Below the pieces are notes generated by a model that was not told the origin of the DNA, ran no database searches, and worked only from the letters and a program-made list of their open reading frames with translations. Below are positions 1 to 64,000 of a stretch of DNA of 64,000 nucleotides, piece after piece; within the stretch, counting starts at the first letter, position 1; each line of letters opens with the position of its first letter. The position numbers and the translations under genes are program-made. This stretch comes from an uncultured Fodinibius sp. (GTDB lineage: Bacteria > Bacteroidota > Rhodothermia > Balneolales > Balneolaceae), in NCBI GenBank assembly GCA_913057775.1, contig CAJXOG010000008.1, forward strand, positions 1 through 64,000, in the 5' to 3' direction.

Positions 1-523
1 ACACCTGATCGACAGCATGGATGATGCCATTGGAGGCTTCGATATCGGCATTCACGACCGTGGCATTGTCATTGACAACGACATTGCCATCGGCGGTTAT
101 AAAAAGCTCTCCACCGGCAAAAGCTTCAACGGCTTGTTCGGATTGCAAATCTCCGGAAGCTATTTTCGACCCTACTATAACGTGATAGGTTAGTATTTCT
201 GTAAGCTGATCATTAGAAAGGCTTGAAAGTAGCCCGTCGGGTAGATTGGCAAAGGCATCATTAGTGGGAGCGAATACCGTAAACGGGCCATCACCTTCAA
301 GGGTTGATACCAGCCCGGCATCACTTAGAGCCGAAACAAGATCACTGAAATCGTCATTTGACTGAGCGACTTCAACAATATTTCCTGTTTCGCTCGGCGG
401 GTCCGTTGGACCGTCGTCATCGCCACCACACGCTTGTAGCGTAAATACTAATAGAACTGCAATAAAACTATTGAACAGAAATGTTCTTAGTTTTATTAAG
501 GGATTGTGAGTTGTTGTTTCCAT
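1..523 (-). CDS. Fasciclin-domain lipoprotein (3' end cut by window edge)
   Basis: Translated from the minus strand, starting at the ATG at 521-523. The N-terminus is a lipoprotein signal with a hydrophobic stretch ending in LQAC, then GGDDDGPTD, a typical Bacteroidota-like outer-membrane sorting stretch. The rest reads as a FAS1 (fasciclin) domain: FTVFAPTNDAFANLP followed by LTYHVIVG and NGIIHAVDQV, the conserved H1 and H2 boxes of the family. FAS1 domains are surface adhesion modules; a role in adhesion or biofilm is inferred. About 174 codons are visible and the C-terminal part lies outside the window. It is transcribed away from ruvB's neighbourhood and carries a long inverted repeat immediately upstream of its start. 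Confidence 0.85.
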   Translation of the reverse strand, partial: METTTHNPLIKLRTFLFNSFIAVLLVFTLQACGGDDDGPTDPPSETGNIVEVAQSNDDFSDLVSALSDAGLVSTLEGDGPFTVFAPTNDAFANLPDGLLSSLSNDQLTEILTYHVIVGSKIASGDLQSEQAVEAFAGGELFITADGNVVVNDNATVVNADIEASNGIIHAVDQV

Positions 524-527
524 TGTA

Positions 528-570
528 ATATGTGATTAATTAGGAATAGTAATATTCGATAATCACATAT
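528..570. repeat. 11-bp inverted repeat upstream of the fasciclin gene
   Basis: ATATGTGATTA at 528-538 is exactly matched by its reverse complement TAATCACATAT at 560-570, separated by 21 bases. It begins 5 bases upstream of the fasciclin start codon, so it lies in the promoter or 5' untranslated region. It could be an operator (two TGTGA-like half sites) or form a hairpin in the leader. No function is demonstrated. Confidence 0.5.
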
Positions 571-679
571 CAATGAGAAATAGTTCCCTAAAGTATTAAA
601 TAAATAAAATATATATATTTAATATTTTAAATGAACGGAAGGGATTTTAGTAATGTTTGTTAGTTATTTTTTTATGTGT

Positions 680-1693
680 CTAATTAAATAAACTCCCTTC
701 TTTTTTGTCGGGGTCTACCCCTAAATACTCAAACGCTTGACGAGTTGCGATTCGTCCCTTTGGCGTTCGTTGCAGAAATCCTTCTTTAATAAGGTAAGGT
801 TCATAAACCTCTTCAATAGTACCCTTATCTTCACCTACTGCAACTCCCAACGTGCCTAAGCCCACGGGTCCTCCTTCGTAATTTTCGATAATAGCTTTTA
901 AAATGCGGATATCCATTTCATCCAGCCCATTCTCGTCAACATCAAGGGCATTTAGGGCTGTATCGGCAATTTCATCATTGATAGTATCCATATCTTTTAC
1001 CTGGGCAAAATCACGTGTACGCCGTAACAGTTTATTGACTATTCGGGGGGTACCCCTGCTGCGACGCGCAATTTCGTGTGCTCCGGTTTCGGTGATACCC
1101 ATATCCAAGATGCTGGCTGTGCGGAGTGCAATACGCTGCAGAAGTTCTACGTCATAGTAGTCGAGCCGCATGTCGATACCAAAGCGAGCACGCAATGGTG
1201 CGGTAAGTAGTCCTTTTCGCGTGGTTGCTCCCACCAGTGTAAAGCGGTTCAGTTCAATTTGAATACTGCGCGCATTGGGGCCGGAATCGATTACGATATC
1301 CAACTGGTAATCTTCCATGGCTGAATACAAATACTCCTCTACAACCGGATTAAGTCGATGAATTTCATCAATGAAAAGGACATCACCCTCTTCGAGATTG
1401 GTGAGCATGCCGGCAAGGTCCCCAGGTTTTTCAAGAACAGGTCCCGTGGTGGGTTTAATTTGCACACCCATTTCATTTGCAATGATATGGGCTAAAGTTG
1501 TTTTCCCCAGGCCGGGAGGCCCCGAAAGAATAACATGATCTAATGCCTCATCACGTTTTTGTGCCGCTTTAATAAAAACCGAGAGGTTTTGAATAACCTT
1601 CTTTTGTCCGACAAACTCGCTTATGCGAGTGGGACGCAACGTGCGTTCGAACTCTTGGTCATTATCAGAAGCGTCTAAGAGTGGGTTTTGCAA
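680..1693 (-). CDS. ruvB: Holliday junction branch migration ATPase RuvB
   Basis: RuvB is the hexameric AAA+ motor that, with RuvA, drives branch migration of Holliday junctions in recombinational repair. The 337-residue product has normal length: Walker A GPPGLGKT near residues 58-65, Walker B/DEIH near 109-112, sensor-1 region [10 protein letters not shown] with [12 protein letters not shown], and the C-terminal winged helix with [28 protein letters not shown]. The only start in frame here is TTG at 1691-1693, preceded by an A/T-rich leader with no clear Shine-Dalgarno and by a hairpin at 1705-1745. ruvA and ruvC are not adjacent. The assignment is secure; the start codon is less certain. 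Confidence 0.97.
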
Positions 1694-1704
1694 AATATAT
1701 ATGA

Positions 1705-1745
1705 AATGAGTTAACCAACTTTTACGGAAAGTAAATTAACTCATT
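1705..1745. repeat. 10-bp inverted repeat just upstream of ruvB
   Basis: AATGAGTTAA at 1705-1714 pairs with TTAACTCATT at 1736-1745, and an inner stem TTTAC/GTAAA closes the loop. It lies between the stop of the anti-sigma-like gene and the TTG start of ruvB, both on the minus strand. It could attenuate readthrough from the upstream gene or influence ruvB initiation. There is no clean U-run, so it is not called a terminator. Confidence 0.45.
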
Positions 1746-1765
1746 ATTTGCAAAGTTTCGAAAGG

Positions 1766-2593
1766 TTATTCGCCTTCTTTTATTTGCTCTTCGGAGTTAT
1801 CGGAATCAACATTTCCCAATTTATAATCCAGTTTTTTTAGCAGTCTGAAAGAGGGTTTACGATAAATACCATCCATGGAATAAACTTTATGAATAGCTTC
1901 CCGTGCTTTATCCAGTTGTTCAATGTTGATATAGGCATTCCCCATATACCAATATGCTTTTTCTTCTAAGACATCTCTTTTAGTGTTTCTTTTTATAACT
2001 GCCTTAAATGATTCGATCGACTCACCGAACCCTCCGCTATTGTATTGTATAATGCCTTTATTTAGATAAGCTTTTGTAGCGGCAGACTCGTCTCCGTATT
2101 TGTTTATAATTTTATCATAGGCAGCAATAGCTTTAGATATATCACCGGAAAGTGCGGCTTCGAATCCTCGGTTGAGTAGTGAATCTGCTGGAAGTGTTTC
2201 TGTTTTTTGGCTGCGAAATACTTCTGCAGAGGAAAGATTCTCTGCCAGATTAAATTGGCCGGGTACTTCACTCTGTAATGATTTATTCGTATCAAGTTGA
2301 AAGAAGTTGATTGAAACAACTAGCACCGCAACCGCAGCAGCGGCCGCCATCCATTTCCAGGAATTCTGAATTGAATAAATAATACCGTTTTCTTCAGCAG
2401 ACGTGGAGTTATTGTTGGAAGAACGTTTTTCGAGAATAGATTTTACACCTAACTCAGTCTTTAAAAGCTCAATATAGTCAGGGTGCTGGAGAAGTTTTTC
2501 CCAAAGTTTTTGGGCTTCCTCCTCCGACAGTTTGCCTTTAACATAGGCATCAATTTCTTTTTCCAGTTCTATGTCTCTTGACATTTTGTTCAT
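1766..2593 (-). CDS. Membrane anti-sigma-like protein with periplasmic TPR domain
   Basis: About 275 residues: a charged cytoplasmic N-terminus (IDAYVKGKLSEEEAQKLWEKLLQHPDY, like the anti-sigma N-terminal helices found beside ECF sigma factors), one membrane segment (WMAAAAAVAVLVVSINFF, around residues 85-105), then a periplasmic TPR region (LNRGFEAALSGDISKAIAAYDKII and following repeats). No zinc-binding HxxxCxxC motif is visible, so it is not a classical ZAS protein. It lies 94 bp downstream of the ECF sigma gene on the same strand, which supports a sigma/anti-sigma pair; this is inference from context. The longest frame begins with TTG at 2599, but the ATG at 2591-2593 is preferred and another ATG is at 2582-2584. 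Confidence 0.7.
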   Translation of the reverse strand: MNKMSRDIELEKEIDAYVKGKLSEEEAQKLWEKLLQHPDYIELLKTELGVKSILEKRSSNNNSTSAEENGIIYSIQNSWKWMAAAAAVAVLVVSINFFQLDTNKSLQSEVPGQFNLAENLSSAEVFRSQKTETLPADSLLNRGFEAALSGDISKAIAAYDKIINKYGDESAATKAYLNKGIIQYNSGGFGESIESFKAVIKRNTKRDVLEEKAYWYMGNAYINIEQLDKAREAIHKVYSMDGIYRKPSFRLLKKLDYKLGNVDSDNSEEQIKEGE

Positions 2594-2687
2594 TCCCAAA
2601 TGTTAAATTATATGCTTTAAATAGTGTTAAACGATCTTAATATCTTACGGTCTGTAGGTAAGACCCTTGAGAAACCCAATCCTTACA

Positions 2688-3233
2688 TTATAATTTACTT
2701 TTTTCTTGGTAGCAGTCTTTAAGTTTTTGAATTAGTCGATGTTTCCGTGTCCAAACGTTGTTAACACTGATATCAAAGTGTTTTGCCACTTTTTTAGCAT
2801 GTGAGTCAGGGTGATCAAACAAATACTGCATAAATTCCTGATATTTCTCTTTAAGCTGATTTAAACACCACTCAAGCAGTCGTTCCTGTTCTTCATCCAG
2901 CAGCGATTGCAGCTGGGTAGGGGCCTGTTGGTGATCATCGGGGATTTCATTTGTCGCCTCAGGGCGTTTTTTCTTCTGCATTTTAAGGTAATTATTTTTG
3001 CATATCGACAGAATATACGAGACTACCTGGTCGGGATTATTCACTCGATCTTTCTTAATAACCTCAAGCGATGTAAGAAGAGAGTCCTGAGCACAATCTT
3101 CTGCATCAGACCGATTTGCGTTCATGTGGATACGAAGAAATGCTATTAACCTTGGGCGGAGCGCCTCTATGATTTTGTTTGCCTCTTGAGTATTGTTCTC
3201 TTGTACGGCTGAAACTAAATTCGCGTAGTCCAT
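2688..3233 (-). CDS. ECF-type sigma-70 family RNA polymerase sigma factor
   Basis: The 181-residue product has the two sigma domains of ECF factors. Region 2 is RLIAFLRIHMNANRSDAEDCAQDSLLTSLEVIKK with the conserved DAEDxxQD helix around residues 42-50. Region 4 contains LNQLKEKYQEFMQYLFDHPDSHAKKVAKHFDISVNNVWTRKHR, a helix-turn-helix that recognises the -35 element. Region 4 is atypical in spacing, resembling the Bacteroidota group that sits beside TPR anti-sigma and CHAT genes. It is followed by the membrane anti-sigma-like gene, probably in one operon, and is divergent from scpA across about 150 bp. Target promoters are unknown. Confidence 0.88.
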   Translation of the reverse strand: MDYANLVSAVQENNTQEANKIIEALRPRLIAFLRIHMNANRSDAEDCAQDSLLTSLEVIKKDRVNNPDQVVSYILSICKNNYLKMQKKKRPEATNEIPDDHQQAPTQLQSLLDEEQERLLEWCLNQLKEKYQEFMQYLFDHPDSHAKKVAKHFDISVNNVWTRKHRLIQKLKDCYQEKSKL

Positions 3234-3385
3234 AGTCTATAATTCAAAAAGCCAATGTTGGTATAAAAACTATAAAAAGTTAGGCAATAAACAACAGTTA
3301 CATTAACTTTGAGTAGATAAGCTACAAATAATTCCTTTTTATCCCATTAAAATTACTTGGAAAGCCCAAATCCGAACGGTAGTTA

Positions 3386-4144
3386 ATGTATCGAGTTCAA
3401 CTTAAAAATTTTGAAGGCCCACTCGACCTCCTTCTCTTTTTTATAAAGCGTGATGAGCTTGATATCTACGATATTCCCATCTCTTATATAACCAATCAGT
3501 TCTTGGAGTACATTAATTTGATGGAGGAGCTGGATTTAGATGTCGCCAGCGAATTTATTTTGATGGCCAGTATGCTAATGTCGATTAAGGCCAAGATGAT
3601 GCTTCCCCAAGAAGAATCCGACGAAGATCTCGATGAGCACGATCCCCGGTACGAATTGGTACAGCGTCTGCTCGAATATAAGCGTTATAAAGAGATGGCC
3701 GGGAAGATGGAAGACGTAGCTGAAGAAGCCCAGAAGTCATATTTTCGCGGATATACTGAGGTCGACCAAGTGGATAAGCAGGCCAGCGGCGAAGCTCTGA
3801 AGGATGTAACAATGTTTGATTTGATGGCGGCTTTTAAGAAGGTATTGGCCGATATCAAAAAACAGGAAAGTGTGCACCATGTCGAAAAGATAGAATTTAG
3901 CATTGAAGAGCAGAGCGAGTATGTGTTGGAACGCCTGCAACAAAATGGACGGACTTCATTTAAGACGATGTGCAGTGAGCTTAAAAACCTGACAAAGATT
4001 GTCGTTACCTTTTTAGCGATTTTAGAGATGCTGAAAGAGCGGCAGATCAATTTGTATGTCGAAGATGATGATCCAACAGCGTTTTATCTGGATTTAAAAC
4101 CTGTTGATGAAATTATCGGCACACCCGAAACGAATCAGAACTAA
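3386..4144 (+). CDS. scpA: Segregation and condensation protein A
   Basis: ScpA is the kleisin of the SMC-ScpAB condensin that compacts and segregates the chromosome. The 252-residue protein opens with YRVQLKNFEGPLDLLLFFIKRDELDIYDIPIS, the diagnostic kleisin N-terminal helix, followed by DLDVASEFILMASMLMSIKAKMMLP, and ends with a winged-helix region (RTSFKTMCSELKNLTKIVVTFLAILEMLKERQI). Length matches the family. scpB, often the next gene, is not present in the window; an M28 peptidase follows after 19 bp. ScpA function is established for the family; that a distant scpB exists is assumed. Confidence 0.96.
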   Translation: MYRVQLKNFEGPLDLLLFFIKRDELDIYDIPISYITNQFLEYINLMEELDLDVASEFILMASMLMSIKAKMMLPQEESDEDLDEHDPRYELVQRLLEYKRYKEMAGKMEDVAEEAQKSYFRGYTEVDQVDKQASGEALKDVTMFDLMAAFKKVLADIKKQESVHHVEKIEFSIEEQSEYVLERLQQNGRTSFKTMCSELKNLTKIVVTFLAILEMLKERQINLYVEDDDPTAFYLDLKPVDEIIGTPETNQN

Positions 4145-4163
4145 AAAGAAAATAGCGTTACTT

Positions 4164-5876
4164 ATGAAATTGCACTTACACTCTATTTTTATTGGACTGT
4201 TGGTATTTGCCGTCAGCTGTGCGGGATCAGAACCCTCGAGCCAGAATCAACTTTCGCAACCTGTCACCGATACTGTACAATTATTAGGGTTCCAAAATGA
4301 GATATCGGTGGATTATTTAAAACCCCATCTAACAGCTTTTGCACATGATACCATGAGAGGACGCGAAACGGGTACGCCTGCGGAGAAGAAGGCCGCTAAC
4401 TTTCTTGCAGAAGAGTATGAAAAGTTGGGATTATCCCCGGTTGGTGATAACGGCAGCTATTTTCAGAACTTTGAGCTCAATGCATCAAAGAGTGACAGCA
4501 TTGTTTTTGAATTGTATGAAACAGACAAAAATACCAATGAACGAATAGATCGATCGGTAGCCAGCAGCAATCAAGTGGCTAATTTTGCAAGACTATTTGG
4601 TGGTACTGATACCTTGAGAGGAAGGATTGTGTTTGCAGGATTTGGTGTTAACGATAAGGAACGCGAGGTAGCCCATTTGGATGGTGTTGATCTAAAAGAT
4701 AAATGGGTAATGGTATTTCAGAATACACCAAAAGTCGTAGGTGGAGATACGCTTATTAATCCCAAGATAGATGCTCGGGCACGGTTTCAGATGATTATGC
4801 GCCGGGGAGCAGAGGGCATTTTGATAGTACCGGCCAAGGAACCTCGAGAGTTTGATGTAATAGCACAAAAAATGCAGGATGGCTTTGGAGAAACCGGTCG
4901 TATGAGTTTGGCTTACCGGGATAAAAGTGGGAATTCTTCGAGCGGATTTAGCGGGGGATATAATGTTATAAACCCAGAATTAGCTGCAAAGTTATTAGGA
5001 TTGAATTCTGTAGAAGAAGTAAAAGATTATCGGCAGAAATGGGTTGATAATATTACTGAGTTTCAACCTAAAGAGCTGAACTATGAATTGACGCAAACCC
5101 CCCATTTATCCAAAGAAACAATAAGATCCCAAAATGTTTTGGCTTTTCATGAAGGAGCGGATCCAGAATTAAAAGATGAAGTCGTAGTGCTGACTTCCCA
5201 CTACGATCATGTGGGTGTTGGAGAGCCGGATTCTACCGGAGATCGTATTTATAACGGTGCTGACGATGACGGAAGTGGAACAATAGGACTTTTGAATATT
5301 GCCAAAGCATTTTCTGAAGCTGCAAAGAATGGTATAAAAACCAAGCGTTCTATTTTGTTTTTAAATGTTTCTGCCGAGGAAAAGGGATTGCTTGGCTCCA
5401 GATATTATTCCGATCACCCGGCATTTCCTATGGAAAAAACGGTAGTAAATTTAAATACCGACATGATTGGCCGGATAGATTCTACGCATGAAAGCAAAGG
5501 CATTCAAAAGTATGCCTATATTATTGGCGCGGAACTGATTTCTTCGGATCTGGACAGCCTTATTAAGGTTGCCAATAAGGAATCGGGACAAATAAAGCTG
5601 GATAAAAGGTACAACGATTTGAATGATCCTCAACAGTTTTATCGGCGAAGCGATCATTGGCATTTTGGTCGTAAAAAGGTGCCTTTTGCCTTTTTCTTTT
5701 CGGGTATCCATGAAGATTATCACCGTCCATCAGATGAAGTACATAAAATCCGCTTCGAAAAAATGGCAAGTATTCTGCGCACGATGTATGCAACGACCGT
5801 TATGATTGCCAATACTGACAACCCCCCTGCTGTTGATAACCAGCAGTTTATTGAGATTACGAAAAGTGATAATTAG
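4164..5876 (+). CDS. M28-family zinc metallopeptidase lipoprotein
   Basis: A secreted aminopeptidase-type enzyme of about 570 residues. A longer frame opens at 4104 inside scpA, but the ATG at 4164 starts exactly at a lipoprotein signal (KLHLHSIFIGLLVFAVSC), so it is preferred. The catalytic domain shows the M28 zinc ligands and base in order: LTSHYDHVG (His), NGADDDGSG (Asp), VSAEEKGLLGS (Glu-Glu), LNTDMIGR (Asp) and HEDYHRPSDE (His). A protease-associated-like domain is inserted between the start of the fold and the active site (FAGFGVNDKER...). It follows scpA by 19 bp and converges with the first CHAT gene. Substrate is unknown. Confidence 0.9.
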   Translation: MKLHLHSIFIGLLVFAVSCAGSEPSSQNQLSQPVTDTVQLLGFQNEISVDYLKPHLTAFAHDTMRGRETGTPAEKKAANFLAEEYEKLGLSPVGDNGSYFQNFELNASKSDSIVFELYETDKNTNERIDRSVASSNQVANFARLFGGTDTLRGRIVFAGFGVNDKEREVAHLDGVDLKDKWVMVFQNTPKVVGGDTLINPKIDARARFQMIMRRGAEGILIVPAKEPREFDVIAQKMQDGFGETGRMSLAYRDKSGNSSSGFSGGYNVINPELAAKLLGLNSVEEVKDYRQKWVDNITEFQPKELNYELTQTPHLSKETIRSQNVLAFHEGADPELKDEVVVLTSHYDHVGVGEPDSTGDRIYNGADDDGSGTIGLLNIAKAFSEAAKNGIKTKRSILFLNVSAEEKGLLGSRYYSDHPAFPMEKTVVNLNTDMIGRIDSTHESKGIQKYAYIIGAELISSDLDSLIKVANKESGQIKLDKRYNDLNDPQQFYRRSDHWHFGRKKVPFAFFFSGIHEDYHRPSDEVHKIRFEKMASILRTMYATTVMIANTDNPPAVDNQQFIEITKSDN

Positions 5877-5899
5877 GAAACTCTAAGAGAGGTATAGAC

Positions 5900-5931
5900 A
5901 GATGTCCGAAACTTTAAAGATGTCGGACATC
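5900..5931. repeat. 10-bp perfect inverted repeat between convergent genes
   Basis: AGATGTCCGA at 5900-5909 pairs with TCGGACATCT at 5922-5931. It sits between the convergent stops of the M28 peptidase and the first CHAT gene. Neither strand has a U-run after the stem, so it could be a Rho-independent terminator only in a weak sense; an RNA-stabilising 3' hairpin is an alternative. Confidence 0.5.
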
Positions 5932-5942
5932 TAAATCAACTT

Positions 5943-8855
5943 CTATCGTCCTATTACAATAAAAGGCGCCCAGTATACAGGGTGATTAAAAAGGGGATGT
6001 TTAATCATCTTTAGTTTGGCTTCGCGCATTGCCTTGGCCTTGGCTCCAAAAGGAATAGATTGTTCCCACCCAATCCAGCGAAGGGCGCTATCAATCCATC
6101 CCCTGCTTGTGTCTTGCTGAAGAAGTGACTTGTAAAATTCGTTCATAAATGATGCTGTTGATCGGTCATACACATTCCACAGGCTTACCACAACCGTTGA
6201 AGTGCCGGCATAGAAAAAGGATCGCTGCATGCCCAGCATGCCTTCTCCATTAACCATTTTGCCCAGCCCCGTGTTACAGGCACTAAGTACGACCATATCC
6301 GAATTAATATTCAACCCGAAAATTTCGGAGCTACGCAGCATGCCATCTTCGGTGTCTGAAGCCGAAATTTCGCTTTTGGTAGAAAGAGCCAAACCGCTGC
6401 GATTAGGCTGATTTTCATCAATAATTCCGTGTGTGGCTAGATGGACGTACTGATAGTTGTTTTGACGCAACAAATTTTTAAGGGCCTCTTCTGATACCTG
6501 TTCATCTTTTAGGATAGAGGCGTTCCGGAAGTGAGTGGCAATGGAATCAACCTCGATAAGAGTGGACGGAAGATTGCTCAGATTATTTCGTTGTAAACTG
6601 CTTTCATTATTACCTACAAAGTTGGAGCCCGCAACGGCAAGTAAGTCTTTTCGGTTTAGGGATTCTGGATCTTTTAAAAGTGTAAGGCTGGTGAGGGAAG
6701 GTATATATTTGATATTAAAATTTTCGATTAAATACTGGTCGCCCTGTGAGATGGCCTCAAACGGGAGGTATGCAAGTGCGCCATCAGGGATGATAGTCAG
6801 GTTTAGATAGCCTTCGAGGTCATTTTTAAAAGGCTTTAAAAGGAAATTATACAGTGCCGCGGATTCTGATCGCAATCGTGTACGCGAAGCGTTTGAAAGA
6901 ATAGCATCCTTAAAATCAGTCACCATAGTGGTCAACTTTGTAGCAAGCTCTCCGATATTGCCTGGTTGTGACAGCGTTTCAACTCGCACATTGTTTTGAC
7001 TAATAAGAAAAGCCAATAGCTCGTTGCCGGCCAAGGCGTATTCCAGGATAACGGTTTGCTCGTCAACACTGTTTTGGGCTTGTTTAAGACTGATCGGTTT
7101 TGGGGATTGAAGAGATTTTAACTGAGGATATTCGCTCCGCAATTCATTTTCGTATGAAGCATATGCAAGTTCGGCATCCCGTATTTTTTGTCGCAGCTCT
7201 TCCCGCTTTTTGGTGTTTACGGTACTTTCAAGCTGACTGTAAAGCTGATCAATCCGGTTCCTTTTCTGATTGCGCTCAAGGCGAACCTTTTCGGGTAGCT
7301 GCTCATCGATATTCTGGGAGGCTTTCGCCAGCTCATCACTGAGTGCTCGTGCCTTGGCCTGTTCCACTAGTTTGTATGCCCTGGAAACATCCGAAGTGTA
7401 GGTTAATACCCACGATGCGACCTCAGTGTAAAAATCAGAATGCTTGCCAAAATATCCCGACTTAAGATCTGAAAGGGCGCCAGCGTTGGAGCGTTGTTTC
7501 TCAATAAGGTCAATGGCTTTTTGCCCATAGGTAACGGCGCTGTCGGAGCCAAGCTTGTGATACTGTTGGGCAAGGTCTTTTATGGGAGTAAGCTGACGAC
7601 GACGCGACAAATACTGGCTGTAACTGTGGGCTTTCTTGAAGTGTTTGAGCGCTTCTTGGTCTTGATTTTGTGAACGGTCAATTCGTCCCAAAAATGACGA
7701 AGCTTTCTGCAGCATATCGTAGCTGTCGGTGGAATCGCCCATCATCTTAAGCCGGTTGGCATAGATGGCAGCTTGTTTATAATCTTCTTGATCAACGGTT
7801 AGCCGGAGCATGGAGTTTAGCGAGGAGGCAATATCATAAGGATTGCCGACCTGTTCTCGAAGCGTAAGGGCCTTGCGATAATAGTTGGCTGCTTCTTCTT
7901 TGTTGCCTTGGTCCCAATATAGTTGTCCGAGATTATTCGTTGTTCGTGCAATATCGCTCGGCCCCGATATTTCCTCTCTCATCGCCAGACTCTGTTCGTA
8001 ATAATCAATGGCTTGATCATATTCTCCCAGCTTTTTATAGAGAACCCCAAGATTATTAAGAATTTGTGATGTTAGCTTTGGGGTGGAAGCTTGCCGGCTA
8101 TTATCTAATGCTTGTTTATATGAAACCAACGCCTGATCATAATTGGCAAGGTTACTTTGTACTACACCAATTTGATTATAGATGTTAGCCAGTGAATATA
8201 CGCTTCCCATCTCCTTGCGAACTTTCAGGCTTCTGTTGTGATATTCCAGGGCCTTGTCATATAGGTTTAATTCGGTATATATTCCGCCAATATTGGATAA
8301 CGTAATTGCTCTATACCGTTTGTTTTTATAATAGTTAAGCGCTTGTTGATAGTTTTCAAGTGCATCAGAATGGTTGCCCCTGCGCTTATGTACACTTGCT
8401 AGGTTATTATATACTGTGCCAATAAGTAGGCTGTCTCCCGACTCTTTGGCCAGTGGTAAGGCCTTATTGTAATATTCTTCAGCCTGATCTGTTTTTCCCA
8501 TTCTGTTGGACGACCACCCCATACTCGTGTAAAGATCGCCATGGTTATAAGTGTCATTGGCCGCGTGATCTACGTCCAGTAACTTTTTATAGAGTTTCAT
8601 GGCCTGATCATTCTTAGAGCGATATACCATAGAGCTGGCGTATTCTTTCCCGGCTTTAAGCCATGAGGCGGTATCCTGGAATTGTTTGTATAAATTATAG
8701 GCTTCGCGGTAGTAGAATTCCGATTCCGCCATTCTTCCCTTTTCGTCATATTCCTGACCTTGTTTAAAAAGGGAGTCGGCTAGCTGAATACTTTGTCCCC
8801 ATGCCGATAAGGGAAAAAGTAACAAGAAGCCCAGGTATATTGTCAGCCGTAGCAT
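5943..8855 (-). CDS. Secreted TPR-CHAT (caspase-like) protein 1
   Basis: A 970-residue protein with an N-terminal signal peptide (YLGFLLLFPLSAWGQ), roughly eight to nine TPR repeats over residues 30-440, a coiled region rich in charged residues (about 510-590), and a C-terminal CHAT domain. CHAT domains are clan CD (caspase/gingipain-like) peptidases; the catalytic dyad is intact: His809 in HLATHG and Cys860 in LSACNTG (TGT codon at 6276-6278). The signal peptide places it in the periplasm or outside, unlike cytoplasmic CHAT immune effectors. It is a near neighbour and homologue in design of the gene at 9172-12255, with a tiny peptide gene between them. Substrate is not known; processing of the neighbouring peptide or of the TPR anti-sigma is speculation. 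Confidence 0.92.
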   Translation of the reverse strand: MLRLTIYLGFLLLFPLSAWGQSIQLADSLFKQGQEYDEKGRMAESEFYYREAYNLYKQFQDTASWLKAGKEYASSMVYRSKNDQAMKLYKKLLDVDHAANDTYNHGDLYTSMGWSSNRMGKTDQAEEYYNKALPLAKESGDSLLIGTVYNNLASVHKRRGNHSDALENYQQALNYYKNKRYRAITLSNIGGIYTELNLYDKALEYHNRSLKVRKEMGSVYSLANIYNQIGVVQSNLANYDQALVSYKQALDNSRQASTPKLTSQILNNLGVLYKKLGEYDQAIDYYEQSLAMREEISGPSDIARTTNNLGQLYWDQGNKEEAANYYRKALTLREQVGNPYDIASSLNSMLRLTVDQEDYKQAAIYANRLKMMGDSTDSYDMLQKASSFLGRIDRSQNQDQEALKHFKKAHSYSQYLSRRRQLTPIKDLAQQYHKLGSDSAVTYGQKAIDLIEKQRSNAGALSDLKSGYFGKHSDFYTEVASWVLTYTSDVSRAYKLVEQAKARALSDELAKASQNIDEQLPEKVRLERNQKRNRIDQLYSQLESTVNTKKREELRQKIRDAELAYASYENELRSEYPQLKSLQSPKPISLKQAQNSVDEQTVILEYALAGNELLAFLISQNNVRVETLSQPGNIGELATKLTTMVTDFKDAILSNASRTRLRSESAALYNFLLKPFKNDLEGYLNLTIIPDGALAYLPFEAISQGDQYLIENFNIKYIPSLTSLTLLKDPESLNRKDLLAVAGSNFVGNNESSLQRNNLSNLPSTLIEVDSIATHFRNASILKDEQVSEEALKNLLRQNNYQYVHLATHGIIDENQPNRSGLALSTKSEISASDTEDGMLRSSEIFGLNINSDMVVLSACNTGLGKMVNGEGMLGMQRSFFYAGTSTVVVSLWNVYDRSTASFMNEFYKSLLQQDTSRGWIDSALRWIGWEQSIPFGAKAKAMREAKLKMIKHPLFNHPVYWAPFIVIGR

Positions 8856-9031
8856 GTATTATTTAATAAAATGCGAACATTTTGTTGCGTATAACTAAAC
8901 CGCCTGAATATATACATAGAATCCAGCAAAAGGTAAAAAGTTTGGCTTTTCTGACAATTTATAGAATATTGAGATCAGTAGTTATTCTTAGAAATGTGAA
9001 CAAAATAATTCAAATAAATCAGGAGGATATT

Positions 9032-9118
9032 ATGGTTGATTTTGATAAACAGTTTTCATTGGCTTTCCCTGATCCCGAGCAAACGGGTGGGGATGATGAC
9101 GATGATACCGGGGGATAA
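9032..9118 (+). CDS. 28-residue acidic micro-peptide between two CHAT genes
   Basis: The ATG at 9032 is preceded by AGGAGG at 9021-9026, a near-perfect Shine-Dalgarno at good distance, and the frame ends at TAA 9116-9118, followed 26 bases later by a strong intrinsic terminator. The peptide begins MVDFDKQF, has a proline-rich middle (FPDPEQ) and ends TGGDDDDDTGG. It has no signal peptide or membrane segment. A longer frame from 8882 has no ribosome site and is less likely. It lies divergent from CHAT gene 1 and convergent with CHAT gene 2. I do not recognise a family. A peptide substrate, signal or inhibitor of the flanking CHAT proteins is an inference from position only. Confidence 0.7.
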   Translation: MVDFDKQFSLAFPDPEQTGGDDDDDTGG

Positions 9119-9144
9119 CACTCTAGCCAATTAAAATTTATCTG

Positions 9145-9173
9145 AAGCCATGCTGTTACGGCATGGCTTTTTT
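9145..9173 (+). terminator. Intrinsic terminator of the micro-peptide gene
   Basis: AAGCCATGC at 9145-9153 pairs with GCATGGCTT at 9161-9169 around a 7-base loop, and six T residues follow at 9168-9173. The U-run is on the plus strand, so it ends the transcript of the 28-residue peptide and overlaps the stop codon of the convergent CHAT gene 2. Confidence 0.85.
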
Positions 9174-12100
9174 ATTGGCCGATAAAAACAAACGGTGCCC
9201 AGTATTTAGGATGGGCATACTCAGCCCGTTGAATCATATTTTGTTTGGCTTGCTGTAAAGCTACGGGCATAATAGTTCCGCCATTATGGAGAGTGTAAAA
9301 GTCACGCATAAACCGTGCTGTAGATCGATCGTTTACCCTCCAAAGAGAGACCAGCAAGTTGCGGGCTCCTGCATATAGGAAGGCGCGACTTAGCCCAACG
9401 ATACCCTCTCCTTTTTTAAGTTTACCCATGCCGGTATTGCAGGCACTGAGCGTAACAAGGTCGCACTGCAGCTGTAGGTTATAAATCTCCGAGACATATA
9501 ACGTACCATCTTCCTGCTCCTCGGGTGGGGAAAAGAGAATTCCAGACTGTTCCGGATGCTTTTCATGCAAAAAAGCGTGGGTGGCAAAGTGAATATATCG
9601 ATAGTCAGTAAGAGATGCCTCCTTAAATGTTGATTCGGTAGCTTCTTGGTCAACAAACAGATCCGCTTCATCTTTTTTTGATTTGAGAAAGGAAAAGAAT
9701 CCGTCGGGGCTGTTAAACAGTTCCTCCAAACGTTGTGCTTCTATTTTGTTAAAAAGAAGCGGAGAAATGGGTCGACCAATCTCTGGATAGACTTCCCGGC
9801 GTTGGGAAGCGGTAAGATCTTTAAACCCGGGTGCAAAAGCTACAAGCGTTTTCTTTTTAAAAGATTTTTTCTGATGAGCCCGAAGCTCCAGGTATCCCGC
9901 TGAAGGCACGTAGCTTACGCTGTACTTGTTGAGCAAGTATGGCAGATTGTGGAATTGTTTCTTTTCACTTTTTGATGTCGGATCTGTAAGCAATGCCTCA
10001 AAGGGTAGATAGTGTAGCGAACCCGAGGGAATGATGAGGAGGTTTTCACCTGTAATATAATCTGCTATAGGATCAACGAGCTGTTGATACAGCTCATGAC
10101 TTTGTTTTGCAAAGGTATCCACCGAAGTGGTTTTGAGGGTTGTATTTCGAAAATTGGTAATGGTTTTATCCAGTAGCGAGTCAGCGGCAACTTCCTGTAT
10201 TTCAAAAGATTCCTTGCTGATTATAAAAGCATGAAGAGATTCCTCCCCAAAGAAATACGAAACTATTGTTTGAGAGGGAGTTAAATGGTTTTGCTGGATT
10301 TCCGAAATATTGGCAACAGGAGGGTCATATTTCAGACCATAGTATTTTGGGTAGTCATCTTCCAGCTTTTGGATATGATTTTGTAATGATTTCCGAGCAT
10401 GAAAAAGCGAATCCTGCAGAGATATCCTTTTCAGGGAATCGCCAGTCATGCCCCGAACCGTAAATCCGGAAAGCTGTTGTTGCAAATCTGTAACGGATGC
10501 GCGTAATTTGTTTTCGCGCTCAATAAGCGAGTCCGGAATCTGTGCAAACTTTTGATTATTCAGCTTCTGTATTTGTTCCAGCAGAATTTGGTTACGGCTC
10601 TTCTGGGCAAAATAGAATAGGTGATGCTTATAGTCTTTATCCCCAGTTTGTTGAAGGAGCGTGAGAGCAGTCTTAAATCCCTTCCGGTAGATATCAACCG
10701 TACGCTCCCGGAGTAAAAATTTTGATTTACTGCGGTCCAGCGATCGCTGTAGTTCATCGATAAAGCCCACGGCCTGCAGGTAGGTTTGCAGGGATTGGTC
10801 GAGTTGTTTAGTATTTCCACTTTGATTGCCTGCTTCATAGAGCGCTTCGCCTTTAAATCGCAAGGTGTTAAGCAGCAGTTCGGGATATACTACATTTTCG
10901 AGAGAGAGTTCCTGGAATGGACTTTCCACCTTGTAATTGGTTAGAAGCACTTCCATCGCCCGACGGTAATAATTAAGTGCTTCTTGATGGTTTTCCATAT
11001 TGGCATATATTTTACCGATTTTGGAGTAGGTGTCTCCAATAAATGGATGATTGGGAGAAAGCATCTGTCGATTGATATCGAGGTCTTGAAAGTAAAAATC
11101 GAGCGCTTTGTTATAAGCACCTTTCTGTCCATAAGCCTGGCCCAGATTGGCATAGACGTTCGCCAGCTCAGGATGTCCATCGGGAAAACGCTTTTGATAG
11201 ATGTTTTTTGATTTTAGATAGTAGGTTATGGCCTTATCATACTGCTCGATATCCGAGTATGTGGCGCCTATGTTTTGGTATCCAACGGCCACTTCCGGAT
11301 GATTTTCACCAAGCACTCTTTCTTTGATTTCCAATGATTTCTCGAGGTATTTTGCGGCCTCCTCCATCTCCCCCATTTCGGAGTAGACTACGCCAATATT
11401 GTTGTATCCGGCGGCAACCAGGCGGTGGTTTTCTCCATGGAAAGACGCCAACACATTGGTTGCGTTCATCATGTTTTCGAGTGCCCGCTGGTATTCACTT
11501 TGATAATAGTACACCAATGCCAGATTGTTATAAAGAATAGACAGGTCGGGATGGGGATTCGGAAGTCGTTGCTGATCCATCTCGAGAGCGAGCCGTAAAA
11601 ATTTGAGTGCTTTGTTATTCTGTCCCATTTTTTGATGGGCAGTGCCGCGTCCGTTATAAATACGGCTTAACAACGCTTGATCTTCAAGTCCGCTGCGATG
11701 ATAGGTATTCTGGGCATTAGAAAACTGTGTAATAGCCTTCTTGTAGTTTCCCTCTGATAAATACACCTCACCAATGCCGGTGTCCATTCGGACTCTAAAT
11801 AACGTGCTATTCTCAACCGAATCTGCCAGCGCTAATCCCTTATGATGCCAATCAAGTGCGGTTTGATATTCGGCCTTGGCCTCTGCCAAAATCCCTTTTT
11901 GATGATAATAGCGGAGTTTAAAAATATTACCATCAGGAAAGTTTTCAGTGGAAAGTGACCAGGCCTTTTCAAGAAATGTTGCGGCCGCGTCGAGATCGTC
12001 TTGGTCGGCCTTGTTCAGGCTGATCTGAAAGAGCGCATCGCGTTGCTCTTTGATGTCGGGTTGCTCCTTAAAAAAATCAGCTGCCTGCTGATAATAATAG

Positions 12101-12255
12101 GTGGAAGAGTCATACCGGGCAGCATGCTGCAGGGAATCTCCCTTTTGCAGGAGTTGTTTTCCAGAAGGGATATTCTTTACATGATCTTGTCCCCATCCCA
12201 GCAAGGGAATCGAAAGTAATAAGGCAGACAAGAAAATAATGCGATAAGCAGACAT
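9172..12255 (-). CDS. Secreted TPR-CHAT (caspase-like) protein 2
   Basis: A 1027-residue protein with a signal peptide (IIFLSALLLSIPLLGWGQ), about nine to ten TPR repeats (residues 30-450, several of the kinesin-light-chain type, e.g. YNNIGVVYSEMGEMEEAAKYLEKSLEIKERVLGENHPEV), a helical linker and a C-terminal CHAT domain. The catalytic His893 (HFATHAF) and Cys939 (LSACNTG, TGC codon at 9439-9441) are present, so the clan CD peptidase site looks intact. Architecture parallels the gene at 5943-8855, but the repeat region differs, indicating an old duplication or independent acquisition. Predicted location is the periplasm or cell surface. TPRs probably recognise a partner; the partner is unknown. 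Confidence 0.92.
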   Translation of the reverse strand: MSAYRIIFLSALLLSIPLLGWGQDHVKNIPSGKQLLQKGDSLQHAARYDSSTYYYQQAADFFKEQPDIKEQRDALFQISLNKADQDDLDAAATFLEKAWSLSTENFPDGNIFKLRYYHQKGILAEAKAEYQTALDWHHKGLALADSVENSTLFRVRMDTGIGEVYLSEGNYKKAITQFSNAQNTYHRSGLEDQALLSRIYNGRGTAHQKMGQNNKALKFLRLALEMDQQRLPNPHPDLSILYNNLALVYYYQSEYQRALENMMNATNVLASFHGENHRLVAAGYNNIGVVYSEMGEMEEAAKYLEKSLEIKERVLGENHPEVAVGYQNIGATYSDIEQYDKAITYYLKSKNIYQKRFPDGHPELANVYANLGQAYGQKGAYNKALDFYFQDLDINRQMLSPNHPFIGDTYSKIGKIYANMENHQEALNYYRRAMEVLLTNYKVESPFQELSLENVVYPELLLNTLRFKGEALYEAGNQSGNTKQLDQSLQTYLQAVGFIDELQRSLDRSKSKFLLRERTVDIYRKGFKTALTLLQQTGDKDYKHHLFYFAQKSRNQILLEQIQKLNNQKFAQIPDSLIERENKLRASVTDLQQQLSGFTVRGMTGDSLKRISLQDSLFHARKSLQNHIQKLEDDYPKYYGLKYDPPVANISEIQQNHLTPSQTIVSYFFGEESLHAFIISKESFEIQEVAADSLLDKTITNFRNTTLKTTSVDTFAKQSHELYQQLVDPIADYITGENLLIIPSGSLHYLPFEALLTDPTSKSEKKQFHNLPYLLNKYSVSYVPSAGYLELRAHQKKSFKKKTLVAFAPGFKDLTASQRREVYPEIGRPISPLLFNKIEAQRLEELFNSPDGFFSFLKSKKDEADLFVDQEATESTFKEASLTDYRYIHFATHAFLHEKHPEQSGILFSPPEEQEDGTLYVSEIYNLQLQCDLVTLSACNTGMGKLKKGEGIVGLSRAFLYAGARNLLVSLWRVNDRSTARFMRDFYTLHNGGTIMPVALQQAKQNMIQRAEYAHPKYWAPFVFIGQ

Positions 12256-12393
12256 TACCGTTTTTTACTAGCTATTCTAAGAGAATTGGCTATAAAATGC
12301 CCTTCAGGCAAATGGTATCACTAAAAGTTGAAAAATAAAAATAAAGAAATTCTACGGTGATACTACTCCGATATTTTTTTATTAAAGCAGGTG

Positions 12394-13347
12394 TTAGTCC
12401 TTAAACATAGAATTGACAAAAAGCTCTCGATCAAATACCTGCAGGTCTTCGATCTCTTCGCCAACGCCAATATATTTTACGGGCACATCCAGTTCGTTTG
12501 ATATGCCAATAACGATTCCACCCTTTGCGGTTCCATCCAGTTTGGTGAGTACGAGACCGGTGATATCTACAAAATCAGTAAAAGCTTTGGCTTGCTGCAT
12601 GGCATTTTGTCCGGTGGAGGCATCGAGGACAAGCAGTACCTCGTGGGGAGCACCGTCAACCACTTTACCCATAACCCGCTTAATTTTTGCCAGCTCGTTC
12701 ATCAACGACTTTTTGTTGTGCAGTCGTCCGGCTGTATCGACCAATGCGATATCGGCATCTTTAGCCTTAGCCGATTCCACAGTATCGTAAGCGACTGCAG
12801 CCGGATCAGCATTTTGCCCCTGCTGAATGATGGGGACTCCGGCGCGCTCACTCCAAATTTTAAGCTGGTCAACGGCCGCTGCCCGAAACGTATCGGCGGC
12901 GCCCAGCATTACATTTTTGCCCGCTTTCTTATAGAGATGAGCCAGCTTTCCGATGGAGGTTGTTTTGCCAACCCCATTGACACCTACAACCATCACAATA
13001 TGAGGCTTTTGGGGAAACTCAGCATCGAATTCAGCGGGTTTATCTGCCGAATGATCTTTGAGAAGTCCAATGATTTCTTCCCGCAGAATACGCTGCAGCT
13101 CGTCACTGTTGAGGTATTTGTCTTGAGCAACGCGCGCTTCAATCCGATCGATAATTTCGAGTGTGGTAGAAACGCCTACGTCAGAAGTAATTAAGATCTC
13201 TTCCAGTTCATCAAGCACGGCGGCATCTACCGTATCTTTGCCGGCAATGGCCTTGCCGATTTTTTTCATGATGCCGGAACGGCTTTTCTCAACCCCTTTT
13301 TCGACTTTCTCCTTTTTCTTAAGACCAATTTTTTCTAAAAAACCCAT
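12394..13347 (-). CDS. ftsY: Signal recognition particle receptor FtsY
   Basis: FtsY is the SRP GTPase receptor that docks ribosome-nascent chains at the membrane. The 317-residue protein has a short basic N-terminal A region ([19 protein letters not shown]), the helical N domain, and the G domain: [14 protein letters not shown] (G1, about 123-135), [11 protein letters not shown] (insertion/G2), DTAGRLHNK (G3), [10 protein letters not shown] (G4) and [12 protein letters not shown] (G5 and C-terminal motif). Length is typical for a form with a short A domain. The upstream neighbour on the same strand is a CDP-alcohol phosphatidyltransferase, separated by a repeat and a hairpin. Confidence 0.97.
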
Positions 13348-13374
13348 AGTATGCTTCGTATTTAAAAACTAAAA

Positions 13375-13401
13375 TGTCATCCTGAAGTTGATCCAGGATC
13401 T
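13375..13401. repeat. REP-like palindromic repeat, copy 1
   Basis: The block TGTCATCCTGAAGTTGATCC continuing AGGATCT resembles copy 2 at 38685-38714 (GTCACCCTGAATTTATTTCA continuing GGGTCT). Both have the form GTCAyCCTGAA-N-TyCAGGrTCT with CCTG/CAGG arms. Similar short imperfect palindromes are scattered through many Bacteroidota-type genomes as I recall; here it lies between ftsY and its upstream gene. Confidence 0.6.
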
Positions 13402-13415
13402 AAAAACAAAGTTGA

Positions 13416-13435
13416 GCAGAGAGATTTATCTCTGC
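13416..13435 (-). terminator. Hairpin downstream of the phosphatidyltransferase gene
   Basis: GCAGAGA at 13416-13422 pairs with TCTCTGC at 13429-13435. On the minus strand the stem follows the stop of the gene at 13447 and is succeeded by a moderately T-rich stretch (CAACTTTGTTTTTAG). It is a plausible weak terminator. Confidence 0.5.
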
Positions 13436-13446
13436 AATTAAAATGA

Positions 13447-14037
13447 TCAGTTAAACTCCACTCCTTTGCGAATAAGATTGAAGCGATGAAGATAATCAAA
13501 GAAGGAGTAAAACATAAGGGCTACCGAAGCACCCATCAGCATAAAATGTACTTCTACTTCCTGTGGAAAGAAGAAAACTGCCATCCAGTATAATCCCAAT
13601 ACATTAACGCTTATTTTGCCAGACATAACAGCCATGGCCACCTTGCCGCGAAGGTACTGTATATATGCTGACCCGATTACAATGACGGCATCGCGACCGA
13701 CTTCGAGTAGGAAAAACCAGAGTGGAATGATATCGATGTAGGTAGCATAGAGAAACAGAAAAAAAGCACAAAATTTGTCGGCTACAGGGTCGAGAATTTT
13801 CCCCCACTCCGAAACCTGGTTGGTCATTCGGGCTACAAACCCATCCAAATAATCAGATACAATACCGTATATTACAAGTGCAGTGATGAGCCAGGTAATT
13901 TGCTGGCCATTGGTATAGTGCAGGTAAACGACGGGCACAACAATCAAAATGCGCGACAGTGAGATCAGGTTTGACCATGTAAACAGGTCCTGCTTAACGT
14001 CTATCTGCTTGTGATCTATGTTAAATGTTTCTGACAA
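13447..14037 (-). CDS. CDP-alcohol phosphatidyltransferase (PgsA-like)
   Basis: An integral membrane phospholipid synthase that exchanges CMP of a CDP-diacylglycerol for an alcohol. The full CDP-alcohol signature is visible at residues 62-87: D62-x2-D65-G66-x2-A69-R70-x8-G79-x3-D83-x3-D87, with about five to six membrane helices. At 196 residues it fits the phosphatidylglycerophosphate synthase (PgsA) group, but phosphatidylinositol- or cardiolipin-type relatives cannot be excluded. The in-frame start is TTG at 14035-14037; no ATG is available upstream. It is transcribed toward ftsY. Confidence 0.88.
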   Translation of the reverse strand: MSETFNIDHKQIDVKQDLFTWSNLISLSRILIVVPVVYLHYTNGQQITWLITALVIYGIVSDYLDGFVARMTNQVSEWGKILDPVADKFCAFFLFLYATYIDIIPLWFFLLEVGRDAVIVIGSAYIQYLRGKVAMAVMSGKISVNVLGLYWMAVFFFPQEVEVHFMLMGASVALMFYSFFDYLHRFNLIRKGVEFN

Positions 14038-14116
14038 TGGAAAACCTAATTGTTTGTTATAATTCGCGCTTATTCTGTCTCGATTGAACAGCTAAAAGAT
14101 ACATAAAAAATTTTCT

Positions 14117-14689
14117 ATGTATAATTCTGATAAACTTGTTGAACGCAAAATTTCCTCTCAAAAAGTATTTAGCGGGCGCCTGCTTCATGTTTACTTTGAT
14201 GAAGTGGAGCTGCCCGATGGAACTACTTCAACCCGGGAATGGATCAAGCATCCGGGAGCTTCGGCGGTAGTGCCCGTTTTTGAAAACGGAGACATAATGA
14301 TGGTCAAACAGTTTCGATATCCGATGTCGCAGATATTTTATGAAGTGCCCGCGGGCAAAATTGATCCCGATGAGGAGGCCGGTCCCACGGCGCGTCGCGA
14401 ACTGCAGGAAGAAGCGGGATTGACGTGCCAGCAATTTCAGTATATCGGACATTATTACCCGGGAATCGGTTACTCTGATGAAATTATCCATCTTTATACC
14501 GCCTGGGATATTACGTCATTTGAACAACAGGTTGACGACGATGAGTTTTTAATTAAAGAGCGAGTACCCTTTCAAGCTGCTGTTGAGATGGTTCATAACG
14601 GAGAAATATCAGATGGAAAAACAATGGTTGCTATTCTTCGTGCCTGGCACTGGTGGCAGCAAGAGGGTCCTTTTTCAGTAGTTCGTTAA
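14117..14689 (+). CDS. NUDIX hydrolase (ADP-ribose pyrophosphatase type)
   Basis: NUDIX enzymes hydrolyse nucleoside diphosphates linked to another moiety. The complete Nudix box is at residues 80-102: G-x5-E-x7-REL-x-EE-x-G-L (starting GKIDPDEEAG, ending ELQEEAGL). The surrounding sequence (HPGASAVVPVFENGDIMMVKQFRYP, YYPGIGYSDEIIHLY) is like ADP-ribose pyrophosphatases such as NudF, making ADP-ribose the likely substrate by family similarity. 190 residues is normal. It starts divergently from the phosphatidyltransferase and converges with a small minus-strand gene. Confidence 0.9.
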   Translation: MYNSDKLVERKISSQKVFSGRLLHVYFDEVELPDGTTSTREWIKHPGASAVVPVFENGDIMMVKQFRYPMSQIFYEVPAGKIDPDEEAGPTARRELQEEAGLTCQQFQYIGHYYPGIGYSDEIIHLYTAWDITSFEQQVDDDEFLIKERVPFQAAVEMVHNGEISDGKTMVAILRAWHWWQQEGPFSVVR

Positions 14690-14750
14690 GAGTTGGCGGT
14701 TTGCCAATTTGCCAGACGTGCTTACATTTAAATCTGATCGTAATAACTCA

Positions 14751-15044
14751 TCAATCGATAATTCCTTGGTCAACAGCCAGATCGTACAGCGATTTATGTA
14801 AATTAGTATCGGTTATATCTCCACGGTTGATAAGCTCCTCCACTTCATCGCCCCGTAGCAGCAGGATGCAGCCCATTTCGTTGAGCACTTCGTCAAACTT
14901 TCGGGGATCTGCGTTGGAAAGCTTTTCAAGATCTATCCCATCGGGACTTTTGGTGGTATTCACTAAGCAGTAAAACATGTCTTCGTCGTTATCATCGTCG
15001 CCAAATCCAAAAATTTCGAGTTTGGTATCGTCTTTTTTAAGCAT
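14751..15044 (-). CDS. Small conserved-looking acidic protein, function unknown
   Basis: A 97-residue soluble protein with an acidic N-terminus (FGFGDDDNDEDMFYCLVNTT) and a helical C-terminal half (DEVLNEMGCILLLRGDEVEELINRGDI). No signal peptide or membrane segment. It is downstream of the HTH gene by 95 bp on the same strand and may be co-transcribed. I do not recognise the family. The antisense frames here are shadows. Confidence 0.65.
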   Translation of the reverse strand: MLKKDDTKLEIFGFGDDDNDEDMFYCLVNTTKSPDGIDLEKLSNADPRKFDEVLNEMGCILLLRGDEVEELINRGDITDTNLHKSLYDLAVDQGIID

Positions 15045-15139
15045 AACAGGAGTTGAGTTTAAAATCTTTTTTGATGAGCAATTTAAAATAAGTCTCTTTT
15101 GGTTGAATAACTATTTTGTGATTAGGTAATCAATGAGAT

Positions 15140-15547
15140 TTAGGTATGGCGGTCAAGGAAATCGCGCGCTTTAATAAGTTCCACGACTTCATCAGTTTCC
15201 CTATCAAGAATGGCAACCTGAAACAAGCTTATAATAGCCTGTTCTTCAATACATTCTATGGTTTCATCGATCGTTTCACATTCTTCCTGTTCGCTGACCA
15301 AATCGTTAATGCCCTTAACAACATAACGGTAATTCTTGGGTTTCTTTTTCTGAGGACCGGATCCACCCGTAGATTCATTAAAATATTCTCGCAAGGCTTC
15401 TTCGGTTACATACCACTTCACCCCCAGCTTGCGGGCCCGTATTTTCCCCTCCCTCAGGTAGGCGCGGATTGTCATTTTACTGAGTCCCAACTGTTCATGC
15501 AGGTCATCGACGGAATAAAGGGTAAGATTGCCAACTTGCTTAGGCAT
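15140..15547 (-). CDS. Helix-turn-helix (MerR/excisionase-type) DNA-binding protein
   Basis: The N-terminal 55 residues (LYSVDDLHEQLGLSKMTIRAYLREGKIRARKLGVKWYVTEEALREYF) are the excisionase/MerR-like winged helix used to bind DNA; a linker GGSGPQKKKPKNYR follows, then an acidic C-terminal region (VSEQEECETIDETIECIEEQ). About 135 residues. The ATG at 15545-15547 is preferred over the TTG three codons upstream. There is no phage or integrase nearby, so it is probably a chromosomal regulator rather than an Xis. Target genes are unknown. Confidence 0.78.
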   Translation of the reverse strand: MPKQVGNLTLYSVDDLHEQLGLSKMTIRAYLREGKIRARKLGVKWYVTEEALREYFNESTGGSGPQKKKPKNYRYVVKGINDLVSEQEECETIDETIECIEEQAIISLFQVAILDRETDEVVELIKARDFLDRHT

Positions 15548-15901
15548 AAAGCACAAAAAAAGTTAATTTCTTAGTATTATACGCGGCTATTTCTGATTAG
15601 AAGTTAATAACAATTATATAATAGATAAAGTTTACTTACTGTTATATATATATTACTTATATATTGATTGGTGTATATCAAAAATACTTGTTCCGTATGG
15701 GGTAATTCCATTATCTTGTAAACAGTTGATTGAAAAAGAGCTCTGCAAACGCAGGGCTTTTGTTATTTTAACTCCATTCTCTGCACTATTTTCCTGTTCC
15801 CATTCTTCGGTATTATGCATCTCCTACTTTTTATAATAAGGACTTTTGATCTACGGTTATTACCTTAACGGTCTGAAGAATTTTGATCAAAGCATCAGAT
15901 T
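15548..15901. other. Gene-free A/T-rich interval with an orphan terminator
   Basis: About 350 bases without a convincing gene. The part nearest the HTH gene is strongly A/T rich (TATATATATATT around 15643-15653) and probably holds its promoter. A plus-strand terminator-like hairpin lies at 15735-15765 although no plus-strand coding region precedes it, which leaves room for a short RNA starting in the A/T-rich part. Confidence 0.5.
15735..15765 (+). terminator. Terminator-like hairpin with no gene upstream
   Basis: GCTCTGC and GCAGGGC pair (one G-U) around the tetraloop AAAC, followed by TTTTGTTATTTT. It resembles an intrinsic terminator on the plus strand. The nearest plus-strand gene begins downstream, so it might end a small RNA or attenuate transcription entering the DinB gene. 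Confidence 0.5.
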
Positions 15902-16375
15902 ATGGGATCAGATAAAACAGTTAGATCATTATTACTTGAGCAACTCGAGGGCAGAAATGCACATGTTGATTTTAATCAAGCTGTGCAGGGGCTAACCTTT
16001 AAGCAGGCGGGCATTCGTGTTGAGGGTGTTCCCCATACCATCTGGGAGCTTGTCGAGCATATCCGGATTGGTCAGGATGATATTCTGGAATTTTGCAAAA
16101 ATCCAGATTACGAAGCGCTCGACTGGCCCGATGATTACTGGCCCGAAAAGTCGAAACCTGATAGCAAAGAACAGTTTGAGGCATCTTTGGAGGCGGTACA
16201 AGACGGGATTGAAGAGATGAGCGAGCTGGTTCGAGATCCCCAAAATAATTTGCAGCAGCCCTTTTCCCATGGTGATGGGCAGACCCTATTCAGAGAGGCA
16301 ATGCTTATTGTTGATCACAATGCATATCATATTGGTCAAATAGTGCTCATTCGACGTTTGCTTGGCAGTTGGTAA
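15902..16375 (+). CDS. DinB/YfiT-like metal-dependent four-helix protein
   Basis: A 157-residue protein of the DinB superfamily. The three metal-binding histidines of the family are visible: His53 in TIWELVEHIRIG and His139/His143 in VDHNAYHIGQ. DinB-type proteins include bacillithiol or mycothiol-dependent transferases; the substrate here is unknown. It starts at the ATG at 15902. The sensor kinase begins 44 bp downstream on the same strand, so co-transcription is possible. Confidence 0.82.
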   Translation: MGSDKTVRSLLLEQLEGRNAHVDFNQAVQGLTFKQAGIRVEGVPHTIWELVEHIRIGQDDILEFCKNPDYEALDWPDDYWPEKSKPDSKEQFEASLEAVQDGIEEMSELVRDPQNNLQQPFSHGDGQTLFREAMLIVDHNAYHIGQIVLIRRLLGSW

Positions 16376-16419
16376 TTAATAGTTTTATTGACCATGAGAA
16401 AGATTAAAGTGAGTACGGT

Positions 16420-17724
16420 ATGAAAGAGATTATTCGATTTTTGCGCGAAGCTCGCATGGGATATCTGTTTTTTACCTCCCTTATAATTTTAGGAGTTGTA
16501 TTTGGTGCGTTTGAAATAATTGACCAAACGATTCTTTCCGAAACCTCTCAGCAAACCATGCAGTGGCTCTATTTTAGCCGAGGCGTTATTGTTTCTCTCT
16601 TTTTGATGGTTTGGGCCGCATGGACCGTGTATAATTACCGCGAGTACTACGAGGATCAGCTTGAAGCTACTAAAATGCGCTACAGTGATATCATTGAGCA
16701 TTCGGCTGATGCGATTATTTCTATAGATAACGAAAACCATATTACATCCTGGAATCGAGGAGCAGAAGAAATGCTCGGTTGGCAACGTGAGGAGATCCTC
16801 GGAAAGGATATAACTGAAATTGTGCCCGATGAACTTATCGAAATGCAGGAGCTGGAGTGCATTGAATTCGGGATGAAGTACAAAGGGAATGTCAGTAATT
16901 ACGAAACGGAACGACTAACAAAAACAGGTGAAAAGAAGCTGGTAAATTTGACCGAATCGTATATTCGTAATAATGACGATGAAATTGTGGGGCGCTCCCA
17001 GATTTTACGCGATCTTACGGATATCAAAATGAAAGAAGAACAGATCCAGCAATCTGAGCGGCTGGCAACGGTTGGACATATGGCTGCCGGTGTGGCCCAC
17101 GAGGTTGGCAACCCATTGACAGCTATTTCGTCTTTGGTACAGGTGTGCCAGCGCAAGACGGATGATGATTTTATTCAAGATCAGCTTAAAAAAGTGCGGG
17201 ATCATATTCAGCGCATTAATAAAATTGTCCGTGACCTGGTTGATTTTTCGCGTCCCTCAAGTATGCAGTCTGAGAATGTACAGATTAATGAAATTATCGA
17301 GTCGGCAGTAGGGTTACTCCAACACGATGCTCGTTGCCGGAATGTAGAATTTGAGATGAATTTATCCCCAAACTTTCCGCTTGTTTCCTGTGTGCCCGAT
17401 CAAATTCACCAAGTGCTGGTGAATCTGTTGCTTAATTCTGTTGATGCGATGGAAAAGCAGGATAATCCCAGGGTAACAATAGTGACGGAAGAACATGACG
17501 GCATGGCAAAACTTACGGTATCAGATATTGGAAAAGGAATTAAGGAGGAGCATAAATCTCGTATTTTTGAGCCTTTTTTTACAACTAAGGAAGTGGGAAG
17601 CGGGACCGGTTTGGGGCTTTCAGTAAGTCACGGTATTATCAACAAAATTGGAGGCTCCATTCAAGTGGAATCGGACTACGGGGAAGGAACAACATTTATT
17701 ATCAAACTACCGACTAAAAACTAA
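16420..17724 (+). CDS. NtrB-type PAS sensor histidine kinase
   Basis: Membrane sensor kinase of 434 residues: two membrane helices (about 15-35 and 52-72), a PAS domain (88-205), a dimerisation/phosphoacceptor helix with His227 in MAAGVAHEVGNPLTAI, and an HATPase domain (VLVNLLLNSVDAM, DIGKGIKEEHKSRIFEPFFTT, GTGLGLSVSHGI). It is followed after 3 bp by a sigma-54-dependent response regulator, so the two form one operon and a two-component pair. The periplasmic segment between the helices is very short, so the signal is more likely membrane or cytoplasmic (PAS) than periplasmic. The stimulus is unknown. Confidence 0.93.
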   Translation: MKEIIRFLREARMGYLFFTSLIILGVVFGAFEIIDQTILSETSQQTMQWLYFSRGVIVSLFLMVWAAWTVYNYREYYEDQLEATKMRYSDIIEHSADAIISIDNENHITSWNRGAEEMLGWQREEILGKDITEIVPDELIEMQELECIEFGMKYKGNVSNYETERLTKTGEKKLVNLTESYIRNNDDEIVGRSQILRDLTDIKMKEEQIQQSERLATVGHMAAGVAHEVGNPLTAISSLVQVCQRKTDDDFIQDQLKKVRDHIQRINKIVRDLVDFSRPSSMQSENVQINEIIESAVGLLQHDARCRNVEFEMNLSPNFPLVSCVPDQIHQVLVNLLLNSVDAMEKQDNPRVTIVTEEHDGMAKLTVSDIGKGIKEEHKSRIFEPFFTTKEVGSGTGLGLSVSHGIINKIGGSIQVESDYGEGTTFIIKLPTKN

Positions 17725-17727
17725 TTT

Positions 17728-19086
17728 ATGAACGGATCGATTTTAATTGCAGATGATGAAGACAGCATCAGGGAATCATTAACCATAGTGCTGGAGGATG
17801 AAGGATATAACTGCACGGCTGTAAAAGATGGCAGTGAGGCTATTGATGCAATAGATAAGGCAAGTTACGATATAATTGTCACCGACCTAAAAATGCCGAA
17901 TGCCAGCGGTATTGACGTCCTTGAATATGCTTTAAAGCACTCCTCTGACACGTTGACAATTATTATTACGGCTCATGGCACTATTGAAACTGCTATTCAG
18001 GCACTCCGGAAAGGTGCTGCAGATTATATTCTAAAGCCTCTGGAATTTGATGAAGTGCTTATCCGGATACAAAATTTGCTGGAACAAAAGAGTCTGGCGC
18101 AGGAAAATAAATATTTGCGTGAGCAGATCGATAAGGAATATAACTTCAACCATATTATTGGTGAGAGTTCTGCCATGAAAAAAGTGTATAAAATGGTGGA
18201 GCGAGTAAGCCAGGCAACGAGCAACGTGTTGGTTACTGGTCAAAGCGGTACAGGTAAAGAGTTGGTAGCACGTGCTATTCATTCCAACAGCGATCGTTCC
18301 AAGAAACCCTTTTTAGCTATTAATTGCGGGGCGATTCCCGAAAATCTGGTGGAGTCAGAGCTATTTGGTCATAAAAAAGGTTCTTTTACGGGAGCGAATG
18401 CCGATAAAGACGGCGTGTTTGTGGCAGCTCACGGAGGCACGGTATTTTTGGATGAGGTCGCCGAAATTCCGCTAAATCTGCAGGTAAATTTATTACGCGT
18501 TCTCCAGGAGCGAGAGGTAAAGCCGGTGGGGTCTAATCAGATGGTATCGTTTGATACCCGGATTATTGCAGCTACAAATAAAGATATCGAAAAAGAGGTT
18601 GAAGAGGGCAATTTTAGGGATGACTTGTACTATCGGTTAAATGTGGTTGAAATTTCCCTTCCACCATTGGAGCAGCGCAAAGAAGATATTCCTTTATTAG
18701 CCCATCACTTTTTACATAAATATAACAAAGAGCTTAAACGAAACTTAAAAGGAATCAACAGTGATGCCATGGGTGCTATGATGGCGTATCAGTGGAAAGG
18801 TCAGGTGCGCGAGCTTGAAAATATAATTGAGAGGGCGGTGCTGTTAAGTGATGGTGATTTTCTGACGCTTGAAGATCTTCCGGTCTCTTTTAAGAAGTCA
18901 TCAGATAGTGATGACTTTGAAATGGATAGCGATAAGTTGGATGAGGCTATTCAGGTGTTTGAAAAACATCATATACAAAGCGTGTTAAAACGGACGGAAG
19001 GAAATAAATCTGAGGCCGCTCGTCTGCTGGGTATTGATCCTTCTACCCTGTATCGCAAAATGGAGCGACTGGGAGTCTCAGATTAA
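17728..19086 (+). CDS. NtrC-family sigma-54-dependent response regulator
   Basis: The 452-residue regulator has a receiver domain (phosphoacceptor Asp53 in VTDLKMP, Lys103 in ILKPLEF), a sigma-54-interacting AAA+ domain with Walker A GQSGTGKE (171-178), the sigma-54 contact loop GSFTGA (218-223) and Walker B FLDEVAEI, and a Fis-type HTH at the C-terminus (SEAARLLGIDPSTLYRKMERLG). Such proteins bind enhancers and remodel sigma-54 RNA polymerase. Paired TTGCA-N4-TGCAA palindromes with sigma-54 promoters 1.5 kb away are the natural targets (inference). It ends directly against the convergent YceI gene (stop codons adjacent). Confidence 0.95.
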   Translation: MNGSILIADDEDSIRESLTIVLEDEGYNCTAVKDGSEAIDAIDKASYDIIVTDLKMPNASGIDVLEYALKHSSDTLTIIITAHGTIETAIQALRKGAADYILKPLEFDEVLIRIQNLLEQKSLAQENKYLREQIDKEYNFNHIIGESSAMKKVYKMVERVSQATSNVLVTGQSGTGKELVARAIHSNSDRSKKPFLAINCGAIPENLVESELFGHKKGSFTGANADKDGVFVAAHGGTVFLDEVAEIPLNLQVNLLRVLQEREVKPVGSNQMVSFDTRIIAATNKDIEKEVEEGNFRDDLYYRLNVVEISLPPLEQRKEDIPLLAHHFLHKYNKELKRNLKGINSDAMGAMMAYQWKGQVRELENIIERAVLLSDGDFLTLEDLPVSFKKSSDSDDFEMDSDKLDEAIQVFEKHHIQSVLKRTEGNKSEAARLLGIDPSTLYRKMERLGVSD

Positions 19087-19773
19087 TTACTTGATCTGTG
19101 TTGTATCTTCAAGTTGAACAGTTACATCAAAATGGACGCTCAGGTCTTTACTCGCTTTGATAAGGCCTAACATGGCCGTTGGGCGCTCAATATTATAGGT
19201 ATCCATATGGATTTGTTTGGATCCCTTCACCTGAAACCTGTTATCATTCAGCAATTTACCCTGTACCATGAAAGATGTGGTATCCTGTACACCTGCAATT
19301 TCCATAATACCGCGGGTATGAATGTTCATCCACTCGGTAGTGTCACTATTCTCATCTGCCAGCTCGGCACTTAATAGCTTGTAACTGATGTTGGGATAAT
19401 TATCCGACTTAAGCGCTTCATACATGTCCTTGTCCATAGCTCGTTTGCCACAACTAAGAGCCTCGACCGGTAACGAAACTGAAATCTCAATTTGCCCGTC
19501 TTGCTGTTGAATACTGTTCGGCGAATTGTTTGGATTGTTGATTCTACCGACTCCGGATAGGTTTTCGGCATTACATTGATAGCTTATCATGCCGGCTTCG
19601 CCTTCGATCCAAACCTTTCCTCCTTTTTCAATAGTGACGTTTTCCAACAAATAAGATTGCGCCCCGCTCAGGGATATATTGGTAAGGATTATTAAAGGAG
19701 TTAGCAGCAGCAGGGACTGCCATCTAACATGTTCCAATATAGAGGAGGAAAATAGAGAAATAGCGGGGCGCAT
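19087..19773 (-). CDS. YceI-like secreted lipid-binding protein 2
   Basis: 228 residues with an N-terminal hydrophobic export segment (SLLLLTPLIILTNISLSGAQS) and a YceI-like lipocalin-fold domain. It matches the neighbouring YceI protein in several blocks: ISVSLPVEALSCGKRAMDKDMYEALKSDNYPNI against LTIPVKSIESGKGGMNRRTYDALKSDDFPNI, and MDTYNIERPTAMLGLIKASKDLSVHF against MKDYDVDPPSAMLGTIKAGEMVTIPF. YceI proteins bind isoprenoid lipids in the periplasm. It lies 13 bp downstream of the first YceI gene, so a two-gene operon under the sigma-54 promoter at 20444-20459 is likely. It is more divergent than copy 1. Confidence 0.85.
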   Translation of the reverse strand: MRPAISLFSSSILEHVRWQSLLLLTPLIILTNISLSGAQSYLLENVTIEKGGKVWIEGEAGMISYQCNAENLSGVGRINNPNNSPNSIQQQDGQIEISVSLPVEALSCGKRAMDKDMYEALKSDNYPNISYKLLSAELADENSDTTEWMNIHTRGIMEIAGVQDTTSFMVQGKLLNDNRFQVKGSKQIHMDTYNIERPTAMLGLIKASKDLSVHFDVTVQLEDTTQIK

Positions 19774-19786
19774 TAATAGGGTTTTA

Positions 19787-20386
19787 TTAGGATTTTCCTA
19801 TGTAAATTTCAAAAGGTATTGTAACCATTTCTCCAGCTTTAATAGTTCCGAGCATGGCCGATGGCGGATCAACATCATAATCTTTCATGTTGAGTTCATA
19901 TTCGCCCGTAAATTTAAAGGAACCGTCGTCTTGCTTTGTACCGGTAACGGGCAGCGTTATATTTTTACTTGATCCGGCGATGGTTAGATTTCCTTCTACA
20001 TTAAGCTCCATAGACGTTAGAGCAGAATCGGCATTAACCAGCTCGGCTTTGTTCATTTGGAACATAATATTGGGGAAATCATCAGACTTAAGTGCATCGT
20101 ACGTTCTTCGGTTCATTCCTCCTTTTCCGCTTTCGATACTTTTAACCGGAATGGTGAGTGAAAGTGATTCAACCGGATTACTTAAGGTATCTCCTTCTAA
20201 TGCAGCAGCATTAAATTTAATGTACGAACCAAACTTTTCTACATCGGATGTCCAGTCGTGCAGGGTAGAAGTCCCCTCAACTTGTATAGTGCTTTTATCA
20301 AGAATTTCATAAGAATCAGACTGTGCCAGTACGTTCCCTGATATAGTAAATAAAAAGATTAAAAGTGTTGTAAATAAAGATTTCAT
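19787..20386 (-). CDS. YceI-family periplasmic protein 1
   Basis: 199 residues with a signal peptide (LFTTLLIFLFTISGNVLAQS) and a YceI domain: STIQVEGTSTLHDWTSDVEKFGSYI, SLTIPVKSIESGKGGMNRRTYDALKSDDFPNIMF and YELNMKDYDVDPPSAMLGTIKAGEMVTIPFEIYIG. The STLHDW stretch at the start of the barrel is typical. The family binds polyisoprenoids in a lipocalin-like barrel; its job here is unknown. First gene of a probable two-gene operon. A strong sigma-54 promoter match starts 58 bp upstream and enhancer-like palindromes lie further upstream. Confidence 0.92.
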   Translation of the reverse strand: MKSLFTTLLIFLFTISGNVLAQSDSYEILDKSTIQVEGTSTLHDWTSDVEKFGSYIKFNAAALEGDTLSNPVESLSLTIPVKSIESGKGGMNRRTYDALKSDDFPNIMFQMNKAELVNADSALTSMELNVEGNLTIAGSSKNITLPVTGTKQDDGSFKFTGEYELNMKDYDVDPPSAMLGTIKAGEMVTIPFEIYIGKS

Positions 20387-20443
20387 GGTTGCCCCTTGTT
20401 AACTGTGATTATTGGGTTATTGTAATTTGTCTGTTATTAATAG

Positions 20444-20459
20444 TGCAACGATCGTTCCA
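20444..20459 (-). promoter_or_regulatory. Sigma-54 (-24/-12) promoter of the YceI operon
   Basis: Read on the minus strand the element is TGGAACG-ATCG-TTGCA, matching the consensus TGGCACG-N4-TTGCW at every strongly conserved position, with GG and GC separated by exactly 10 bases. It is 58 bases upstream of the YceI start, giving a leader of about 45 bases. An NtrC-type activator gene is adjacent to the operon. Confidence 0.82.
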
Positions 20460-20566
20460 AACTTTTTCTTCATACTGTATTTTGCTGAAAAAGAGTGCTC
20501 AGGTCTTGTAGTACCCATTTTTATAATACTAAAAGCCATTCATGTATGTGTTTAAAATACATAAAC

Positions 20567-20612
20567 TTGCAGTAGTGCAAAGTACATTATCAACCCTGTT
20601 GCAGCATTGCAA
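20567..20612. promoter_or_regulatory. Paired enhancer palindromes TTGCA-N4-TGCAA
   Basis: Two perfect palindromes, TTGCAGTAGTGCAA at 20567-20580 and TTGCAGCATTGCAA at 20599-20612, have centres 32 bp apart, about three helical turns. They lie about 110-150 bp upstream of the leftward sigma-54 promoter and 95-140 bp upstream of the rightward one, the normal position for NtrC-type activator sites. Binding by the activator at 17728-19086 is inferred. Confidence 0.75.
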
Positions 20613-20707
20613 GCTGACAGAGACAAGTCAGCGCTATGAAACCTAAATAACCCATCTTAAAATGATTTAAAGGCTATAATTAATCAATTTGCTGTTGATA
20701 GCAAAAG

Positions 20708-20723
20708 TGGTCTTGTAATTGCA
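20708..20723 (+). promoter_or_regulatory. Sigma-54-like promoter of the lone receiver gene
   Basis: TGGTCTT-GTAA-TTGCA has GG and GC in exact -24/-12 spacing. It would start transcription near 20734, which is why the ATG at 20769 rather than 20733 is preferred for the downstream gene. It is weaker than the leftward promoter at the -24 block. Confidence 0.6.
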
Positions 20724-20768
20724 TTACTAACAATGAATAACGTAGTAATGTCAACCACTTTGCTTTTC

Positions 20769-21137
20769 ATGAAGCCTCAGTCAATTCTTATTGTTGATCA
20801 ACAAGAAGTAGTGCGCGACTCTTTGCATCTTATCTTGAGCGAAGAGGGCTTTCGCTGTTATACATCGTGTAACGCAACAAAAGCACAAAAAGTACTGACA
20901 ACCAAACCCATCGATTTAATCATTGTTGATAGCCAGCTATTGGATCGCAATGGATTATTTTCTTTTCTCCAGGCAAGATATCCCTCGGTTAAAATAATTG
21001 TGATGAGTTCTTACGTTGAGATTGAAGTAACTCAAAAGGCACTTATCGACGGAGCGCATGACTTTGTTATTAAGCCCCTTGACTTCAAAGAGCTGATCGA
21101 TAAGATCAATTATCACGTTTCTGTCATTCGCCAATAA
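20769..21137 (+). CDS. Stand-alone response-regulator receiver domain protein
   Basis: A single CheY-like receiver of 122 residues: ILIVDQQE at the N-terminus (one acidic residue of the usual pair replaced by Gln), phosphoacceptor Asp54 in IIVDSQLL, and Lys102 in FVIKPLDF. It has no output domain. Its receiver resembles the receiver of the NtrC-type regulator nearby (both end in KPLxF). The frame extends upstream to ATG 20733 and 20748, but a sigma-54 promoter ending at 20723 makes 20769 likelier. It could be a phosphate sink or adaptor in the same pathway, inferred from proximity and shared control region. Confidence 0.85.
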   Translation: MKPQSILIVDQQEVVRDSLHLILSEEGFRCYTSCNATKAQKVLTTKPIDLIIVDSQLLDRNGLFSFLQARYPSVKIIVMSSYVEIEVTQKALIDGAHDFVIKPLDFKELIDKINYHVSVIRQ

Positions 21138-21801
21138 CGAAATTAATAGTTTTAAAGAGGAGTTCGTTTGTTTTCAAAACGAGCTATCCCGTATTATTAA
21201 ACTTTGTACTTGTAGGAATACGAAGATATAAAATATAACTTTAGTAATGCCTGCTTTTCTTTCGCTTCCTAATTAAAAGCCTGGAACACCAACTATAATC
21301 ATTGTTTTTGTTAGTAGTTATAACAATATAATTGCTTGCAGTTAGAATGAACGTTGATTTAGATGCATGTCAACATACTCTATTCGTTTTGATCGTCTCT
21401 TAGAAAGCAAATGCGGGACAGAAAAATCAGGAAAATGCAGGGATTGGGGGATACAGGTTCTCAATGTTACCAGTTACTATAATACGCCATCCTTGGATAA
21501 TAAAAACAGAGTTGGTTCGAAAGCATACCGGTAAATTGCCGGAGAATTGACCTACATTTATTGAAGAGAGCTTTGTGCAAAACTCAAAAACCGAGCTTAT
21601 CCTTGCGAGCTTGATAAGCCTGCCTGCGCGGAGCCTTCTATGAAAGATAACTTACTATGACATAAAGGCTTCGGCATAGGCAGGCAATCTCCCGATCCAA
21701 GCTGGTAAAAGGGGATCGCCGCATTACATTAGCGATGGCCTTATGGTTTTGCAAAGCTCCCCTTTAAGGAATTATCTCTAGGAAAGAGAGAAATCAATAT
21801 T

Positions 21802-21855
21802 ATGTTGAAAGAATTTTGGAAGGGCTTGTTCCCATTTAAAAACGAGTACAAATAA
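21802..21855 (+). CDS. Possible 17-residue peptide
   Basis: ATG at 21802 opens a short frame encoding MLKEFWKGLFPFKNEYK. GGAAAGAGAG lies about 11-20 bases upstream as a weak ribosome site. The peptide is basic and amphipathic in appearance. It lies directly after the stacked hairpins and before the porin terminator. Chance is a real alternative at this length. Confidence 0.2.
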   Translation: MLKEFWKGLFPFKNEYK

Positions 21856-21887
21856 AAAACGGTGTCGCCTTTTCAAAGACGACACCG
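21854..21887 (-). terminator. Intrinsic terminator of the porin gene
   Basis: CGGTGTCG at 21860-21867 pairs with CGACACCG at 21880-21887; on the minus strand the stem is followed by TTTTTT at 21859-21854. It ends the porin transcript. Confidence 0.88.
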
Positions 21888-21950
21888 CATCAGGGGATCG
21901 GAACTTAGACTTAGGGATATAAGTCGTTTGCTCCTATGGTTAAATACTTG

Positions 21951-23234
21951 TTAGAAGCTAATTACGGCTTCGAGCATAACACCATCGTATTCACCACCTT
22001 CATACTTGGTTCCGACATAGCCGTCACCGTCGTACGATTGTGTTACATACTCAAGCTTGGCCATAACGTTCTTGGTTAAGAACCAGCCGCCGCCAATGTT
22101 GAAGCGATCAATTTCAATGTCGCCACTAGTCATTTCACCATCAACTAAGTTGTAACGAGCACCGAGATAGAAGTCTTCATTGGCTCCGAAACGATAGAGT
22201 GCCTCTGCACCGTATTGGTTGAAGGTACGGCTATCATTTCCTTTGATGTTTCCACTTACGTTTTCGTATACACCGTAGAATTCCAGTCCACCGAGCTTAA
22301 CAAAGGGGTTAAGCATAAAGGCATACATCTCTCCGGCTGCAGCAGGTGCGCCACGTCCAGGAGTAAAGCTTGGAGCAAAACGTCCACTACGGAATCCATC
22401 ATCCATTACAGAGTAGTAGCGAGAACCGGCACGGTCACCGGAATACAGATAAATAGATGGAGAGTTTGTGACGCTTAAGATAGAACCACTCAGACGGAAG
22501 CGTGTATTTTCGTTCATTTGCTTGTCGTAAGCTATCTTTCCGTAAACTGTTCCGTGTGTCTTAATATCACCGGCCACAACGCTTTGGTTTAGTTTACCAT
22601 TGCTAACTCCGAACATTCCCATCCAGCCGTTATTGTAGTAGTAAATCTCACCGGCTACCTCAGTAGTAAAGGAGTCCATAATATAGTTGCCTACAAATGG
22701 GTTGTGGATCGCGGCGGCGTTATCAGTACGTCGGAAGTGGTTGTCACCGTAGTTTAATTCCATGTGACCAACTTTAATACGTAACTTATCCATGAGCCCG
22801 GAAAGCAGTCCTTCAGAAATAAAGTCCAACCGATCTACTTGCATATATCCACTTTTAACATAGGCTTCGGTGTGGTGTTGCGACGTTAAATACGTGCGCA
22901 AGTGCATGCGAAGACCTGTAGCCAGTGCTACGTCAAGATCTAAGTTAGAAGTAGCCAGGTTAAAGTTGTTTTCCAATTCCGGAAGTGTTCCTGCATCGTT
23001 GTCATGCGAAATACCTTGGAATTGTAGGGTATTGGCGCCGCCGATACGGACATTTACGCCATCAAATTCAATATCAGTTTCAAAGGGTGCCTCAAATTGA
23101 TTTAGCCCGGTTTGATCAGGATTAGTAAAATATTGCATATCCCGATCGAATTGAGCAGAAGCCATTCCGACGACCCCGAAGATTAAAAGTACTACCAAGC
23201 TTAACGACTTGGTTATGTGTTGTAACGTCTTCAT
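21951..23234 (-). CDS. Outer-membrane porin-like beta-barrel protein
   Basis: 427 residues with a signal peptide (LVVLLIFGVVGMASAQ) and alternating strands of an outer-membrane barrel ending in a C-terminal Phe (MLEAVISF), the signature for Bam-dependent insertion. Features such as RIKVGHMELNYGDNHFRRTDN and NIGGGWFLTKNVMAKLEYVTQSYDG resemble phosphate-selective porin (OprO/P)-like families, but the substrate cannot be read from the sequence. Its upstream region carries a sigma-54-like element and two TTGCA-N4-TGCAT palindromes, pointing to the same activator as the YceI operon. It has its own terminator. Confidence 0.85.
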   Translation of the reverse strand: MKTLQHITKSLSLVVLLIFGVVGMASAQFDRDMQYFTNPDQTGLNQFEAPFETDIEFDGVNVRIGGANTLQFQGISHDNDAGTLPELENNFNLATSNLDLDVALATGLRMHLRTYLTSQHHTEAYVKSGYMQVDRLDFISEGLLSGLMDKLRIKVGHMELNYGDNHFRRTDNAAAIHNPFVGNYIMDSFTTEVAGEIYYYNNGWMGMFGVSNGKLNQSVVAGDIKTHGTVYGKIAYDKQMNENTRFRLSGSILSVTNSPSIYLYSGDRAGSRYYSVMDDGFRSGRFAPSFTPGRGAPAAAGEMYAFMLNPFVKLGGLEFYGVYENVSGNIKGNDSRTFNQYGAEALYRFGANEDFYLGARYNLVDGEMTSGDIEIDRFNIGGGWFLTKNVMAKLEYVTQSYDGDGYVGTKYEGGEYDGVMLEAVISF

Positions 23235-23300
23235 AATAGAACCTCTGGTTAATTTATGGTTGTGAAGATTATGTTGTTTTTGTGGTTCGTTAGATAGAGT

Positions 23301-23316
23301 TACAAGATCTGTTCCA
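23301..23316 (-). promoter_or_regulatory. Sigma-54-like element upstream of the porin
   Basis: On the minus strand it reads TGGAACA-GATC-TTGTA, very like the YceI promoter TGGAACG-ATCG-TTGCA. GG is correctly spaced but the -12 dinucleotide is GT rather than GC, so it is a degenerate match. It starts 67 bases upstream of the porin start. Confidence 0.45.
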
Positions 23317-23444
23317 AAAGGGTGTTTGGGATTAAAAACTTCCAGATAATTTTCGAAAAGTCTGTTTAAGAGCTGTAATAGGGGATAATTAAGACTATTT
23401 TTTATAATAAATTAATGGTTCTATGAAAATGCTGCTTTGACCTA

Positions 23445-23491
23445 TTGCATTACTGCATTAGCGGTTAAGCTTTAGGTTTGCAGATGTGCAT
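23445..23491. promoter_or_regulatory. Paired palindromes TTGCA-N4-TGCAT upstream of the porin
   Basis: TTGCATTACTGCAT at 23445-23458 and TTGCAGATGTGCAT at 23478-23491 have centres 33 bp apart, the same arrangement as the pair at 20567-20612 (32 bp). They lie 130-175 bp upstream of the sigma-54-like element. The rightward DoxX gene could also be affected, but no sigma-54 match was seen toward it. Confidence 0.65.
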
Positions 23492-23607
23492 AGGATTAAA
23501 TAGGTAATTATTAGCCAATAATGCAGCCTCAAAACCAAAAAATTTAACATTAAACTTTATTTTTATAAGTTTGTATTCTTCAACCTTAACTAAAAAGAGG
23601 TTTAGTT

Positions 23608-23973
23608 ATGTTTTCTAAAATAGGTCGTTATTTATATGCGTTGCCCTTTGGAGTATTTGGAATCCTCCACTTTGTGAATGCAGGTCAAATGGCGGGGATG
23701 GTACCCATTCCGGGTGGAGTGTTCTGGGTGTACTTAACGGGATTGGCTATGCTGGCTGCCTGTTTAAGCATTCTGATTGAACGGAAGGTCCGGTTAGCTA
23801 CTATTTTGCTTGGGATATTGTTGCTTGTTTTTGTGTTAAGCATTCATCTGCCGGCCGTAGTTGGTGGCGAAATGCAGTCCAGTATGCCTAGCCTGCTTAA
23901 AGATTTAGCATTGGCAGGTGGAGCATGGTTTATTGCCGGCCAAACCGAAGAGGAAGTTACAGATGAGATCTAA
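23608..23973 (+). CDS. DoxX-like small membrane protein
   Basis: 121 residues with four hydrophobic helices, starting YLYALPFGVFGILHFVNAGQMAGMVPIP, which matches the DoxX/DoxD-like family pattern (FGxxHF near the first helix). An AAAAGAGG ribosome site precedes the ATG. The function in this family is poorly defined (redox or membrane stress proteins). It is divergent from the porin and ends at a strong terminator. Confidence 0.8.
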   Translation: MFSKIGRYLYALPFGVFGILHFVNAGQMAGMVPIPGGVFWVYLTGLAMLAACLSILIERKVRLATILLGILLLVFVLSIHLPAVVGGEMQSSMPSLLKDLALAGGAWFIAGQTEEEVTDEI

Positions 23974-24002
23974 AAAGGAGATATAAGTACTGAAGAAATA
24001 AT

Positions 24003-24035
24003 AAGCCCGCTGGAGATTTTTCAGCGGGCTTTTTT
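24003..24035 (+). terminator. Intrinsic terminator after the DoxX gene
   Basis: AAGCCCGCTG at 24003-24012 pairs with CAGCGGGCTT at 24022-24031, followed by a T-run to 24035. Ten perfect base pairs, plus strand. Confidence 0.92.
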
Positions 24036-24052
24036 AATGAATAGACAAAACA

Positions 24053-27000
24053 TTAAGCTTTTACCGGCTCAACTTTTTCGCCGGCCATCCACGCAGGTAC
24101 CCAGCTCTTTGACCTAACATTTGATAATACATTTTCGGCGGAAACATAAACTACAGGGATGAATACCAACGTAATAAGTGTTGAAGCCGTTAAGCCTCCA
24201 ATAACCACCCGTGCCAGGGAAGCCTGAATTTCTGCGCCGGAACCAATGCCGAAGGAAAGCGGCAGGAGTCCTAAAATAGTAGTAAGAGTCGTCATCAAGA
24301 TGGGGCGTAATCGTAATCGCCCGGACTCAATGACGGCCTCACGCACTCCCATATTATGTTCTCTTCGCATTAAATTGATGTAGTCAACCAACACAATAGC
24401 ATTATTTACCACAATACCTATCAGCATCACGACCCCCATCATGCTTTGCATGTTAATGGTTGTTCCGGTGATCATCAGGGTTGGAACAACGCCGATAATA
24501 GCCAGCGGGACTGAAAACATAACAACCAGTGGATCGAAGAATCGCTCAAACTGGGCAGCCATCACCATATAGATAAGTATCAGTGCCATGATAATAGAAA
24601 GCTGAAAGTCGGCTGCTGCTTTTTGTTGTTCTTCATATTCTCCACCGTAGACAATGGAGAAGCCTTCGGGAAGCTGTAAATCAGAAAGGTTGGCTTGAAT
24701 TTTCTCAACGGCTTCGCCCAGCGCTACACCGCTTTCGAGGTTAGCTGATATGTACGATACGCGCTGACTATTTACGCGATTGATATCGGTAGGTCCGCGG
24801 CCTTTGGATTGTGAAACTACTGCGGTAACCGGCAGTACTTGTCCGTCGGCCGTACGAATTGAAATATTCTCCAGATCTTTGGTACTAAGGCGATCTTCCG
24901 GTTGCAGTCGAACCCTGATAGGAAATTCATCGCCGCCTTCTCTAAAAGTACCGGCACGGCTGCCGCCCACATTCGTTTGGATAACCCGGGCCACGCCACT
25001 AACAGTAAGGCCGAGATCAGCAATTTTATCTCGATCGAAAATAAGATTCTGTTCCGGCCGGCCCTCGCGCCGATCAGTACGAACACCCGTGACTTCAGGA
25101 ATTTCTTCCATCCGCTTTTTAATCTCTTCGGAAAGCGTTTTGGCTTGTTCTAAATCATATCCACGCAGCTGTAGTTCGACCGCTTCTCCACCGCCGGAGC
25201 CAAAAATACGCCTCAAAATCCACAAGCCCGATTGCGCACTGACGCGGATATCGCCACCGGGTACGGTACCGGCAACGTTTTCGCGAATCTGATCGGCTAT
25301 TTTAGATGTGCTCATTGAACGTTCCGAGGCATCAACCATAGCAATTTCAACTTCGGCGCGTCCGTCCCGTACATCCGTTGTTATATGTTCCACATCGTCC
25401 ATGGGTAAATGAGCACGGACAACCGTTTCTAACTCTTTAAGGTACTCGTTTTGTACAGCAATGTTAGTACCTTCGGCCATCATAAAGTCCACGTCAATTT
25501 CGTCAGCATCTGACTGGGGAGCCAGCTCCACAGGAATTAGAGGGATAAGCAGAACCGAACCAAGTACCAATACACCGGTAATAGTAAAAACGGCCGGTTT
25601 ATGTTGCAGGGTATAATCGATAAAGTGGGTATATCGCTGTTCCAGGGCGGCGAATGTCCGCTGAAACCAACTCTTTTTTGCGGCTTTTTCTGAGTTATCG
25701 GGCTGAACCGTCAAAAATTTGCTACATAGCATGGGTACCAGGGTAAGAGCCACAAACAACGAGCAGAACAGCGCAAAAACAACGACCAGTGCAAGCTCTT
25801 GAAAAATGCTGCCCGAGATTGTTTGCATAAATACCACCGGCAAAAATATGACCGATGTCGTTATTGTAGAGGCAACGATTGCCCCGCCAACCTCGCGGGT
25901 ACCTACCAGCGAGCTGGTTTTTAAATCCTTGCCACGCTCCTCCCTGAGCCTGATGATGTTTTCGAGTACCACAATGGCATTGTCGACAATCAGGCCCACC
26001 CCCAGGGCAAGTCCGCCAAAGCTCATTTGGTTAAGCGTTAATCCGTTGAAATAGAGGAGTCCAAAGGTTGCAATGATAGATATAGGAATGGCTAGCGAGA
26101 TAATAAACGTCGATGAACCATTTCTTAAAAAGAAGTAAAGTACAACAATGGCCAATAAAGCACCCCAAATGGCTGAACTTTGGACATTGTCAATAGAATT
26201 TTGAATAAACTCACTTTGATCCGTGGTAACGAACAGATTCATATCTCTTCGTTCGCTGTTCACCTTATCAATTTCCTGTCGAATATCTTCAGCAACAGCA
26301 ACGGTATTGGCGCCTGTCTGTTTACGGATACCAAAGCGAACCATCGGTTTTTTATCGATAGTGACAAGCCGGTTAAGATCTTCATATCCCCATCGTACTT
26401 CTGCAACATCTTTAACGCGGATGGGTTTGTCATCCTCCATCCGAATAATAGTATTAGCAATTTGATCAATGTTCTCGTATTCGCCGAGGGTACGGACATA
26501 AAGCTGCTGCACACCGGAATTCACATTCCCGCCCGGGAGATTAATATTTTCACTGGCAATGGCCTGTTGTACCTCTGCTGATGAAAGTCCGCTTGCAATC
26601 AGCCGATCACGTTTTATTTCTACATGCACTTCCCGGTATACGCCGCCCCATATGTCAATGGAGCCTACCCCGGGTACCTGTTCAAAGCGTTTAGTTACCT
26701 CGCGATCCAGAATTTGTGTGAGCTCCTGCAGATTCATATCCGAGTTAGCGCCAACAATGACGATAGGAAAATTATTGGGATCAAATTTCCAGATGCGGGG
26801 CGGTTCAGCTTCGGGTGGCAGCTCATCGCGAACCCGGTCTAATGCGGCGCGAATATCATTCGCGGCAACATCAATATCGGTCCCCTGGGCGAACTCAAGC
26901 GTTACGCGGCTGCGTCCTTCTGATGAGCTCGAGCGAACGCGTTCCACACCGGGCACTCCCGCAATAGTGTTTTCAATGCGCTGGGTGATGATGGTTTCAA

Positions 27001-27175
27001 TTTCCTCGGGACCAACATTGGGATATTCGGTAGCAACGGTAAGTTGTGGATATTCGACCGGAGGTAGTAAATCGACCGGCAAAAATCGGAATGACATAAC
27101 CCCCAAAACGATGATGATGAGGAAAAGCATCGTGGTTGCGATGGGGCGTTCTACGGCTGTTTCTGTAATCTTCAT
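24053..27175 (-). CDS. RND-family multidrug efflux permease (AcrB/HAE1-like)
   Basis: 1040 residues, normal for a tripartite RND pump. The opening [12 protein letters not shown]-like signature appears as [39 protein letters not shown]; the transmembrane proton-relay helix has [19 protein letters not shown] with the paired Asp residue; and [32 protein letters not shown] is the second-half helix. These are AcrB/MdtB-type features for drugs or amphiphiles rather than CusA metal motifs. The adaptor gene lies 25 bp upstream in the same operon; an outer-membrane TolC-like gene is absent from the window and must be elsewhere. Confidence 0.96.
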
Positions 27176-27200
27176 AGCGTTAGATAATCAGGTGTATAAA

Positions 27201-28526
27201 TTATTGACTCGAAGAATCGTTGATATCGGTTTGACGGTCCAGCACGCGCTGCAACAGGTCTTGGCGCTGTAGCCCTTGCAGTGCTAAAATGCGTTCCCAT
27301 GAACTGGTACGAACACGGGCTTGTTGGCGCCCGCTCGAAAGTAAATCCTGTCCAACCGTTACCACCCAGTTGCCGGGCTCAATACCTTCGACTCCTACTT
27401 CCATTCGTCCTTCAGCAATTACATTAATTGATTTAAACTGTACTTCGGTTGGTTCTGTGAGGGGAGGCGGATTTTGGGGATCAACCTGTTCGGCAGGCTG
27501 TATCTCTGATCCCAAAGAAGTTGCTACAAATACCCCTTCTTCTCCCGAATTAGGATCGGTATAAATTGCGCTGGTGGGTACCAGGGTAGCTCGTTCACTT
27601 TGTCCATATAAAATATCTACAGGCACAAACATACCCGGGCGGAGCTTATTGCCAGTGTTTTTCACATCAATTTCTCCTTCAGTACTCCGTGTTATATTAT
27701 TGAGGAATGGAGAGATACGAGAAAGTTCAGCTTCAATAAAATTACTGTTGTTTGCATTGGAACTGGTATAAATGTGTACCGTCTGTCCCACCTCAATATC
27801 ATCAAGCATCCGATCGGTCAATACAACCTCCACTCGTAAATTATTAAGATCTCCGATCGTAAAAAGTTGGGTACTGCTGTTAACCTGCATTCCGGTCTCG
27901 GCGTTGCGCTGGCCCACGGTTCCTGTTATCGGTGCTTTTATTACTGTTCTTGAAAGCAAGTCCTGTTGTTCTTGAAGACTGGATTGCGCCTGTTCCAACT
28001 GAGCTTCAGCCAAATCCACATCGGCTTCGGCAGACGACATCTGAGCCTGAAGGGTTTCCATCTCAAGTTCACTCGATAACTGTTGATCGCTCAGTTGTTT
28101 CGTCCGTTTGTACTGTGCCTCGAGCTCATTGTAGCGGGCACGCGCTTGTTTTAAACGTGCCTCGTTAATCCGCAAATTTGCACGAGCTTGTTGTACCTGC
28201 TCTCGATACTGGCTATCCTCTAGAGAAACGATTGGCTCTCCCTTTTCCACGTATTCGCCGTTTTGCACATGGACGGTAGCAATTTTCCCTGAAATTTCAG
28301 GATACAGTGATACTTGGTTTTTTGCATAGACCGTCCCGCTTAGCCGTTCCGAAAGGGGAAGTGCACCATAACGAGATTTCACCGCTTCAACCGATGGCGT
28401 TGTGGATGAGGAACTGTTTACTGACGGGCCATTGTCGTTGTTATCATCCGAGCAGGAAATAACCAGACTTGAGGCAAGCAGCAATAATGATAAATAGCAT
28501 ACTTTGTGGAATAGGGAAAACTTCAT
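27201..28526 (-). CDS. RND efflux periplasmic adaptor (membrane fusion protein)
   Basis: 441 residues, a lipoprotein by its signal (YLSLLLLASSLVISC). The adaptor order is visible: lipoyl half-motif LSGTVYAKNQVSLYPEISGKIATVHVQNGEYVEKGEPIVSLEDSQY, a long alpha-helical hairpin (QARANLRINEARLKQARARYNELEAQY and on), the second lipoyl half VIKAPITGTVGQRNAETGMQVNS, then beta-barrel and membrane-proximal domains. It carries the pump gene downstream and bridges it to an outer-membrane channel. First gene of the two-gene operon. Confidence 0.95.
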   Translation of the reverse strand: MKFSLFHKVCYLSLLLLASSLVISCSDDNNDNGPSVNSSSSTTPSVEAVKSRYGALPLSERLSGTVYAKNQVSLYPEISGKIATVHVQNGEYVEKGEPIVSLEDSQYREQVQQARANLRINEARLKQARARYNELEAQYKRTKQLSDQQLSSELEMETLQAQMSSAEADVDLAEAQLEQAQSSLQEQQDLLSRTVIKAPITGTVGQRNAETGMQVNSSTQLFTIGDLNNLRVEVVLTDRMLDDIEVGQTVHIYTSSNANNSNFIEAELSRISPFLNNITRSTEGEIDVKNTGNKLRPGMFVPVDILYGQSERATLVPTSAIYTDPNSGEEGVFVATSLGSEIQPAEQVDPQNPPPLTEPTEVQFKSINVIAEGRMEVGVEGIEPGNWVVTVGQDLLSSGRQQARVRTSSWERILALQGLQRQDLLQRVLDRQTDINDSSSQ

Positions 28527-28748
28527 GGACGTTAAATAATATTCAGGATTATGAGTCGTATTGACACAATGAAAAAATTAACCGAAATGTTCATTACAAA
28601 ATGTAATAGGATGTTATACTTTATGTACGATCTTAAAATACAACTCGATTCTGATGCAAAGTTGAACTTTTAAACACTCCTATCCGTTCCAAAGTATTTG
28701 GTAAAAGAGCTAATTTTTTATTTCAGGATAAGAACTATCATAAATTAA

Positions 28749-29768
28749 ATGGATACCCTTACACAAATTACCCTTGGTGCAGCGGTGGGCGAAGCCCTTT
28801 TGGGAAAGAAAATTGGAAATAAGGCAGCTTTGTGGGGTTCGGCATTTGGCGTACTGCCCGATCTTGATGTTCTTGCCTCTCCTTTTGTATCAGAAGTACA
28901 GGCATTGGCTATTCATCGCGGTATTACGCATTCACTTTTTTTCTGTGTTTTGGCTGCTCCTTTATTTGGATGGCTTTTGCAGCGTTACCAAAAAAATGAT
29001 GTCACATGGAGAGACTGGTCGTGGCTCGTATTCTGGGTTTTTCTCAGCCATATTTTTATTGATGTTTGCACAAGTTATGGCACTCAGGTTTTTCAGCCAT
29101 TCAGTAACTACTCCCTCAGCTTTAATTCCATTTTTATTATTGATCCTTTTTATACGCTCCCTTTGTTGTTGGGATTGATAACAGCTCTTTTTTTGAATAG
29201 GAAATCACAAAATCGAAGATGGGTAAACTGGATGGGTATCGGGATAAGTTCGGTGTATCTGCTGTTGGGTCTTGGGGTTAAATATCATGTTAACAATGTA
29301 TTTGAGGATAACTTTAATCGGCAGCAGATTAGCCCCGAGCAATACATGACAACCCCTTCTCCTTTGAATATTTTTCTGTGGACGGGCTATGCAGAAGCCA
29401 ATGATACGCTTTATGCAGGATTGTATTCTATATTTGATGAAGATGATGGAATCGATTTCCAATCGGTTCCTCAAACTAAGGAGCTATTGCAGCCGTATCG
29501 AAATCAGCTTCCTGTCGAGCGGCTCATTTGGTTTTCGCGCGGATACTATGCTGCGGAGAAAAAGCCTGAAGGACTGATTGTTCACGACCTTCGTTTTGGT
29601 CGATCCGATTTATGGCTTACTGACGAGTCGGCACCTTTTGTTTGGAATTATAAGCTGATATTTAATAGCGACTCGACTAAAGTTACGGGCTTTAAACAGT
29701 TCGAACCCAGCTTTGATATGCGCGCTGATATGTGGGACCGCTTATTCAACCGTGTTATTGGAAACTAA
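28749..29768 (+). CDS. YdjM-family membrane metal-dependent hydrolase
   Basis: 339 residues. The N-terminus MDTLTQITLGAAVGEALLGKKIGNKAALWGSAFGVLPDLDVLASPF is the signature of the LexA-regulated membrane hydrolase family YdjM/DUF457, and HRGITHSLFF and SHIFIDVCTSYGTQVFQPF supply the conserved His/Asp residues that give the family its metal-dependent hydrolase name. About four or five membrane helices lie in the first half, and the C-terminal half is soluble. Substrate unknown. It converges with msrB (4 bp between the stops). Confidence 0.87.
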   Translation: MDTLTQITLGAAVGEALLGKKIGNKAALWGSAFGVLPDLDVLASPFVSEVQALAIHRGITHSLFFCVLAAPLFGWLLQRYQKNDVTWRDWSWLVFWVFLSHIFIDVCTSYGTQVFQPFSNYSLSFNSIFIIDPFYTLPLLLGLITALFLNRKSQNRRWVNWMGIGISSVYLLLGLGVKYHVNNVFEDNFNRQQISPEQYMTTPSPLNIFLWTGYAEANDTLYAGLYSIFDEDDGIDFQSVPQTKELLQPYRNQLPVERLIWFSRGYYAAEKKPEGLIVHDLRFGRSDLWLTDESAPFVWNYKLIFNSDSTKVTGFKQFEPSFDMRADMWDRLFNRVIGN

Positions 29769-29772
29769 AAAT

Positions 29773-30327
29773 TCAGTTTGTTTGTGTACTGTCGTTGGGC
29801 ACAAAATCCAATACAAGAGAATTCATGCAGTAGCGCTTGCCGGTTGGGGGCGGCCCGTCATTAAAGATATGACCAAGATGTGCATTACATCGTCCGCAAA
29901 GCACTTCGGTCCGCTCCATGCCGTAGGAGTTATCCGGTTTAAATTTTACGCTGTTTAACCCTACCGGTTCAAAAAAGCTGGGCCAGCCGCAGTGGCTCAT
30001 ATATTTTGCTTCCGATTCAAAAAGCTTGTTGCCACATGCCGCACAATAATAAGTGCCTTTTCCATCATAATCCCAATACTTGCCGGAATATTCCCGCTCG
30101 GTTCCTTTTTCGCGGGCAATGTGATAGACTTTGGGTTTGAGAACTTTTTTCCAAACAGAGTCAGGGAGGTTTAGTTTGGTCGTATCGGTACGGGAATAAT
30201 AGGGGTTATGGGGTTTGATGGATTCTGATGCTTCAACGGTTGACTTATGGTCGGCCTGTTGCTGTTGTCCCTGGCAATTGAACAGTGGAAGCAAGGCAAT
30301 CAAAAATAAGAGAGAAAGCGTCCGCAT
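29773..30327 (-). CDS. msrB: Peptide methionine-(R)-sulfoxide reductase, exported
   Basis: MsrB repairs oxidised methionine. The 184-residue form starts at the ATG 30325-30327, where a lipoprotein signal begins (LSLLFLIALLPLFNC); a longer frame from 30366 is less likely. Zinc ligands are CAAC (with KLFESEAKYMSHCGWPSFF between) and CGRC, and the catalytic Cys is in KRYCMNSLVLDF. Its signal indicates it protects envelope proteins. The resolving mechanism is not visible in detail. It is convergent with the YdjM-like gene. Confidence 0.94.
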   Translation of the reverse strand: MRTLSLLFLIALLPLFNCQGQQQQADHKSTVEASESIKPHNPYYSRTDTTKLNLPDSVWKKVLKPKVYHIAREKGTEREYSGKYWDYDGKGTYYCAACGNKLFESEAKYMSHCGWPSFFEPVGLNSVKFKPDNSYGMERTEVLCGRCNAHLGHIFNDGPPPTGKRYCMNSLVLDFVPNDSTQTN

Positions 30328-30411
30328 TGGTAAAAATTTAAAATGAAAAAATAGACTTCGAATCATATTGATTCGTATAACGACAACACTAGGGCGGTAT
30401 TATCCATTCAT

Positions 30412-30447
30412 AAAAAAACTGTCGCAAGCTTCATCACCTGCGCCAGT
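30412..30447 (-). terminator. Intrinsic terminator of the NfeD-slipin operon
   Basis: On the minus strand ACTGgCGCA pairs with TGCGaCAGT, followed by seven T residues (30418-30412). It lies 44 bases beyond the slipin stop codon. Confidence 0.75.
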
Positions 30448-30490
30448 TAATTAAATCAAATGTAAACACGATTAGTTTTCAGAATATTCA

Positions 30491-31318
30491 CTATGATTCT
30501 TCATTCGAATCATCTGAGTCTTCATTAATTTGTGGGGGGAGGTCAACACCCGACATATCTTTAAATACCTCGAGCATCTCCATAGGCAGCGGTAAGAAGG
30601 CGAACGTAGCATTTTCTTCGCTGATATCGCTCATTGTTTGCAGGAATCGCAGTTGTAGTGCCATTGGGGCTTCTCTCATCATAGTGGCCGCTTCAACTAA
30701 TCGTTCGGCAGCCTGGAATTCACCCTCGGCGTTAATCACTTTTGCACGACGATCGCGCTCCGTTTCAGCCTGACGTGCCATAGCACGCTTCATATTTTCA
30801 GGTAGTACTACATCTCGTACCTCAACAGAAACCACCTTAATACCCCAGGGATCGGTCTGTCGGTCAATAATTTCCTGGATGTTTTTATTTACTTTATCGC
30901 GCTCGGCCAACAATTCATCCAGTTCTACCTGTCCTACAATACTGCGCAACGTTGTTTGTGCCAGCATCGATGTGGCGTGGATATATTTCTCGACTTGTAT
31001 GGTTGCGGCTTCGGCGTCGATAACTCGGAAAAAGGTAATAGCATCAACGTGTACCGTAACGTTATCTTTGGTGATAACCTCCTGTCGATCTACGTTGATC
31101 GTTAATACCCGCAGGTCAACGCGCTCAATTTTATCGATGAAGGGAATCAGCATGATAAGACCCGGACCCTTGGTCTTATGAAATTTACCGAGCCGAAAGA
31201 CAACGGCGCGTTCATACTCCCGAAGGATTTTAAAAATTTGTGGTAGCAATATTGCTGCTAAAACAGCAATAGTGATGATCCACGTTATCATATCAAAAAG
31301 TTGGTTCGAACTTTCCAT
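30491..31318 (-). CDS. Slipin (stomatin/band 7, SPFH) membrane protein
   Basis: 275 residues: an N-terminal membrane hairpin ([23 protein letters not shown]) and the SPFH/band 7 domain ([83 protein letters not shown]-like, [38 protein letters not shown]-like). It is preceded by the NfeD peptidase gene by 44 bp on the same strand. The NfeD-slipin pair is a recognised membrane-quality or proteolysis module in which NfeD cleaves the slipin C-terminus in archaeal examples. Confidence 0.93.
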   Translation of the reverse strand: [275 protein letters not shown]

Positions 31319-31362
31319 AAGCTTCTTTTTTAGGGATTAGTAATAGCTGTTAAAAAAATTGG

Positions 31363-32700
31363 CTATCCGTTATTTGTTTTTGATGAATTTGACAATGGCT
31401 TGACTTTCATTTTAAGTCCTTGAATTTCAGTGATTTCGCATAATTCTCCTTCTTCAATAGTACTTTCCTCGCTAATTGCATCCCAGTATTCACCGTTCAC
31501 AAAAACTTTTCCCTGACTATTGTTAATCTTATCGACGACTTTGGCCTGCTTGCCAATCATGGAGTTTTTTCCCGTTTTACTGTCCGTGAATTGGGCACGA
31601 ATTCCTTCGGTTACAATCCAGACAAAAAAGAGCGCTGTTAATATCGTGGCTGGGACAAGCCAAGCCCATGAAAGCTCCATCGATTCGGGTAGATCCTGGA
31701 AAAGCATAAGTGCTCCCAAGAAGAAAGATACAGATCCCCCTGCAATCAGTAATCCGAAGGTGGGCGTAAAGGCTTCGGCGACAAATAAAATGATAGCCAG
31801 TCCAATAAGCGCAAATCCGGCAATATTGATTGGCATGGCTGCCGAAGCATAAAGAACGAGCACCAACGCGATGACCCCGGCAACGCCGGGCACAATGGCT
31901 CCGGGATTGGTTACCTCACCAATAATACCATAGATAGCAATCATCGTTAAAATAAGCATTACCTCAGGACGCATGATAAAGCCGAGAAATTGTTCGGCAA
32001 AATTCGTTGGCACCTCTTTGATGGTTGCGTTATTTGTTGCCAATGTATCACCATTGAAGGTGCGTCCATCAATATTTTGTAAAAGTTCATCTGTATCAGA
32101 GGCGATCAGGTCAATCACGTTTAACTCGAGAGCTTCTTCAGCGGTAATGGATTCTCCATCACGTACTGCTGATCTGGCCCATTCCGCATTGCGGTCGCGC
32201 CGATTGGCAATGCTTTCAATAAAGCTTTCGGAATAATTAAAAATCTTTTTCTGCATTACAGAGTCAGATTGTCCCCCTCCCATCTGCACGGGTGAGGCAG
32301 CTCCAATGGTAGTCGTTGGGGCCATCGCTGCAACGTGAGCTGCCATTGTGATAAACGTCCCGGCGCTGGCAGCCCGAGCTCCTTCGGGAGCTACATAAAC
32401 GATAATGGGTAAATCGTCGGATTTAAGAAAAGACTGCACAATATTTTTTGTGGATTCCAACAGTCCGCCGGGAGTATCCAGCTGAATGATGAGAGCTTCG
32501 GCACCCTGTTCATTGGCCGTTTTTATTCCCCGGTTGATATAATTGGTTGTTGTAGGAGAAATAGATCCCTCTACAGAAATCATGGTTACTACCGGTTGAG
32601 AATCCGATTGTTGAACAGAATCGGTTGCGGTCGTGTCAGGCTGAATTGAAGCACTGCCTGTAAATAAAGCAAGGAATGTGATAATGATTAGCTGTTTCAT
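31363..32700 (-). CDS. NfeD-family membrane serine protease (ClpP-class)
   Basis: 445 residues: signal peptide, an N-terminal ClpP-like serine protease domain, about five membrane helices and a C-terminal OB-fold NfeD domain. The catalytic Ser sits in ARAASAGTFITMAAH and the Lys in the MQKKIFNYSESFIESIANRR helix by family homology. PGGLLESTKNIVQSF supplies the oxyanion region. The OB domain is GKQAKVVDKINNSQGKVFVNGEYWDAISE. It is co-transcribed with the slipin gene, the classic partner and likely substrate. Confidence 0.93.
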   Translation of the reverse strand: MKQLIIITFLALFTGSASIQPDTTATDSVQQSDSQPVVTMISVEGSISPTTTNYINRGIKTANEQGAEALIIQLDTPGGLLESTKNIVQSFLKSDDLPIIVYVAPEGARAASAGTFITMAAHVAAMAPTTTIGAASPVQMGGGQSDSVMQKKIFNYSESFIESIANRRDRNAEWARSAVRDGESITAEEALELNVIDLIASDTDELLQNIDGRTFNGDTLATNNATIKEVPTNFAEQFLGFIMRPEVMLILTMIAIYGIIGEVTNPGAIVPGVAGVIALVLVLYASAAMPINIAGFALIGLAIILFVAEAFTPTFGLLIAGGSVSFFLGALMLFQDLPESMELSWAWLVPATILTALFFVWIVTEGIRAQFTDSKTGKNSMIGKQAKVVDKINNSQGKVFVNGEYWDAISEESTIEEGELCEITEIQGLKMKVKPLSNSSKTNNG

Positions 32701-32922
32701 ACTGTAAAGTTATCAAAAAGGATATTGGAAACAATATCTGTAAACAGTTTATAACTATGTTGAAAAATAAGTAACCAATATTCAAACGAATTTATGGGCA
32801 TGCTTAATTATATTCGGTCTGGTAGGGATTTGTTTTATTTTTTGAAAGCGGTTGATCCTAACCACCCGATTAATGGGCTTGCTCTTCCCTTAAGTAACAG
32901 TTAGGTTGAGGAAAACCAATCT

Positions 32923-32938
32923 AACTAACTATTTAGTT
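32923..32938. promoter_or_regulatory. TetR-type operator overlapping the tetR leader
   Basis: AACTAA-CTAT-TTAGTT is a perfect 6-bp palindrome with a 4-base centre, ending two bases before the TetR start codon. Its place suggests autoregulation by the TetR protein (inferred). Confidence 0.55.
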
Positions 32939-32940
32939 CT

Positions 32941-33552
32941 ATGAGTAAGCAGGCAAAAAATACCCGACAAGAAATTATTGAGGCCGCCCGGAATGAGTTT
33001 TTGACCCATGGATTTGAGGGGACCCGTCTCCATACTATTGCCGATCATATTGGAGTAACGAAGGCCATGATACACTATTATTTTAATACAAAAAAAGAAC
33101 TTTTTGAGCATGTGTATAAACAATCGGTGCAGGTAATCTTTGAAGATTTGAATGATGTTCTTTCGAAAGATGTACCTCTGTTTAAAAAAATAGAGTTACT
33201 GATCGAAAACAGTTTGCAAAAAGCAGATCAAAGTCCTCGGGTGTTGGCCTTTGTGATTACGGAAATTAGCAGAAAGCCAGACTGGCTACAGCCTATTTTT
33301 GAAGATCAGGTAGCACTGCAGGTCACAACTTTTGGGGAGGAGCTGAATGATGCTGCGGCAAATTATGAAATAGCTTCCGTTAGCGTCCAGGATTTACTTA
33401 TGAATATTTTTTCGCTTTGTTATTATCCTGTTGTTGCGGGACCGATACACCAGTCATTATTTGGTATGGATAATGCTGTATCAGAAAAAGGATTTTCACA
33501 GAAAAGGAAAGGGGTAATTTTGGATACGATCCTAAATTGGCTAACAGCCTAA
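32941..33552 (+). CDS. TetR-family transcriptional regulator
   Basis: 203 residues with the N-terminal TetR HTH: NTRQEIIEAARNEFLTHGFEGTRLHTIADHIGVTKAMIHYYFNTKKELFEHVY, and a ligand-binding helical C-terminal domain. A palindrome immediately upstream is the likely operator. No transporter gene is adjacent on the same strand (the RND operon is about 4.4 kb away on the minus strand), so regulated genes besides itself are not known. Confidence 0.9.
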   Translation: MSKQAKNTRQEIIEAARNEFLTHGFEGTRLHTIADHIGVTKAMIHYYFNTKKELFEHVYKQSVQVIFEDLNDVLSKDVPLFKKIELLIENSLQKADQSPRVLAFVITEISRKPDWLQPIFEDQVALQVTTFGEELNDAAANYEIASVSVQDLLMNIFSLCYYPVVAGPIHQSLFGMDNAVSEKGFSQKRKGVILDTILNWLTA

Positions 33553-33686
33553 GAAGTATGTTATCCATCAATAAAATTAATACACTCTAACCGACATTTA
33601 TACAAAGCTTTATGTATGTTTATATTTCAAAATGCCCTGTAGGGAAAGGCTCGACCTAACACCTCAGACTGCAATTTAATACGGCT

Positions 33687-35663
33687 ATGATGGGCGCAAA
33701 AACAACACGTTTGCTTGCAGCTGTAATGTTTACCGACATTGTCGGTTACACAGCTATGATGCAGGAAGACGAAGATAAGGCTAATAGACAAAAGGAGCGG
33801 CATCGCCGGGTGCTGAACGAGAGAGCTACGGAATTTGAAGGCAAGGTCCTTCACTATTATGGTGATGGTGCACTTACTATTTTTAACAGTGCTTATAATG
33901 CTGTTATGTGTGGCATTAAAATTCAGAACGATTTATCCAATCCGTATTTGCCACTTCGCATCGGTCTGCATGTAGGTGACATTGCTTACAATGATGAAGA
34001 TGTCTATGGCGATGCCGTAAATATTGCTTCCCGACTTGAACCACTTGCAATTTCCGGGGGCATATTGATTTCTGATAAGGTACAGAATGAAATCAGAAAT
34101 CATCGCGAGGTAAAAACAAAAGAGCTTGGAACGTTTGAACTGAAAAATGTAAAACATCCCATTTCAATTTTTGCCGTTACCAATGACGGGATTAATGTGC
34201 CAACGGTTCGGGACGTAAAAGCCAAAAGCGGTCGGGTTAAAAACCGATTGGCTGTGTTGCCATTTGCAAATATGAGTGAAGAGAGGGGCTTCGAATATTT
34301 TGGGGATGGGCTTACCGAGGAAATTATCAACGGGTTAACCAAGATGAAGGGGATTGATGTTACTTCCCGAACTTCAGCCTTTGCCTACAAGGGCCGAAAT
34401 GTGGATATCAGAACTATCGGAGAAGACCTAATGGTTAGTCACATTCTTGAAGGAAGTGTACGGAAAAATAAAGATAAGATTCGTGTTACGGCGCAGCTTA
34501 TTGAAACCGGCGGAGGATTCCATCTATGGTCAGAAACGTATGAACGCCATTTGAAAGATATTTTTGAAATACAGGATGGTATTTCTGAAGAGATTATACA
34601 ACAAGTTCAAAAAGGTTTTGAAAGAGAAGATTCAAGGCCGGAGCCGACGCCCCAAAAAACCCGCAATACAAAAGGGGCTTACGAATACTATTTGGAAGGG
34701 AGTTTTGAGTTGAAAAAGCATTCGCTTACCTCGGTTGAAAAAGCAATGCAATGTTTTAATCAGGCAATTGAGAAAGATTCTTCAGATCTGAAATCGAGAA
34801 TTGGGCTGGCTCAATGCTATATATTTTTGGGTATCTACGGGCAGATGTCACCCCGCCGTGCTTATAAAAAGGCCGAAGAAAATATTGACGCTGTATTAAC
34901 TTTAGATGATAAATTTGCAGTAGCAGTGGCCTTGAAGGGAACGATAGAACTGTTGTCGCGGCAAAATTATAAAAAGGCAAAATCCTTATTAGATAAAGCA
35001 TACGAGATCGATTCGAAGAATCCGGAAGTATGTTATAATTATTTTCGCTTTTTAAATATGATTGGTGAAAATGAAACTGCCCTTTCTTGGATTGAGCAGA
35101 CCCTGGAGTTAGAACCTACAAATCTTCTTTATAATGCTGAGCTGGCCAGGGCCTATTACAATTTAAACAGGTTTTCGAATGCCCTTGAACAGTATAACTA
35201 TACCCTAGAGTTGGACTCCTCATTTCTGGAGGCTTTGGAAGGAAAGGGCTGGACTCTGGTTGCTATGCAAAAGTTGAAGAAAGCACACAATGAATTTGAA
35301 GTATTGCAAAATTTAGTATCCCGAGAGCAAAAGAATATCCCCCATTTAGTTTATATATCCGCCCGACTTGGCATGGACGATGCGGCGGATCATTTTATAG
35401 ATGCCTTGCAAATCGGTGATTCTGATGATTCATACATGGCATCCTCAGTTGACATTGCAATGGCCTATTTGGGGATGAAAAAGTACGACGAGGTTTTCTT
35501 TCACTTGCAGCGAGCTGCCGAAGATAAAGTTGGAGATATATATTTTATATTTTCGGATCCTTTGTGGGAAGAGATAAAACAGGATGACCGTTACGATGAC
35601 TTGCTGCATATACTAAAGTTAACAGAGGTACATCAATTGTCTTTCTTTGAACCGGTAAATTAA
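33687..35663 (+). CDS. Class III adenylate cyclase-like protein with TolB-like and TPR domains
   Basis: 658 residues in three parts. Residues about 5-165 are a class III nucleotide cyclase: metal-binding Asp in MFTDIVGYTA, the second in HYYGDGALTIF, and GDAVNIASRLE with the catalytic Asn and Arg. Residues about 180-310 resemble the FlgO/TolB N-terminal-like domain (LAVLPFANMSEERGFEYFGDGLTEEIINGLTKMKGIDVTSRTSAF...HLWSETYERHLKDIF). The remainder is TPR repeats. Cyclase metal and purine residues look intact. It has no signal peptide or membrane segment, so it is cytoplasmic. Either ATG 33687 or 33690 could start it. cAMP production is inferred. Confidence 0.88.
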   Translation: MMGAKTTRLLAAVMFTDIVGYTAMMQEDEDKANRQKERHRRVLNERATEFEGKVLHYYGDGALTIFNSAYNAVMCGIKIQNDLSNPYLPLRIGLHVGDIAYNDEDVYGDAVNIASRLEPLAISGGILISDKVQNEIRNHREVKTKELGTFELKNVKHPISIFAVTNDGINVPTVRDVKAKSGRVKNRLAVLPFANMSEERGFEYFGDGLTEEIINGLTKMKGIDVTSRTSAFAYKGRNVDIRTIGEDLMVSHILEGSVRKNKDKIRVTAQLIETGGGFHLWSETYERHLKDIFEIQDGISEEIIQQVQKGFEREDSRPEPTPQKTRNTKGAYEYYLEGSFELKKHSLTSVEKAMQCFNQAIEKDSSDLKSRIGLAQCYIFLGIYGQMSPRRAYKKAEENIDAVLTLDDKFAVAVALKGTIELLSRQNYKKAKSLLDKAYEIDSKNPEVCYNYFRFLNMIGENETALSWIEQTLELEPTNLLYNAELARAYYNLNRFSNALEQYNYTLELDSSFLEALEGKGWTLVAMQKLKKAHNEFEVLQNLVSREQKNIPHLVYISARLGMDDAADHFIDALQIGDSDDSYMASSVDIAMAYLGMKKYDEVFFHLQRAAEDKVGDIYFIFSDPLWEEIKQDDRYDDLLHILKLTEVHQLSFFEPVN

Positions 35664-35681
35664 TTGCTTTTACAAAAACGG

Positions 35682-37124
35682 TTACAGTGCTTCCAGTTTT
35701 TGAATCTTTTCTTTTAAGACCGATAAAATAAGAGTCACTTCCTCCAGATGTGTCCGAAAGTTGAGTACAGCCAGCCGTAAGAACACGGTTCCATTAATAT
35801 GGGTTGAGGAGATAAAAATACGTCCGTCACGGTGTATTTCATCGACTAGCTTTTTATTGAAGGTATTGGCATCACCTGATTCGGGAATATACCGGAAAAA
35901 GGCAACCGAAAGCTCCGGCTCCGGACCCACTTCGATGCCATCGATTTGCTGAATTTTGTCATAGAAGTAGCGTGTGAGCAACAGTTTCTCTTCCAGTGCG
36001 GCGCGGAACGGTCGAACACCAAAAAGCTGAAGCGGCAGCCACATCCGCAATCCACGAAAGTGCTTTGAGAGCTCCGGCGAAAGATCAGCGGGGGACGCTT
36101 CTTCAGTGGCTTTATACGTGTCTTGTAAATAGTTGGCAGACATGTGCTGCGAATCGTATAGTTTCTCTCCATCTTTGACGAGTAGCGCTCCAGATCCGTA
36201 AGGCAGAAACAGTCCCTTATGGGGATCAATAGTAGCCGAATCGGACTTTTCGATGCCTCTCATCACTTTTTTGCCGTATTCGGTAAGAAGGAAAAAGCCT
36301 CCGTAGGCTGCATCTACGTGGAACCAGAGATCATGTTGATCAGCAATATCACCAATTTCATCGAGCGGATCGACGGCGCCAAGATCGGTCGTGCCGGCAG
36401 AAGCAAAGATCGTCAGCGGGATGAGTCCTTCGTCTTTATCTGATTGAATTTGCTCATCCAGAGCATTTGCCTTCATGCGGTAGCGGTCATCCATTGGAAT
36501 GGTACGAAGCGAAGCTTCTTGCAGGCCGGCAAACTTGATGGCTTTGACCACGCAATGGTGCACTTGCCGGGTTGTGTAAATTACGGCGCGGTTAAAATCT
36601 TTGGCTTTAATACCCGAATCGTCGCGAGCTGTGACTAACCCAATTAAATTCGCAATAGACCCTCCGGAAGTTAGATTGCCGGCAGCTTCTTCGGGATAGC
36701 CGATAAGGTCATTCATCCACCGCACGCACATATTTTCGATTCTGACCGCACCCGGTGATGAAAAGAAAACGCCGGTATAGCGATTGGTGACAGCTGCCAG
36801 GTAGTCGGCGATGGCCGAGGGATAAAGTCCGCCGCCGGGAATATAGCCAGCATGCTTGCCTGAAGCGGGATTGAGCCCGGGTCTGTCCACTTCGGATTTT
36901 AAAACTTCGAGGAGCTGATCAAACTCTTTGGGCTCATCCTCAAAGGGCAGCTTATAAACGCCTTTGCCCATGGATTCCGAATCCACATAAGCAGGTTGCT
37001 CGGCCAGCGTGGACAAAAAGTTCTCCCCATAACTTTGAGCTTTTTTAAGTAAAGAGTTCCGGTCATGTGAGGTAGATTCAAGTTTTCGGGCCTCTTGTTC
37101 GAGTTCTTTGATTTTCTGTTCCAT
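35682..37124 (-). CDS. PLP-dependent group II amino acid decarboxylase
   Basis: 480 residues of the pyridoxal-dependent decarboxylase family II (aromatic amino acid, glutamate or DABA decarboxylases). The Schiff-base Lys sits in ATIDPHKGLFLPYGSGALLV, the cofactor-binding Asp in WFHVDAAYGGFF, and the substrate-loop His in TTRQVHHCVVKAIKF. PSAIADYLAAVTNRYTGVFFSSPGAVRIENMCVRWM is the conserved N-terminal region. The exact substrate is not determined by the visible residues. It is transcribed away from the rhodanese gene upstream, with a terminator between. Confidence 0.92.
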   Translation of the reverse strand: MEQKIKELEQEARKLESTSHDRNSLLKKAQSYGENFLSTLAEQPAYVDSESMGKGVYKLPFEDEPKEFDQLLEVLKSEVDRPGLNPASGKHAGYIPGGGLYPSAIADYLAAVTNRYTGVFFSSPGAVRIENMCVRWMNDLIGYPEEAAGNLTSGGSIANLIGLVTARDDSGIKAKDFNRAVIYTTRQVHHCVVKAIKFAGLQEASLRTIPMDDRYRMKANALDEQIQSDKDEGLIPLTIFASAGTTDLGAVDPLDEIGDIADQHDLWFHVDAAYGGFFLLTEYGKKVMRGIEKSDSATIDPHKGLFLPYGSGALLVKDGEKLYDSQHMSANYLQDTYKATEEASPADLSPELSKHFRGLRMWLPLQLFGVRPFRAALEEKLLLTRYFYDKIQQIDGIEVGPEPELSVAFFRYIPESGDANTFNKKLVDEIHRDGRIFISSTHINGTVFLRLAVLNFRTHLEEVTLILSVLKEKIQKLEAL

Positions 37125-37170
37125 GTATGGGATGGCAGTTCAAAAAATTTCAATTGGCAAATAGATCATA

Positions 37171-37208
37171 AAATAATAAAAGCCGCGACCAACTGAATGA
37201 CCGCGGCT
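37171..37208 (-). terminator. Intrinsic terminator after the rhodanese gene
   Basis: AGCCGCG at 37181-37187 pairs with CGCGGCT at 37202-37208, extended by GGTC/GACC-like pairing; on the minus strand TTTATTATTTT follows. It separates the rhodanese and decarboxylase genes. Confidence 0.85.
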
Positions 37209-37232
37209 CCCCAAATCAAAAAGTGATATATG

Positions 37233-37577
37233 TTAGTTTACGTCGGTGCCTGTAAGGCGATAGCCTTCGCTGCACCATCCGGCTAAGCCTTCTTCGAAGT
37301 CCCAAACGTTGTTATAGCCCATCTCTGTGAGCTTTTCAGCAAGTTTGGGAGAGGCATCACAATCCACACTGGCGCAGTAGACTACGATATACTGATCTTT
37401 GTCAGGAATTACATTCGTTGCGCATTCGAGGTTATGCTCCGTAATGTTGATGGAGCCCGGAATGCGTTTGCTCGTGAAGGCTTCTTCCGACAATGCATTG
37501 ATCAAAACAGGACGATTTTCACTCGTCATGCGATCGTGAAGATCTGTAGCGGATATGCGTTTCATTGTAGCTGGCAT
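37233..37577 (-). CDS. Rhodanese-like single-domain protein
   Basis: 114 residues from the ATG at 37575-37577, which has a strong ribosome site (AGAGGTGATC) upstream; the longer frame to 37682 is unlikely. The rhodanese fold is seen as ATDLHDRMTSENRPVLINALSEEAFTSKRIPGSINI, with the active-site Cys in QYIVVYCASVDCDAS and helix SPKLAEKLTEMGYNNVWDFEEGLAGW. Rhodanese domains transfer sulfane sulfur or sense thiol state. It is divergent from htpX across 224 bp. Confidence 0.9.
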   Translation of the reverse strand: MPATMKRISATDLHDRMTSENRPVLINALSEEAFTSKRIPGSINITEHNLECATNVIPDKDQYIVVYCASVDCDASPKLAEKLTEMGYNNVWDFEEGLAGWCSEGYRLTGTDVN

Positions 37578-37801
37578 AGTGATCACCTCTGTAGATTTGG
37601 TTCCATATTTGTTCGCACAAATATAGCGTCTTATAACAATATGAGCGATATTTACCATTCCATGTAGTATGTAGGGGATCACTTTTCGTCTGACATCTCT
37701 GGATGCTTTTTGGCAGAAAATTTGTTTATGAAACTAAAACAAAGCGGCAATTTTTACGTTTAACAGATAGAAAAAGCAACTCCAAATTTTTAAAGAATGA
37801 T

Positions 37802-38668
37802 ATGAATAGAAATAGTTTGCGAACGGTTTTTCTGATGACGCTGGCTGCCGTACTTTTTATGCTGGTTGGGCAGGTTCTGGGCGGATCTACCGGTTTAATA
37901 ATTGCTTTTGTTTTTGCTATGGGGATGAATTTTTTCAGCTATTGGAAATCCGACAAAATGGTTCTGCGGATGTATGACGCTCAGGAGGTAGATCGAAGCT
38001 CGCACCCCAAATTATACGGAATGATAAAAGAGTTATCCCGTAAAGCCGATCTTCCAATGCCGGCGGTCTATATCATCCCGCAAAAACAACCAAATGCCTT
38101 TGCGACGGGACGTAATCCCGAAAATGCAGCGGTGGCGGTCACAGAAGGCATCATGCAGGCACTTAATGAGGATGAGTTGCGCGCAGTAATAGCCCATGAG
38201 CTGGCCCATATTCAAAACCGCGATATTCTTACGCAGACTATTGTCACCACGGTAGTGAGCGCACTAACGATGTTGGCACAGTTTGCTTATTTCATTCCTA
38301 TAGGCGGTAGTGACCGCGGATCAAATCCGTTTGTGGCACTTATTGTGTTGATAACAGCTCCTATTGCTGCGACCATGCTGCAGGCAGCTATTAGCAGAAC
38401 ACGAGAATATGAAGCCGATCGTGTAGGCGCAGAAATATGCGGCCAACCGGCTCAGCTTGCATCGGCATTGCAGCGAATTGAAAAGGCGGCTGAGCAAATT
38501 CCAATGAATGTGTCGGATACAGCCATGCGTTCAACTTCGCACATGTTTCCGGTTAATCCCTTCAGCGGGGGCAGTTTTATGAATTTGTTTTCAACACATC
38601 CCGAAACCGAAGATCGTGTAGATCGACTGATTCACATGCAGAACACCGGGGAATATTTATTTGATTAA
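37802..38668 (+). CDS. htpX: Membrane zinc metalloprotease HtpX
   Basis: 288 residues from the ATG at 37802, which gives the normal HtpX size; a longer frame from 37703 lacks a convincing start. Two N-terminal membrane helices (VFLMTLAAVLFMLVGQVLG, GLIIAFVFAMGMNFFSYW), zinc-binding HELAH at 132-136, a second pair of helices, and the EYEADRVGAEICGQ downstream glutamate motif. HtpX degrades misfolded inner-membrane proteins. Divergent from the rhodanese gene. No Cpx-like regulator is next to it. Confidence 0.94.
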   Translation: MNRNSLRTVFLMTLAAVLFMLVGQVLGGSTGLIIAFVFAMGMNFFSYWKSDKMVLRMYDAQEVDRSSHPKLYGMIKELSRKADLPMPAVYIIPQKQPNAFATGRNPENAAVAVTEGIMQALNEDELRAVIAHELAHIQNRDILTQTIVTTVVSALTMLAQFAYFIPIGGSDRGSNPFVALIVLITAPIAATMLQAAISRTREYEADRVGAEICGQPAQLASALQRIEKAAEQIPMNVSDTAMRSTSHMFPVNPFSGGSFMNLFSTHPETEDRVDRLIHMQNTGEYLFD

Positions 38669-38684
38669 GGCTTACTCAATTTTT

Positions 38685-38714
38685 GTGTCACCCTGAATTT
38701 ATTTCAGGGTCTCC
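38685..38714. repeat. REP-like palindromic repeat, copy 2
   Basis: GTCACCCTGAATTTATTTCA continuing GGGTCT has arms CCCTGAA/TTCAGGG around TTTA. It resembles copy 1 at 13375-13401. Located just after htpX. Confidence 0.6.
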
Positions 38715-38833
38715 TAAAAAAATAATCCCACTGGTAGTGACTAACTATTTTATAGATGTTGAAACCCCGATTCGTGGGGGCACGCCAAGTTTAGCATGAA
38801 TGATAAAGTTTGCGCAATCCCTCTAAAGACTAA

Positions 38834-38871
38834 GAAGAAAAACCCTCAGGATTTTTGAGTCCTGAGGGTTT
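38834..38871 (-). terminator. Intrinsic terminator of the small gene at 38897-39103
   Basis: AAACCCTCAGGA at 38840-38851 pairs with TCCTGAGGGTTT at 38860-38871 (12 bp). On the minus strand the stem is followed by a T-rich stretch, TTTTTCTTCTT. Confidence 0.9.
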
Positions 38872-38896
38872 AGTATTGCTGAAAATATTTCTCTTA

Positions 38897-39103
38897 CTAT
38901 TCTTCCTCGTACTGTTCATCATAAGCGTTTTTAATGCGCTGATTCATGTGACGCTTATAATTTTCGTACTCATACTTTCGGACGGTAAACTCGGAGTGAT
39001 AATTACCGTCGTTACAATCCACCTTTAACTTTTCGGGGTTATCAGTTTCGCTGATTTCAACGGCGATGTCGCCAAGTTTGTATGAATCGATAAGAGAGCT
39101 CAT
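38897..39103 (-). CDS. Small protein of unknown function
   Basis: 68 residues from the ATG at 39101-39103 (a longer TTG-start frame to 39160 is also open). It is acidic (SETDNPEKLKVDCNDGNYHSEFTV) with a C-terminal charged stretch ending YDEQYEEE. No signal or membrane segment. It lies just downstream of the TonB-receptor-like gene on the same strand and ends at a strong terminator, so it is probably expressed from the same region. No family recognised. Confidence 0.5.
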   Translation of the reverse strand: MSSLIDSYKLGDIAVEISETDNPEKLKVDCNDGNYHSEFTVRKYEYENYKRHMNQRIKNAYDEQYEEE

Positions 39104-39171
39104 AAGGTCATTTATTTTGTTTATGCTAAGATAATCACTGCAGAGCTCAATTTGAATCAAAATCAGCTAAC

Positions 39172-41625
39172 TTACATATCTCCCATTCCACCTTCGGGAC
39201 CATCGCCATTTCTGCCTTGGTTACGGCGTCGTTCATCACGTTCGCCAAAGAAGTATTGGAAACTGATAGTAGCGGAACGCGAGGACCAGCTAAATTCACG
39301 CTGTGTATAGAAATCAGTATTCGGATTCCCGTCAGTATCTGCGGTATAATTGAAGTTCTGCGAATCAAGCAGATCCCGAACGTTAAGCGTAACCTTGGCT
39401 TTACCATCCATAATATCTTTTGAAAGTCCGGTGTCCATCATGGTCATGCCTTCGCGACGTCCCTGGGTAGTTTCGCTGGGTCCGCGATAGCGCATGGAGG
39501 CTTGATAGTTCAATCCATCGACAATTTCCCAGCGCAGTCGCATGCGTGCCTGGAAATTTTCGGATTCACTTCTGAACACTTGTGGTTCACTCAAATTTTC
39601 GGACTGATAGATGCCCTCTGATGAAGATTGAAATAGGTTTGCATTAGCTGTTAGATTCAATCGATCCACAATTTCTTGATCAGCTGAGAACTCAACACCC
39701 CAAGCTTTTTCGGAAGCAAGGTTGATCGGAAATATCCGTGTGACGCCTTGTTGGATCTCGGTTATTCGTTCAATAACATCCGTACGATAGCGATGATAAA
39801 AACTCGTAAGCAGTGATCCGGAACTCCAATAATGCAGGTATCCTAACTCGTAAGAGTTGCTGAATTCCGGCGTCAAGTTGGGGTTACCTGTATACTGGCT
39901 GCGTGGGTCATCGAAATCATTGAAAGGAATTAAAGAGCGAGACCATGGTCGCCGCAACCGTCGGCTGTAACTTACTTGAACGGACTGTTGCTCGTTGAAA
40001 GAGTAACTCAAGAACACACTCGGAAAGAGATTTACGTAATTTTGGGTGACTACCGTATTATCACTTTTTACCTCGGTACGGATATTTGTGTTTTCAAGAC
40101 GCAGTCCAACTTGTCCTGATAAGGAAGACCATTCGTAGTTTAGAATAGCGAAAGCAGCATTGACATTTTCGGTATAGAGAAAGTTATCTGTATAATTCGC
40201 TTCGCTTATCCAACTCCCATTAACTAGTGTTTCGGCGCGATAACTATTATCCATCCACTCGGTATCACTGCGCAGGCCGGCTTCAAGTTTACCGTCACCC
40301 AATAATGGGCGCTCATATTCGGCGTTGAAACGGAGATCCATTTCTTCTTCCTCATCGATGGCACGCTGCATCAGGGGATCAGCATTTCCCTGCCGGACGA
40401 TTTCTTCAATATTATTTGTGGCCTCTTCCCAGCTGATATCAAAGCTGGCATCAGCAACGAGCTTGTGATCATCACCGTCAATTTTGTTCTCATAATCCAG
40501 GTTTATGTCAATATCACGTTCATTGCCGTCCTGCCTACTTTGACGAAAGGTCTCTTCTAATACATCACCGGAAAATGCTCCGGGACTGTATTCCAGATCA
40601 GTATAAGTGATATCTTCATTGTTCTCTTCGCGTTCGGCACTTAGATAAGCACTTGCGGTAAGTACCTGTGTTTCTGTAAGATAAAAATCAGCCCCAAATT
40701 GAAGATCGCCGTCAAGCTCTGACTCTTGAGAATCAGTTTTTTCACGATACATAAGGGTATCTTGTGGACCTGCAAAACGCTGAAAAGAACTTCCTCCTTC
40801 GGGTTCGCTGCGGTAATCAAGCCCGCCATTAAAGAACCAGTTAATATCGCCTACGCGATAATTTATGTTGGCAGATCCCTCATACTCTTCTGGCAAACCG
40901 GTGCCCACCTGAAAGTTACCATTAAGGCCACGGCGCTGATCTTTCTTTAGAATGATGTTGATGATTCCGCCGGATCCTTCGGCAGCGTAACGGGCAGAGG
41001 GATTGGTAATAATTTCAACCGATTTAATCATTGTGGCGGGAATACTGTTAAGAGCATCTACATTGCTGCTGCTAACCATGCTCGATGGTTTGCCATTGAT
41101 AAGCACGCGGACTGACTCATTACCACGCAGGCTAATATTACCATCGATGTTAGTGGAAACAGAAGGGACATTATTTAGCACATCAACAGCCGACCCGCCC
41201 AGGCTGGTGATATCCTGTCCCACTTGAAAGGTACGCTTATCAAAGTTCATCTGCATTTCGGATTGTTCTGCACGTACAAATAGCTCTCCGAGATTTTCGG
41301 AGGTTGGAGTCATGTTAATAGTGCCCACAGCTACCGTTTCACCTTCCGAAATTTGCACCTCCTGAGTATAGGGTTGGAAGGAGAGAAAGGTAATTTTCAA
41401 TACATATTGGCCGGGGGAAATATTGATAGAAAAGGCTCCGTCGCCGTCAGTAGAAGCACCGGTTATGATGTTGGTTTGGCTTGAATCATAAATAGCCACT
41501 GAAGCACTAGACAGTGGTTCGTCTTCTTGGTCTAAAACGGTGCCCGATATGGAGCCATCAGATTGTGCAAAAACAGGAATTGAAAAAAGTAATAGCAGGG
41601 AAAGGGACGAGAGTAACTTTTTCAT
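39172..41625 (-). CDS. TonB-receptor-like outer-membrane beta-barrel protein
   Basis: 817 residues: signal peptide (LLSSLSLLLLFSIPVFAQ), a carboxypeptidase regulatory-like domain (SISGTVLDQEDEPLSSASVAIYDSSQ...YVLKITFLSFQPYTQEVQI) typical of Bacteroidota TonB-dependent proteins, a plug domain (MQMNFDKRTFQVGQDITSLGGSAVDVLNNVPSVSTNIDGNISLRG, with RVLINGKP), and a long beta barrel. The C-terminus ends in a charged Gly-rich tail (RNQGRNGDGPEGGMGDM) after the final strand rather than in a terminal aromatic. No SusD partner is nearby. A substrate cannot be assigned; a divalent cation or siderophore is not implied by the sequence. Confidence 0.9.
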   Translation of the reverse strand: MKKLLSSLSLLLLFSIPVFAQSDGSISGTVLDQEDEPLSSASVAIYDSSQTNIITGASTDGDGAFSINISPGQYVLKITFLSFQPYTQEVQISEGETVAVGTINMTPTSENLGELFVRAEQSEMQMNFDKRTFQVGQDITSLGGSAVDVLNNVPSVSTNIDGNISLRGNESVRVLINGKPSSMVSSSNVDALNSIPATMIKSVEIITNPSARYAAEGSGGIINIILKKDQRRGLNGNFQVGTGLPEEYEGSANINYRVGDINWFFNGGLDYRSEPEGGSSFQRFAGPQDTLMYREKTDSQESELDGDLQFGADFYLTETQVLTASAYLSAEREENNEDITYTDLEYSPGAFSGDVLEETFRQSRQDGNERDIDINLDYENKIDGDDHKLVADASFDISWEEATNNIEEIVRQGNADPLMQRAIDEEEEMDLRFNAEYERPLLGDGKLEAGLRSDTEWMDNSYRAETLVNGSWISEANYTDNFLYTENVNAAFAILNYEWSSLSGQVGLRLENTNIRTEVKSDNTVVTQNYVNLFPSVFLSYSFNEQQSVQVSYSRRLRRPWSRSLIPFNDFDDPRSQYTGNPNLTPEFSNSYELGYLHYWSSGSLLTSFYHRYRTDVIERITEIQQGVTRIFPINLASEKAWGVEFSADQEIVDRLNLTANANLFQSSSEGIYQSENLSEPQVFRSESENFQARMRLRWEIVDGLNYQASMRYRGPSETTQGRREGMTMMDTGLSKDIMDGKAKVTLNVRDLLDSQNFNYTADTDGNPNTDFYTQREFSWSSRSATISFQYFFGERDERRRNQGRNGDGPEGGMGDM

Positions 41626-41737
41626 GTTATTGTGTAGATGTTAGAAAATATGACGTCGTTTGATTTGTTTAGTTCAAAAGATAACAGGTGATACTGTTCA
41701 AACATTAAACGAATACTGAAGAAAATTTGAAGATTTC

Positions 41738-43003
41738 TCAGTTTTGTAAGTCAATTTTCACAGTATGCCAGCCATCTTCGTATGTATATGAGATGGTATA
41801 ATGGTATTGGTCGGCAATTCGTTTGATTATAGCTAAACCGAGCCCAATAGAGTTGGAATCAACATTATCTTTTATGAATCGTCGGAACAATTCATCGGGT
41901 GTTGATGAGAGTGGGTCACCAGTATTGGAGATGCGAAGGCGTTGGCTGTTTAACGAAATATCAATACTTCCCTCTTCCACATTATGTTTTATAGCATTCT
42001 GGAAAAGATTGGTCCATAATATATCTGCAAGAACGGGATGCATTTGAACGAAAACATCATCTTCGACATCGGCTTCAACCGTTAGGCCGTTAAGAGCAAT
42101 AAATTCATCAAATGCCTGCGTGCTCTCTTCAATGAGTTCTGAAAAGTTTACCTCTTCTGTTTCGACAAATTCATGATTTTCAATCTTGGTCAACAGAGCC
42201 AACGATTCGCTTAATCGCGATAACTTTTTCACCGAACGCTGACTATCTTCTACAAATTGATACTGTTCGGGCGAAAGGTCGGTTTCGGTAAGCAATTCCA
42301 GTTTACCCTTGATGATGGATAGAGGAGTTTGAAGCTCATGGGAAGCATTTTCTGCGAACTCTTTAAGGTTTTTATAGTCTGATATCGCCTTGCTGGTCAT
42401 CTGCTCCACAAATTTGTTTAAATCATCGAATTCAGCTACTGATGTTTCTTCAGTGGTAATCGGTTTTTTATCTTGCAAGCTAAAGTTTTTAATACGCTCC
42501 AGCGTTTTGCGGAACGGTTTAAATAACCTGTTAGAAACAATGAATCCGACTCCAACGGCACCAATAACTTGCAGCCCCAAAATCCAGAGCAGAATTTGTA
42601 TTACGGCTTCGGTGATATCGTCCGATTCAACCAGCGCCCCATACGTTGTTATGCGGTAAGCACTGCCATCAACGTTGCGATAGGCAACAAGCTTCAGATT
42701 GTTTTCCATCTGCTGAAGCCGATCGTGCCAGACCAAGGTATCGCGAATTTCTACATTTGGTTCTACCCGATTCGGGAGAGCAACTATTTTTAAATTGGTG
42801 TCATCGTCATCTTGCACCGTGTTTTCAAAGTTTTTCCCCTGTTCCAGCAGGTACGTTACACGCTCTACCCGATCCAAAAAGCGCCACTTAAGTTCGTTGT
42901 CGAGTTCGCCCTTGATAACGTGATAAGACACAAAACCCGCTATGCCCAGCACAATAATGGTTACAGTAAGGTAAATGAGAACAAACTTTGTTATCAGCTT
43001 CAT
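41738..43003 (-). CDS. Membrane sensor histidine kinase
   Basis: 421 residues: two membrane helices (about 8-28 and 137-158) around a periplasmic domain, a HAMP-like linker, His-box FAENASHELQTPLSIIKGKLELL, and an HATPase domain ending SSTPDELFRRFIKDNVDSNSIGLGLAIIKRIADQY. It is 5 bp downstream of the OmpR-type regulator on the same strand, so they form an operon and a two-component system. A TonB-receptor-like gene follows on the same strand about 110 bp on and is a possible target. The signal is unknown. Confidence 0.93.
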   Translation of the reverse strand: MKLITKFVLIYLTVTIIVLGIAGFVSYHVIKGELDNELKWRFLDRVERVTYLLEQGKNFENTVQDDDDTNLKIVALPNRVEPNVEIRDTLVWHDRLQQMENNLKLVAYRNVDGSAYRITTYGALVESDDITEAVIQILLWILGLQVIGAVGVGFIVSNRLFKPFRKTLERIKNFSLQDKKPITTEETSVAEFDDLNKFVEQMTSKAISDYKNLKEFAENASHELQTPLSIIKGKLELLTETDLSPEQYQFVEDSQRSVKKLSRLSESLALLTKIENHEFVETEEVNFSELIEESTQAFDEFIALNGLTVEADVEDDVFVQMHPVLADILWTNLFQNAIKHNVEEGSIDISLNSQRLRISNTGDPLSSTPDELFRRFIKDNVDSNSIGLGLAIIKRIADQYHYTISYTYEDGWHTVKIDLQN

Positions 43004-43008
43004 GGCAA

Positions 43009-43686
43009 TTAGTGGACTTTAAATTTGTATCCAATACCGTAGACGCTTTCGATATAATCATTAGCCCCGGCGTTCTCTAATTTTTTGCGCAGATTTTTGA
43101 TGTGTTGATACACGAAGTCAAGATTTTCGAGATGATCTACGTAATCGCCCCACAAGTGTTCGGCAATGGTCTGCTTGGAGAGTACGTGGTTTTTATTGGA
43201 TGAAAAATAGAGCAGCAGTTCGTACTCCTTGGGCGTAAGGGTTACCTCACTTCCATCCACCGTAACCTCCATGGTTTTAGTATTGATGGCGATCTCGTTC
43301 ACATTAATAATTTCCTTTCCGTCGCGCTGCTGCCTGCGATTTACGGCCTTGATGCGGGCGTGCAGCTCGGGTAATTGAAAGGGCTTGGTGATGTAATCAT
43401 CAGCGCCCAACTCAAGTCCTTCCACTTTGTCATCCAGAGCATTTTTGGCCGATATAATGATGGTTCCGGTTTCCGGATTTACGGATTTCAGTTCTCGCAA
43501 AACCTGTAGGCCCGAACCACCGGGAATCATAATGTCAATAAGTACCACATCGTAGGTGTACGACATCACTTTGTCAAAAGCGGCGGAATAGGATTTTGCA
43601 GATTCGCAGATATATCCTTCACGCTTCAGATACGTCTGGATATTCTGTAGCAAATCTTCGTTGTCTTCGATGATAAGTAATTTCAT
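43009..43686 (-). CDS. OmpR-family response regulator
   Basis: 225 residues: receiver domain (LLIIEDNEDLLQNI, phosphoacceptor Asp in VVLIDIMIPGGSG, Lys in DYITKPFQLPEL) and an OmpR winged helix (LTPKEYELLLYFSSNKNHVLSKQTIAEHLWGDYVDHLENLDFVYQHIKNLRKKL). First gene of the operon with the sensor kinase. The atypical VDHLENLDFVYQHIKNLR motif replaces the common VDVHISRLR, a pattern seen in Bacteroidota regulators. Confidence 0.93.
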   Translation of the reverse strand: MKLLIIEDNEDLLQNIQTYLKREGYICESAKSYSAAFDKVMSYTYDVVLIDIMIPGGSGLQVLRELKSVNPETGTIIISAKNALDDKVEGLELGADDYITKPFQLPELHARIKAVNRRQQRDGKEIINVNEIAINTKTMEVTVDGSEVTLTPKEYELLLYFSSNKNHVLSKQTIAEHLWGDYVDHLENLDFVYQHIKNLRKKLENAGANDYIESVYGIGYKFKVH

Positions 43687-43828
43687 AGCAGCTCAAACAT
43701 AACAAATGAATTTGAAGCAAAACTGAAGGTCAATAATATATTTATATCGTATGTAGATTAGTACTTTTGAAAGCAATGGTTATATTTTAGTGATGTCATT
43801 ATAAGGTTGACCTCTATCCGGATATTTT

Positions 43829-44407
43829 ATGCGGCATGGTATACTAACAATATTGGTCTTGGGAATTGTGATGGGAGGATGTACTTCTGAACAGGAGTCC
43901 CCTTCTATGGATAAACAATCAGATTCGGTAATCGAACAGGAAAATACGAGCAGCGTTATATCACAGCAAGAACCCACCGATTTTGAACGAGAGAGTAGCA
44001 GTATGGGTCAGCTGGTATATGTACCTGTTTACTCGCATATCTACCAACAAAACCGGCAGAAAACATTTAACCTAACGACCACGCTAAGTATTCGGAATGC
44101 AGACCCCTATCGTTCCTTTACTATTACTGAAGTCGCGTATTATGATTCAAAAGGAAATTTAATTCAGCAGTATTTAGATTCGACGGAACAAATTCGCCCT
44201 CTGGCTTCTACTTCGTTTGTAATCGAAGAGGAAGATCTTAGAGGCGGTGTTGGAGCTAACTTTCTGGTACGGTGGCATTCGCAAGAACCTATCTATCCAC
44301 CGGCCATAGAGGCAGTAAATATCAGTACATCACAACAGCAGGGTATTTCCTTTTTGAGTGTTGGACGTGTACTTCAGGAGCGTTCTATTAATACATCCAG
44401 CAATTAA
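43829..44407 (+). CDS. DUF3124 lipoprotein
   Basis: 192 residues with a lipoprotein signal (LTILVLGIVMGGC). The domain QLVYVPVYSHIYQQNRQKTFNLTTTLSIRNADPYRSFTITEVAYYDSKGNLI...IEEEDLRGGVGANFLVRWHS is the DUF3124 pattern. Function is unknown; the family is usually lipid-anchored and periplasmic. It starts divergently from the two-component operon (142 bp) and converges with a plug-domain lipoprotein. Confidence 0.85.
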   Translation: MRHGILTILVLGIVMGGCTSEQESPSMDKQSDSVIEQENTSSVISQQEPTDFERESSSMGQLVYVPVYSHIYQQNRQKTFNLTTTLSIRNADPYRSFTITEVAYYDSKGNLIQQYLDSTEQIRPLASTSFVIEEEDLRGGVGANFLVRWHSQEPIYPPAIEAVNISTSQQQGISFLSVGRVLQERSINTSSN

Positions 44408-44447
44408 TAGTATAGGTCTGTTCCTTACCTCTGAGTTATAGGACCGG

Positions 44448-44496
44448 TTCTTAATTTTGGACTCGAAATCAAGCCACAAGTATTTCAAATTAAGAA
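44448..44496. repeat. 10-bp inverted repeat between convergent genes
   Basis: TTCTTAATTT at 44448-44457 pairs with AAATTAAGAA at 44487-44496 across a 29-base loop. It overlaps the stop region of the plug lipoprotein. Too A/T rich for a strong terminator. Confidence 0.35.
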
Positions 44497-44912
44497 TTTT
44501 GGTTCATTGCATGTTTGGATTCTATTTCAATTACCCCATAATAGCCTTCCATACCATAACGGGCGGATCGCGATGGTGGAATTACTTCGATATAATTTAT
44601 TTCTCCAGGATATAGCATCTCGTCAACACTGGCAAAGCTTCGTCCAACCTTTTGTCCATCTATAATAAACAGAGGCTGGTTGCCCGGGTTTATTGTAGAG
44701 CTTTCGCCCCTAATAATAACGCGTTCACTTCCTTGGCTACCGGTAATGGTTGCCTTGGCTGTTCTTCTAATATGATCCTTAAGTGTCCAGTTATTTTCCG
44801 GAGTGGTCTTCTGTTTCTTTTCCTTATTAGTAGTGCTGGAGGTGGAGCAGCCCAACACCGTAGCAAATAATCCCGCAGCAAGCAGTACGATAAGTAGTTT
44901 TGAAAACTTCAC
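44490..44912 (-). CDS. Stand-alone TonB-receptor plug-domain lipoprotein
   Basis: 140 residues with a lipoprotein signal (LLIVLLAAGLFATVLGC) and a single plug domain: VIIRGESSTINPGNQPLFIIDGQKVGRSFASVDEMLYPGEINYIEVIPPSRSARYGMEGYYGVIEIESK, homologous to SusC-type plugs but with no barrel behind it. The start is GTG at 44910-44912. It may be a periplasmic adaptor for a TonB-dependent receptor or a remnant of one; the intact lipobox and coherent frame argue for a functional small lipoprotein. Confidence 0.75.
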   Translation of the reverse strand: MKFSKLLIVLLAAGLFATVLGCSTSSTTNKEKKQKTTPENNWTLKDHIRRTAKATITGSQGSERVIIRGESSTINPGNQPLFIIDGQKVGRSFASVDEMLYPGEINYIEVIPPSRSARYGMEGYYGVIEIESKHAMNQNS

Positions 44913-45013
44913 AATCTTAAAGGTCTTTTGAGATTACATAAATCATCCTATAAAACTCGGGGCTTGATTTAAAAAATATGTTATAGAACGATAATAGCCA
45001 GTGATAAGACTCA

Positions 45014-45805
45014 TTAATTGTTTAAGATCGTCTCGTCCAGCATATCAGTATCATTAAAAACAAATTTATTGGTGAAAAGAATTCCTAAATAGACCGAAAG
45101 TATGGTGCCCGAAAAAATGGCAACCATAATCATAATTTGATACTTGATAGCAATAAGTGGTGAGCTGCCACTCAAAATTTGACCGGTCATCATCCCGGGT
45201 AGAGAAACAAGACCAATAGTAGCCATAGAAGCTAATGTTGGATTAGCAGATTTTTGCAGTGCTTTACTAAAAAATGAATGTACCGCCTCGGAACGTGTCG
45301 CTCCACATGACAGGTAAAATTGGTAGCGCTCCTGATGTTCATTTAAACTATAGTAAAAAGCATTAATTCCAATGACGTTACTCCTAAGGCAGTTACCCAG
45401 CACCATTCCGGTTATGGGGATGGTATATTGTGCCGCCAGTAGTTTGGGGAGTTGTATTACCACTTCCAGAAAAAAGAGATCGATAATAATGATGCCAAAA
45501 AAGGTAGCTCCGAAGATCGGTAAAATGACCGTCCATTTGCGCTTTAGATCACTGCGGTCAATAGTTGCAAAATCGGCAACGGCTACCATCACAAAAATCC
45601 ATGCGGCATTAATCCAGGGATTGTTATATTCAAACAGATACTGTAAGTAATATCCTACAAAAAGCAATTGTAGCACCATCCGTACTGAGGCGGTTAATAG
45701 CTTTTTGTTTAGCCCGGTTCGATACTTCCATAAAATATAGGCCGGTACCAGCATTATGATAAAGCCGATTCCAAGCTGTGCCCATGTGAGATCAATAATT
45801 TCCAT
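45014..45805 (-). CDS. fetB: UPF0014/FetB-like ABC exporter permease
   Basis: 263 residues with about seven membrane helices. The family-specific block ITGMVLGNCLRSNVIGINAFYYSLNEHQERYQFYLSCGATRSEAVHSFFSKAL and the motif ATIGLVSLPGMMTGQILSG identify the FetB/YbbM family. In E. coli FetAB relieves iron overload or oxidative stress by metal export; the same role is inferred. Its ATG overlaps the TAA of the ATPase gene (TAATG), so translation is coupled. Confidence 0.88.
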   Translation of the reverse strand: MEIIDLTWAQLGIGFIIMLVPAYILWKYRTGLNKKLLTASVRMVLQLLFVGYYLQYLFEYNNPWINAAWIFVMVAVADFATIDRSDLKRKWTVILPIFGATFFGIIIIDLFFLEVVIQLPKLLAAQYTIPITGMVLGNCLRSNVIGINAFYYSLNEHQERYQFYLSCGATRSEAVHSFFSKALQKSANPTLASMATIGLVSLPGMMTGQILSGSSPLIAIKYQIMIMVAIFSGTILSVYLGILFTNKFVFNDTDMLDETILNN

Positions 45806-46431
45806 TACGAGAGTTCTATTATGTTATCAGCTTTAGCTACCCAAAATGGATCGTGTGAGGTTGAAATTACGGTGTGCTCATTGTTGAGCAGCAACTCTGC
45901 GGCTTTTTGTTTGGATGCTTTATCCAGTGCCGAGGTTGGCTCATCCAGTAAGAGGAGCGGCTTATCAAGCAGGTGGCAAATTGCTAACCCCACGCGTTGA
46001 CGCTGGCCCGTGGAAAGGTCACGAAACTTCTTGTCGATGATATCCGGAGTCAACCCTAACGTACTCAACGTTCTAATTCGATTTTGTTGAGTATTGTTGT
46101 TTTTGGTGGATTGGTTGGCTGCAAATTCAAATGGTTTGGCCATGACCTCCGCAACAGTGCCGGACCCCAAATTTAAATCTTGTGGCAGCCAAGCTGTTTG
46201 TTTTCGCACTTTTTGGGCATCGTAGTTTTTGTGATCAATTGAAATGGTGCCACCCCGAGGTTTATGAAATCCCAAAAGAAGTTTGAGAAGAGTGCTTTTC
46301 CCCGACCCGGACTCCCCTTTTAATACGGTATGTTGGCCGGGTGCTGCCTCAAATGAAAAGTCTGTTACGATCTGCTCTTTTTCGAAGCTAAAAGTTACGT
46401 TTTCAAAAGTTATGTTGGGAGATTCTGCCAA
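45805..46431 (-). CDS. fetA: FetA-like ABC exporter ATPase
   Basis: 208 residues, shorter than E. coli FetA but complete: Walker A GESGSGKSTLL, Q-loop WLPQDLN, signature LSTGQRQRVGLA, Walker B LLLLDEPTSALD and the switch His region VISTSHDPFW. It overlaps fetB by one base, giving a two-gene operon. Its frame starts at TTG 46429-46431 since no ATG is available near; a start slightly inside is possible. It pairs with the UPF0014 permease. Confidence 0.88.
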   Translation of the reverse strand: MAESPNITFENVTFSFEKEQIVTDFSFEAAPGQHTVLKGESGSGKSTLLKLLLGFHKPRGGTISIDHKNYDAQKVRKQTAWLPQDLNLGSGTVAEVMAKPFEFAANQSTKNNNTQQNRIRTLSTLGLTPDIIDKKFRDLSTGQRQRVGLAICHLLDKPLLLLDEPTSALDKASKQKAAELLLNNEHTVISTSHDPFWVAKADNIIELS

Positions 46432-46451
46432 TACGATCTAGATATTTTCTG

Positions 46452-47366
46452 TTAAAAAGGAAGAGGTTCGCCTGTTGTTTTAGCTCGTTGGCGGTGTAGT
46501 TTTTGCAGCTGATCGGTTACAGGTCCCTTTGTGCCATTACCGATTACGCGCTGATCTATTTCCACTGCGGGAACCAGTTCGCCCATGGTGCCAGTAGTGA
46601 AGCACTCGTCGGCGGAATACATCTCGGCCATACTGATTCTTTTTTCTGCCACAGGGATGTCATTTTCTTTACAGAGGTCGATTACAATTTTACGTGTAAT
46701 GCCGGGCAGGCAGCTATCCGCAAAAGGCGTAAGTACTTTACCCTGGTTGACAAAAAAGATGTTTGTCGCATTTACTTCAGATACATAGCCTTCGATATCC
46801 ATCATAACAGCCCCATCGGCATTTGCAACATTCGCTTCAATTTTCGCCAGAATATTGTTGATTAGGTTGTTGTGATGAATTTTGGAGTCGATACACTGGG
46901 GTGGATTGCGCCGTATTGAGGATGTAACCAGTTGCAGACCTTCTTTCTCCTCATGGATTGGCGGCTTCCATTCGGCCAGTACAATCAGGGTGGGTCCGTA
47001 TTGGTTGACTTGCGGATCCATATAGGAGGTTACTTTCTTACCGCGTGAAAGTGTCAGTCGAATATGTGTTTCATCGCGCATGCCGTTGGCTTTTAGCGTG
47101 GCAAAGATAGCTTCTTTGATATCGTTATTTGATGGTACGTTATCGAAAGCCATGGCATGAGCAGAATTTTGCAATCGCTCGAGGTGTTCGTCGAGCGCAA
47201 ATATTTTTCCATCGTAAACGCGTAGCCCCTCCCAGACGCCATCACCACCTTGAACTAAGCTGTCAAAGACCGAAATGTTAGCCTCCTGACGATCATATAG
47301 TTTACCGTCAATCCAAACTTTTATGTCTTTATTACGAGGATCTGGAATTTTGGGATGTGTATCCAT
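46452..47366 (-). CDS. Class IV aminotransferase (BCAT-like PLP enzyme)
   Basis: 304 residues of PLP fold type IV. FDSLVQGGDGVWEGLRVYDGKIFALDEHLERLQNSA is the diagnostic N-terminal region and the Schiff-base Lys is in QCIDSKIHHNNLINNILAKIEAN; GYVSEVNATNIFFV is the E-x3-N-A region. Whether it acts on branched-chain amino acids, D-amino acids or aminodeoxychorismate is not decided. It is next to a sulfotransferase-like gene, 30 bp apart, a pairing found as a fusion in plants (see findings). Confidence 0.88.
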   Translation of the reverse strand: MDTHPKIPDPRNKDIKVWIDGKLYDRQEANISVFDSLVQGGDGVWEGLRVYDGKIFALDEHLERLQNSAHAMAFDNVPSNNDIKEAIFATLKANGMRDETHIRLTLSRGKKVTSYMDPQVNQYGPTLIVLAEWKPPIHEEKEGLQLVTSSIRRNPPQCIDSKIHHNNLINNILAKIEANVANADGAVMMDIEGYVSEVNATNIFFVNQGKVLTPFADSCLPGITRKIVIDLCKENDIPVAEKRISMAEMYSADECFTTGTMGELVPAVEIDQRVIGNGTKGPVTDQLQKLHRQRAKTTGEPLPF

Positions 47367-47396
47367 AATTGAAAACTGACTAATTATAAGTTAATA

Positions 47397-48128
47397 TTAC
47401 CTTTTAATTGCATGTGCAAGCAATCTATCATAAATCGACTTGCAATGCTCATAAAGAGGATCTAAGCGATCGGGTAGATCCTCAGTTTTAGGAGTGTAGG
47501 GGTTAAATCCTGTAGATTCGTGGACATTATCATACCAATATTCAGCCCATGTGCCATCCTCGGGGATGGGACCCGGTTGCCATGAAAGCATGGATTCCCT
47601 AAACGGAATACCAAGCTGTTCACACAATGCTGATAAAACAAATTCAGGATCTTTTAACAGTTCTTTGGAGTCGAGTACAATAAGAGGAAGATTTTTGTTT
47701 TCGGCTGTTTCAAATAGGTCGAGCAGGTGCTGATATCCGGTATCACGCAGTGAGGGATCGGGCAGTGATTTATCAAGCGAGAGCAGCATATCTGCAGGAT
47801 TGCGAATCAAAAATACGGGAGTGAATTCTTCAAAAAGCTGCTCCAGGATGACATCCATCTCTATCATATGATGAGCCATGTTTTTGATAAACAGGACATT
47901 CGCGTTTGTGCCGGTTGCCCTCAGGTTTTGCATTACAATAGAAGGATCTTTGGGCTGGCTTTCGAGCACTTTTGCACGTCCGGGATGCTCGGCACCGCTT
48001 TGCAGTAGGTAATGCGCATAGAAGGGCTCATCCACCACTTGGGTGTCACTGCGTTGTGCAAAGGAGTACATGATAGCCGTGGATATATTACGAGGACCGG
48101 ACCACATATTTATCTTGATCTTTGCCAT
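47397..48128 (-). CDS. Sulfotransferase-like P-loop protein
   Basis: 243 residues. The 5'-phosphosulfate-type P-loop region is NMWSGPRNISTAIMYSFAQRSD, then a DEPFYAHYLLQ segment, and a 3'-phosphate-like binding stretch VFLIRNPADMLLSLDKSL. These are sulfotransferase-family features, but no substrate can be named. It lies upstream of the class IV aminotransferase on the same strand (30 bp), so they are probably one operon. Single-domain length is normal for the free-standing form. Confidence 0.78.
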   Translation of the reverse strand: MAKIKINMWSGPRNISTAIMYSFAQRSDTQVVDEPFYAHYLLQSGAEHPGRAKVLESQPKDPSIVMQNLRATGTNANVLFIKNMAHHMIEMDVILEQLFEEFTPVFLIRNPADMLLSLDKSLPDPSLRDTGYQHLLDLFETAENKNLPLIVLDSKELLKDPEFVLSALCEQLGIPFRESMLSWQPGPIPEDGTWAEYWYDNVHESTGFNPYTPKTEDLPDRLDPLYEHCKSIYDRLLAHAIKR

Positions 48129-48299
48129 ATCAATTAAATTCGGAGCATGTTATATAGATGATATATGGTATTGATATTTTGGGGATCATCAAAAGCAATA
48201 ACCAAAACTGATTTAGGAATACAATCATCCGCTTTTCTACAATAGTTTTCATATTTTAATAACGTTGACTGATGAATGTAAATATACCTTCAGGCTTTA

Positions 48300-50108
48300 A
48301 TGGGACACAAAGCGAATGACAGTGGTGAGGTCAAATTTCGACCTGAAAAGCTGCTGGAAAAAAGTTCAATCGCATACTATCATCGAGAGAGCGGTGATCA
48401 GTATCCCTATGTAGATATCAGCCCAAATGTTAGCCGCCTTTTGGGATATTCCCGATCAGAAATGAAAGCTGAGGATTTTCGCTGGCTAAGTCGAATACAT
48501 CCTGAGGATCGCCAATCGGTAGTTTCAATGTTAGATAATCTTGAACCGGATGATCCCATAACAATAGAATACCGGTTTAAGCATAAGTCAGGACATTATC
48601 TTTGGCTGCGCGATAAGGTAGAGCTGGTTACAGATGAAGAAAGGCAAGAATTCGTAGGTGTGTTTGTTAAAGCAGATAAAGACAAAGAAATGGAGCACCT
48701 GAACCTGGAGGAGCGTGAAAAGTTACAGCAGCTGGCCCTGGATAATTTGAATGATATGGTGATAATCACCCGGGCTCCGAAAGATGACCCACTGAATTCG
48801 CGTATTGTTTTTGTCAATAAATCTTTTGAGCAGTTTACCGGTTATCGTTCGGCGGAGATTATTAATAAAACGCCCACCTTTTTGCACGGACCTGAAACCT
48901 CAGAAGAGGCGTTAGCCCGAATCAATCAAAAGATTGAAGGGGGAGAGTCGTTGCGGGAAGAGTTTATCAACTATAAGAAGGATGGCACCCCTTACTGGGT
49001 TGAGCTGGATATGGCACCATTTCCTACGGATGACGGGGAGTATGAGTTTTGGGTGGGTATTAACCGGGATATTACGCAACGAAAAATAGCTGAGAAGAAA
49101 CTTGCTGAAAGTGAAAAACGACATCGAACATTTACCGAAATGGCCTTTGATGCCATCTTCGAAATTCATGTAGATGGAACCATTCTGCGATGCAATAGGC
49201 GAGCATGCGAGCTTTTTGGTTACTCCCGGGAAGAGTTGATTGGAATGCATGTACTGGATCTGACTCCGGAAGAATTTCAGAGTAAACAGCCTGAGACATT
49301 TGCCGGCATAGCTACAACGGGTGATGAAGCCTGGGAGCGGACCTACCTAAAGAAAGACGGCACGAAGTTACCAACTGAAATTCATACAGCATTTTATGAG
49401 ATGGACGGACAAAAACGGCTAATTACCTATGTGCGTGACAATACCGATCATAAAAAATATGAGCATACCATACGAAAATCTCTGAAAGAGAAAGAAACGC
49501 TTCTGGCAGAGGTTCATCATCGCGTAAAAAATAATTTAGCAATTATATCCGGCTTGTTGCAGATGCAGGTATTTAATACCGAGGATGAAAACCTATTGGC
49601 AAAGCTCAAGGAAAGCCAGTCACGCATACAATCGATTGCGATGGTGCATGAAAAGCTTTACAGCTCAGAAACATTTTCGGAAATCGCCATTGATAAGTAC
49701 ATAAATGATCTGCTCAATATGATCGAAGAATCGATGACCGATTTTAAAAAAGATATCCGTGTGAGTATGGATATGGAACCGATTCGGTTAACGGTAGGTC
49801 AAGCTATTCCCTGTGGACTGTTGCTTAACGAGATGATTACAAATTGTTATAAGCATGCCTTTGAAAGTAGTGATGAAGGTAAAATCGATATTTCAATTAA
49901 AGAAAATGAGGGACAAATAAAATTAAGTGTGAAAGATAGCGGTATTGGATTGCCGGAAGATTTTAATATTGAGCAGCAACCTTCGTTGGGAATGACGATT
50001 ATTAATACATTGACCACTCAGCTGGATGGACAATTGGAAGTAGATTCAGGTGATTTTGGCAGCAGTTTCACTTTAACTTTTGATATCGAGCGTGGTACTG
50101 CCGAATAA
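48300..50108 (+). CDS. Cytoplasmic PAS histidine kinase (HisKA_2/HWE-like)
   Basis: 602 residues without membrane helices: three PAS/PAC units (about 15-135, 140-260 with YRSAEIINKTPTFLHGPETSEEALARINQKI and PFPTDDGEYEFWVGINRDITQRK, a LOV-like pattern, and 270-395), then a HisKA_2 domain with LLAEVHHRVKNNLAIISGLLQMQ (His phosphoacceptor) and an HATPase domain (GLLLNEMITNCYKHAFE). The second PAS lacks the photoreactive NCRFLQ cysteine motif, so light sensing is not claimed. No partner regulator is adjacent; an unknown response regulator is assumed. The ATG is preceded by no clear ribosome site. Confidence 0.9.
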   Translation: MGHKANDSGEVKFRPEKLLEKSSIAYYHRESGDQYPYVDISPNVSRLLGYSRSEMKAEDFRWLSRIHPEDRQSVVSMLDNLEPDDPITIEYRFKHKSGHYLWLRDKVELVTDEERQEFVGVFVKADKDKEMEHLNLEEREKLQQLALDNLNDMVIITRAPKDDPLNSRIVFVNKSFEQFTGYRSAEIINKTPTFLHGPETSEEALARINQKIEGGESLREEFINYKKDGTPYWVELDMAPFPTDDGEYEFWVGINRDITQRKIAEKKLAESEKRHRTFTEMAFDAIFEIHVDGTILRCNRRACELFGYSREELIGMHVLDLTPEEFQSKQPETFAGIATTGDEAWERTYLKKDGTKLPTEIHTAFYEMDGQKRLITYVRDNTDHKKYEHTIRKSLKEKETLLAEVHHRVKNNLAIISGLLQMQVFNTEDENLLAKLKESQSRIQSIAMVHEKLYSSETFSEIAIDKYINDLLNMIEESMTDFKKDIRVSMDMEPIRLTVGQAIPCGLLLNEMITNCYKHAFESSDEGKIDISIKENEGQIKLSVKDSGIGLPEDFNIEQQPSLGMTIINTLTTQLDGQLEVDSGDFGSSFTLTFDIERGTAE

Positions 50109-50226
50109 AGTAATTTCAAAAACAGTTTATTGAAGAAACAATGAAGTACAATTTCTATGTTTTAGAGAAGTGAGCTAACGGATTTTTGATATCCTCAAAA
50201 TAATCAACAAAAATCGGAGAATAAGT

Positions 50227-52263
50227 ATGATACCATCATCACTACAAAAACCTATGTTATTTGTATTAATGATCTGTTTTGTAGCCGTGCAGCCATTGGC
50301 GGCACAATCGGATCAGGGGTTAACCCCAAAAGATGTTGCCAAGATGCAGCAGGTGAATGAGATTGCGATTGCTCCATCCGAAGAAAAAGCAATTTATACC
50401 TTGCAGAAGCAAGCAGATCCCGAAAAGGAAAATAAGCCGGCAAGCTATCACCTGTATCTTGCGGATTTGGCCAGCGCCAATTCCATTCCTTACGTGACGA
50501 CGATGAGCGTTAGTGATATCGCTTTTCGACCCAATCATAATTCCATTACGTTTTTGGCAAAACGTTCATCGGATGAAACGACGAGTTTATACGAAATTTC
50601 GATGAATGGCGGAGAAGCCCAGAAAATTTATTCCTTTGAGACCGCTATTGGGGATTATGAATGGGCTTCTGATGGCAGTCACATCGCTTTTATGGCACAA
50701 GATACTATTACTTTTGAACGATCTTCGCTGCCTTATCACCCTGAGGTGTATGAAGAAAATCTTAAACAGCGACGCGGCTATGTAGCAAATGTAGATATGC
50801 CTCACCATGGGCCGCATCAGGTTCAGGTAGAGGGATCAATTTATCAAATGCGGTGGAGTCCCAATGGAGAAAAAATTGCCATAGGAGTGTCTCCTACTCC
50901 GCTGGTTGATGATTATTACATGAAGCAGCAAGTAAAAGTCGTTGACCATGAGGGCAAAAAAGTGCTTGCCGAAGTGGATCACGAAGGAAAACTCGGTCAA
51001 ATTGGCTGGAGCCCAAATGGCAATAAACTGGCGATGATTGCCGGAGCTGATATTCATGATACGATAGCCGGACGATTATTTGTTGTCTCGGCTGACGGTG
51101 GCGAACCCACACAGCTGAAACCTCAATACAATGGTATGTTTGAGCAGTTTAAATGGACCGGCAATAACAAACTGCATTATCTGAGCAGCGAAGGCGTTTG
51201 GTCAACATACGGGAGTATCAACGCAGACGGCTCAAATATGAATACGATTGTAGGTAAGGGTGATACCAATCTTTCCTCCTTTGACCGTGCTTCGAATGGA
51301 GCTACTGTTTTTGCAGCAAGTTCTGCAACTCATCCCCAAGAGTTGTATCAATTAGCTGATAATAACGTTAACCGAGTGACGAATACTAACGCTTGGCTGG
51401 ATAAGAAACAGTTGGGTGAGCAAAAAGTAATCACATGGACAGCAGATGACGGTACTGAACTGCAGGGCATCTTGGTGTATCCGGTTGATTATGAAGAGGG
51501 TATGCAATATCCCTTGATTACTACCGTACACGGCGGACCTGAAGCCCATTATAATCATGGCTGGGTAACAAACTATTCTGATGCCGGACAGGTTGGTGCT
51601 GCGCAGGATTATTTCGTTTTTTATCCCAACTACCGAGGCAGTACCGGCCGTGGAGAAACATTTGCTAAAAGCAGCCAGGGTGATTTAGCCGGAGCAGAAT
51701 TTGATGATATTGTTGCCGGCGTTGATGAATTGGTGGAAGAAGAATTGGTAGATGATAACAAAGTAGGTGTCACCGGTGGTTCTTATGGTGGATATGCTAC
51801 CGGATGGATGGCTACAAAGTATACCGACCGTTTTGCAGCAGGAGTCATGTTTGTGGGCATCAGTGATAATATTTCAAAATGGGGAACCAGCGATATTCCT
51901 GAAGAGCTTTATCTTGTTCATACCCGCCAGCGTATTTGGGACAATTATCAGAAATACCTGGAACGGAGTCCCATTTATTATGCCGGACAAGCAGATACGC
52001 CCCTGTTGATTATGCACGGTAAAGAAGATACGCGCGTTGATCCGGGTCAGTCCTATGAGCTGTATCGTCATATTAAAACACGTACCGACACTCCGGTTCG
52101 CTTAGTTCTATATCCCGGAGAAGGACACGGGAACCGCAATGCAACGGCGCGTTACGACTATAATCTGCGCATGATGCGATGGTTTAATCAATATTTGAAA
52201 GGTCAGCAGCAAGAACGTCCTGACGTGGAAATTGAAGTCGAAAAAACGGCTGTTGAAAACTAA
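50227..52263 (+). CDS. Secreted S9 prolyl-oligopeptidase family peptidase
   Basis: 678 residues with a signal peptide (LFVLMICFVAVQPLAAQ), an N-terminal beta-propeller of WD-like/TolB-like repeats (WASDGSHIAFMAQD, WSPNGEKIAIGV, WSPNGNKLAMIAG) and a C-terminal alpha/beta-hydrolase. Catalytic Ser in GVTGGSYGGYATGWM, Asp in MHGKEDTRVDPGQS, His in YPGEGHGNRN. This is a dipeptidyl- or acylaminoacyl-peptidase type enzyme used for peptide scavenging. A good ribosome site (CGGAGAATAAGT) precedes the ATG. It ends at a strong terminator. Confidence 0.94.
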   Translation: MIPSSLQKPMLFVLMICFVAVQPLAAQSDQGLTPKDVAKMQQVNEIAIAPSEEKAIYTLQKQADPEKENKPASYHLYLADLASANSIPYVTTMSVSDIAFRPNHNSITFLAKRSSDETTSLYEISMNGGEAQKIYSFETAIGDYEWASDGSHIAFMAQDTITFERSSLPYHPEVYEENLKQRRGYVANVDMPHHGPHQVQVEGSIYQMRWSPNGEKIAIGVSPTPLVDDYYMKQQVKVVDHEGKKVLAEVDHEGKLGQIGWSPNGNKLAMIAGADIHDTIAGRLFVVSADGGEPTQLKPQYNGMFEQFKWTGNNKLHYLSSEGVWSTYGSINADGSNMNTIVGKGDTNLSSFDRASNGATVFAASSATHPQELYQLADNNVNRVTNTNAWLDKKQLGEQKVITWTADDGTELQGILVYPVDYEEGMQYPLITTVHGGPEAHYNHGWVTNYSDAGQVGAAQDYFVFYPNYRGSTGRGETFAKSSQGDLAGAEFDDIVAGVDELVEEELVDDNKVGVTGGSYGGYATGWMATKYTDRFAAGVMFVGISDNISKWGTSDIPEELYLVHTRQRIWDNYQKYLERSPIYYAGQADTPLLIMHGKEDTRVDPGQSYELYRHIKTRTDTPVRLVLYPGEGHGNRNATARYDYNLRMMRWFNQYLKGQQQERPDVEIEVEKTAVEN

Positions 52264-52289
52264 GTCTGATTCAGATTGCTAATCTTCAG

Positions 52290-52325
52290 ATCCCCTTCTG
52301 TTTCATCAGGAGGGGATTTTTATTT
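52290..52325 (+). terminator. Intrinsic terminator after the S9 peptidase
   Basis: ATCCCCT at 52290-52296 pairs with AGGGGAT at 52311-52317 (extended with one mismatch), followed by TTTTTATTT. Confidence 0.88.
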
Positions 52326-52371
52326 GTCAGAGGTATTTCTTGGTATGATTGTATTGAAAGAACAGCGAGGG

Positions 52372-52839
52372 TTAATTGCCAACGTATTCTTCAATGTTAT
52401 CGGGATCACCCATAAATTTCACCTCTTCAAGATCTTTGACTGCACCTACCTTGTCAACAATACCCTGTAAAATGTTTTCGTAATTATTAAAATCCTTTCC
52501 AAAAAAGATTTTTTTATCATCTGATTCTACATAAAAGTTAGACCATGTAGATCCGAAGTGAATAGCTTTTACGTCTGTAAAATCAATAACGTTTGGTGAA
52601 ATTAAGCCCTGCCGATGAAGAGAAGTGTCTGTTAATTTAATCTTATAACCTACTGCAATTACAATAACCACAGCCCAAAGCAGAAATAGAATCGCCATCA
52701 GGACAGCAAAAAGTGTTTCTCCTACATTATAATTAAGGTATGCGGCATATAGCATGGGTCCGCCTACCAGAGAAAATAAAAAGACCATGCCCCATTTTGA
52801 TTTTGCCCGAAGTGAAAACTCTTTTACCTCTTGCTCCAT
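52372..52839 (-). CDS. Small membrane protein with PH-like domain
   Basis: 155 residues: an N-terminal pair of membrane helices (GMVFLFSLVGGPMLYAAYL and LFAVLMAILFLLWAVVIVIAVGY) and a C-terminal soluble domain (YKIKLTDTSLHRQGLISPNVIDFTDVKAIHFGSTWSNFYVESDDKKIFFGKDFNN) that resembles bacterial PH-like domains with the usual strand-loop pattern. Function unknown. It is divergent from kptA across about 110 bp. Confidence 0.6.
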   Translation of the reverse strand: MEQEVKEFSLRAKSKWGMVFLFSLVGGPMLYAAYLNYNVGETLFAVLMAILFLLWAVVIVIAVGYKIKLTDTSLHRQGLISPNVIDFTDVKAIHFGSTWSNFYVESDDKKIFFGKDFNNYENILQGIVDKVGAVKDLEEVKFMGDPDNIEEYVGN

Positions 52840-52950
52840 AATCCTCCACTTATTTGTGTTAGTGCCAGTAAAGCGAAACGTTATATATCTATTAATAATT
52901 TAAAATGAAAGGGTTACACTGGTTTGTAGAATATTTAATGTAGATAGCAG

Positions 52951-53493
52951 ATGGATATAACAGCACTCAGCAAATTTTTGAGCTATGTATTGCGTCATCA
53001 TCCCGAGGATATTGGTCTGGACTTGGACGATAACGGCTGGGCTGAGGTATCTGAGTTGATTGAAAAGGCTCACAATGAGGGAAGACATTTAGATCGGGAT
53101 GCTATTCAGCATATCATGCGAAATAGTTCGAAGCAGCGGTTTATTTTGAGCAGTGACGGGAAATACATCAGGGCGGGTTATGGACATTCTATTGACGTGG
53201 ATTTGCAGCTAAAACCGAAAACCCCTCCCGAAAAACTTTATCACGGAACGGGTAGTAATAATGTAGCATCTATTTTGGCTGATGGCATTCAGGCTTGCAG
53301 CCGAAATTTTGTGCATATATCTACCACGATTAATGAAGCGCGTAAGGTAGGCGGACGGCACGGTGAGCCGGAGATCCTTTTGGTGTTTTCAAGCCAGATG
53401 GATCGCGAGGGTTATGACTTTTATCAATCCGAAAGTGAGGAGAGTATCTGGCTGACGAACTATGTGCCTCCGAAATTTATCGAACAGCTATAG
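52951..53493 (+). CDS. kptA: RNA 2'-phosphotransferase (Tpt1/KptA)
   Basis: KptA removes a 2'-phosphate from RNA using NAD+, releasing nicotinamide. The 180-residue protein has family length and motifs: SKFLSYVLRHHPEDIGLDLDDNGWAEVSELI (Arg and His of the N-lobe), LYHGTGSNNVASILADGI (NAD-binding), VHISTTINEARKVGGRHG and a final stretch WLTNYVPPKFI. Bacteria lack tRNA splicing with 2'-phosphates of this kind, so the natural substrate is an open question. It stands alone, with no ligase neighbour seen. Confidence 0.9.
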   Translation: MDITALSKFLSYVLRHHPEDIGLDLDDNGWAEVSELIEKAHNEGRHLDRDAIQHIMRNSSKQRFILSSDGKYIRAGYGHSIDVDLQLKPKTPPEKLYHGTGSNNVASILADGIQACSRNFVHISTTINEARKVGGRHGEPEILLVFSSQMDREGYDFYQSESEESIWLTNYVPPKFIEQL

Positions 53494-53563
53494 CGAACCA
53501 TTGACTATTGTGGCGAACCTTTATCTCGGAATATAGGTACTGCAACCGGCGGATGTTATTTGT

Positions 53564-53950
53564 ATGTTAATGCTGATGCAGAAATTGAACAACATATTGT
53601 TAGCCATTTTGGCCATTGCGTTGTTTGGCCATTCGTTGGCACAGGGCCAGCCTCTGATGCAGAAAAGATCTGCAGTTGTCTCACCTGCAGAGGAAGAGAG
53701 TGACGAGCCTACGTATCCCTTTGCACAACAGAACTTATTTTATGTTTACCACCCGGTAGAAAGCGGAATAAGCATAACCAATATTCCTGTACCATTGCTA
53801 TCGGCGGAAGATCAGGAAAAATCGGCTGTTCATAAATTTATTGCATCAGTAGCAGAAAATAGGGCAACGGTTTATCTACATATTTATCATTTAGTAGATC
53901 GAGCTCCAATCCTGTTAAAATATATTTTTCCCTTCCATACATTTCTATAG
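53564..53950 (+). CDS. Small secreted protein of unknown function
   Basis: 128 residues with a signal peptide (NNILLAILAIALFGHSLAQGQ) and a short mature part containing an acidic stretch (AEEESDEPTYPF) and a hydrophobic end (VYLHIYHLVDRAPILLKYIFPFHTFL). No domain is recognised. It lies between kptA and a 40-residue membrane protein, on the same strand. The ATG at 53564 has no good ribosome site and later Met codons (53570, 53576) are alternatives. Confidence 0.5.
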   Translation: MLMLMQKLNNILLAILAIALFGHSLAQGQPLMQKRSAVVSPAEEESDEPTYPFAQQNLFYVYHPVESGISITNIPVPLLSAEDQEKSAVHKFIASVAENRATVYLHIYHLVDRAPILLKYIFPFHTFL

Positions 53951-54082
53951 CTGTTTAATGTGCAATGGCTATCAGTCTTAAGAGATTTTGATAGCCCTCC
54001 CAATCACAAATTGATATAACCGAAATTTGTATAAGCAATGGAATCGGTATATCAGAACGCTACATTAAAACAGTTTTGAAAA

Positions 54083-54205
54083 ATGGATATTGATTTAACA
54101 ACAATTATTATCAGTGCTATTGCATCTTTGTTCTTTATTATTCCGATTGTAATTGACCAGTTGAAGAAGAGAGAGGAGGATGAATCCAAAGAGGAAACAT
54201 TCTGA
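54083..54205 (+). CDS. 40-residue single-pass membrane protein
   Basis: A very short frame from the ATG at 54083 to the TGA at 54203-54205. The product is MDIDLTTIIISAIASLFFI continuing IPIVIDQLKKREEDESKEETF: one membrane helix then a charged cytoplasmic tail. It ends 25 bases before a bidirectional terminator hairpin. The hydrophobic run, positive-inside tail and terminator make it credible, but no ribosome site is obvious. Confidence 0.5.
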   Translation: MDIDLTTIIISAIASLFFIIPIVIDQLKKREEDESKEETF

Positions 54206-54230
54206 ATGAAAATGAAATCAAGTGCATAAA

Positions 54231-54256
54231 AAAAGCCGCGGGAAACCGCGGCTTTT
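54231..54256. terminator. Bidirectional intrinsic terminator
   Basis: AAAAGCCGCGG at 54231-54241, loop GAAA, then CCGCGGCTTTT at 54246-54256. T-rich on both strands, serving the 40-residue gene on plus and the old hsp20 transcript on minus. Confidence 0.88.
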
Positions 54257-54285
54257 TCTCTATTTACAAAATGAGCCGGCTCCTC

Positions 54286-54429
54286 TTAGTTCACTTCAAT
54301 ATTTTTGCCGCCTTTCTCTTTTATTTTGGGTACAGTAATTGTCAGCACACCATTATCGCAAGTGGCGCTGATGTTTTCTTCGTCAATGACAATGGGTAGT
54401 GGCAGTGAGCGCTCAAACTTGCCAAAACA
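54286..54429 (-). pseudogene. Truncated hsp20/alpha-crystallin small heat-shock gene (3' remnant)
   Basis: The minus strand encodes the last third of an Hsp20: CFGKFERSLPLPIVIDEEN, then ISATCDNGVLTITVPKIKEK, GGKNIEVN and stop at 54286-54288. The start and the first two thirds are missing; the frame runs straight out of the stop codon of the adjacent DUF3095 gene (TGA 54430-54432) in the same frame with no new start codon. This is a remnant created by a deletion or insertion junction at about 54429. The terminator at 54231-54256 fits the old hsp20. Confidence 0.8.
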
Positions 54430-55605
54430 TCATTGAAGGCTCTGCAGACGTTTTTTTAGTTGCCTGGCTGCGGAAACATATCCCCCGCCGCTGCCATCAA
54501 CAAAGTGGATATGATCGCGGTGATATTGAAATACCATGCAGGTTATCATAGCTGCATCGGAGAGGTGCATACCGTAAGCCAACCTTCCATCTTTAAATTG
54601 CTTATTTAAAAAAGCTTCGAACTCTTGGCGTTGGGATTTACTGCCGCTGATAACTACACGCAGCATATCATCGAACTTGCTGTGGTCGGAGTTCAGGGCC
54701 AGATCTGATTTATAGAGCGACCAATTAGTGGCCGTCGTTTCATAATCCATGGCCATTAAAACTTTACCGATAATAGTTTGTAGCTGTACTTTTAGTATGT
54801 AGCCGATGCGTTTTAGCCAACCCTGACCGTGTGTTTGAAACCGGGCCTCACCCATAAGTTCTGAGAAAGATAACGTCATGGAAAGCCCCTTTACATTAAT
54901 GGGATTGGTTTTATCATCAAAACCAAAGGTCGTGCGCATTTTTTGGAACACTTCTTCGTATATTTCTTGAGGCTGATCTATCTTCGGATTGCTTTTTATC
55001 ATCATCGTGATTACCTCATTTTTAGGCTGCTTTACTTCTTGCCAGCGGCATTCCAGTCCGCTAAAATCAACCGTTTGCGCATTTTCTAAGGCCGATACAC
55101 TAAACGTATCCGAGTCTGATTCTTTCAGCACTTCTTCAGCAAAACTTAAGCCGCCGCCCAAAAAAATAGCTTGAATATAGAACTTTGATGCACGATACCG
55201 GGCAACCCTTATTTTATGTCCTTGTTCGCGGATATATGAGAGGGGAATGATAGCTGCGCGTAAATTGAGGTCATACTCTAATTTGCCAATGGTTTTGCAT
55301 CCTCCCAAAACGCGTCGGGCATCGTCCAGCAGGTCGGGCGGCAGGCAAAACGAAGCACCGTCTCCGCCAAATGTAAAGGGAATTGTATCGTGATCAGCTA
55401 TATTAAAGATTCCCACTATGGGTGAGGCGCCCAATATATTTACTGCCTTATAGCGATCATTTTGAATGGCATCGGTGGAGTTTATAATATCTGTTACAGC
55501 TACATACCAATCATCGGGAAGGGAGTGGAAGTTTTCTGGATTTGAACCATTAAAAAAATCCTCAATAACAGGAAGATTTGCGTAAAAGTCAGCGCTGCTT
55601 GCCAC
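54430..55605 (-). CDS. DUF3095 protein (cyclase-like fold)
   Basis: 391 residues. FYANLPVIEDFFNGSNPENFHSLPDDWYVAVTDIINSTDAIQNDRYKAVNILGASPIVGIFNIADHDTIPFTFGGDGASFCLPP is the family signature; the DIINST and FGGDGA stretches are reminiscent of class III nucleotide cyclases. The second half (SDLALNSDHSKFDDMLRVVISGSKSQRQEFEAFL, FQYHRDHIHFVDGSGGGYVSAARQLKKRL) is also conserved within the family. Activity is not established. Its stop directly abuts an hsp20 remnant. Confidence 0.85.
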   Translation of the reverse strand: MASSADFYANLPVIEDFFNGSNPENFHSLPDDWYVAVTDIINSTDAIQNDRYKAVNILGASPIVGIFNIADHDTIPFTFGGDGASFCLPPDLLDDARRVLGGCKTIGKLEYDLNLRAAIIPLSYIREQGHKIRVARYRASKFYIQAIFLGGGLSFAEEVLKESDSDTFSVSALENAQTVDFSGLECRWQEVKQPKNEVITMMIKSNPKIDQPQEIYEEVFQKMRTTFGFDDKTNPINVKGLSMTLSFSELMGEARFQTHGQGWLKRIGYILKVQLQTIIGKVLMAMDYETTATNWSLYKSDLALNSDHSKFDDMLRVVISGSKSQRQEFEAFLNKQFKDGRLAYGMHLSDAAMITCMVFQYHRDHIHFVDGSGGGYVSAARQLKKRLQSLQ

Positions 55606-55966
55606 AGTAATCAGGTTGTTTTACTTTTTTGGAAGTGTCTCAAACATACAAAAAGTATTTAGGATGGCACTATTGTATCAGTGGTGGCGGGGCTTTAGTG
55701 ACTGGGGATCTATTTCCAATTTTTTTGTGATTTATTTCTGTGGCAATTCCGGCAAAGATAGCCATATACTCGCAGTTTGTACCAGTTAACGGAGTTTTCT
55801 GGTACCCGCCGGTGGATATAGGTTGCCAGCTTCCGCTCGAAAACAGGGCGAAACACTGGTGCTATGATAAATTCGTCCGATGTCTTTGACGTTCGGCTGA
55901 TCCATGATAATGGAATCTAAAAAACATGGATACAACCCTACTGCCCGCGGAGTTGAAATAATCGAA
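55606..55966. other. Intergenic interval with a degraded minus-strand coding remnant
   Basis: 360 bases between DUF3095 and UPF0489. The minus strand has a 68-codon frame closed by stops (55710-55916) lacking any ATG start, with residues such as APVFRPVFERKLATYIH, VNWYKLRVYGYLCRNCH; a second frame overlaps it (DQPNVKDIGRIYHSTSV). Both look protein-like rather than random. It may be an old gene broken by frameshift. No function is assigned. Confidence 0.35.
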
Positions 55967-56752
55967 TTATGTATCAGATCTTTTTAAATGCTTCCACTCG
56001 TTATTCTTGGTAAAAAGCTGGGAGTGAAACTGATCCATGATCTGGCAAGAATTTATAATTCCTCCGCAATAGCCCGGTTCAAGGGCGATTGTAACGCCAC
56101 TGATGTTAGGGAGGATCTTTTGAAACACCGGCCTCGATATGTCAATGACTTGCTTGATTTCGTCATCAGAATAGCGATTAAAATCTTCAGAGTAATGCTG
56201 CTTACCTTTGCCGTGGACAAAGTAATCGAGATCGATGTCGAAGAATATATTTTGGTCGTTCCGCTCTAGCATAAATTCCTGGAAGCTATTAAAATCACGA
56301 AATTCAAAAATGCCGTGATCGTTTCCATTCATATCTTTAACAGTGCTATGCTGATAGTCCGTCGTATTTTGAAGCAGTACCACATCTCCAATAAGATTTA
56401 GCCATGAGGCGCATAAAATATGTCCGTCATTCGTCTGGTCAAATTGCGCCCAAACGTAGTTGGCGATATCAGAAAGATTACTTTGGTCTAATTGTTCTAA
56501 TACTTTTTTCTGATCATCAGGAACCGGAGCGAGGTCGCGATGCCAGTCTATGGTAACGAGCGTTGGTGCGGGCTGTTTAAGAAGCTCTTTATCACTGAGG
56601 CGGTTTCGCCATTTCATCCAAAAAAAGAACGCAAACCGGTGCTCCATAATGATAGCTTTTTCGATAGCATGGTTACTACCACTCGGATGAGCGATTTGCT
56701 CGAGATGCGTACCGGGCGGGTTGCAGTTATAGGGCTCCTTGTTTTCGTACAT
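55967..56752 (-). CDS. UPF0489 family protein
   Basis: 261 residues. TLVTIDWHRDLAPVPDDQ, FFDIDLDYFVHGKGKQ and VTIALEPGYCGGI carry the Asp/His residues that give the family an arginase-like metal site; this matches the UPF0489 (C5orf22-like) pattern. Activity is unknown. It is divergent from the MFS transporter and transcribed toward the DUF3095 gene. Confidence 0.85.
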   Translation of the reverse strand: MYENKEPYNCNPPGTHLEQIAHPSGSNHAIEKAIIMEHRFAFFFWMKWRNRLSDKELLKQPAPTLVTIDWHRDLAPVPDDQKKVLEQLDQSNLSDIANYVWAQFDQTNDGHILCASWLNLIGDVVLLQNTTDYQHSTVKDMNGNDHGIFEFRDFNSFQEFMLERNDQNIFFDIDLDYFVHGKGKQHYSEDFNRYSDDEIKQVIDISRPVFQKILPNISGVTIALEPGYCGGIINSCQIMDQFHSQLFTKNNEWKHLKRSDT

Positions 56753-56920
56753 ATGGTACTATTGAGTTATTGACGAAACGTGAGAATATGACCCCGTAAT
56801 TTATAAGAGATTCTACGAAGGTCAAGCAGGTTGACATAGATACTAATGAGTTTATGTTCTGATGGATTAACCGTATTTTTGGAGCTTCATCTCAGACAAC
56901 AATAAATTGGAATCATTTTA

Positions 56921-58141
56921 GTGAACTATCTCAGTTTTGCCCTTAGAGAAAAACGCATTTTGTCGTTTGGGCTATCGTTTACATTTATGTCCAGCTTTGG
57001 GCAAACATTCTTGATCTCCCTGTTTGTCCCCTATTTTTTGAAGGATTTTTCTCTTTCCAATGCTACTTTTGGGAGTCTATATTCTGTAGCTACACTCGTA
57101 AGTGCAGGCTTATTGCCTTACCTGGGAAAGTGGATAGATGACCTGCCTCTTCGGACGTACAGCCAGATGGTGGCCGCCGGGTTGCTGGTAGCAAGTATAA
57201 CGGTGGCTTTGTCGTGGCATGTGGCGCTATTATTTGTGGGATTAGTATTGCTTAGATTGTCGGGACAAGGGCTTAGTAGTCATACTGCGCAGACCGCCAT
57301 GGCGCGTTATTTTGTACATCAGCGGGGGAAAGCTCTAAGTATTTCCAGTCTGGGATATCCTATAGGGGAAGGGATCTTGCCATTAGCTATCGCAGGCCTA
57401 CTGGGCATTTTTAGCTGGCGCATGACTTGGGGTATTATTGTGTTAGTAATTGCCCTGTTTTTTATACCGCTTGTTCGGTTTATTCTGAGTAGCCGCGAAT
57501 ATAAAGATGTTGAACATACTGAGGAAAAATCCCAAACTAACGACAGCAGCTGGGAGGTGTATAGCATGTTAGCACAAGATTTCCGAATCTGGCTGGTAAC
57601 ACCGGTGGTTCTGCTGCCACCTTTCTGGGCAACGGGTTTATTTTTGTACCAGGTTTCTATTGCCGAGCAGCTCGGCTGGACGGCCACATTAATCGCTTCG
57701 GCTTTTGTAGCCTTTGCCGCCAGTAGAGTGGTGAGCTCCATCTCGATAGGTCCGTTGATAGATTATTTTAGTGCAAAAACACTTATTCCCTACTATGTGC
57801 TTCCTTTTGGGGCGGGATTGGTATTTGCCTATTACCACCCGGGAAGCTGGTCCGCCTTTGCTTACATGTTGCTTATTGGTGTTACCATGGGGATGGGAAG
57901 CAATATAAAATCAGCGTTATGGGCCGAGTTGTATGGTACGGAGATTATCGGTACCGTGCGGTCGGTTTTCTCTTCGTTGATGGTATTGAGTACAGCACTG
58001 TGTCCATTTTTGATGGGTTGGGCCATTGATAAAGGAATGGCTATGGAATCTATTCTATTTATAGCTATTGCTACAATCGGCGTAGCCACTTTAATGGCTT
58101 ATGCCGCATTTAATTTTATGACAAAGGAGAAAGCAACGTGA
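56921..58141 (+). CDS. Major facilitator superfamily transporter
   Basis: 406 residues with about twelve membrane helices (LSFGLSFTFMSSFGQTFLISLFVPYFLK, LFGSLYSVATLVSAGLLPYLGKWIDDLPLRTY as the MFS motif A-like loop). The start is GTG at 56921. Substrate is unknown. The stop TGA lies within the start of the next gene (GTGA overlap), so it is translationally coupled to a DksA-like protein. Confidence 0.88.
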   Translation: MNYLSFALREKRILSFGLSFTFMSSFGQTFLISLFVPYFLKDFSLSNATFGSLYSVATLVSAGLLPYLGKWIDDLPLRTYSQMVAAGLLVASITVALSWHVALLFVGLVLLRLSGQGLSSHTAQTAMARYFVHQRGKALSISSLGYPIGEGILPLAIAGLLGIFSWRMTWGIIVLVIALFFIPLVRFILSSREYKDVEHTEEKSQTNDSSWEVYSMLAQDFRIWLVTPVVLLPPFWATGLFLYQVSIAEQLGWTATLIASAFVAFAASRVVSSISIGPLIDYFSAKTLIPYYVLPFGAGLVFAYYHPGSWSAFAYMLLIGVTMGMGSNIKSALWAELYGTEIIGTVRSVFSSLMVLSTALCPFLMGWAIDKGMAMESILFIAIATIGVATLMAYAAFNFMTKEKAT

Positions 58142-58476
58142 CAGAACAAGAGCAGCAGGAGATGAAGAAGATTTTGGATGAGAAGATTGAACAGACCAAA
58201 GAGGAGATTAAACAGCTTGAAGAGCTTACAAAACCCATTAAACCCGATAACGCATATGGACGTTTGTCGCGGATGGATGCAATCAATAATAAGACCATCA
58301 ATGATGCGGCTTTGCGCGAACAAAAAAGCAGGATTCAAAAGTTAGAGCGAGCACAGAAAAAGCTTGATGATGGTAAGTATGGTATCTGTATTAAGTGTGG
58401 AGATGAGATACCGTTGGGACGTTTGAAGTTTATGCCTTGGACAGCGCACTGTGTTAAGTGTGCTCAGAAATCATAG
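58138..58476 (+). CDS. TraR/DksA-family C4 zinc-finger protein
   Basis: 112 residues: a long coiled coil (EQQEMKKILDEKIEQTKEEIKQLEELTK) then the C4 zinc finger YGICIKCGDEIPLGRLKFMPWTAHCVKC (C-x2-C-x17-C-x2-C). DksA-type proteins enter the RNA polymerase secondary channel and tune transcription with ppGpp. The DxxDA tip motif appears as SRMDAINNKT. It starts at GTG overlapping the MFS stop. Confidence 0.9.
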   Translation: MTEQEQQEMKKILDEKIEQTKEEIKQLEELTKPIKPDNAYGRLSRMDAINNKTINDAALREQKSRIQKLERAQKKLDDGKYGICIKCGDEIPLGRLKFMPWTAHCVKCAQKS

Positions 58477-58616
58477 ATACTTACATATATTATGATCTAG
58501 GGGAACGCCAATCACTTTATTTGTAATTAATTATGCAAAAGGATTTAATATTATTAGTATAATTCAATATTAAGTCTTTTAATGAAAAAGTAATTCTTAA
58601 TAAAAAAAGGGGTATT

Positions 58617-59030
58617 ATGTTAGATAGATTACGTTCTTCCAAGTTAGGTGAATTTGTAGATGCCGGAACATCCGCAGCCATTTTCCGGATTTTTGTTGCT
58701 TTCTTTATGCTATACGGTCACGGTTGGGGTAAAATGATGAGTGTTTTTGGAGGTGAATTTCAATTTTTGGATCCCTTAGGTATTGGACCAACAGCATCAT
58801 TAATTTTGGCTGCTTTTGCCGAGGGAATTTGCTCACTTCTAATTATAGCTGGATTTTGGACCCGCTTGGCTTCACTAATATTAACAATAAATATGGCAGT
58901 GGCCGTGTTTTTTGTACACCTACCCGGTGGTGATTGGTTTGGTGATATGGAACTACCAGTAATATATTTGCTATCTTTTATTGTTATCTTCTTGCTTGGT
59001 CCGGGCAAGTACTCTGTTGATAAGAGCTAA
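58617..59030 (+). CDS. DoxX-family membrane protein
   Basis: 137 residues with four hydrophobic helices; AAIFRIFVAFFMLYGHGWGKMM, ILAAFAEGICSLLIIAGFWTRLASLILTINMAVAVFFVHLPGG fit the DoxX family. Distinct from the DoxX-like protein at 23608-23973. Function is unclear (redox or thiol-related membrane proteins). Confidence 0.88.
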   Translation: MLDRLRSSKLGEFVDAGTSAAIFRIFVAFFMLYGHGWGKMMSVFGGEFQFLDPLGIGPTASLILAAFAEGICSLLIIAGFWTRLASLILTINMAVAVFFVHLPGGDWFGDMELPVIYLLSFIVIFLLGPGKYSVDKS

Positions 59031-59057
59031 GGAGAAATTAGAAGTATCATTATTTAG

Positions 59058-59090
59058 AAAGGGAGAGTATTTTATAATGCTCTCCCTTTT
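59058..59090 (+). terminator. Intrinsic terminator after the DoxX gene
   Basis: AAAGGGAGAG at 59058-59067 pairs with CTCTCCCTTT at 59080-59089, followed by a T run. It lies between the DoxX gene and the next lipoprotein gene. Confidence 0.9.
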
Positions 59091-59109
59091 ATATTTATGC
59101 TTTTTTAAA

Positions 59110-59835
59110 ATGAAATTTTTCAGTCAATACAATTATATCTACCTGATACTACTTTTGAGTCTAGCCTTTTTAGTGTTGGGTTGTGGACAGCGTGCTGAGC
59201 CAGAATCGGATGATCAAAGTAATACTATAGAGCAGTCTGAATTGCCCGGTTTTGAATCCGTGGATACTGATCAGGTTTTTGTATATAACTGTGCTGATAC
59301 CCTGCAATTTACTGCGCATGTAACAAAAGACAGTACCTGGCTTTTGTTGCCTAATACAACGATCAAAGTATTGCCTGTAAAGTCCGGATCGGGTGCTCGA
59401 TATGAAGGCAACTCATATTTGTATTGGAGCAAGGGTAATGAAGCCATCCTTCAAAAACCAAAAGGCTCATTTACGACCTGTCAGTCTGTGCCAGAAGAGC
59501 GCTCGTGGGAAGCTGCAAAACTTCGGGGTGTCGATTTTAGGGCCTTGGGACAGGAACCCGGCTGGTTTTTAGAGCTTAAGAAAAATAATCAGCTTAAATA
59601 CGTGGGAAATTATGGTCGGGATACCATAACCGTCAAAACACCTACATCCGAGACTGATATTCAAGGAAAACGAACAGTCTATCGGTCAAAAGATGCACAG
59701 CAAACGCTTAAGCTGGTTATTGCAGATACCCCCTGTACCGATAGTATGAGTGGGTTCGATTTTCCACAAACAGTTACAGTAACCGTAGATGGTAACACCT
59801 ACAGAGGGTGTGGCCAATATCTGCAACAAGAATAA
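59110..59835 (+). CDS. Lipoprotein with MliC-like and COG3650-like domains
   Basis: 241 residues from the ATG at 59110, which begins a lipoprotein signal (YIYLILLLSLAFLVLGC); the longer frame to 58981 crosses the terminator. FVYNCADTLQFTAHVTKDSTWLLLPNTTIKVLPVKSGSGARYEGNSYLYWSKGNEAILQKP is the membrane-bound lysozyme-inhibitor (MliC) pattern. It is followed by LRGVDFRALGQEPGWFLELKKNNQLKYVGNYG, the GNEPGW-type domain of COG3650. A fusion of two envelope-protection modules. Inhibition of C-type lysozyme is inferred from the family. Confidence 0.82.
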   Translation: MKFFSQYNYIYLILLLSLAFLVLGCGQRAEPESDDQSNTIEQSELPGFESVDTDQVFVYNCADTLQFTAHVTKDSTWLLLPNTTIKVLPVKSGSGARYEGNSYLYWSKGNEAILQKPKGSFTTCQSVPEERSWEAAKLRGVDFRALGQEPGWFLELKKNNQLKYVGNYGRDTITVKTPTSETDIQGKRTVYRSKDAQQTLKLVIADTPCTDSMSGFDFPQTVTVTVDGNTYRGCGQYLQQE

Positions 59836-59852
59836 GTTATATTACCCAATGG

Positions 59853-60647
59853 CTATTGTAGATGATCAACAAGTTCCCAAAGTTCTACTTTAATAAGATC
59901 TCTGGTGTTGTAGATCGTTTCAAAAAGCTCGGGCACATTGCTATTTTGACCCATGGTTTGTTGGATAATTTGTTCATTCAAACCAAACTCATAATGTTCC
60001 AACTCTTTAAAATGGTTACCGGTAGCAAAATTATATCCGTAGTTCATTCCGGATGGCAAAATAAGGGAATAAACTTCCCAGCCGGCCATTCTGTCCCGTT
60101 CAATCCGTTCCAGGTGGATAGGCTTGGCAATTTCATCCTCCAACATTAGGTAGTCGGGATCTTTTCCCGGTGCTACCTTCATGTAGTCCATGGACATATA
60201 TCGGCTTGGAGCTGAGCCCGTATCGGCGAAAGCGCTATTTTCAACCCTCCAAATTTCAGACTTAATAAGGGTGGCAAGTTTGGAAAGTTGCTCCGTACCC
60301 CCCTTGGCTGTAGGCGAAGGTACAAAACCGGGCGCATTGTTTTCAGAAAAATAATCACCCAAATTATTTATCGAGGAAGAAATGGTGATACTCACAAAAT
60401 TGTAATTACTTTTTTCACCACCGGGATATTTTACCTTGTATAAATACCAGCCTTTTACATCATCTTTCTTGAGAAGAGACGAAAATCCTGATGCAAGATC
60501 CCTGTCAGCTACCTTCAAGAACCGATCGAGTTGTGTTTGGTTAACTTGCAGATAGTCAATCTTTTTATAAAGGTCATCCTGTGTTTGTCCAAATGAAGAT
60601 GCAAAAAAGACCAAACATAGTGCAAAAGATAAGAGTAGTTTCTTCAT
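59853..60647 (-). CDS. Secreted protein with two similar halves
   Basis: 264 residues with a signal peptide (LLLSFALCLVFFASSFGQ). Two halves share a pattern: GWYLYKVKYPGGEKSNYNFVSITI and GWEVYSLILPSGMNYGYNFATGNHF. This suggests an internal duplication of an alpha-beta unit. The family is not recognised and no catalytic residues are evident. Upstream there are several TTGCA motifs and a weak sigma-54-like element, see the next features. Confidence 0.65.
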   Translation of the reverse strand: MKKLLLSFALCLVFFASSFGQTQDDLYKKIDYLQVNQTQLDRFLKVADRDLASGFSSLLKKDDVKGWYLYKVKYPGGEKSNYNFVSITISSSINNLGDYFSENNAPGFVPSPTAKGGTEQLSKLATLIKSEIWRVENSAFADTGSAPSRYMSMDYMKVAPGKDPDYLMLEDEIAKPIHLERIERDRMAGWEVYSLILPSGMNYGYNFATGNHFKELEHYEFGLNEQIIQQTMGQNSNVPELFETIYNTRDLIKVELWELVDHLQ

Positions 60648-60695
60648 GTAAGCCCCCTGCTTTTTTATGAAGTTGTACTATCAATTAAAACAATT

Positions 60696-60711
60696 TGCAA
60701 TACAAATGCAC
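60696..60711 (-). promoter_or_regulatory. Weak sigma-54-like element upstream of the duplicated-half protein
   Basis: Minus strand GTGCATT-TGTA-TTGCA. The -12 block is perfect but the -24 block has TG where GG is expected, so it is only tentative. It starts 49 bases upstream of the start codon. Confidence 0.25.
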
Positions 60712-60797
60712 TATTCAACTGTTCTAAATAAAAGACAACCTTAATTTCATTTAAGAAAACAGGTTTAAGAAGGTTTACTTTGTTTCAAACATCCGTA

Positions 60798-60826
60798 TTG
60801 CAGTTGCACAATTTGCAGTGGCGCAA
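60798..60826. promoter_or_regulatory. Two degenerate TTGCA-N4 palindromes upstream
   Basis: TTGCA-GTTG-CACAA at 60798-60811 and TTGCA-GTGG-CGCAA at 60813-60826 have one good arm each and imperfect second arms; centres are 15 bp apart, unlike the 32-33 bp of the other pairs. Possible weak sites for the same activator. Confidence 0.3.
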
Positions 60827-60974
60827 ATAATATCTTTGACAGAAGTAGTCAGTATTCTCTTGAAGTAAACATAACCTGATGATAGCTTATTTGGAGTGAT
60901 TACTTGGCAAAAAATAATAAATACAATCAATTTCTATTTAAAGATTAAAATGTTTTCTTGAGAATGCCCAAGGA

Positions 60975-60995
60975 TTGGCAGGTGTACCTGGCCAA
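60975..60995. repeat. Near-palindrome upstream of the InlB-like lipoprotein
   Basis: TTGGC-AGGTGTACCTG-GCCAA is a 21-base near-perfect palindrome. It lies in the 396-base interval before the gene at 61044 and may be an operator. Apart from this and the TTGCA motifs nothing else was seen in the interval. Confidence 0.35.
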
Positions 60996-61043
60996 CAAGA
61001 TTTTTATATGAAAAGATGACGTTAAATAAATAGAGAGCCTAAA

Positions 61044-61802
61044 ATGAAATTATTGAAAAAAATATGTCTCTTATTAATAGTTTCTCTCATAGTTTGGGGC
61101 TGTGGTTCCGACGGAGGAACGGGACCTGGTAATGGTGGTGGCGACAACGGGGGAGATAATGAGCCGGATCCTGTTGAGTATAGCTTGACAGTGTTAAAGA
61201 GTCCGTCGGATGGAGGATCGGTAGATCCTACCGGAGGAACATTTGAAGAAGATACAGAGGTAACGGTTGAGGCTACGGCGAATGAGGGATTTACTTTTCG
61301 AGAGTGGACCGGAGTCGTTAGTTCGGAAGAAAACCAAGTGACTGTTACGATTACTGAGGATACGGAGATAATAGCTAATTTTGATGATCTGCGATCGGTG
61401 TATACGGTGCAGACGTTTGCCATTAGTACCGAAGATACGGTGGATCTCAGGTTTGGACAGTCAAGCCGGGGCAGCGAAGGCTTTGATAATGGAGTAGATC
61501 AGGATGCGCCCCCATCTCCGCCAGAAGGGGCGTTGCACGCTTATTTTGAAATTGATGACTTGGATCTGTACAGAGATTTTCGTAGCAATATCAACCAAGA
61601 GGTAGCGTGGACCTTACAGTATCAGGTTGGCAGTGGCGAAGACTTAAAGCTGGAATGGGAGATTATAAATGATTCTCAAATTGAAGGCAGTTTAGTGCTC
61701 ACCGATCAGTCGGGAACGTTTGAGGTTGATATGCGGAATAATACTACTCATACAGTGAGTGGTACAACATCAGGAACACTTCTTATCAACTATAATTTTT
61801 AG
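61044..61802 (+). CDS. Lipoprotein with a divergent InlB B-repeat
   Basis: 252 residues with a lipoprotein signal (ICLLLIVSLIVWGC) and a Gly/Asp-rich linker (GGTGPGNGGGDNGGDNEPDP). YSLTVLKSPSDGGSVDPTGGTFEEDTEVTVEATANEGFTFREWTGVVSSEENQVTVTITEDTEIIANF is the divergent InlB B-repeat-like fold used at cell surfaces. The C-terminal part is not recognised. Surface exposure is inferred; binding partner unknown. Confidence 0.72.
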   Translation: MKLLKKICLLLIVSLIVWGCGSDGGTGPGNGGGDNGGDNEPDPVEYSLTVLKSPSDGGSVDPTGGTFEEDTEVTVEATANEGFTFREWTGVVSSEENQVTVTITEDTEIIANFDDLRSVYTVQTFAISTEDTVDLRFGQSSRGSEGFDNGVDQDAPPSPPEGALHAYFEIDDLDLYRDFRSNINQEVAWTLQYQVGSGEDLKLEWEIINDSQIEGSLVLTDQSGTFEVDMRNNTTHTVSGTTSGTLLINYNF

Positions 61803-61822
61803 AGTAAGTAGTTTTTATTGAG

Positions 61823-62854
61823 TTATGACGGCAGTGAAGGGATAGAATCTATAACGCCAAAATTTTCGAGTCCCATCCAGAGTAGGAATAGGAGGTAGCA
61901 GAAAATAAGTCCCGCTGACTCCCATCTGTCTAATATCATATCGGTGCGCATAAAGCTAAATAGAAGGAGCGTCCCCAGGGTGAGAGCGCCCATCAGCGGA
62001 GCAGCAACCGAAAAATTTATCACAGTAGCGCCGGCAATAAGCACGCCTACGGGAATACAGACAAGAAGATCAAAAATATTGCTGCCCAGTACGTTTGCCA
62101 TTGAGGTGACGGGATCTCCTTTTTGAGCTTTCTTTATACTCACAAAGGCATCGGGAATGCTGGTACCGGCTGCAATTACAGAGATTCCCCAGAGGAATGA
62201 GGGCGTGCCCAGTAGATTTCCAAACTCAATGGCCGAACGCACTAATAGCTCAACACCAATTAAAATTACCGCTAAGCTAACGATGAGTATGCCCCATTCT
62301 TTTAACGGATTAATGTTGCTCGAGTCACGCTCAGATACATAGTCCATCGTATCCTGGTACTGTATAAAAATGTAGAAGCCATATAACAGCAGGGGAAGTA
62401 AGGCTAAAAATCTATCCATTTCTCCTAAAATGATCCCTTCTTTTGCGCTAATGGGGTTAAAAATTGCGGCAAAAGAAAAGGTGATGATTAATACTGCAAC
62501 TGAAATAATGTAGAACTGAGCTTCTTTATATACCAAGTCCCGGTTTGATTCCAGTGGATCTTTAGAAACCAACCCGGCAGCGGCGGGAATAATGAGGATG
62601 TTAAAAATAGCAGAACCCACAATGGCTGCTACGCCCAAGTCAAACTCTCCATGTAAGATGGTAGACAGCACAACGGTAGCCAGTTCGGGAAAGCTGGATC
62701 CGATAGCTACGACCAACGCTCCCTGTACAATATCGGGCAGCTCATAATAGGTTGATAATCCCTCGCTGGAGTGTTCTAACCAGTCGCTTCCTTTCCATAA
62801 AATACCCGTAGCTATAATAGCTACAGCGGTCCATAGTAATAATGATAAAACCAT
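61823..62854 (-). CDS. Na+/Ca2+ exchanger-type (CaCA) antiporter
   Basis: 343 residues with about ten membrane helices in two inverted halves. The alpha-repeat motifs are GSSFPELATVVLSTILHGEFDLGVAAIVGSAIFNIL and GTSIPDAFVSIKKAQKGDPVTSMANVLGSNIFDLL, containing the cation-binding acidic residue in each. The ion specificity cannot be told from the sequence. Transcribed on the minus strand with an intrinsic terminator upstream belonging to the previous gene. Confidence 0.9.
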   Translation of the reverse strand: MVLSLLLWTAVAIIATGILWKGSDWLEHSSEGLSTYYELPDIVQGALVVAIGSSFPELATVVLSTILHGEFDLGVAAIVGSAIFNILIIPAAAGLVSKDPLESNRDLVYKEAQFYIISVAVLIITFSFAAIFNPISAKEGIILGEMDRFLALLPLLLYGFYIFIQYQDTMDYVSERDSSNINPLKEWGILIVSLAVILIGVELLVRSAIEFGNLLGTPSFLWGISVIAAGTSIPDAFVSIKKAQKGDPVTSMANVLGSNIFDLLVCIPVGVLIAGATVINFSVAAPLMGALTLGTLLLFSFMRTDMILDRWESAGLIFCYLLFLLWMGLENFGVIDSIPSLPS

Positions 62855-62892
62855 TATTGCTCTCCTAAATTTATTAGTTGGTCGAATCTAAT

Positions 62893-62936
62893 AAAATAAG
62901 ATTCCCACTCTCAAAAAAGAAGAGAATGGGAATCTT
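62893..62936 (-). terminator. Intrinsic terminator of the DsrE-like gene
   Basis: AAGATTCCCA at 62898-62907 pairs with TGGGAATCTT at 62927-62936, extended by TCTC/GAGA. On the minus strand ATTTTATT follows the stem. It separates the DsrE-like gene from the antiporter. Confidence 0.85.
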
Positions 62937-62966
62937 AGGGGACCATGGAAGAGCAAAAGTTATATT

Positions 62967-63323
62967 TTAAAATGTAATTATTTGATAGCCGTCAACAATA
63001 AAATTTCGCAGGCTGGGGTGTTGATCGTATTCATCAAGTAATTCTATATCAGTTTTTTTAATTTCTTTAAACACCCCAAAAGCTTTAGCGCAAAAACGGC
63101 AGGCACCGTGAATATTATCCTTAACGGCTGCATACAGCGGATGCACGTCATGTTCTTCATCCTCTAATGCAGGAATCCACTCAGTGCCGCCTCCGTCAAA
63201 AACAATTTTGACCTCATCGTTGTTATCTTGTAATTCTTTGGCCAGTTCAAGGGCGTTTACAATGCGTCCCAAAGATTCATGGGATTCTGTGTCGGCTAAA
63301 ACCACAATTGCTACTTTATTCAT
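62967..63323 (-). CDS. DsrE-family sulfur-relay-like protein
   Basis: 118 residues. KVAIVVLADTESHESLGRIVNALELAKELQDNNDEVKIVFDGGGTEWIPALE fits the DsrE/TusD fold, and the Cys pair in GACRFCAKAFGVF is in the expected sulfane-carrying position. A role in sulfur transfer is inferred. Free-standing gene with its own terminator. Confidence 0.85.
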   Translation of the reverse strand: MNKVAIVVLADTESHESLGRIVNALELAKELQDNNDEVKIVFDGGGTEWIPALEDEEHDVHPLYAAVKDNIHGACRFCAKAFGVFKEIKKTDIELLDEYDQHPSLRNFIVDGYQIITF

Positions 63324-63496
63324 AAATCAGGGTTCCTTTTTGGTATTGGTGATACTTAGAGATGATCACAAGAGATAAAATCTTACGTGATCAAAATATT
63401 GAAATCCTTTTTTGGTGGATGTAAATTGTCTCCGGCTAAATAATTTGAGTCATTTAGTAAGAATCTATCTGTTCAGTTGTTCTGAAATGTAAACAT

Positions 63497-64000
63497 ATGA
63501 ATAAAATGAAAATGGCTTATCCTATGAATAAACTGATAACCGGTGTAATTACAGTTTTTACCCTTTTTTTAATTGCTGCAGGTTGTTCTTCTGAACAAGC
63601 AGAATCCTCGAGTGAGGAAAACACTGAAGAATTGAAAAAAGCTCCCAATTTTGAAATTGCTACCATAGATGGAGATACCGTTAGCCTTCAGAAATCCATG
63701 GAGGAGAATAAACCACTGGTCGTATATTTTACAGCTTCCTGGTGTCCCATTTGTGCTAAGAACTGGCCCGTGCTATCTAAACTCTATCCCGAATACAAAG
63801 ACCGACTTAACTTAGTAGCTATTGGCATTGATCCCACCGACGATGAAGAAGTGATGAGAAAATTATCCGAAGAGGAAGGGTTTACTTTTCCTGTTACGAG
63901 AGGAGAGCCTGATATTATGAGAGCATTTGGTGTTCAATCTCAGGCTACAACAGTGGGAGTAAATACTGATGGTACCATTGCCTTTCAGAAAAACAAGACA
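63497..64000 (+). CDS. TlpA/ResA-like thioredoxin lipoprotein (3' end cut by window edge)
   Basis: The frame opens at the ATG 63497 and is open to the window end. A lipoprotein signal (ITVFTLFLIAAGC) and a thioredoxin fold follow: LVVYFTASWCPICAKNWPVLSKLYPEYKDRLNLVAIGIDP, with the WCPIC active site. The ATG at 63524 gives a tighter signal peptide and is an alternative start. TlpA/ResA-type proteins act in periplasmic disulfide exchange or cytochrome maturation; the pathway here is not shown. The C-terminus lies outside the window. Confidence 0.82.
   Translation, partial: MNKMKMAYPMNKLITGVITVFTLFLIAAGCSSEQAESSSEENTEELKKAPNFEIATIDGDTVSLQKSMEENKPLVVYFTASWCPICAKNWPVLSKLYPEYKDRLNLVAIGIDPTDDEEVMRKLSEEEGFTFPVTRGEPDIMRAFGVQSQATTVGVNTDGTIAFQKNKT

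Follow-up and report, generated by a model that had tools for sequence, protein, structure and literature searches.

The 64,000-nucleotide stretch of an uncultured Fodinibius genome analysed here (the window; genome G000, with G005 as its closest relative, and Fodinibius taken as equivalent to Aliifodinibius) contains a gene of 28 codons between two genes for TPR-CHAT proteins, CHAT-1 and CHAT-2 (Table 1). It runs from an ATG to a TAA stop, translates as MVDFDKQFSLAFPDPEQTGGDDDDDTGG, and points away from CHAT-1 (divergent) and towards CHAT-2 (convergent). The Shine-Dalgarno AGGAGG lies inside the block AATCAGGAG..ATTATG, and the element TAAAAAGTTTG-N15-TATAGAATATT, further upstream, probably acts as a promoter. 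Downstream, the arms GAAGCCATGC and GCATGGCTTT at 9144-9170 form a hairpin of 12 pairs, six of them G-C, followed by a run of T. This hairpin reaches the stop codon of CHAT-2 and is the strongest terminator match in the scanned stretch. All the signals listed by the first-pass annotation (the AGGAGG, the ATG, the 28-codon frame and the terminator) were found in place. Across relatives, the order ruvB, membrane TPR protein, ECF sigma factor, scpA, M28 peptidase, CHAT-1, peptide, (CHAT-2), ftsY is largely conserved.

Table 1. Features of the peptide locus, with positions in the window.
Feature	Position	Strand	Basis or remark
TPR protein with one likely membrane segment, anti-sigma-like, adjoining the sigma gene	1766..2599	-	Homologue beside CHAT-3
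ECF sigma factor of the conserved locus	2688..3233	-	Homologue beside CHAT-3
CHAT-1, exported TPR-CHAT protein, 970 aa	5943..8855	-	Pfam, orthologues, AlphaFold2 model; the gene that the peptide accompanies
Promoter-like block	8934..8970	+	Alignment; conserved ahead of the peptide gene in ten Fodinibius species
Shine-Dalgarno AGGAGG	9021..9026	+	Within a block conserved in Fodinibius and one other genus
28-aa peptide gene	9032..9118	+	ORF translation, orthologues, dN/dS
Intrinsic terminator-like hairpin with T run	9144..9173	+	Hairpin scan; similar hairpin in G003
CHAT-2, second exported TPR-CHAT protein, 1027 aa	9172..12255	-	Pfam, species comparison; dispensable for peptide presence

On sequence criteria, this is a genuine monocistronic small gene, of a length that gene finders easily miss. 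Within the 64 kb window, only two frames qualify as a short ORF with a low-complexity tail: that of the peptide and an in-frame stretch at the end of a longer gene. This rarity, the conservation of the frame and its ribosome site, and dN/dS values below 1 agree with the first-pass view that the combined signals exceed chance. A longer frame with an N-terminal signal was rejected: in G000 the reading frame stays open as far back as 8882, but this extension is unconserved, and the ribosome site is positioned at the ATG. No gene on the same strand lies between the peptide and ftsY, which makes a leader-peptide (attenuator) role for a downstream gene unlikely.

Copies within the genus were recovered by searching with the peptide, then with CHAT-2 and the ribosome-site pattern. 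CHAT-1 is present in 12/12 Fodinibius genomes searched, and the peptide is clear in ten of them, degenerate and without a ribosome site in one (G001), and absent from one (G011). Together with a copy in another genus (G021), these ten, the window's own included, form the eleven closest members, such as MFDFNEEYFSLAMPDPEQTGGDGDDDDTGSVT, MFDLNKDQFSLALPDQDGGSTKEDDDDAGSVS, MFDFNEEQLALAMPDQDDGSTADDDDSTTAT and MFKFKESKPFSPVIAALPDQDTGTSEDDDSTVES. The ribosome block AATCAGGAGAyCATTATG is nearly invariant in Fodinibius and is also kept in one other genus; the promoter-like block is nearly invariant in the Fodinibius alignment. The first-pass annotation looked to absence of the frame and ribosome site beside CHAT genes of relatives as evidence against its proposal, and both are present there. 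Ala-x-Pro-Asp is found in 11/11 closest members, while the tail varies in sequence and stays acidic. Gly-Gly precedes the acidic run in only 4/11 and is not conserved before a mature part, so the suggestion that Gly-Gly/acid repeats are cleavage or recognition sites is not supported. A profile search of 394 genomes of the phylum gave no members by sequence beyond the genus and G021, and the weaker matches fetched had no CHAT gene nearby.

The wider family is defined by position, size and composition. CHAT-1 has a single orthologue in 41 of 92 Balneolaceae genomes, spread over 10 of 21 genera, and a reading of the gaps shows a divergent ORF of 28-49 codons before nearly all of these genes, for example MKDTLKLNITYKAPDGDDKTDNDDDDDGGKTGGTPIGG, MNYIISNTEKFNIPDGDGKPGSGSGSGKEDTGGTGEV, MNTFRLKKTAVYKNPDTDPDSDPDNPDTDPPKPDNG and MNTLQKDRYWKFNRVDEEDKTDPPPPPPPKPPHGGGGG. 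Sequence searches could not link these family-level ORFs to the window peptide, and similarity across genera is very low. Counted by hand, a clear divergent peptide occurs at 39/41 CHAT-1 loci, the exceptions being the degenerate G001 copy and G011, which has none. An automatic scan reaches the same 39/41 by way of a somewhat different set, since it lost G045, where the edge of the scanned region truncates the peptide, and included the degenerate G001. In the same scan, 1/41 loci score in the other, co-directional orientation, and a match arises in 24 of 2050 dinucleotide shuffles (1.2%). Where CHAT-1 is missing, the scan gave 0/20 family genomes, at sites that were also read directly. The association of peptide with CHAT-1 has a Fisher p of 3.7e-14, a value that overstates the strength of the link because it ignores the relatedness of the 41 loci.

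Among 13 close pairs, dN/dS ranges from 0.12 to 0.43, with dN somewhat lowered by aligning the pairs as proteins first, and most changes fall at third codon positions. Judged by these substitution patterns, the peptide gene is under purifying selection. The alternative that there is no protein gene, the frame having arisen by chance or lying incidentally within a small RNA, draws on the extreme shortness of the frame and on the many copies outside Fodinibius in which the ribosome site is unclear. It is barely credible against the dominance of third-position substitutions, the near-invariance of the ribosome block and ATG in Fodinibius, and the excess of 39/41 loci over shuffled sequence.

In composition, the 38 peptides analysed contain no cysteine and have a mean net charge of -5; their short N-terminal parts are rich in Lys, Leu, Asn and Phe, and their tails contain 25% Gly, 24% Asp and 15% Pro. 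A Pro-Asp or Pro-Gly core precedes this Gly/Asp/Pro-rich tail in 35 of 39 peptides. Taken together, these features describe a family that changes fast and, by its predicted products, consists of tiny acidic peptides without structure, encoded next to one exported TPR-CHAT protease across the Balneolaceae. At TPR-CHAT loci outside the family, an automatic scan of those with a placeable CHAT ORF (about 30 that failed the motif test were skipped) found no comparable divergent ORF with a ribosome site. In one MAG, which bears the label Rhodothermaceae, a low-complexity antisense ORF overlaps a CHAT-1-like gene near the start of that gene (L143:1458-1608, minus strand; ..PAPDSDPDSHPQPQ..), possibly a distant peptide, which was left out of the counts.

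Comparison of gene neighbourhoods separates the two CHAT genes. In G006 and G007, CHAT-1 and the peptide are present and CHAT-2 is absent; CHAT-2-type genes adjoining ftsY in genomes without CHAT-1 have no peptide; and in G028, where ftsY is on another contig, the peptide is still beside CHAT-1. From these cases it follows that the peptide accompanies CHAT-1. A link to CHAT-2, or to a pair of CHAT genes, is ruled out by G006, G007 and the peptide-less CHAT-2-type loci, and a link to ftsY is ruled out by G028 and by the ftsY sites that have neither CHAT-1 nor peptide. The first-pass proposal of a tie to one or both CHAT proteins thus survives for the upstream divergent CHAT-1 and fails for CHAT-2. 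These patterns suggest a peptide dedicated, in each case, to its own CHAT-1 protease.

The peptide might instead act on another cytoplasmic target, such as a sigma factor, an anti-sigma-like protein, the ribosome or RNA, and share only regulation and position with CHAT-1. Such a role would suit an acidic, leaderless product, a divergent promoter region common to both genes and a sigma gene in the same locus. It fits poorly with the disappearance of the peptide together with CHAT-1 at sites where ftsY, scpA, the M28 gene and often sigma remain, and with its persistence beside CHAT-1 when ftsY is elsewhere; we consider it improbable.

CHAT domains are caspase-like peptidases. As the first-pass annotation had it, both flanking genes encode CHAT proteins with N-terminal signal sequences: Pfam CHAT matches CHAT-1 at E 9.2e-69, alongside many TPR models, and CHAT-2 at E 2e-63. 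The His809/Cys860 dyad is invariant in 41/41 CHAT-1 orthologues. In the Sec-type signal of CHAT-1, the likely cleavage site is followed by Gln at +1 (Q21, with conservation of at least 90%), which under the Bacteroidetes Q-rule, a Gln following the signal cleavage site (PMC5837995), indicates Sec export. Two inserts, near the catalytic residues in sequence, occur in 41/41 CHAT-1 proteins and 0/25 CHAT-2-type proteins: an LFGEDGYL-like segment between the catalytic residues, and a GxWxxxLxWxGWY-like segment of about 24 residues after the cysteine. They are candidates for a specific docking surface, in a comparison confounded with ancestry. PADLOC matched no system-specific model, giving generic TPR models and one weak partial match for the proteins and nothing for the peptide.

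Structurally, the AlphaFold2 model of CHAT-1 has a mean pLDDT of 79. Its CHAT half resembles Csx29 (Z 25-27) and separase (ctSPD, Z 23). Its TPR half resembles kinesin light chain, at a Z of about 24 with an rmsd of 2.2 A across 200 residues, and LGN/Pins, at Z values up to 28.7. Sequence searches with CHAT-1 also returned the TPRs of LGN, kinesin light chain and Rap. The LGN/Pins and kinesin light chain domains, the closest to the TPR half in both sequence and predicted fold, have been solved with short peptide or protein ligands, and KLC2 structures include tryptophan-acidic peptides. The top Foldseek match of the model is DdvA, a transmembrane anti-sigma factor (PDB 8rot/8rw5) that shares a similar fold and is tied to ECF sigma control. 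However, the rmsd is 27 A, DdvA is absent among the VIA-align matches listed, no anti-sigma domain was found in CHAT-1, and the sigma gene of the CHAT-1 locus lies several genes away.

The main difficulty, as far as predicted signals go, is compartment: CHAT-1 is exported and the peptide has no signal. None of 38 peptides tested (0/38) has a hydrophobic segment of export strength; the best 12-residue hydropathy is 1.31 and the median -0.21, against 2.09 for CHAT-1 and 2.72 for a CHAT-3 lipopeptide (described below). A Sec signal like that of Phr/RRNPP-type secreted signal peptides is likewise absent from these 38. Direct contact would therefore need binding before export or some other export route. 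In G028, the place where ftsY is expected, next to the CHAT-1 peptide, is taken by a C39-peptidase ABC exporter together with an HlyD-like protein (L132:5438-8736), a single case. Export by a C39, double-glycine route, considered because of this exporter, was rejected as a general mechanism, as neither G000 nor G005 has a Peptidase_C39.

The G028 exporter and HlyD-like protein, the size of the peptide and the occasional GG after its N-terminal part could also be read as signs of a RiPP or bacteriocin precursor (double-glycine, graspetide or other), with the N-terminal part as leader and the Ser/Thr/Asp/Gly tail as core. This is very improbable: the exporter is adjacent in one genome only, the window's genome and G005 are without a C39 peptidase, and the GG is unconserved. 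The neighbours scanned (RuvB, TPR, sigma, ScpA, M28, CHAT, FtsY, CDP-OH transferase, NUDIX and HTH proteins) include no modifying enzyme, and no Pfam or NCBIfam precursor model matched, the NCBIfam run covering five peptides of the family.

A second TPR-CHAT locus of the same genome, CHAT-3, is flanked by homologues of the sigma factor (37% identity) and of the membrane TPR protein (30%), the latter inferred to have an anti-sigma role. Sigma, membrane-TPR and TPR-CHAT genes thus form a recurrent module (window 1766-3233; L313:6649-7404 and 11478-12044), and the linkage of ECF sigma and membrane TPR genes to the locus suggests a regulatory circuit. The sigma gene also occurs at sites without CHAT (G017, G033). 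Immediately upstream of CHAT-3 and co-directional with it, many Balneolaceae have short lipoprotein ORFs with disordered tails, such as MKSFTHKLLAIIFSIALFTGCASVTDPGLDQNQPDTDKPVLEVQNPDFGTDAGMDPIVDRPE. These lipopeptides of about 60-76 aa share the lipobox ..GC-ASVTD and the C-terminus MDPI.D.P, and have no Pfam or NCBIfam match; they came to light on inspection of the intergenic region, the low-complexity scan having missed them. There is one copy in the window's genome (L313:10841-11026, minus strand, contig C2) and up to six near-identical copies in relatives (six in G021), with counts that are lower bounds in G003 (contigs C34/C38), G005 (C2/C4) and G009 (C9/C3), where the drafts appear broken inside the lipopeptide array. 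Relatives are found at L314, L315, L316, L318, L323, L324, L333, L335, L336 and L338, the last with no CHAT-3 match within the stretch fetched. G001 and G011, in which the CHAT-1 peptide is degenerate or missing, also have the most divergent CHAT-3 lipopeptides of the genus (L129, L128, L316, L324). One genome thus has two different forms of a short disordered peptide beside a TPR-CHAT gene, a recurrence that supports the idea of such peptides as ligands.

Known CHAT-fold proteases offer two points of comparison. In type III-E CRISPR, with its CASP-sigma, Csx30 is a sigma-factor inhibitor and is cut by Csx29 (PMC10028731). Like Csx29, CHAT-1 is a TPR-CHAT protein with a His/Cys dyad and a similar predicted fold (Z 27), and its locus holds a dedicated partner gene and a sigma factor. 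Unlike Csx29, CHAT-1 is exported, and its putative partner is a disordered peptide of 28-49 aa, where Csx30 is a large folded protein of 565 residues; the ORFs neighbouring CHAT-1 showed no CRISPR effector. Separase, whose CHAT fold the CHAT-1 model shares, is held by the disordered inhibitor securin, bound along the protease, and a Leu-Pro-Glu docking motif is common to securin and Scc1 (PMC6858450). The hydrophobic-Pro-Asp core of the peptide is reminiscent of this motif by analogy only: securin is much longer and has no sequence relationship to the peptide, and separase is not a bacterial exported protein.

The main rival to cytoplasmic binding of the CHAT-1 precursor combines export by another route with a substrate role. 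The peptide would then be a substrate or signal of CHAT-1 outside the cytoplasm, and a product of its cleavage would inform the cell, with the ECF sigma/anti-sigma-like pair nearby as a possible receiver. Consistent with this are the export of CHAT-1 with an intact dyad, the ECF sigma and membrane TPR genes in the conserved locus, whose homologues flank CHAT-3, the lipoprotein signal of the CHAT-3 peptides, and the precedent of Csx30, a CHAT substrate whose inhibition of a sigma factor ends when it is cleaved (PMC10028731). Against it, the peptide has no signal sequence, the lack of Peptidase_C39 excludes double-glycine export in the window's genome and its closest relative, and the sigma gene is also found at CHAT-less sites. 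We regard this alternative as rather unlikely.

Tentatively, and at somewhat less than even confidence, we favour a peptide that acts as a linear ligand through contact with the CHAT-1 precursor in the cytoplasm, a compartment preferred because CHAT-1 has an export signal and the peptide has none. Its N-terminal part and Pro-Asp core would dock on the TPR superhelix or the CHAT domain, and the flexible acidic, Gly- and Pro-containing tail would lie along a groove. Bound in this manner, the peptide might keep the protease in check, either as a small inhibitor akin to securin or as a holding factor, or serve as its cognate substrate. Staphostatins, cytoplasmic inhibitors of secreted cysteine proteases, offer an analogy for a leaderless inhibitor that keeps an exported protease from becoming active too early. 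They differ in being folded proteins of about 105 residues, whereas the peptide is disordered, and their proteases are unrelated to CHAT-1.

Curated families (Pfam, NCBIfam, PADLOC) gave no match to the peptide, and a literature search, with most subscription papers outside its scope, found no paper on the peptide or on CHAT in Fodinibius. A CHAT protease with a dedicated partner is already known, and the leaderless peptide beside CHAT-1 would be a variant of that arrangement. To our knowledge, CHAT proteases are common in bacteria and very few have a known partner or substrate. The conserved pairing of an exported TPR-CHAT protease with a peptide of 28-49 aa therefore provides a concrete candidate ligand, small enough to synthesise. 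It also illustrates a protein family that stays recognisable by position and composition after sequence similarity is lost, a class easily missed in annotation. More broadly, it is conceivable, though doubtful, that the TPR-CHAT proteases of Balneolaceae form a signalling system in which dedicated, fast-evolving, short disordered peptides, leaderless for CHAT-1 and tandem lipopeptides for CHAT-3, serve as cognate ligands or substrates and connect to pairs of ECF sigma and anti-sigma-like proteins. If true, such TPR-CHAT/peptide signalling at the cell envelope would give bacteria an equivalent of separase-securin or Csx29-Csx30.
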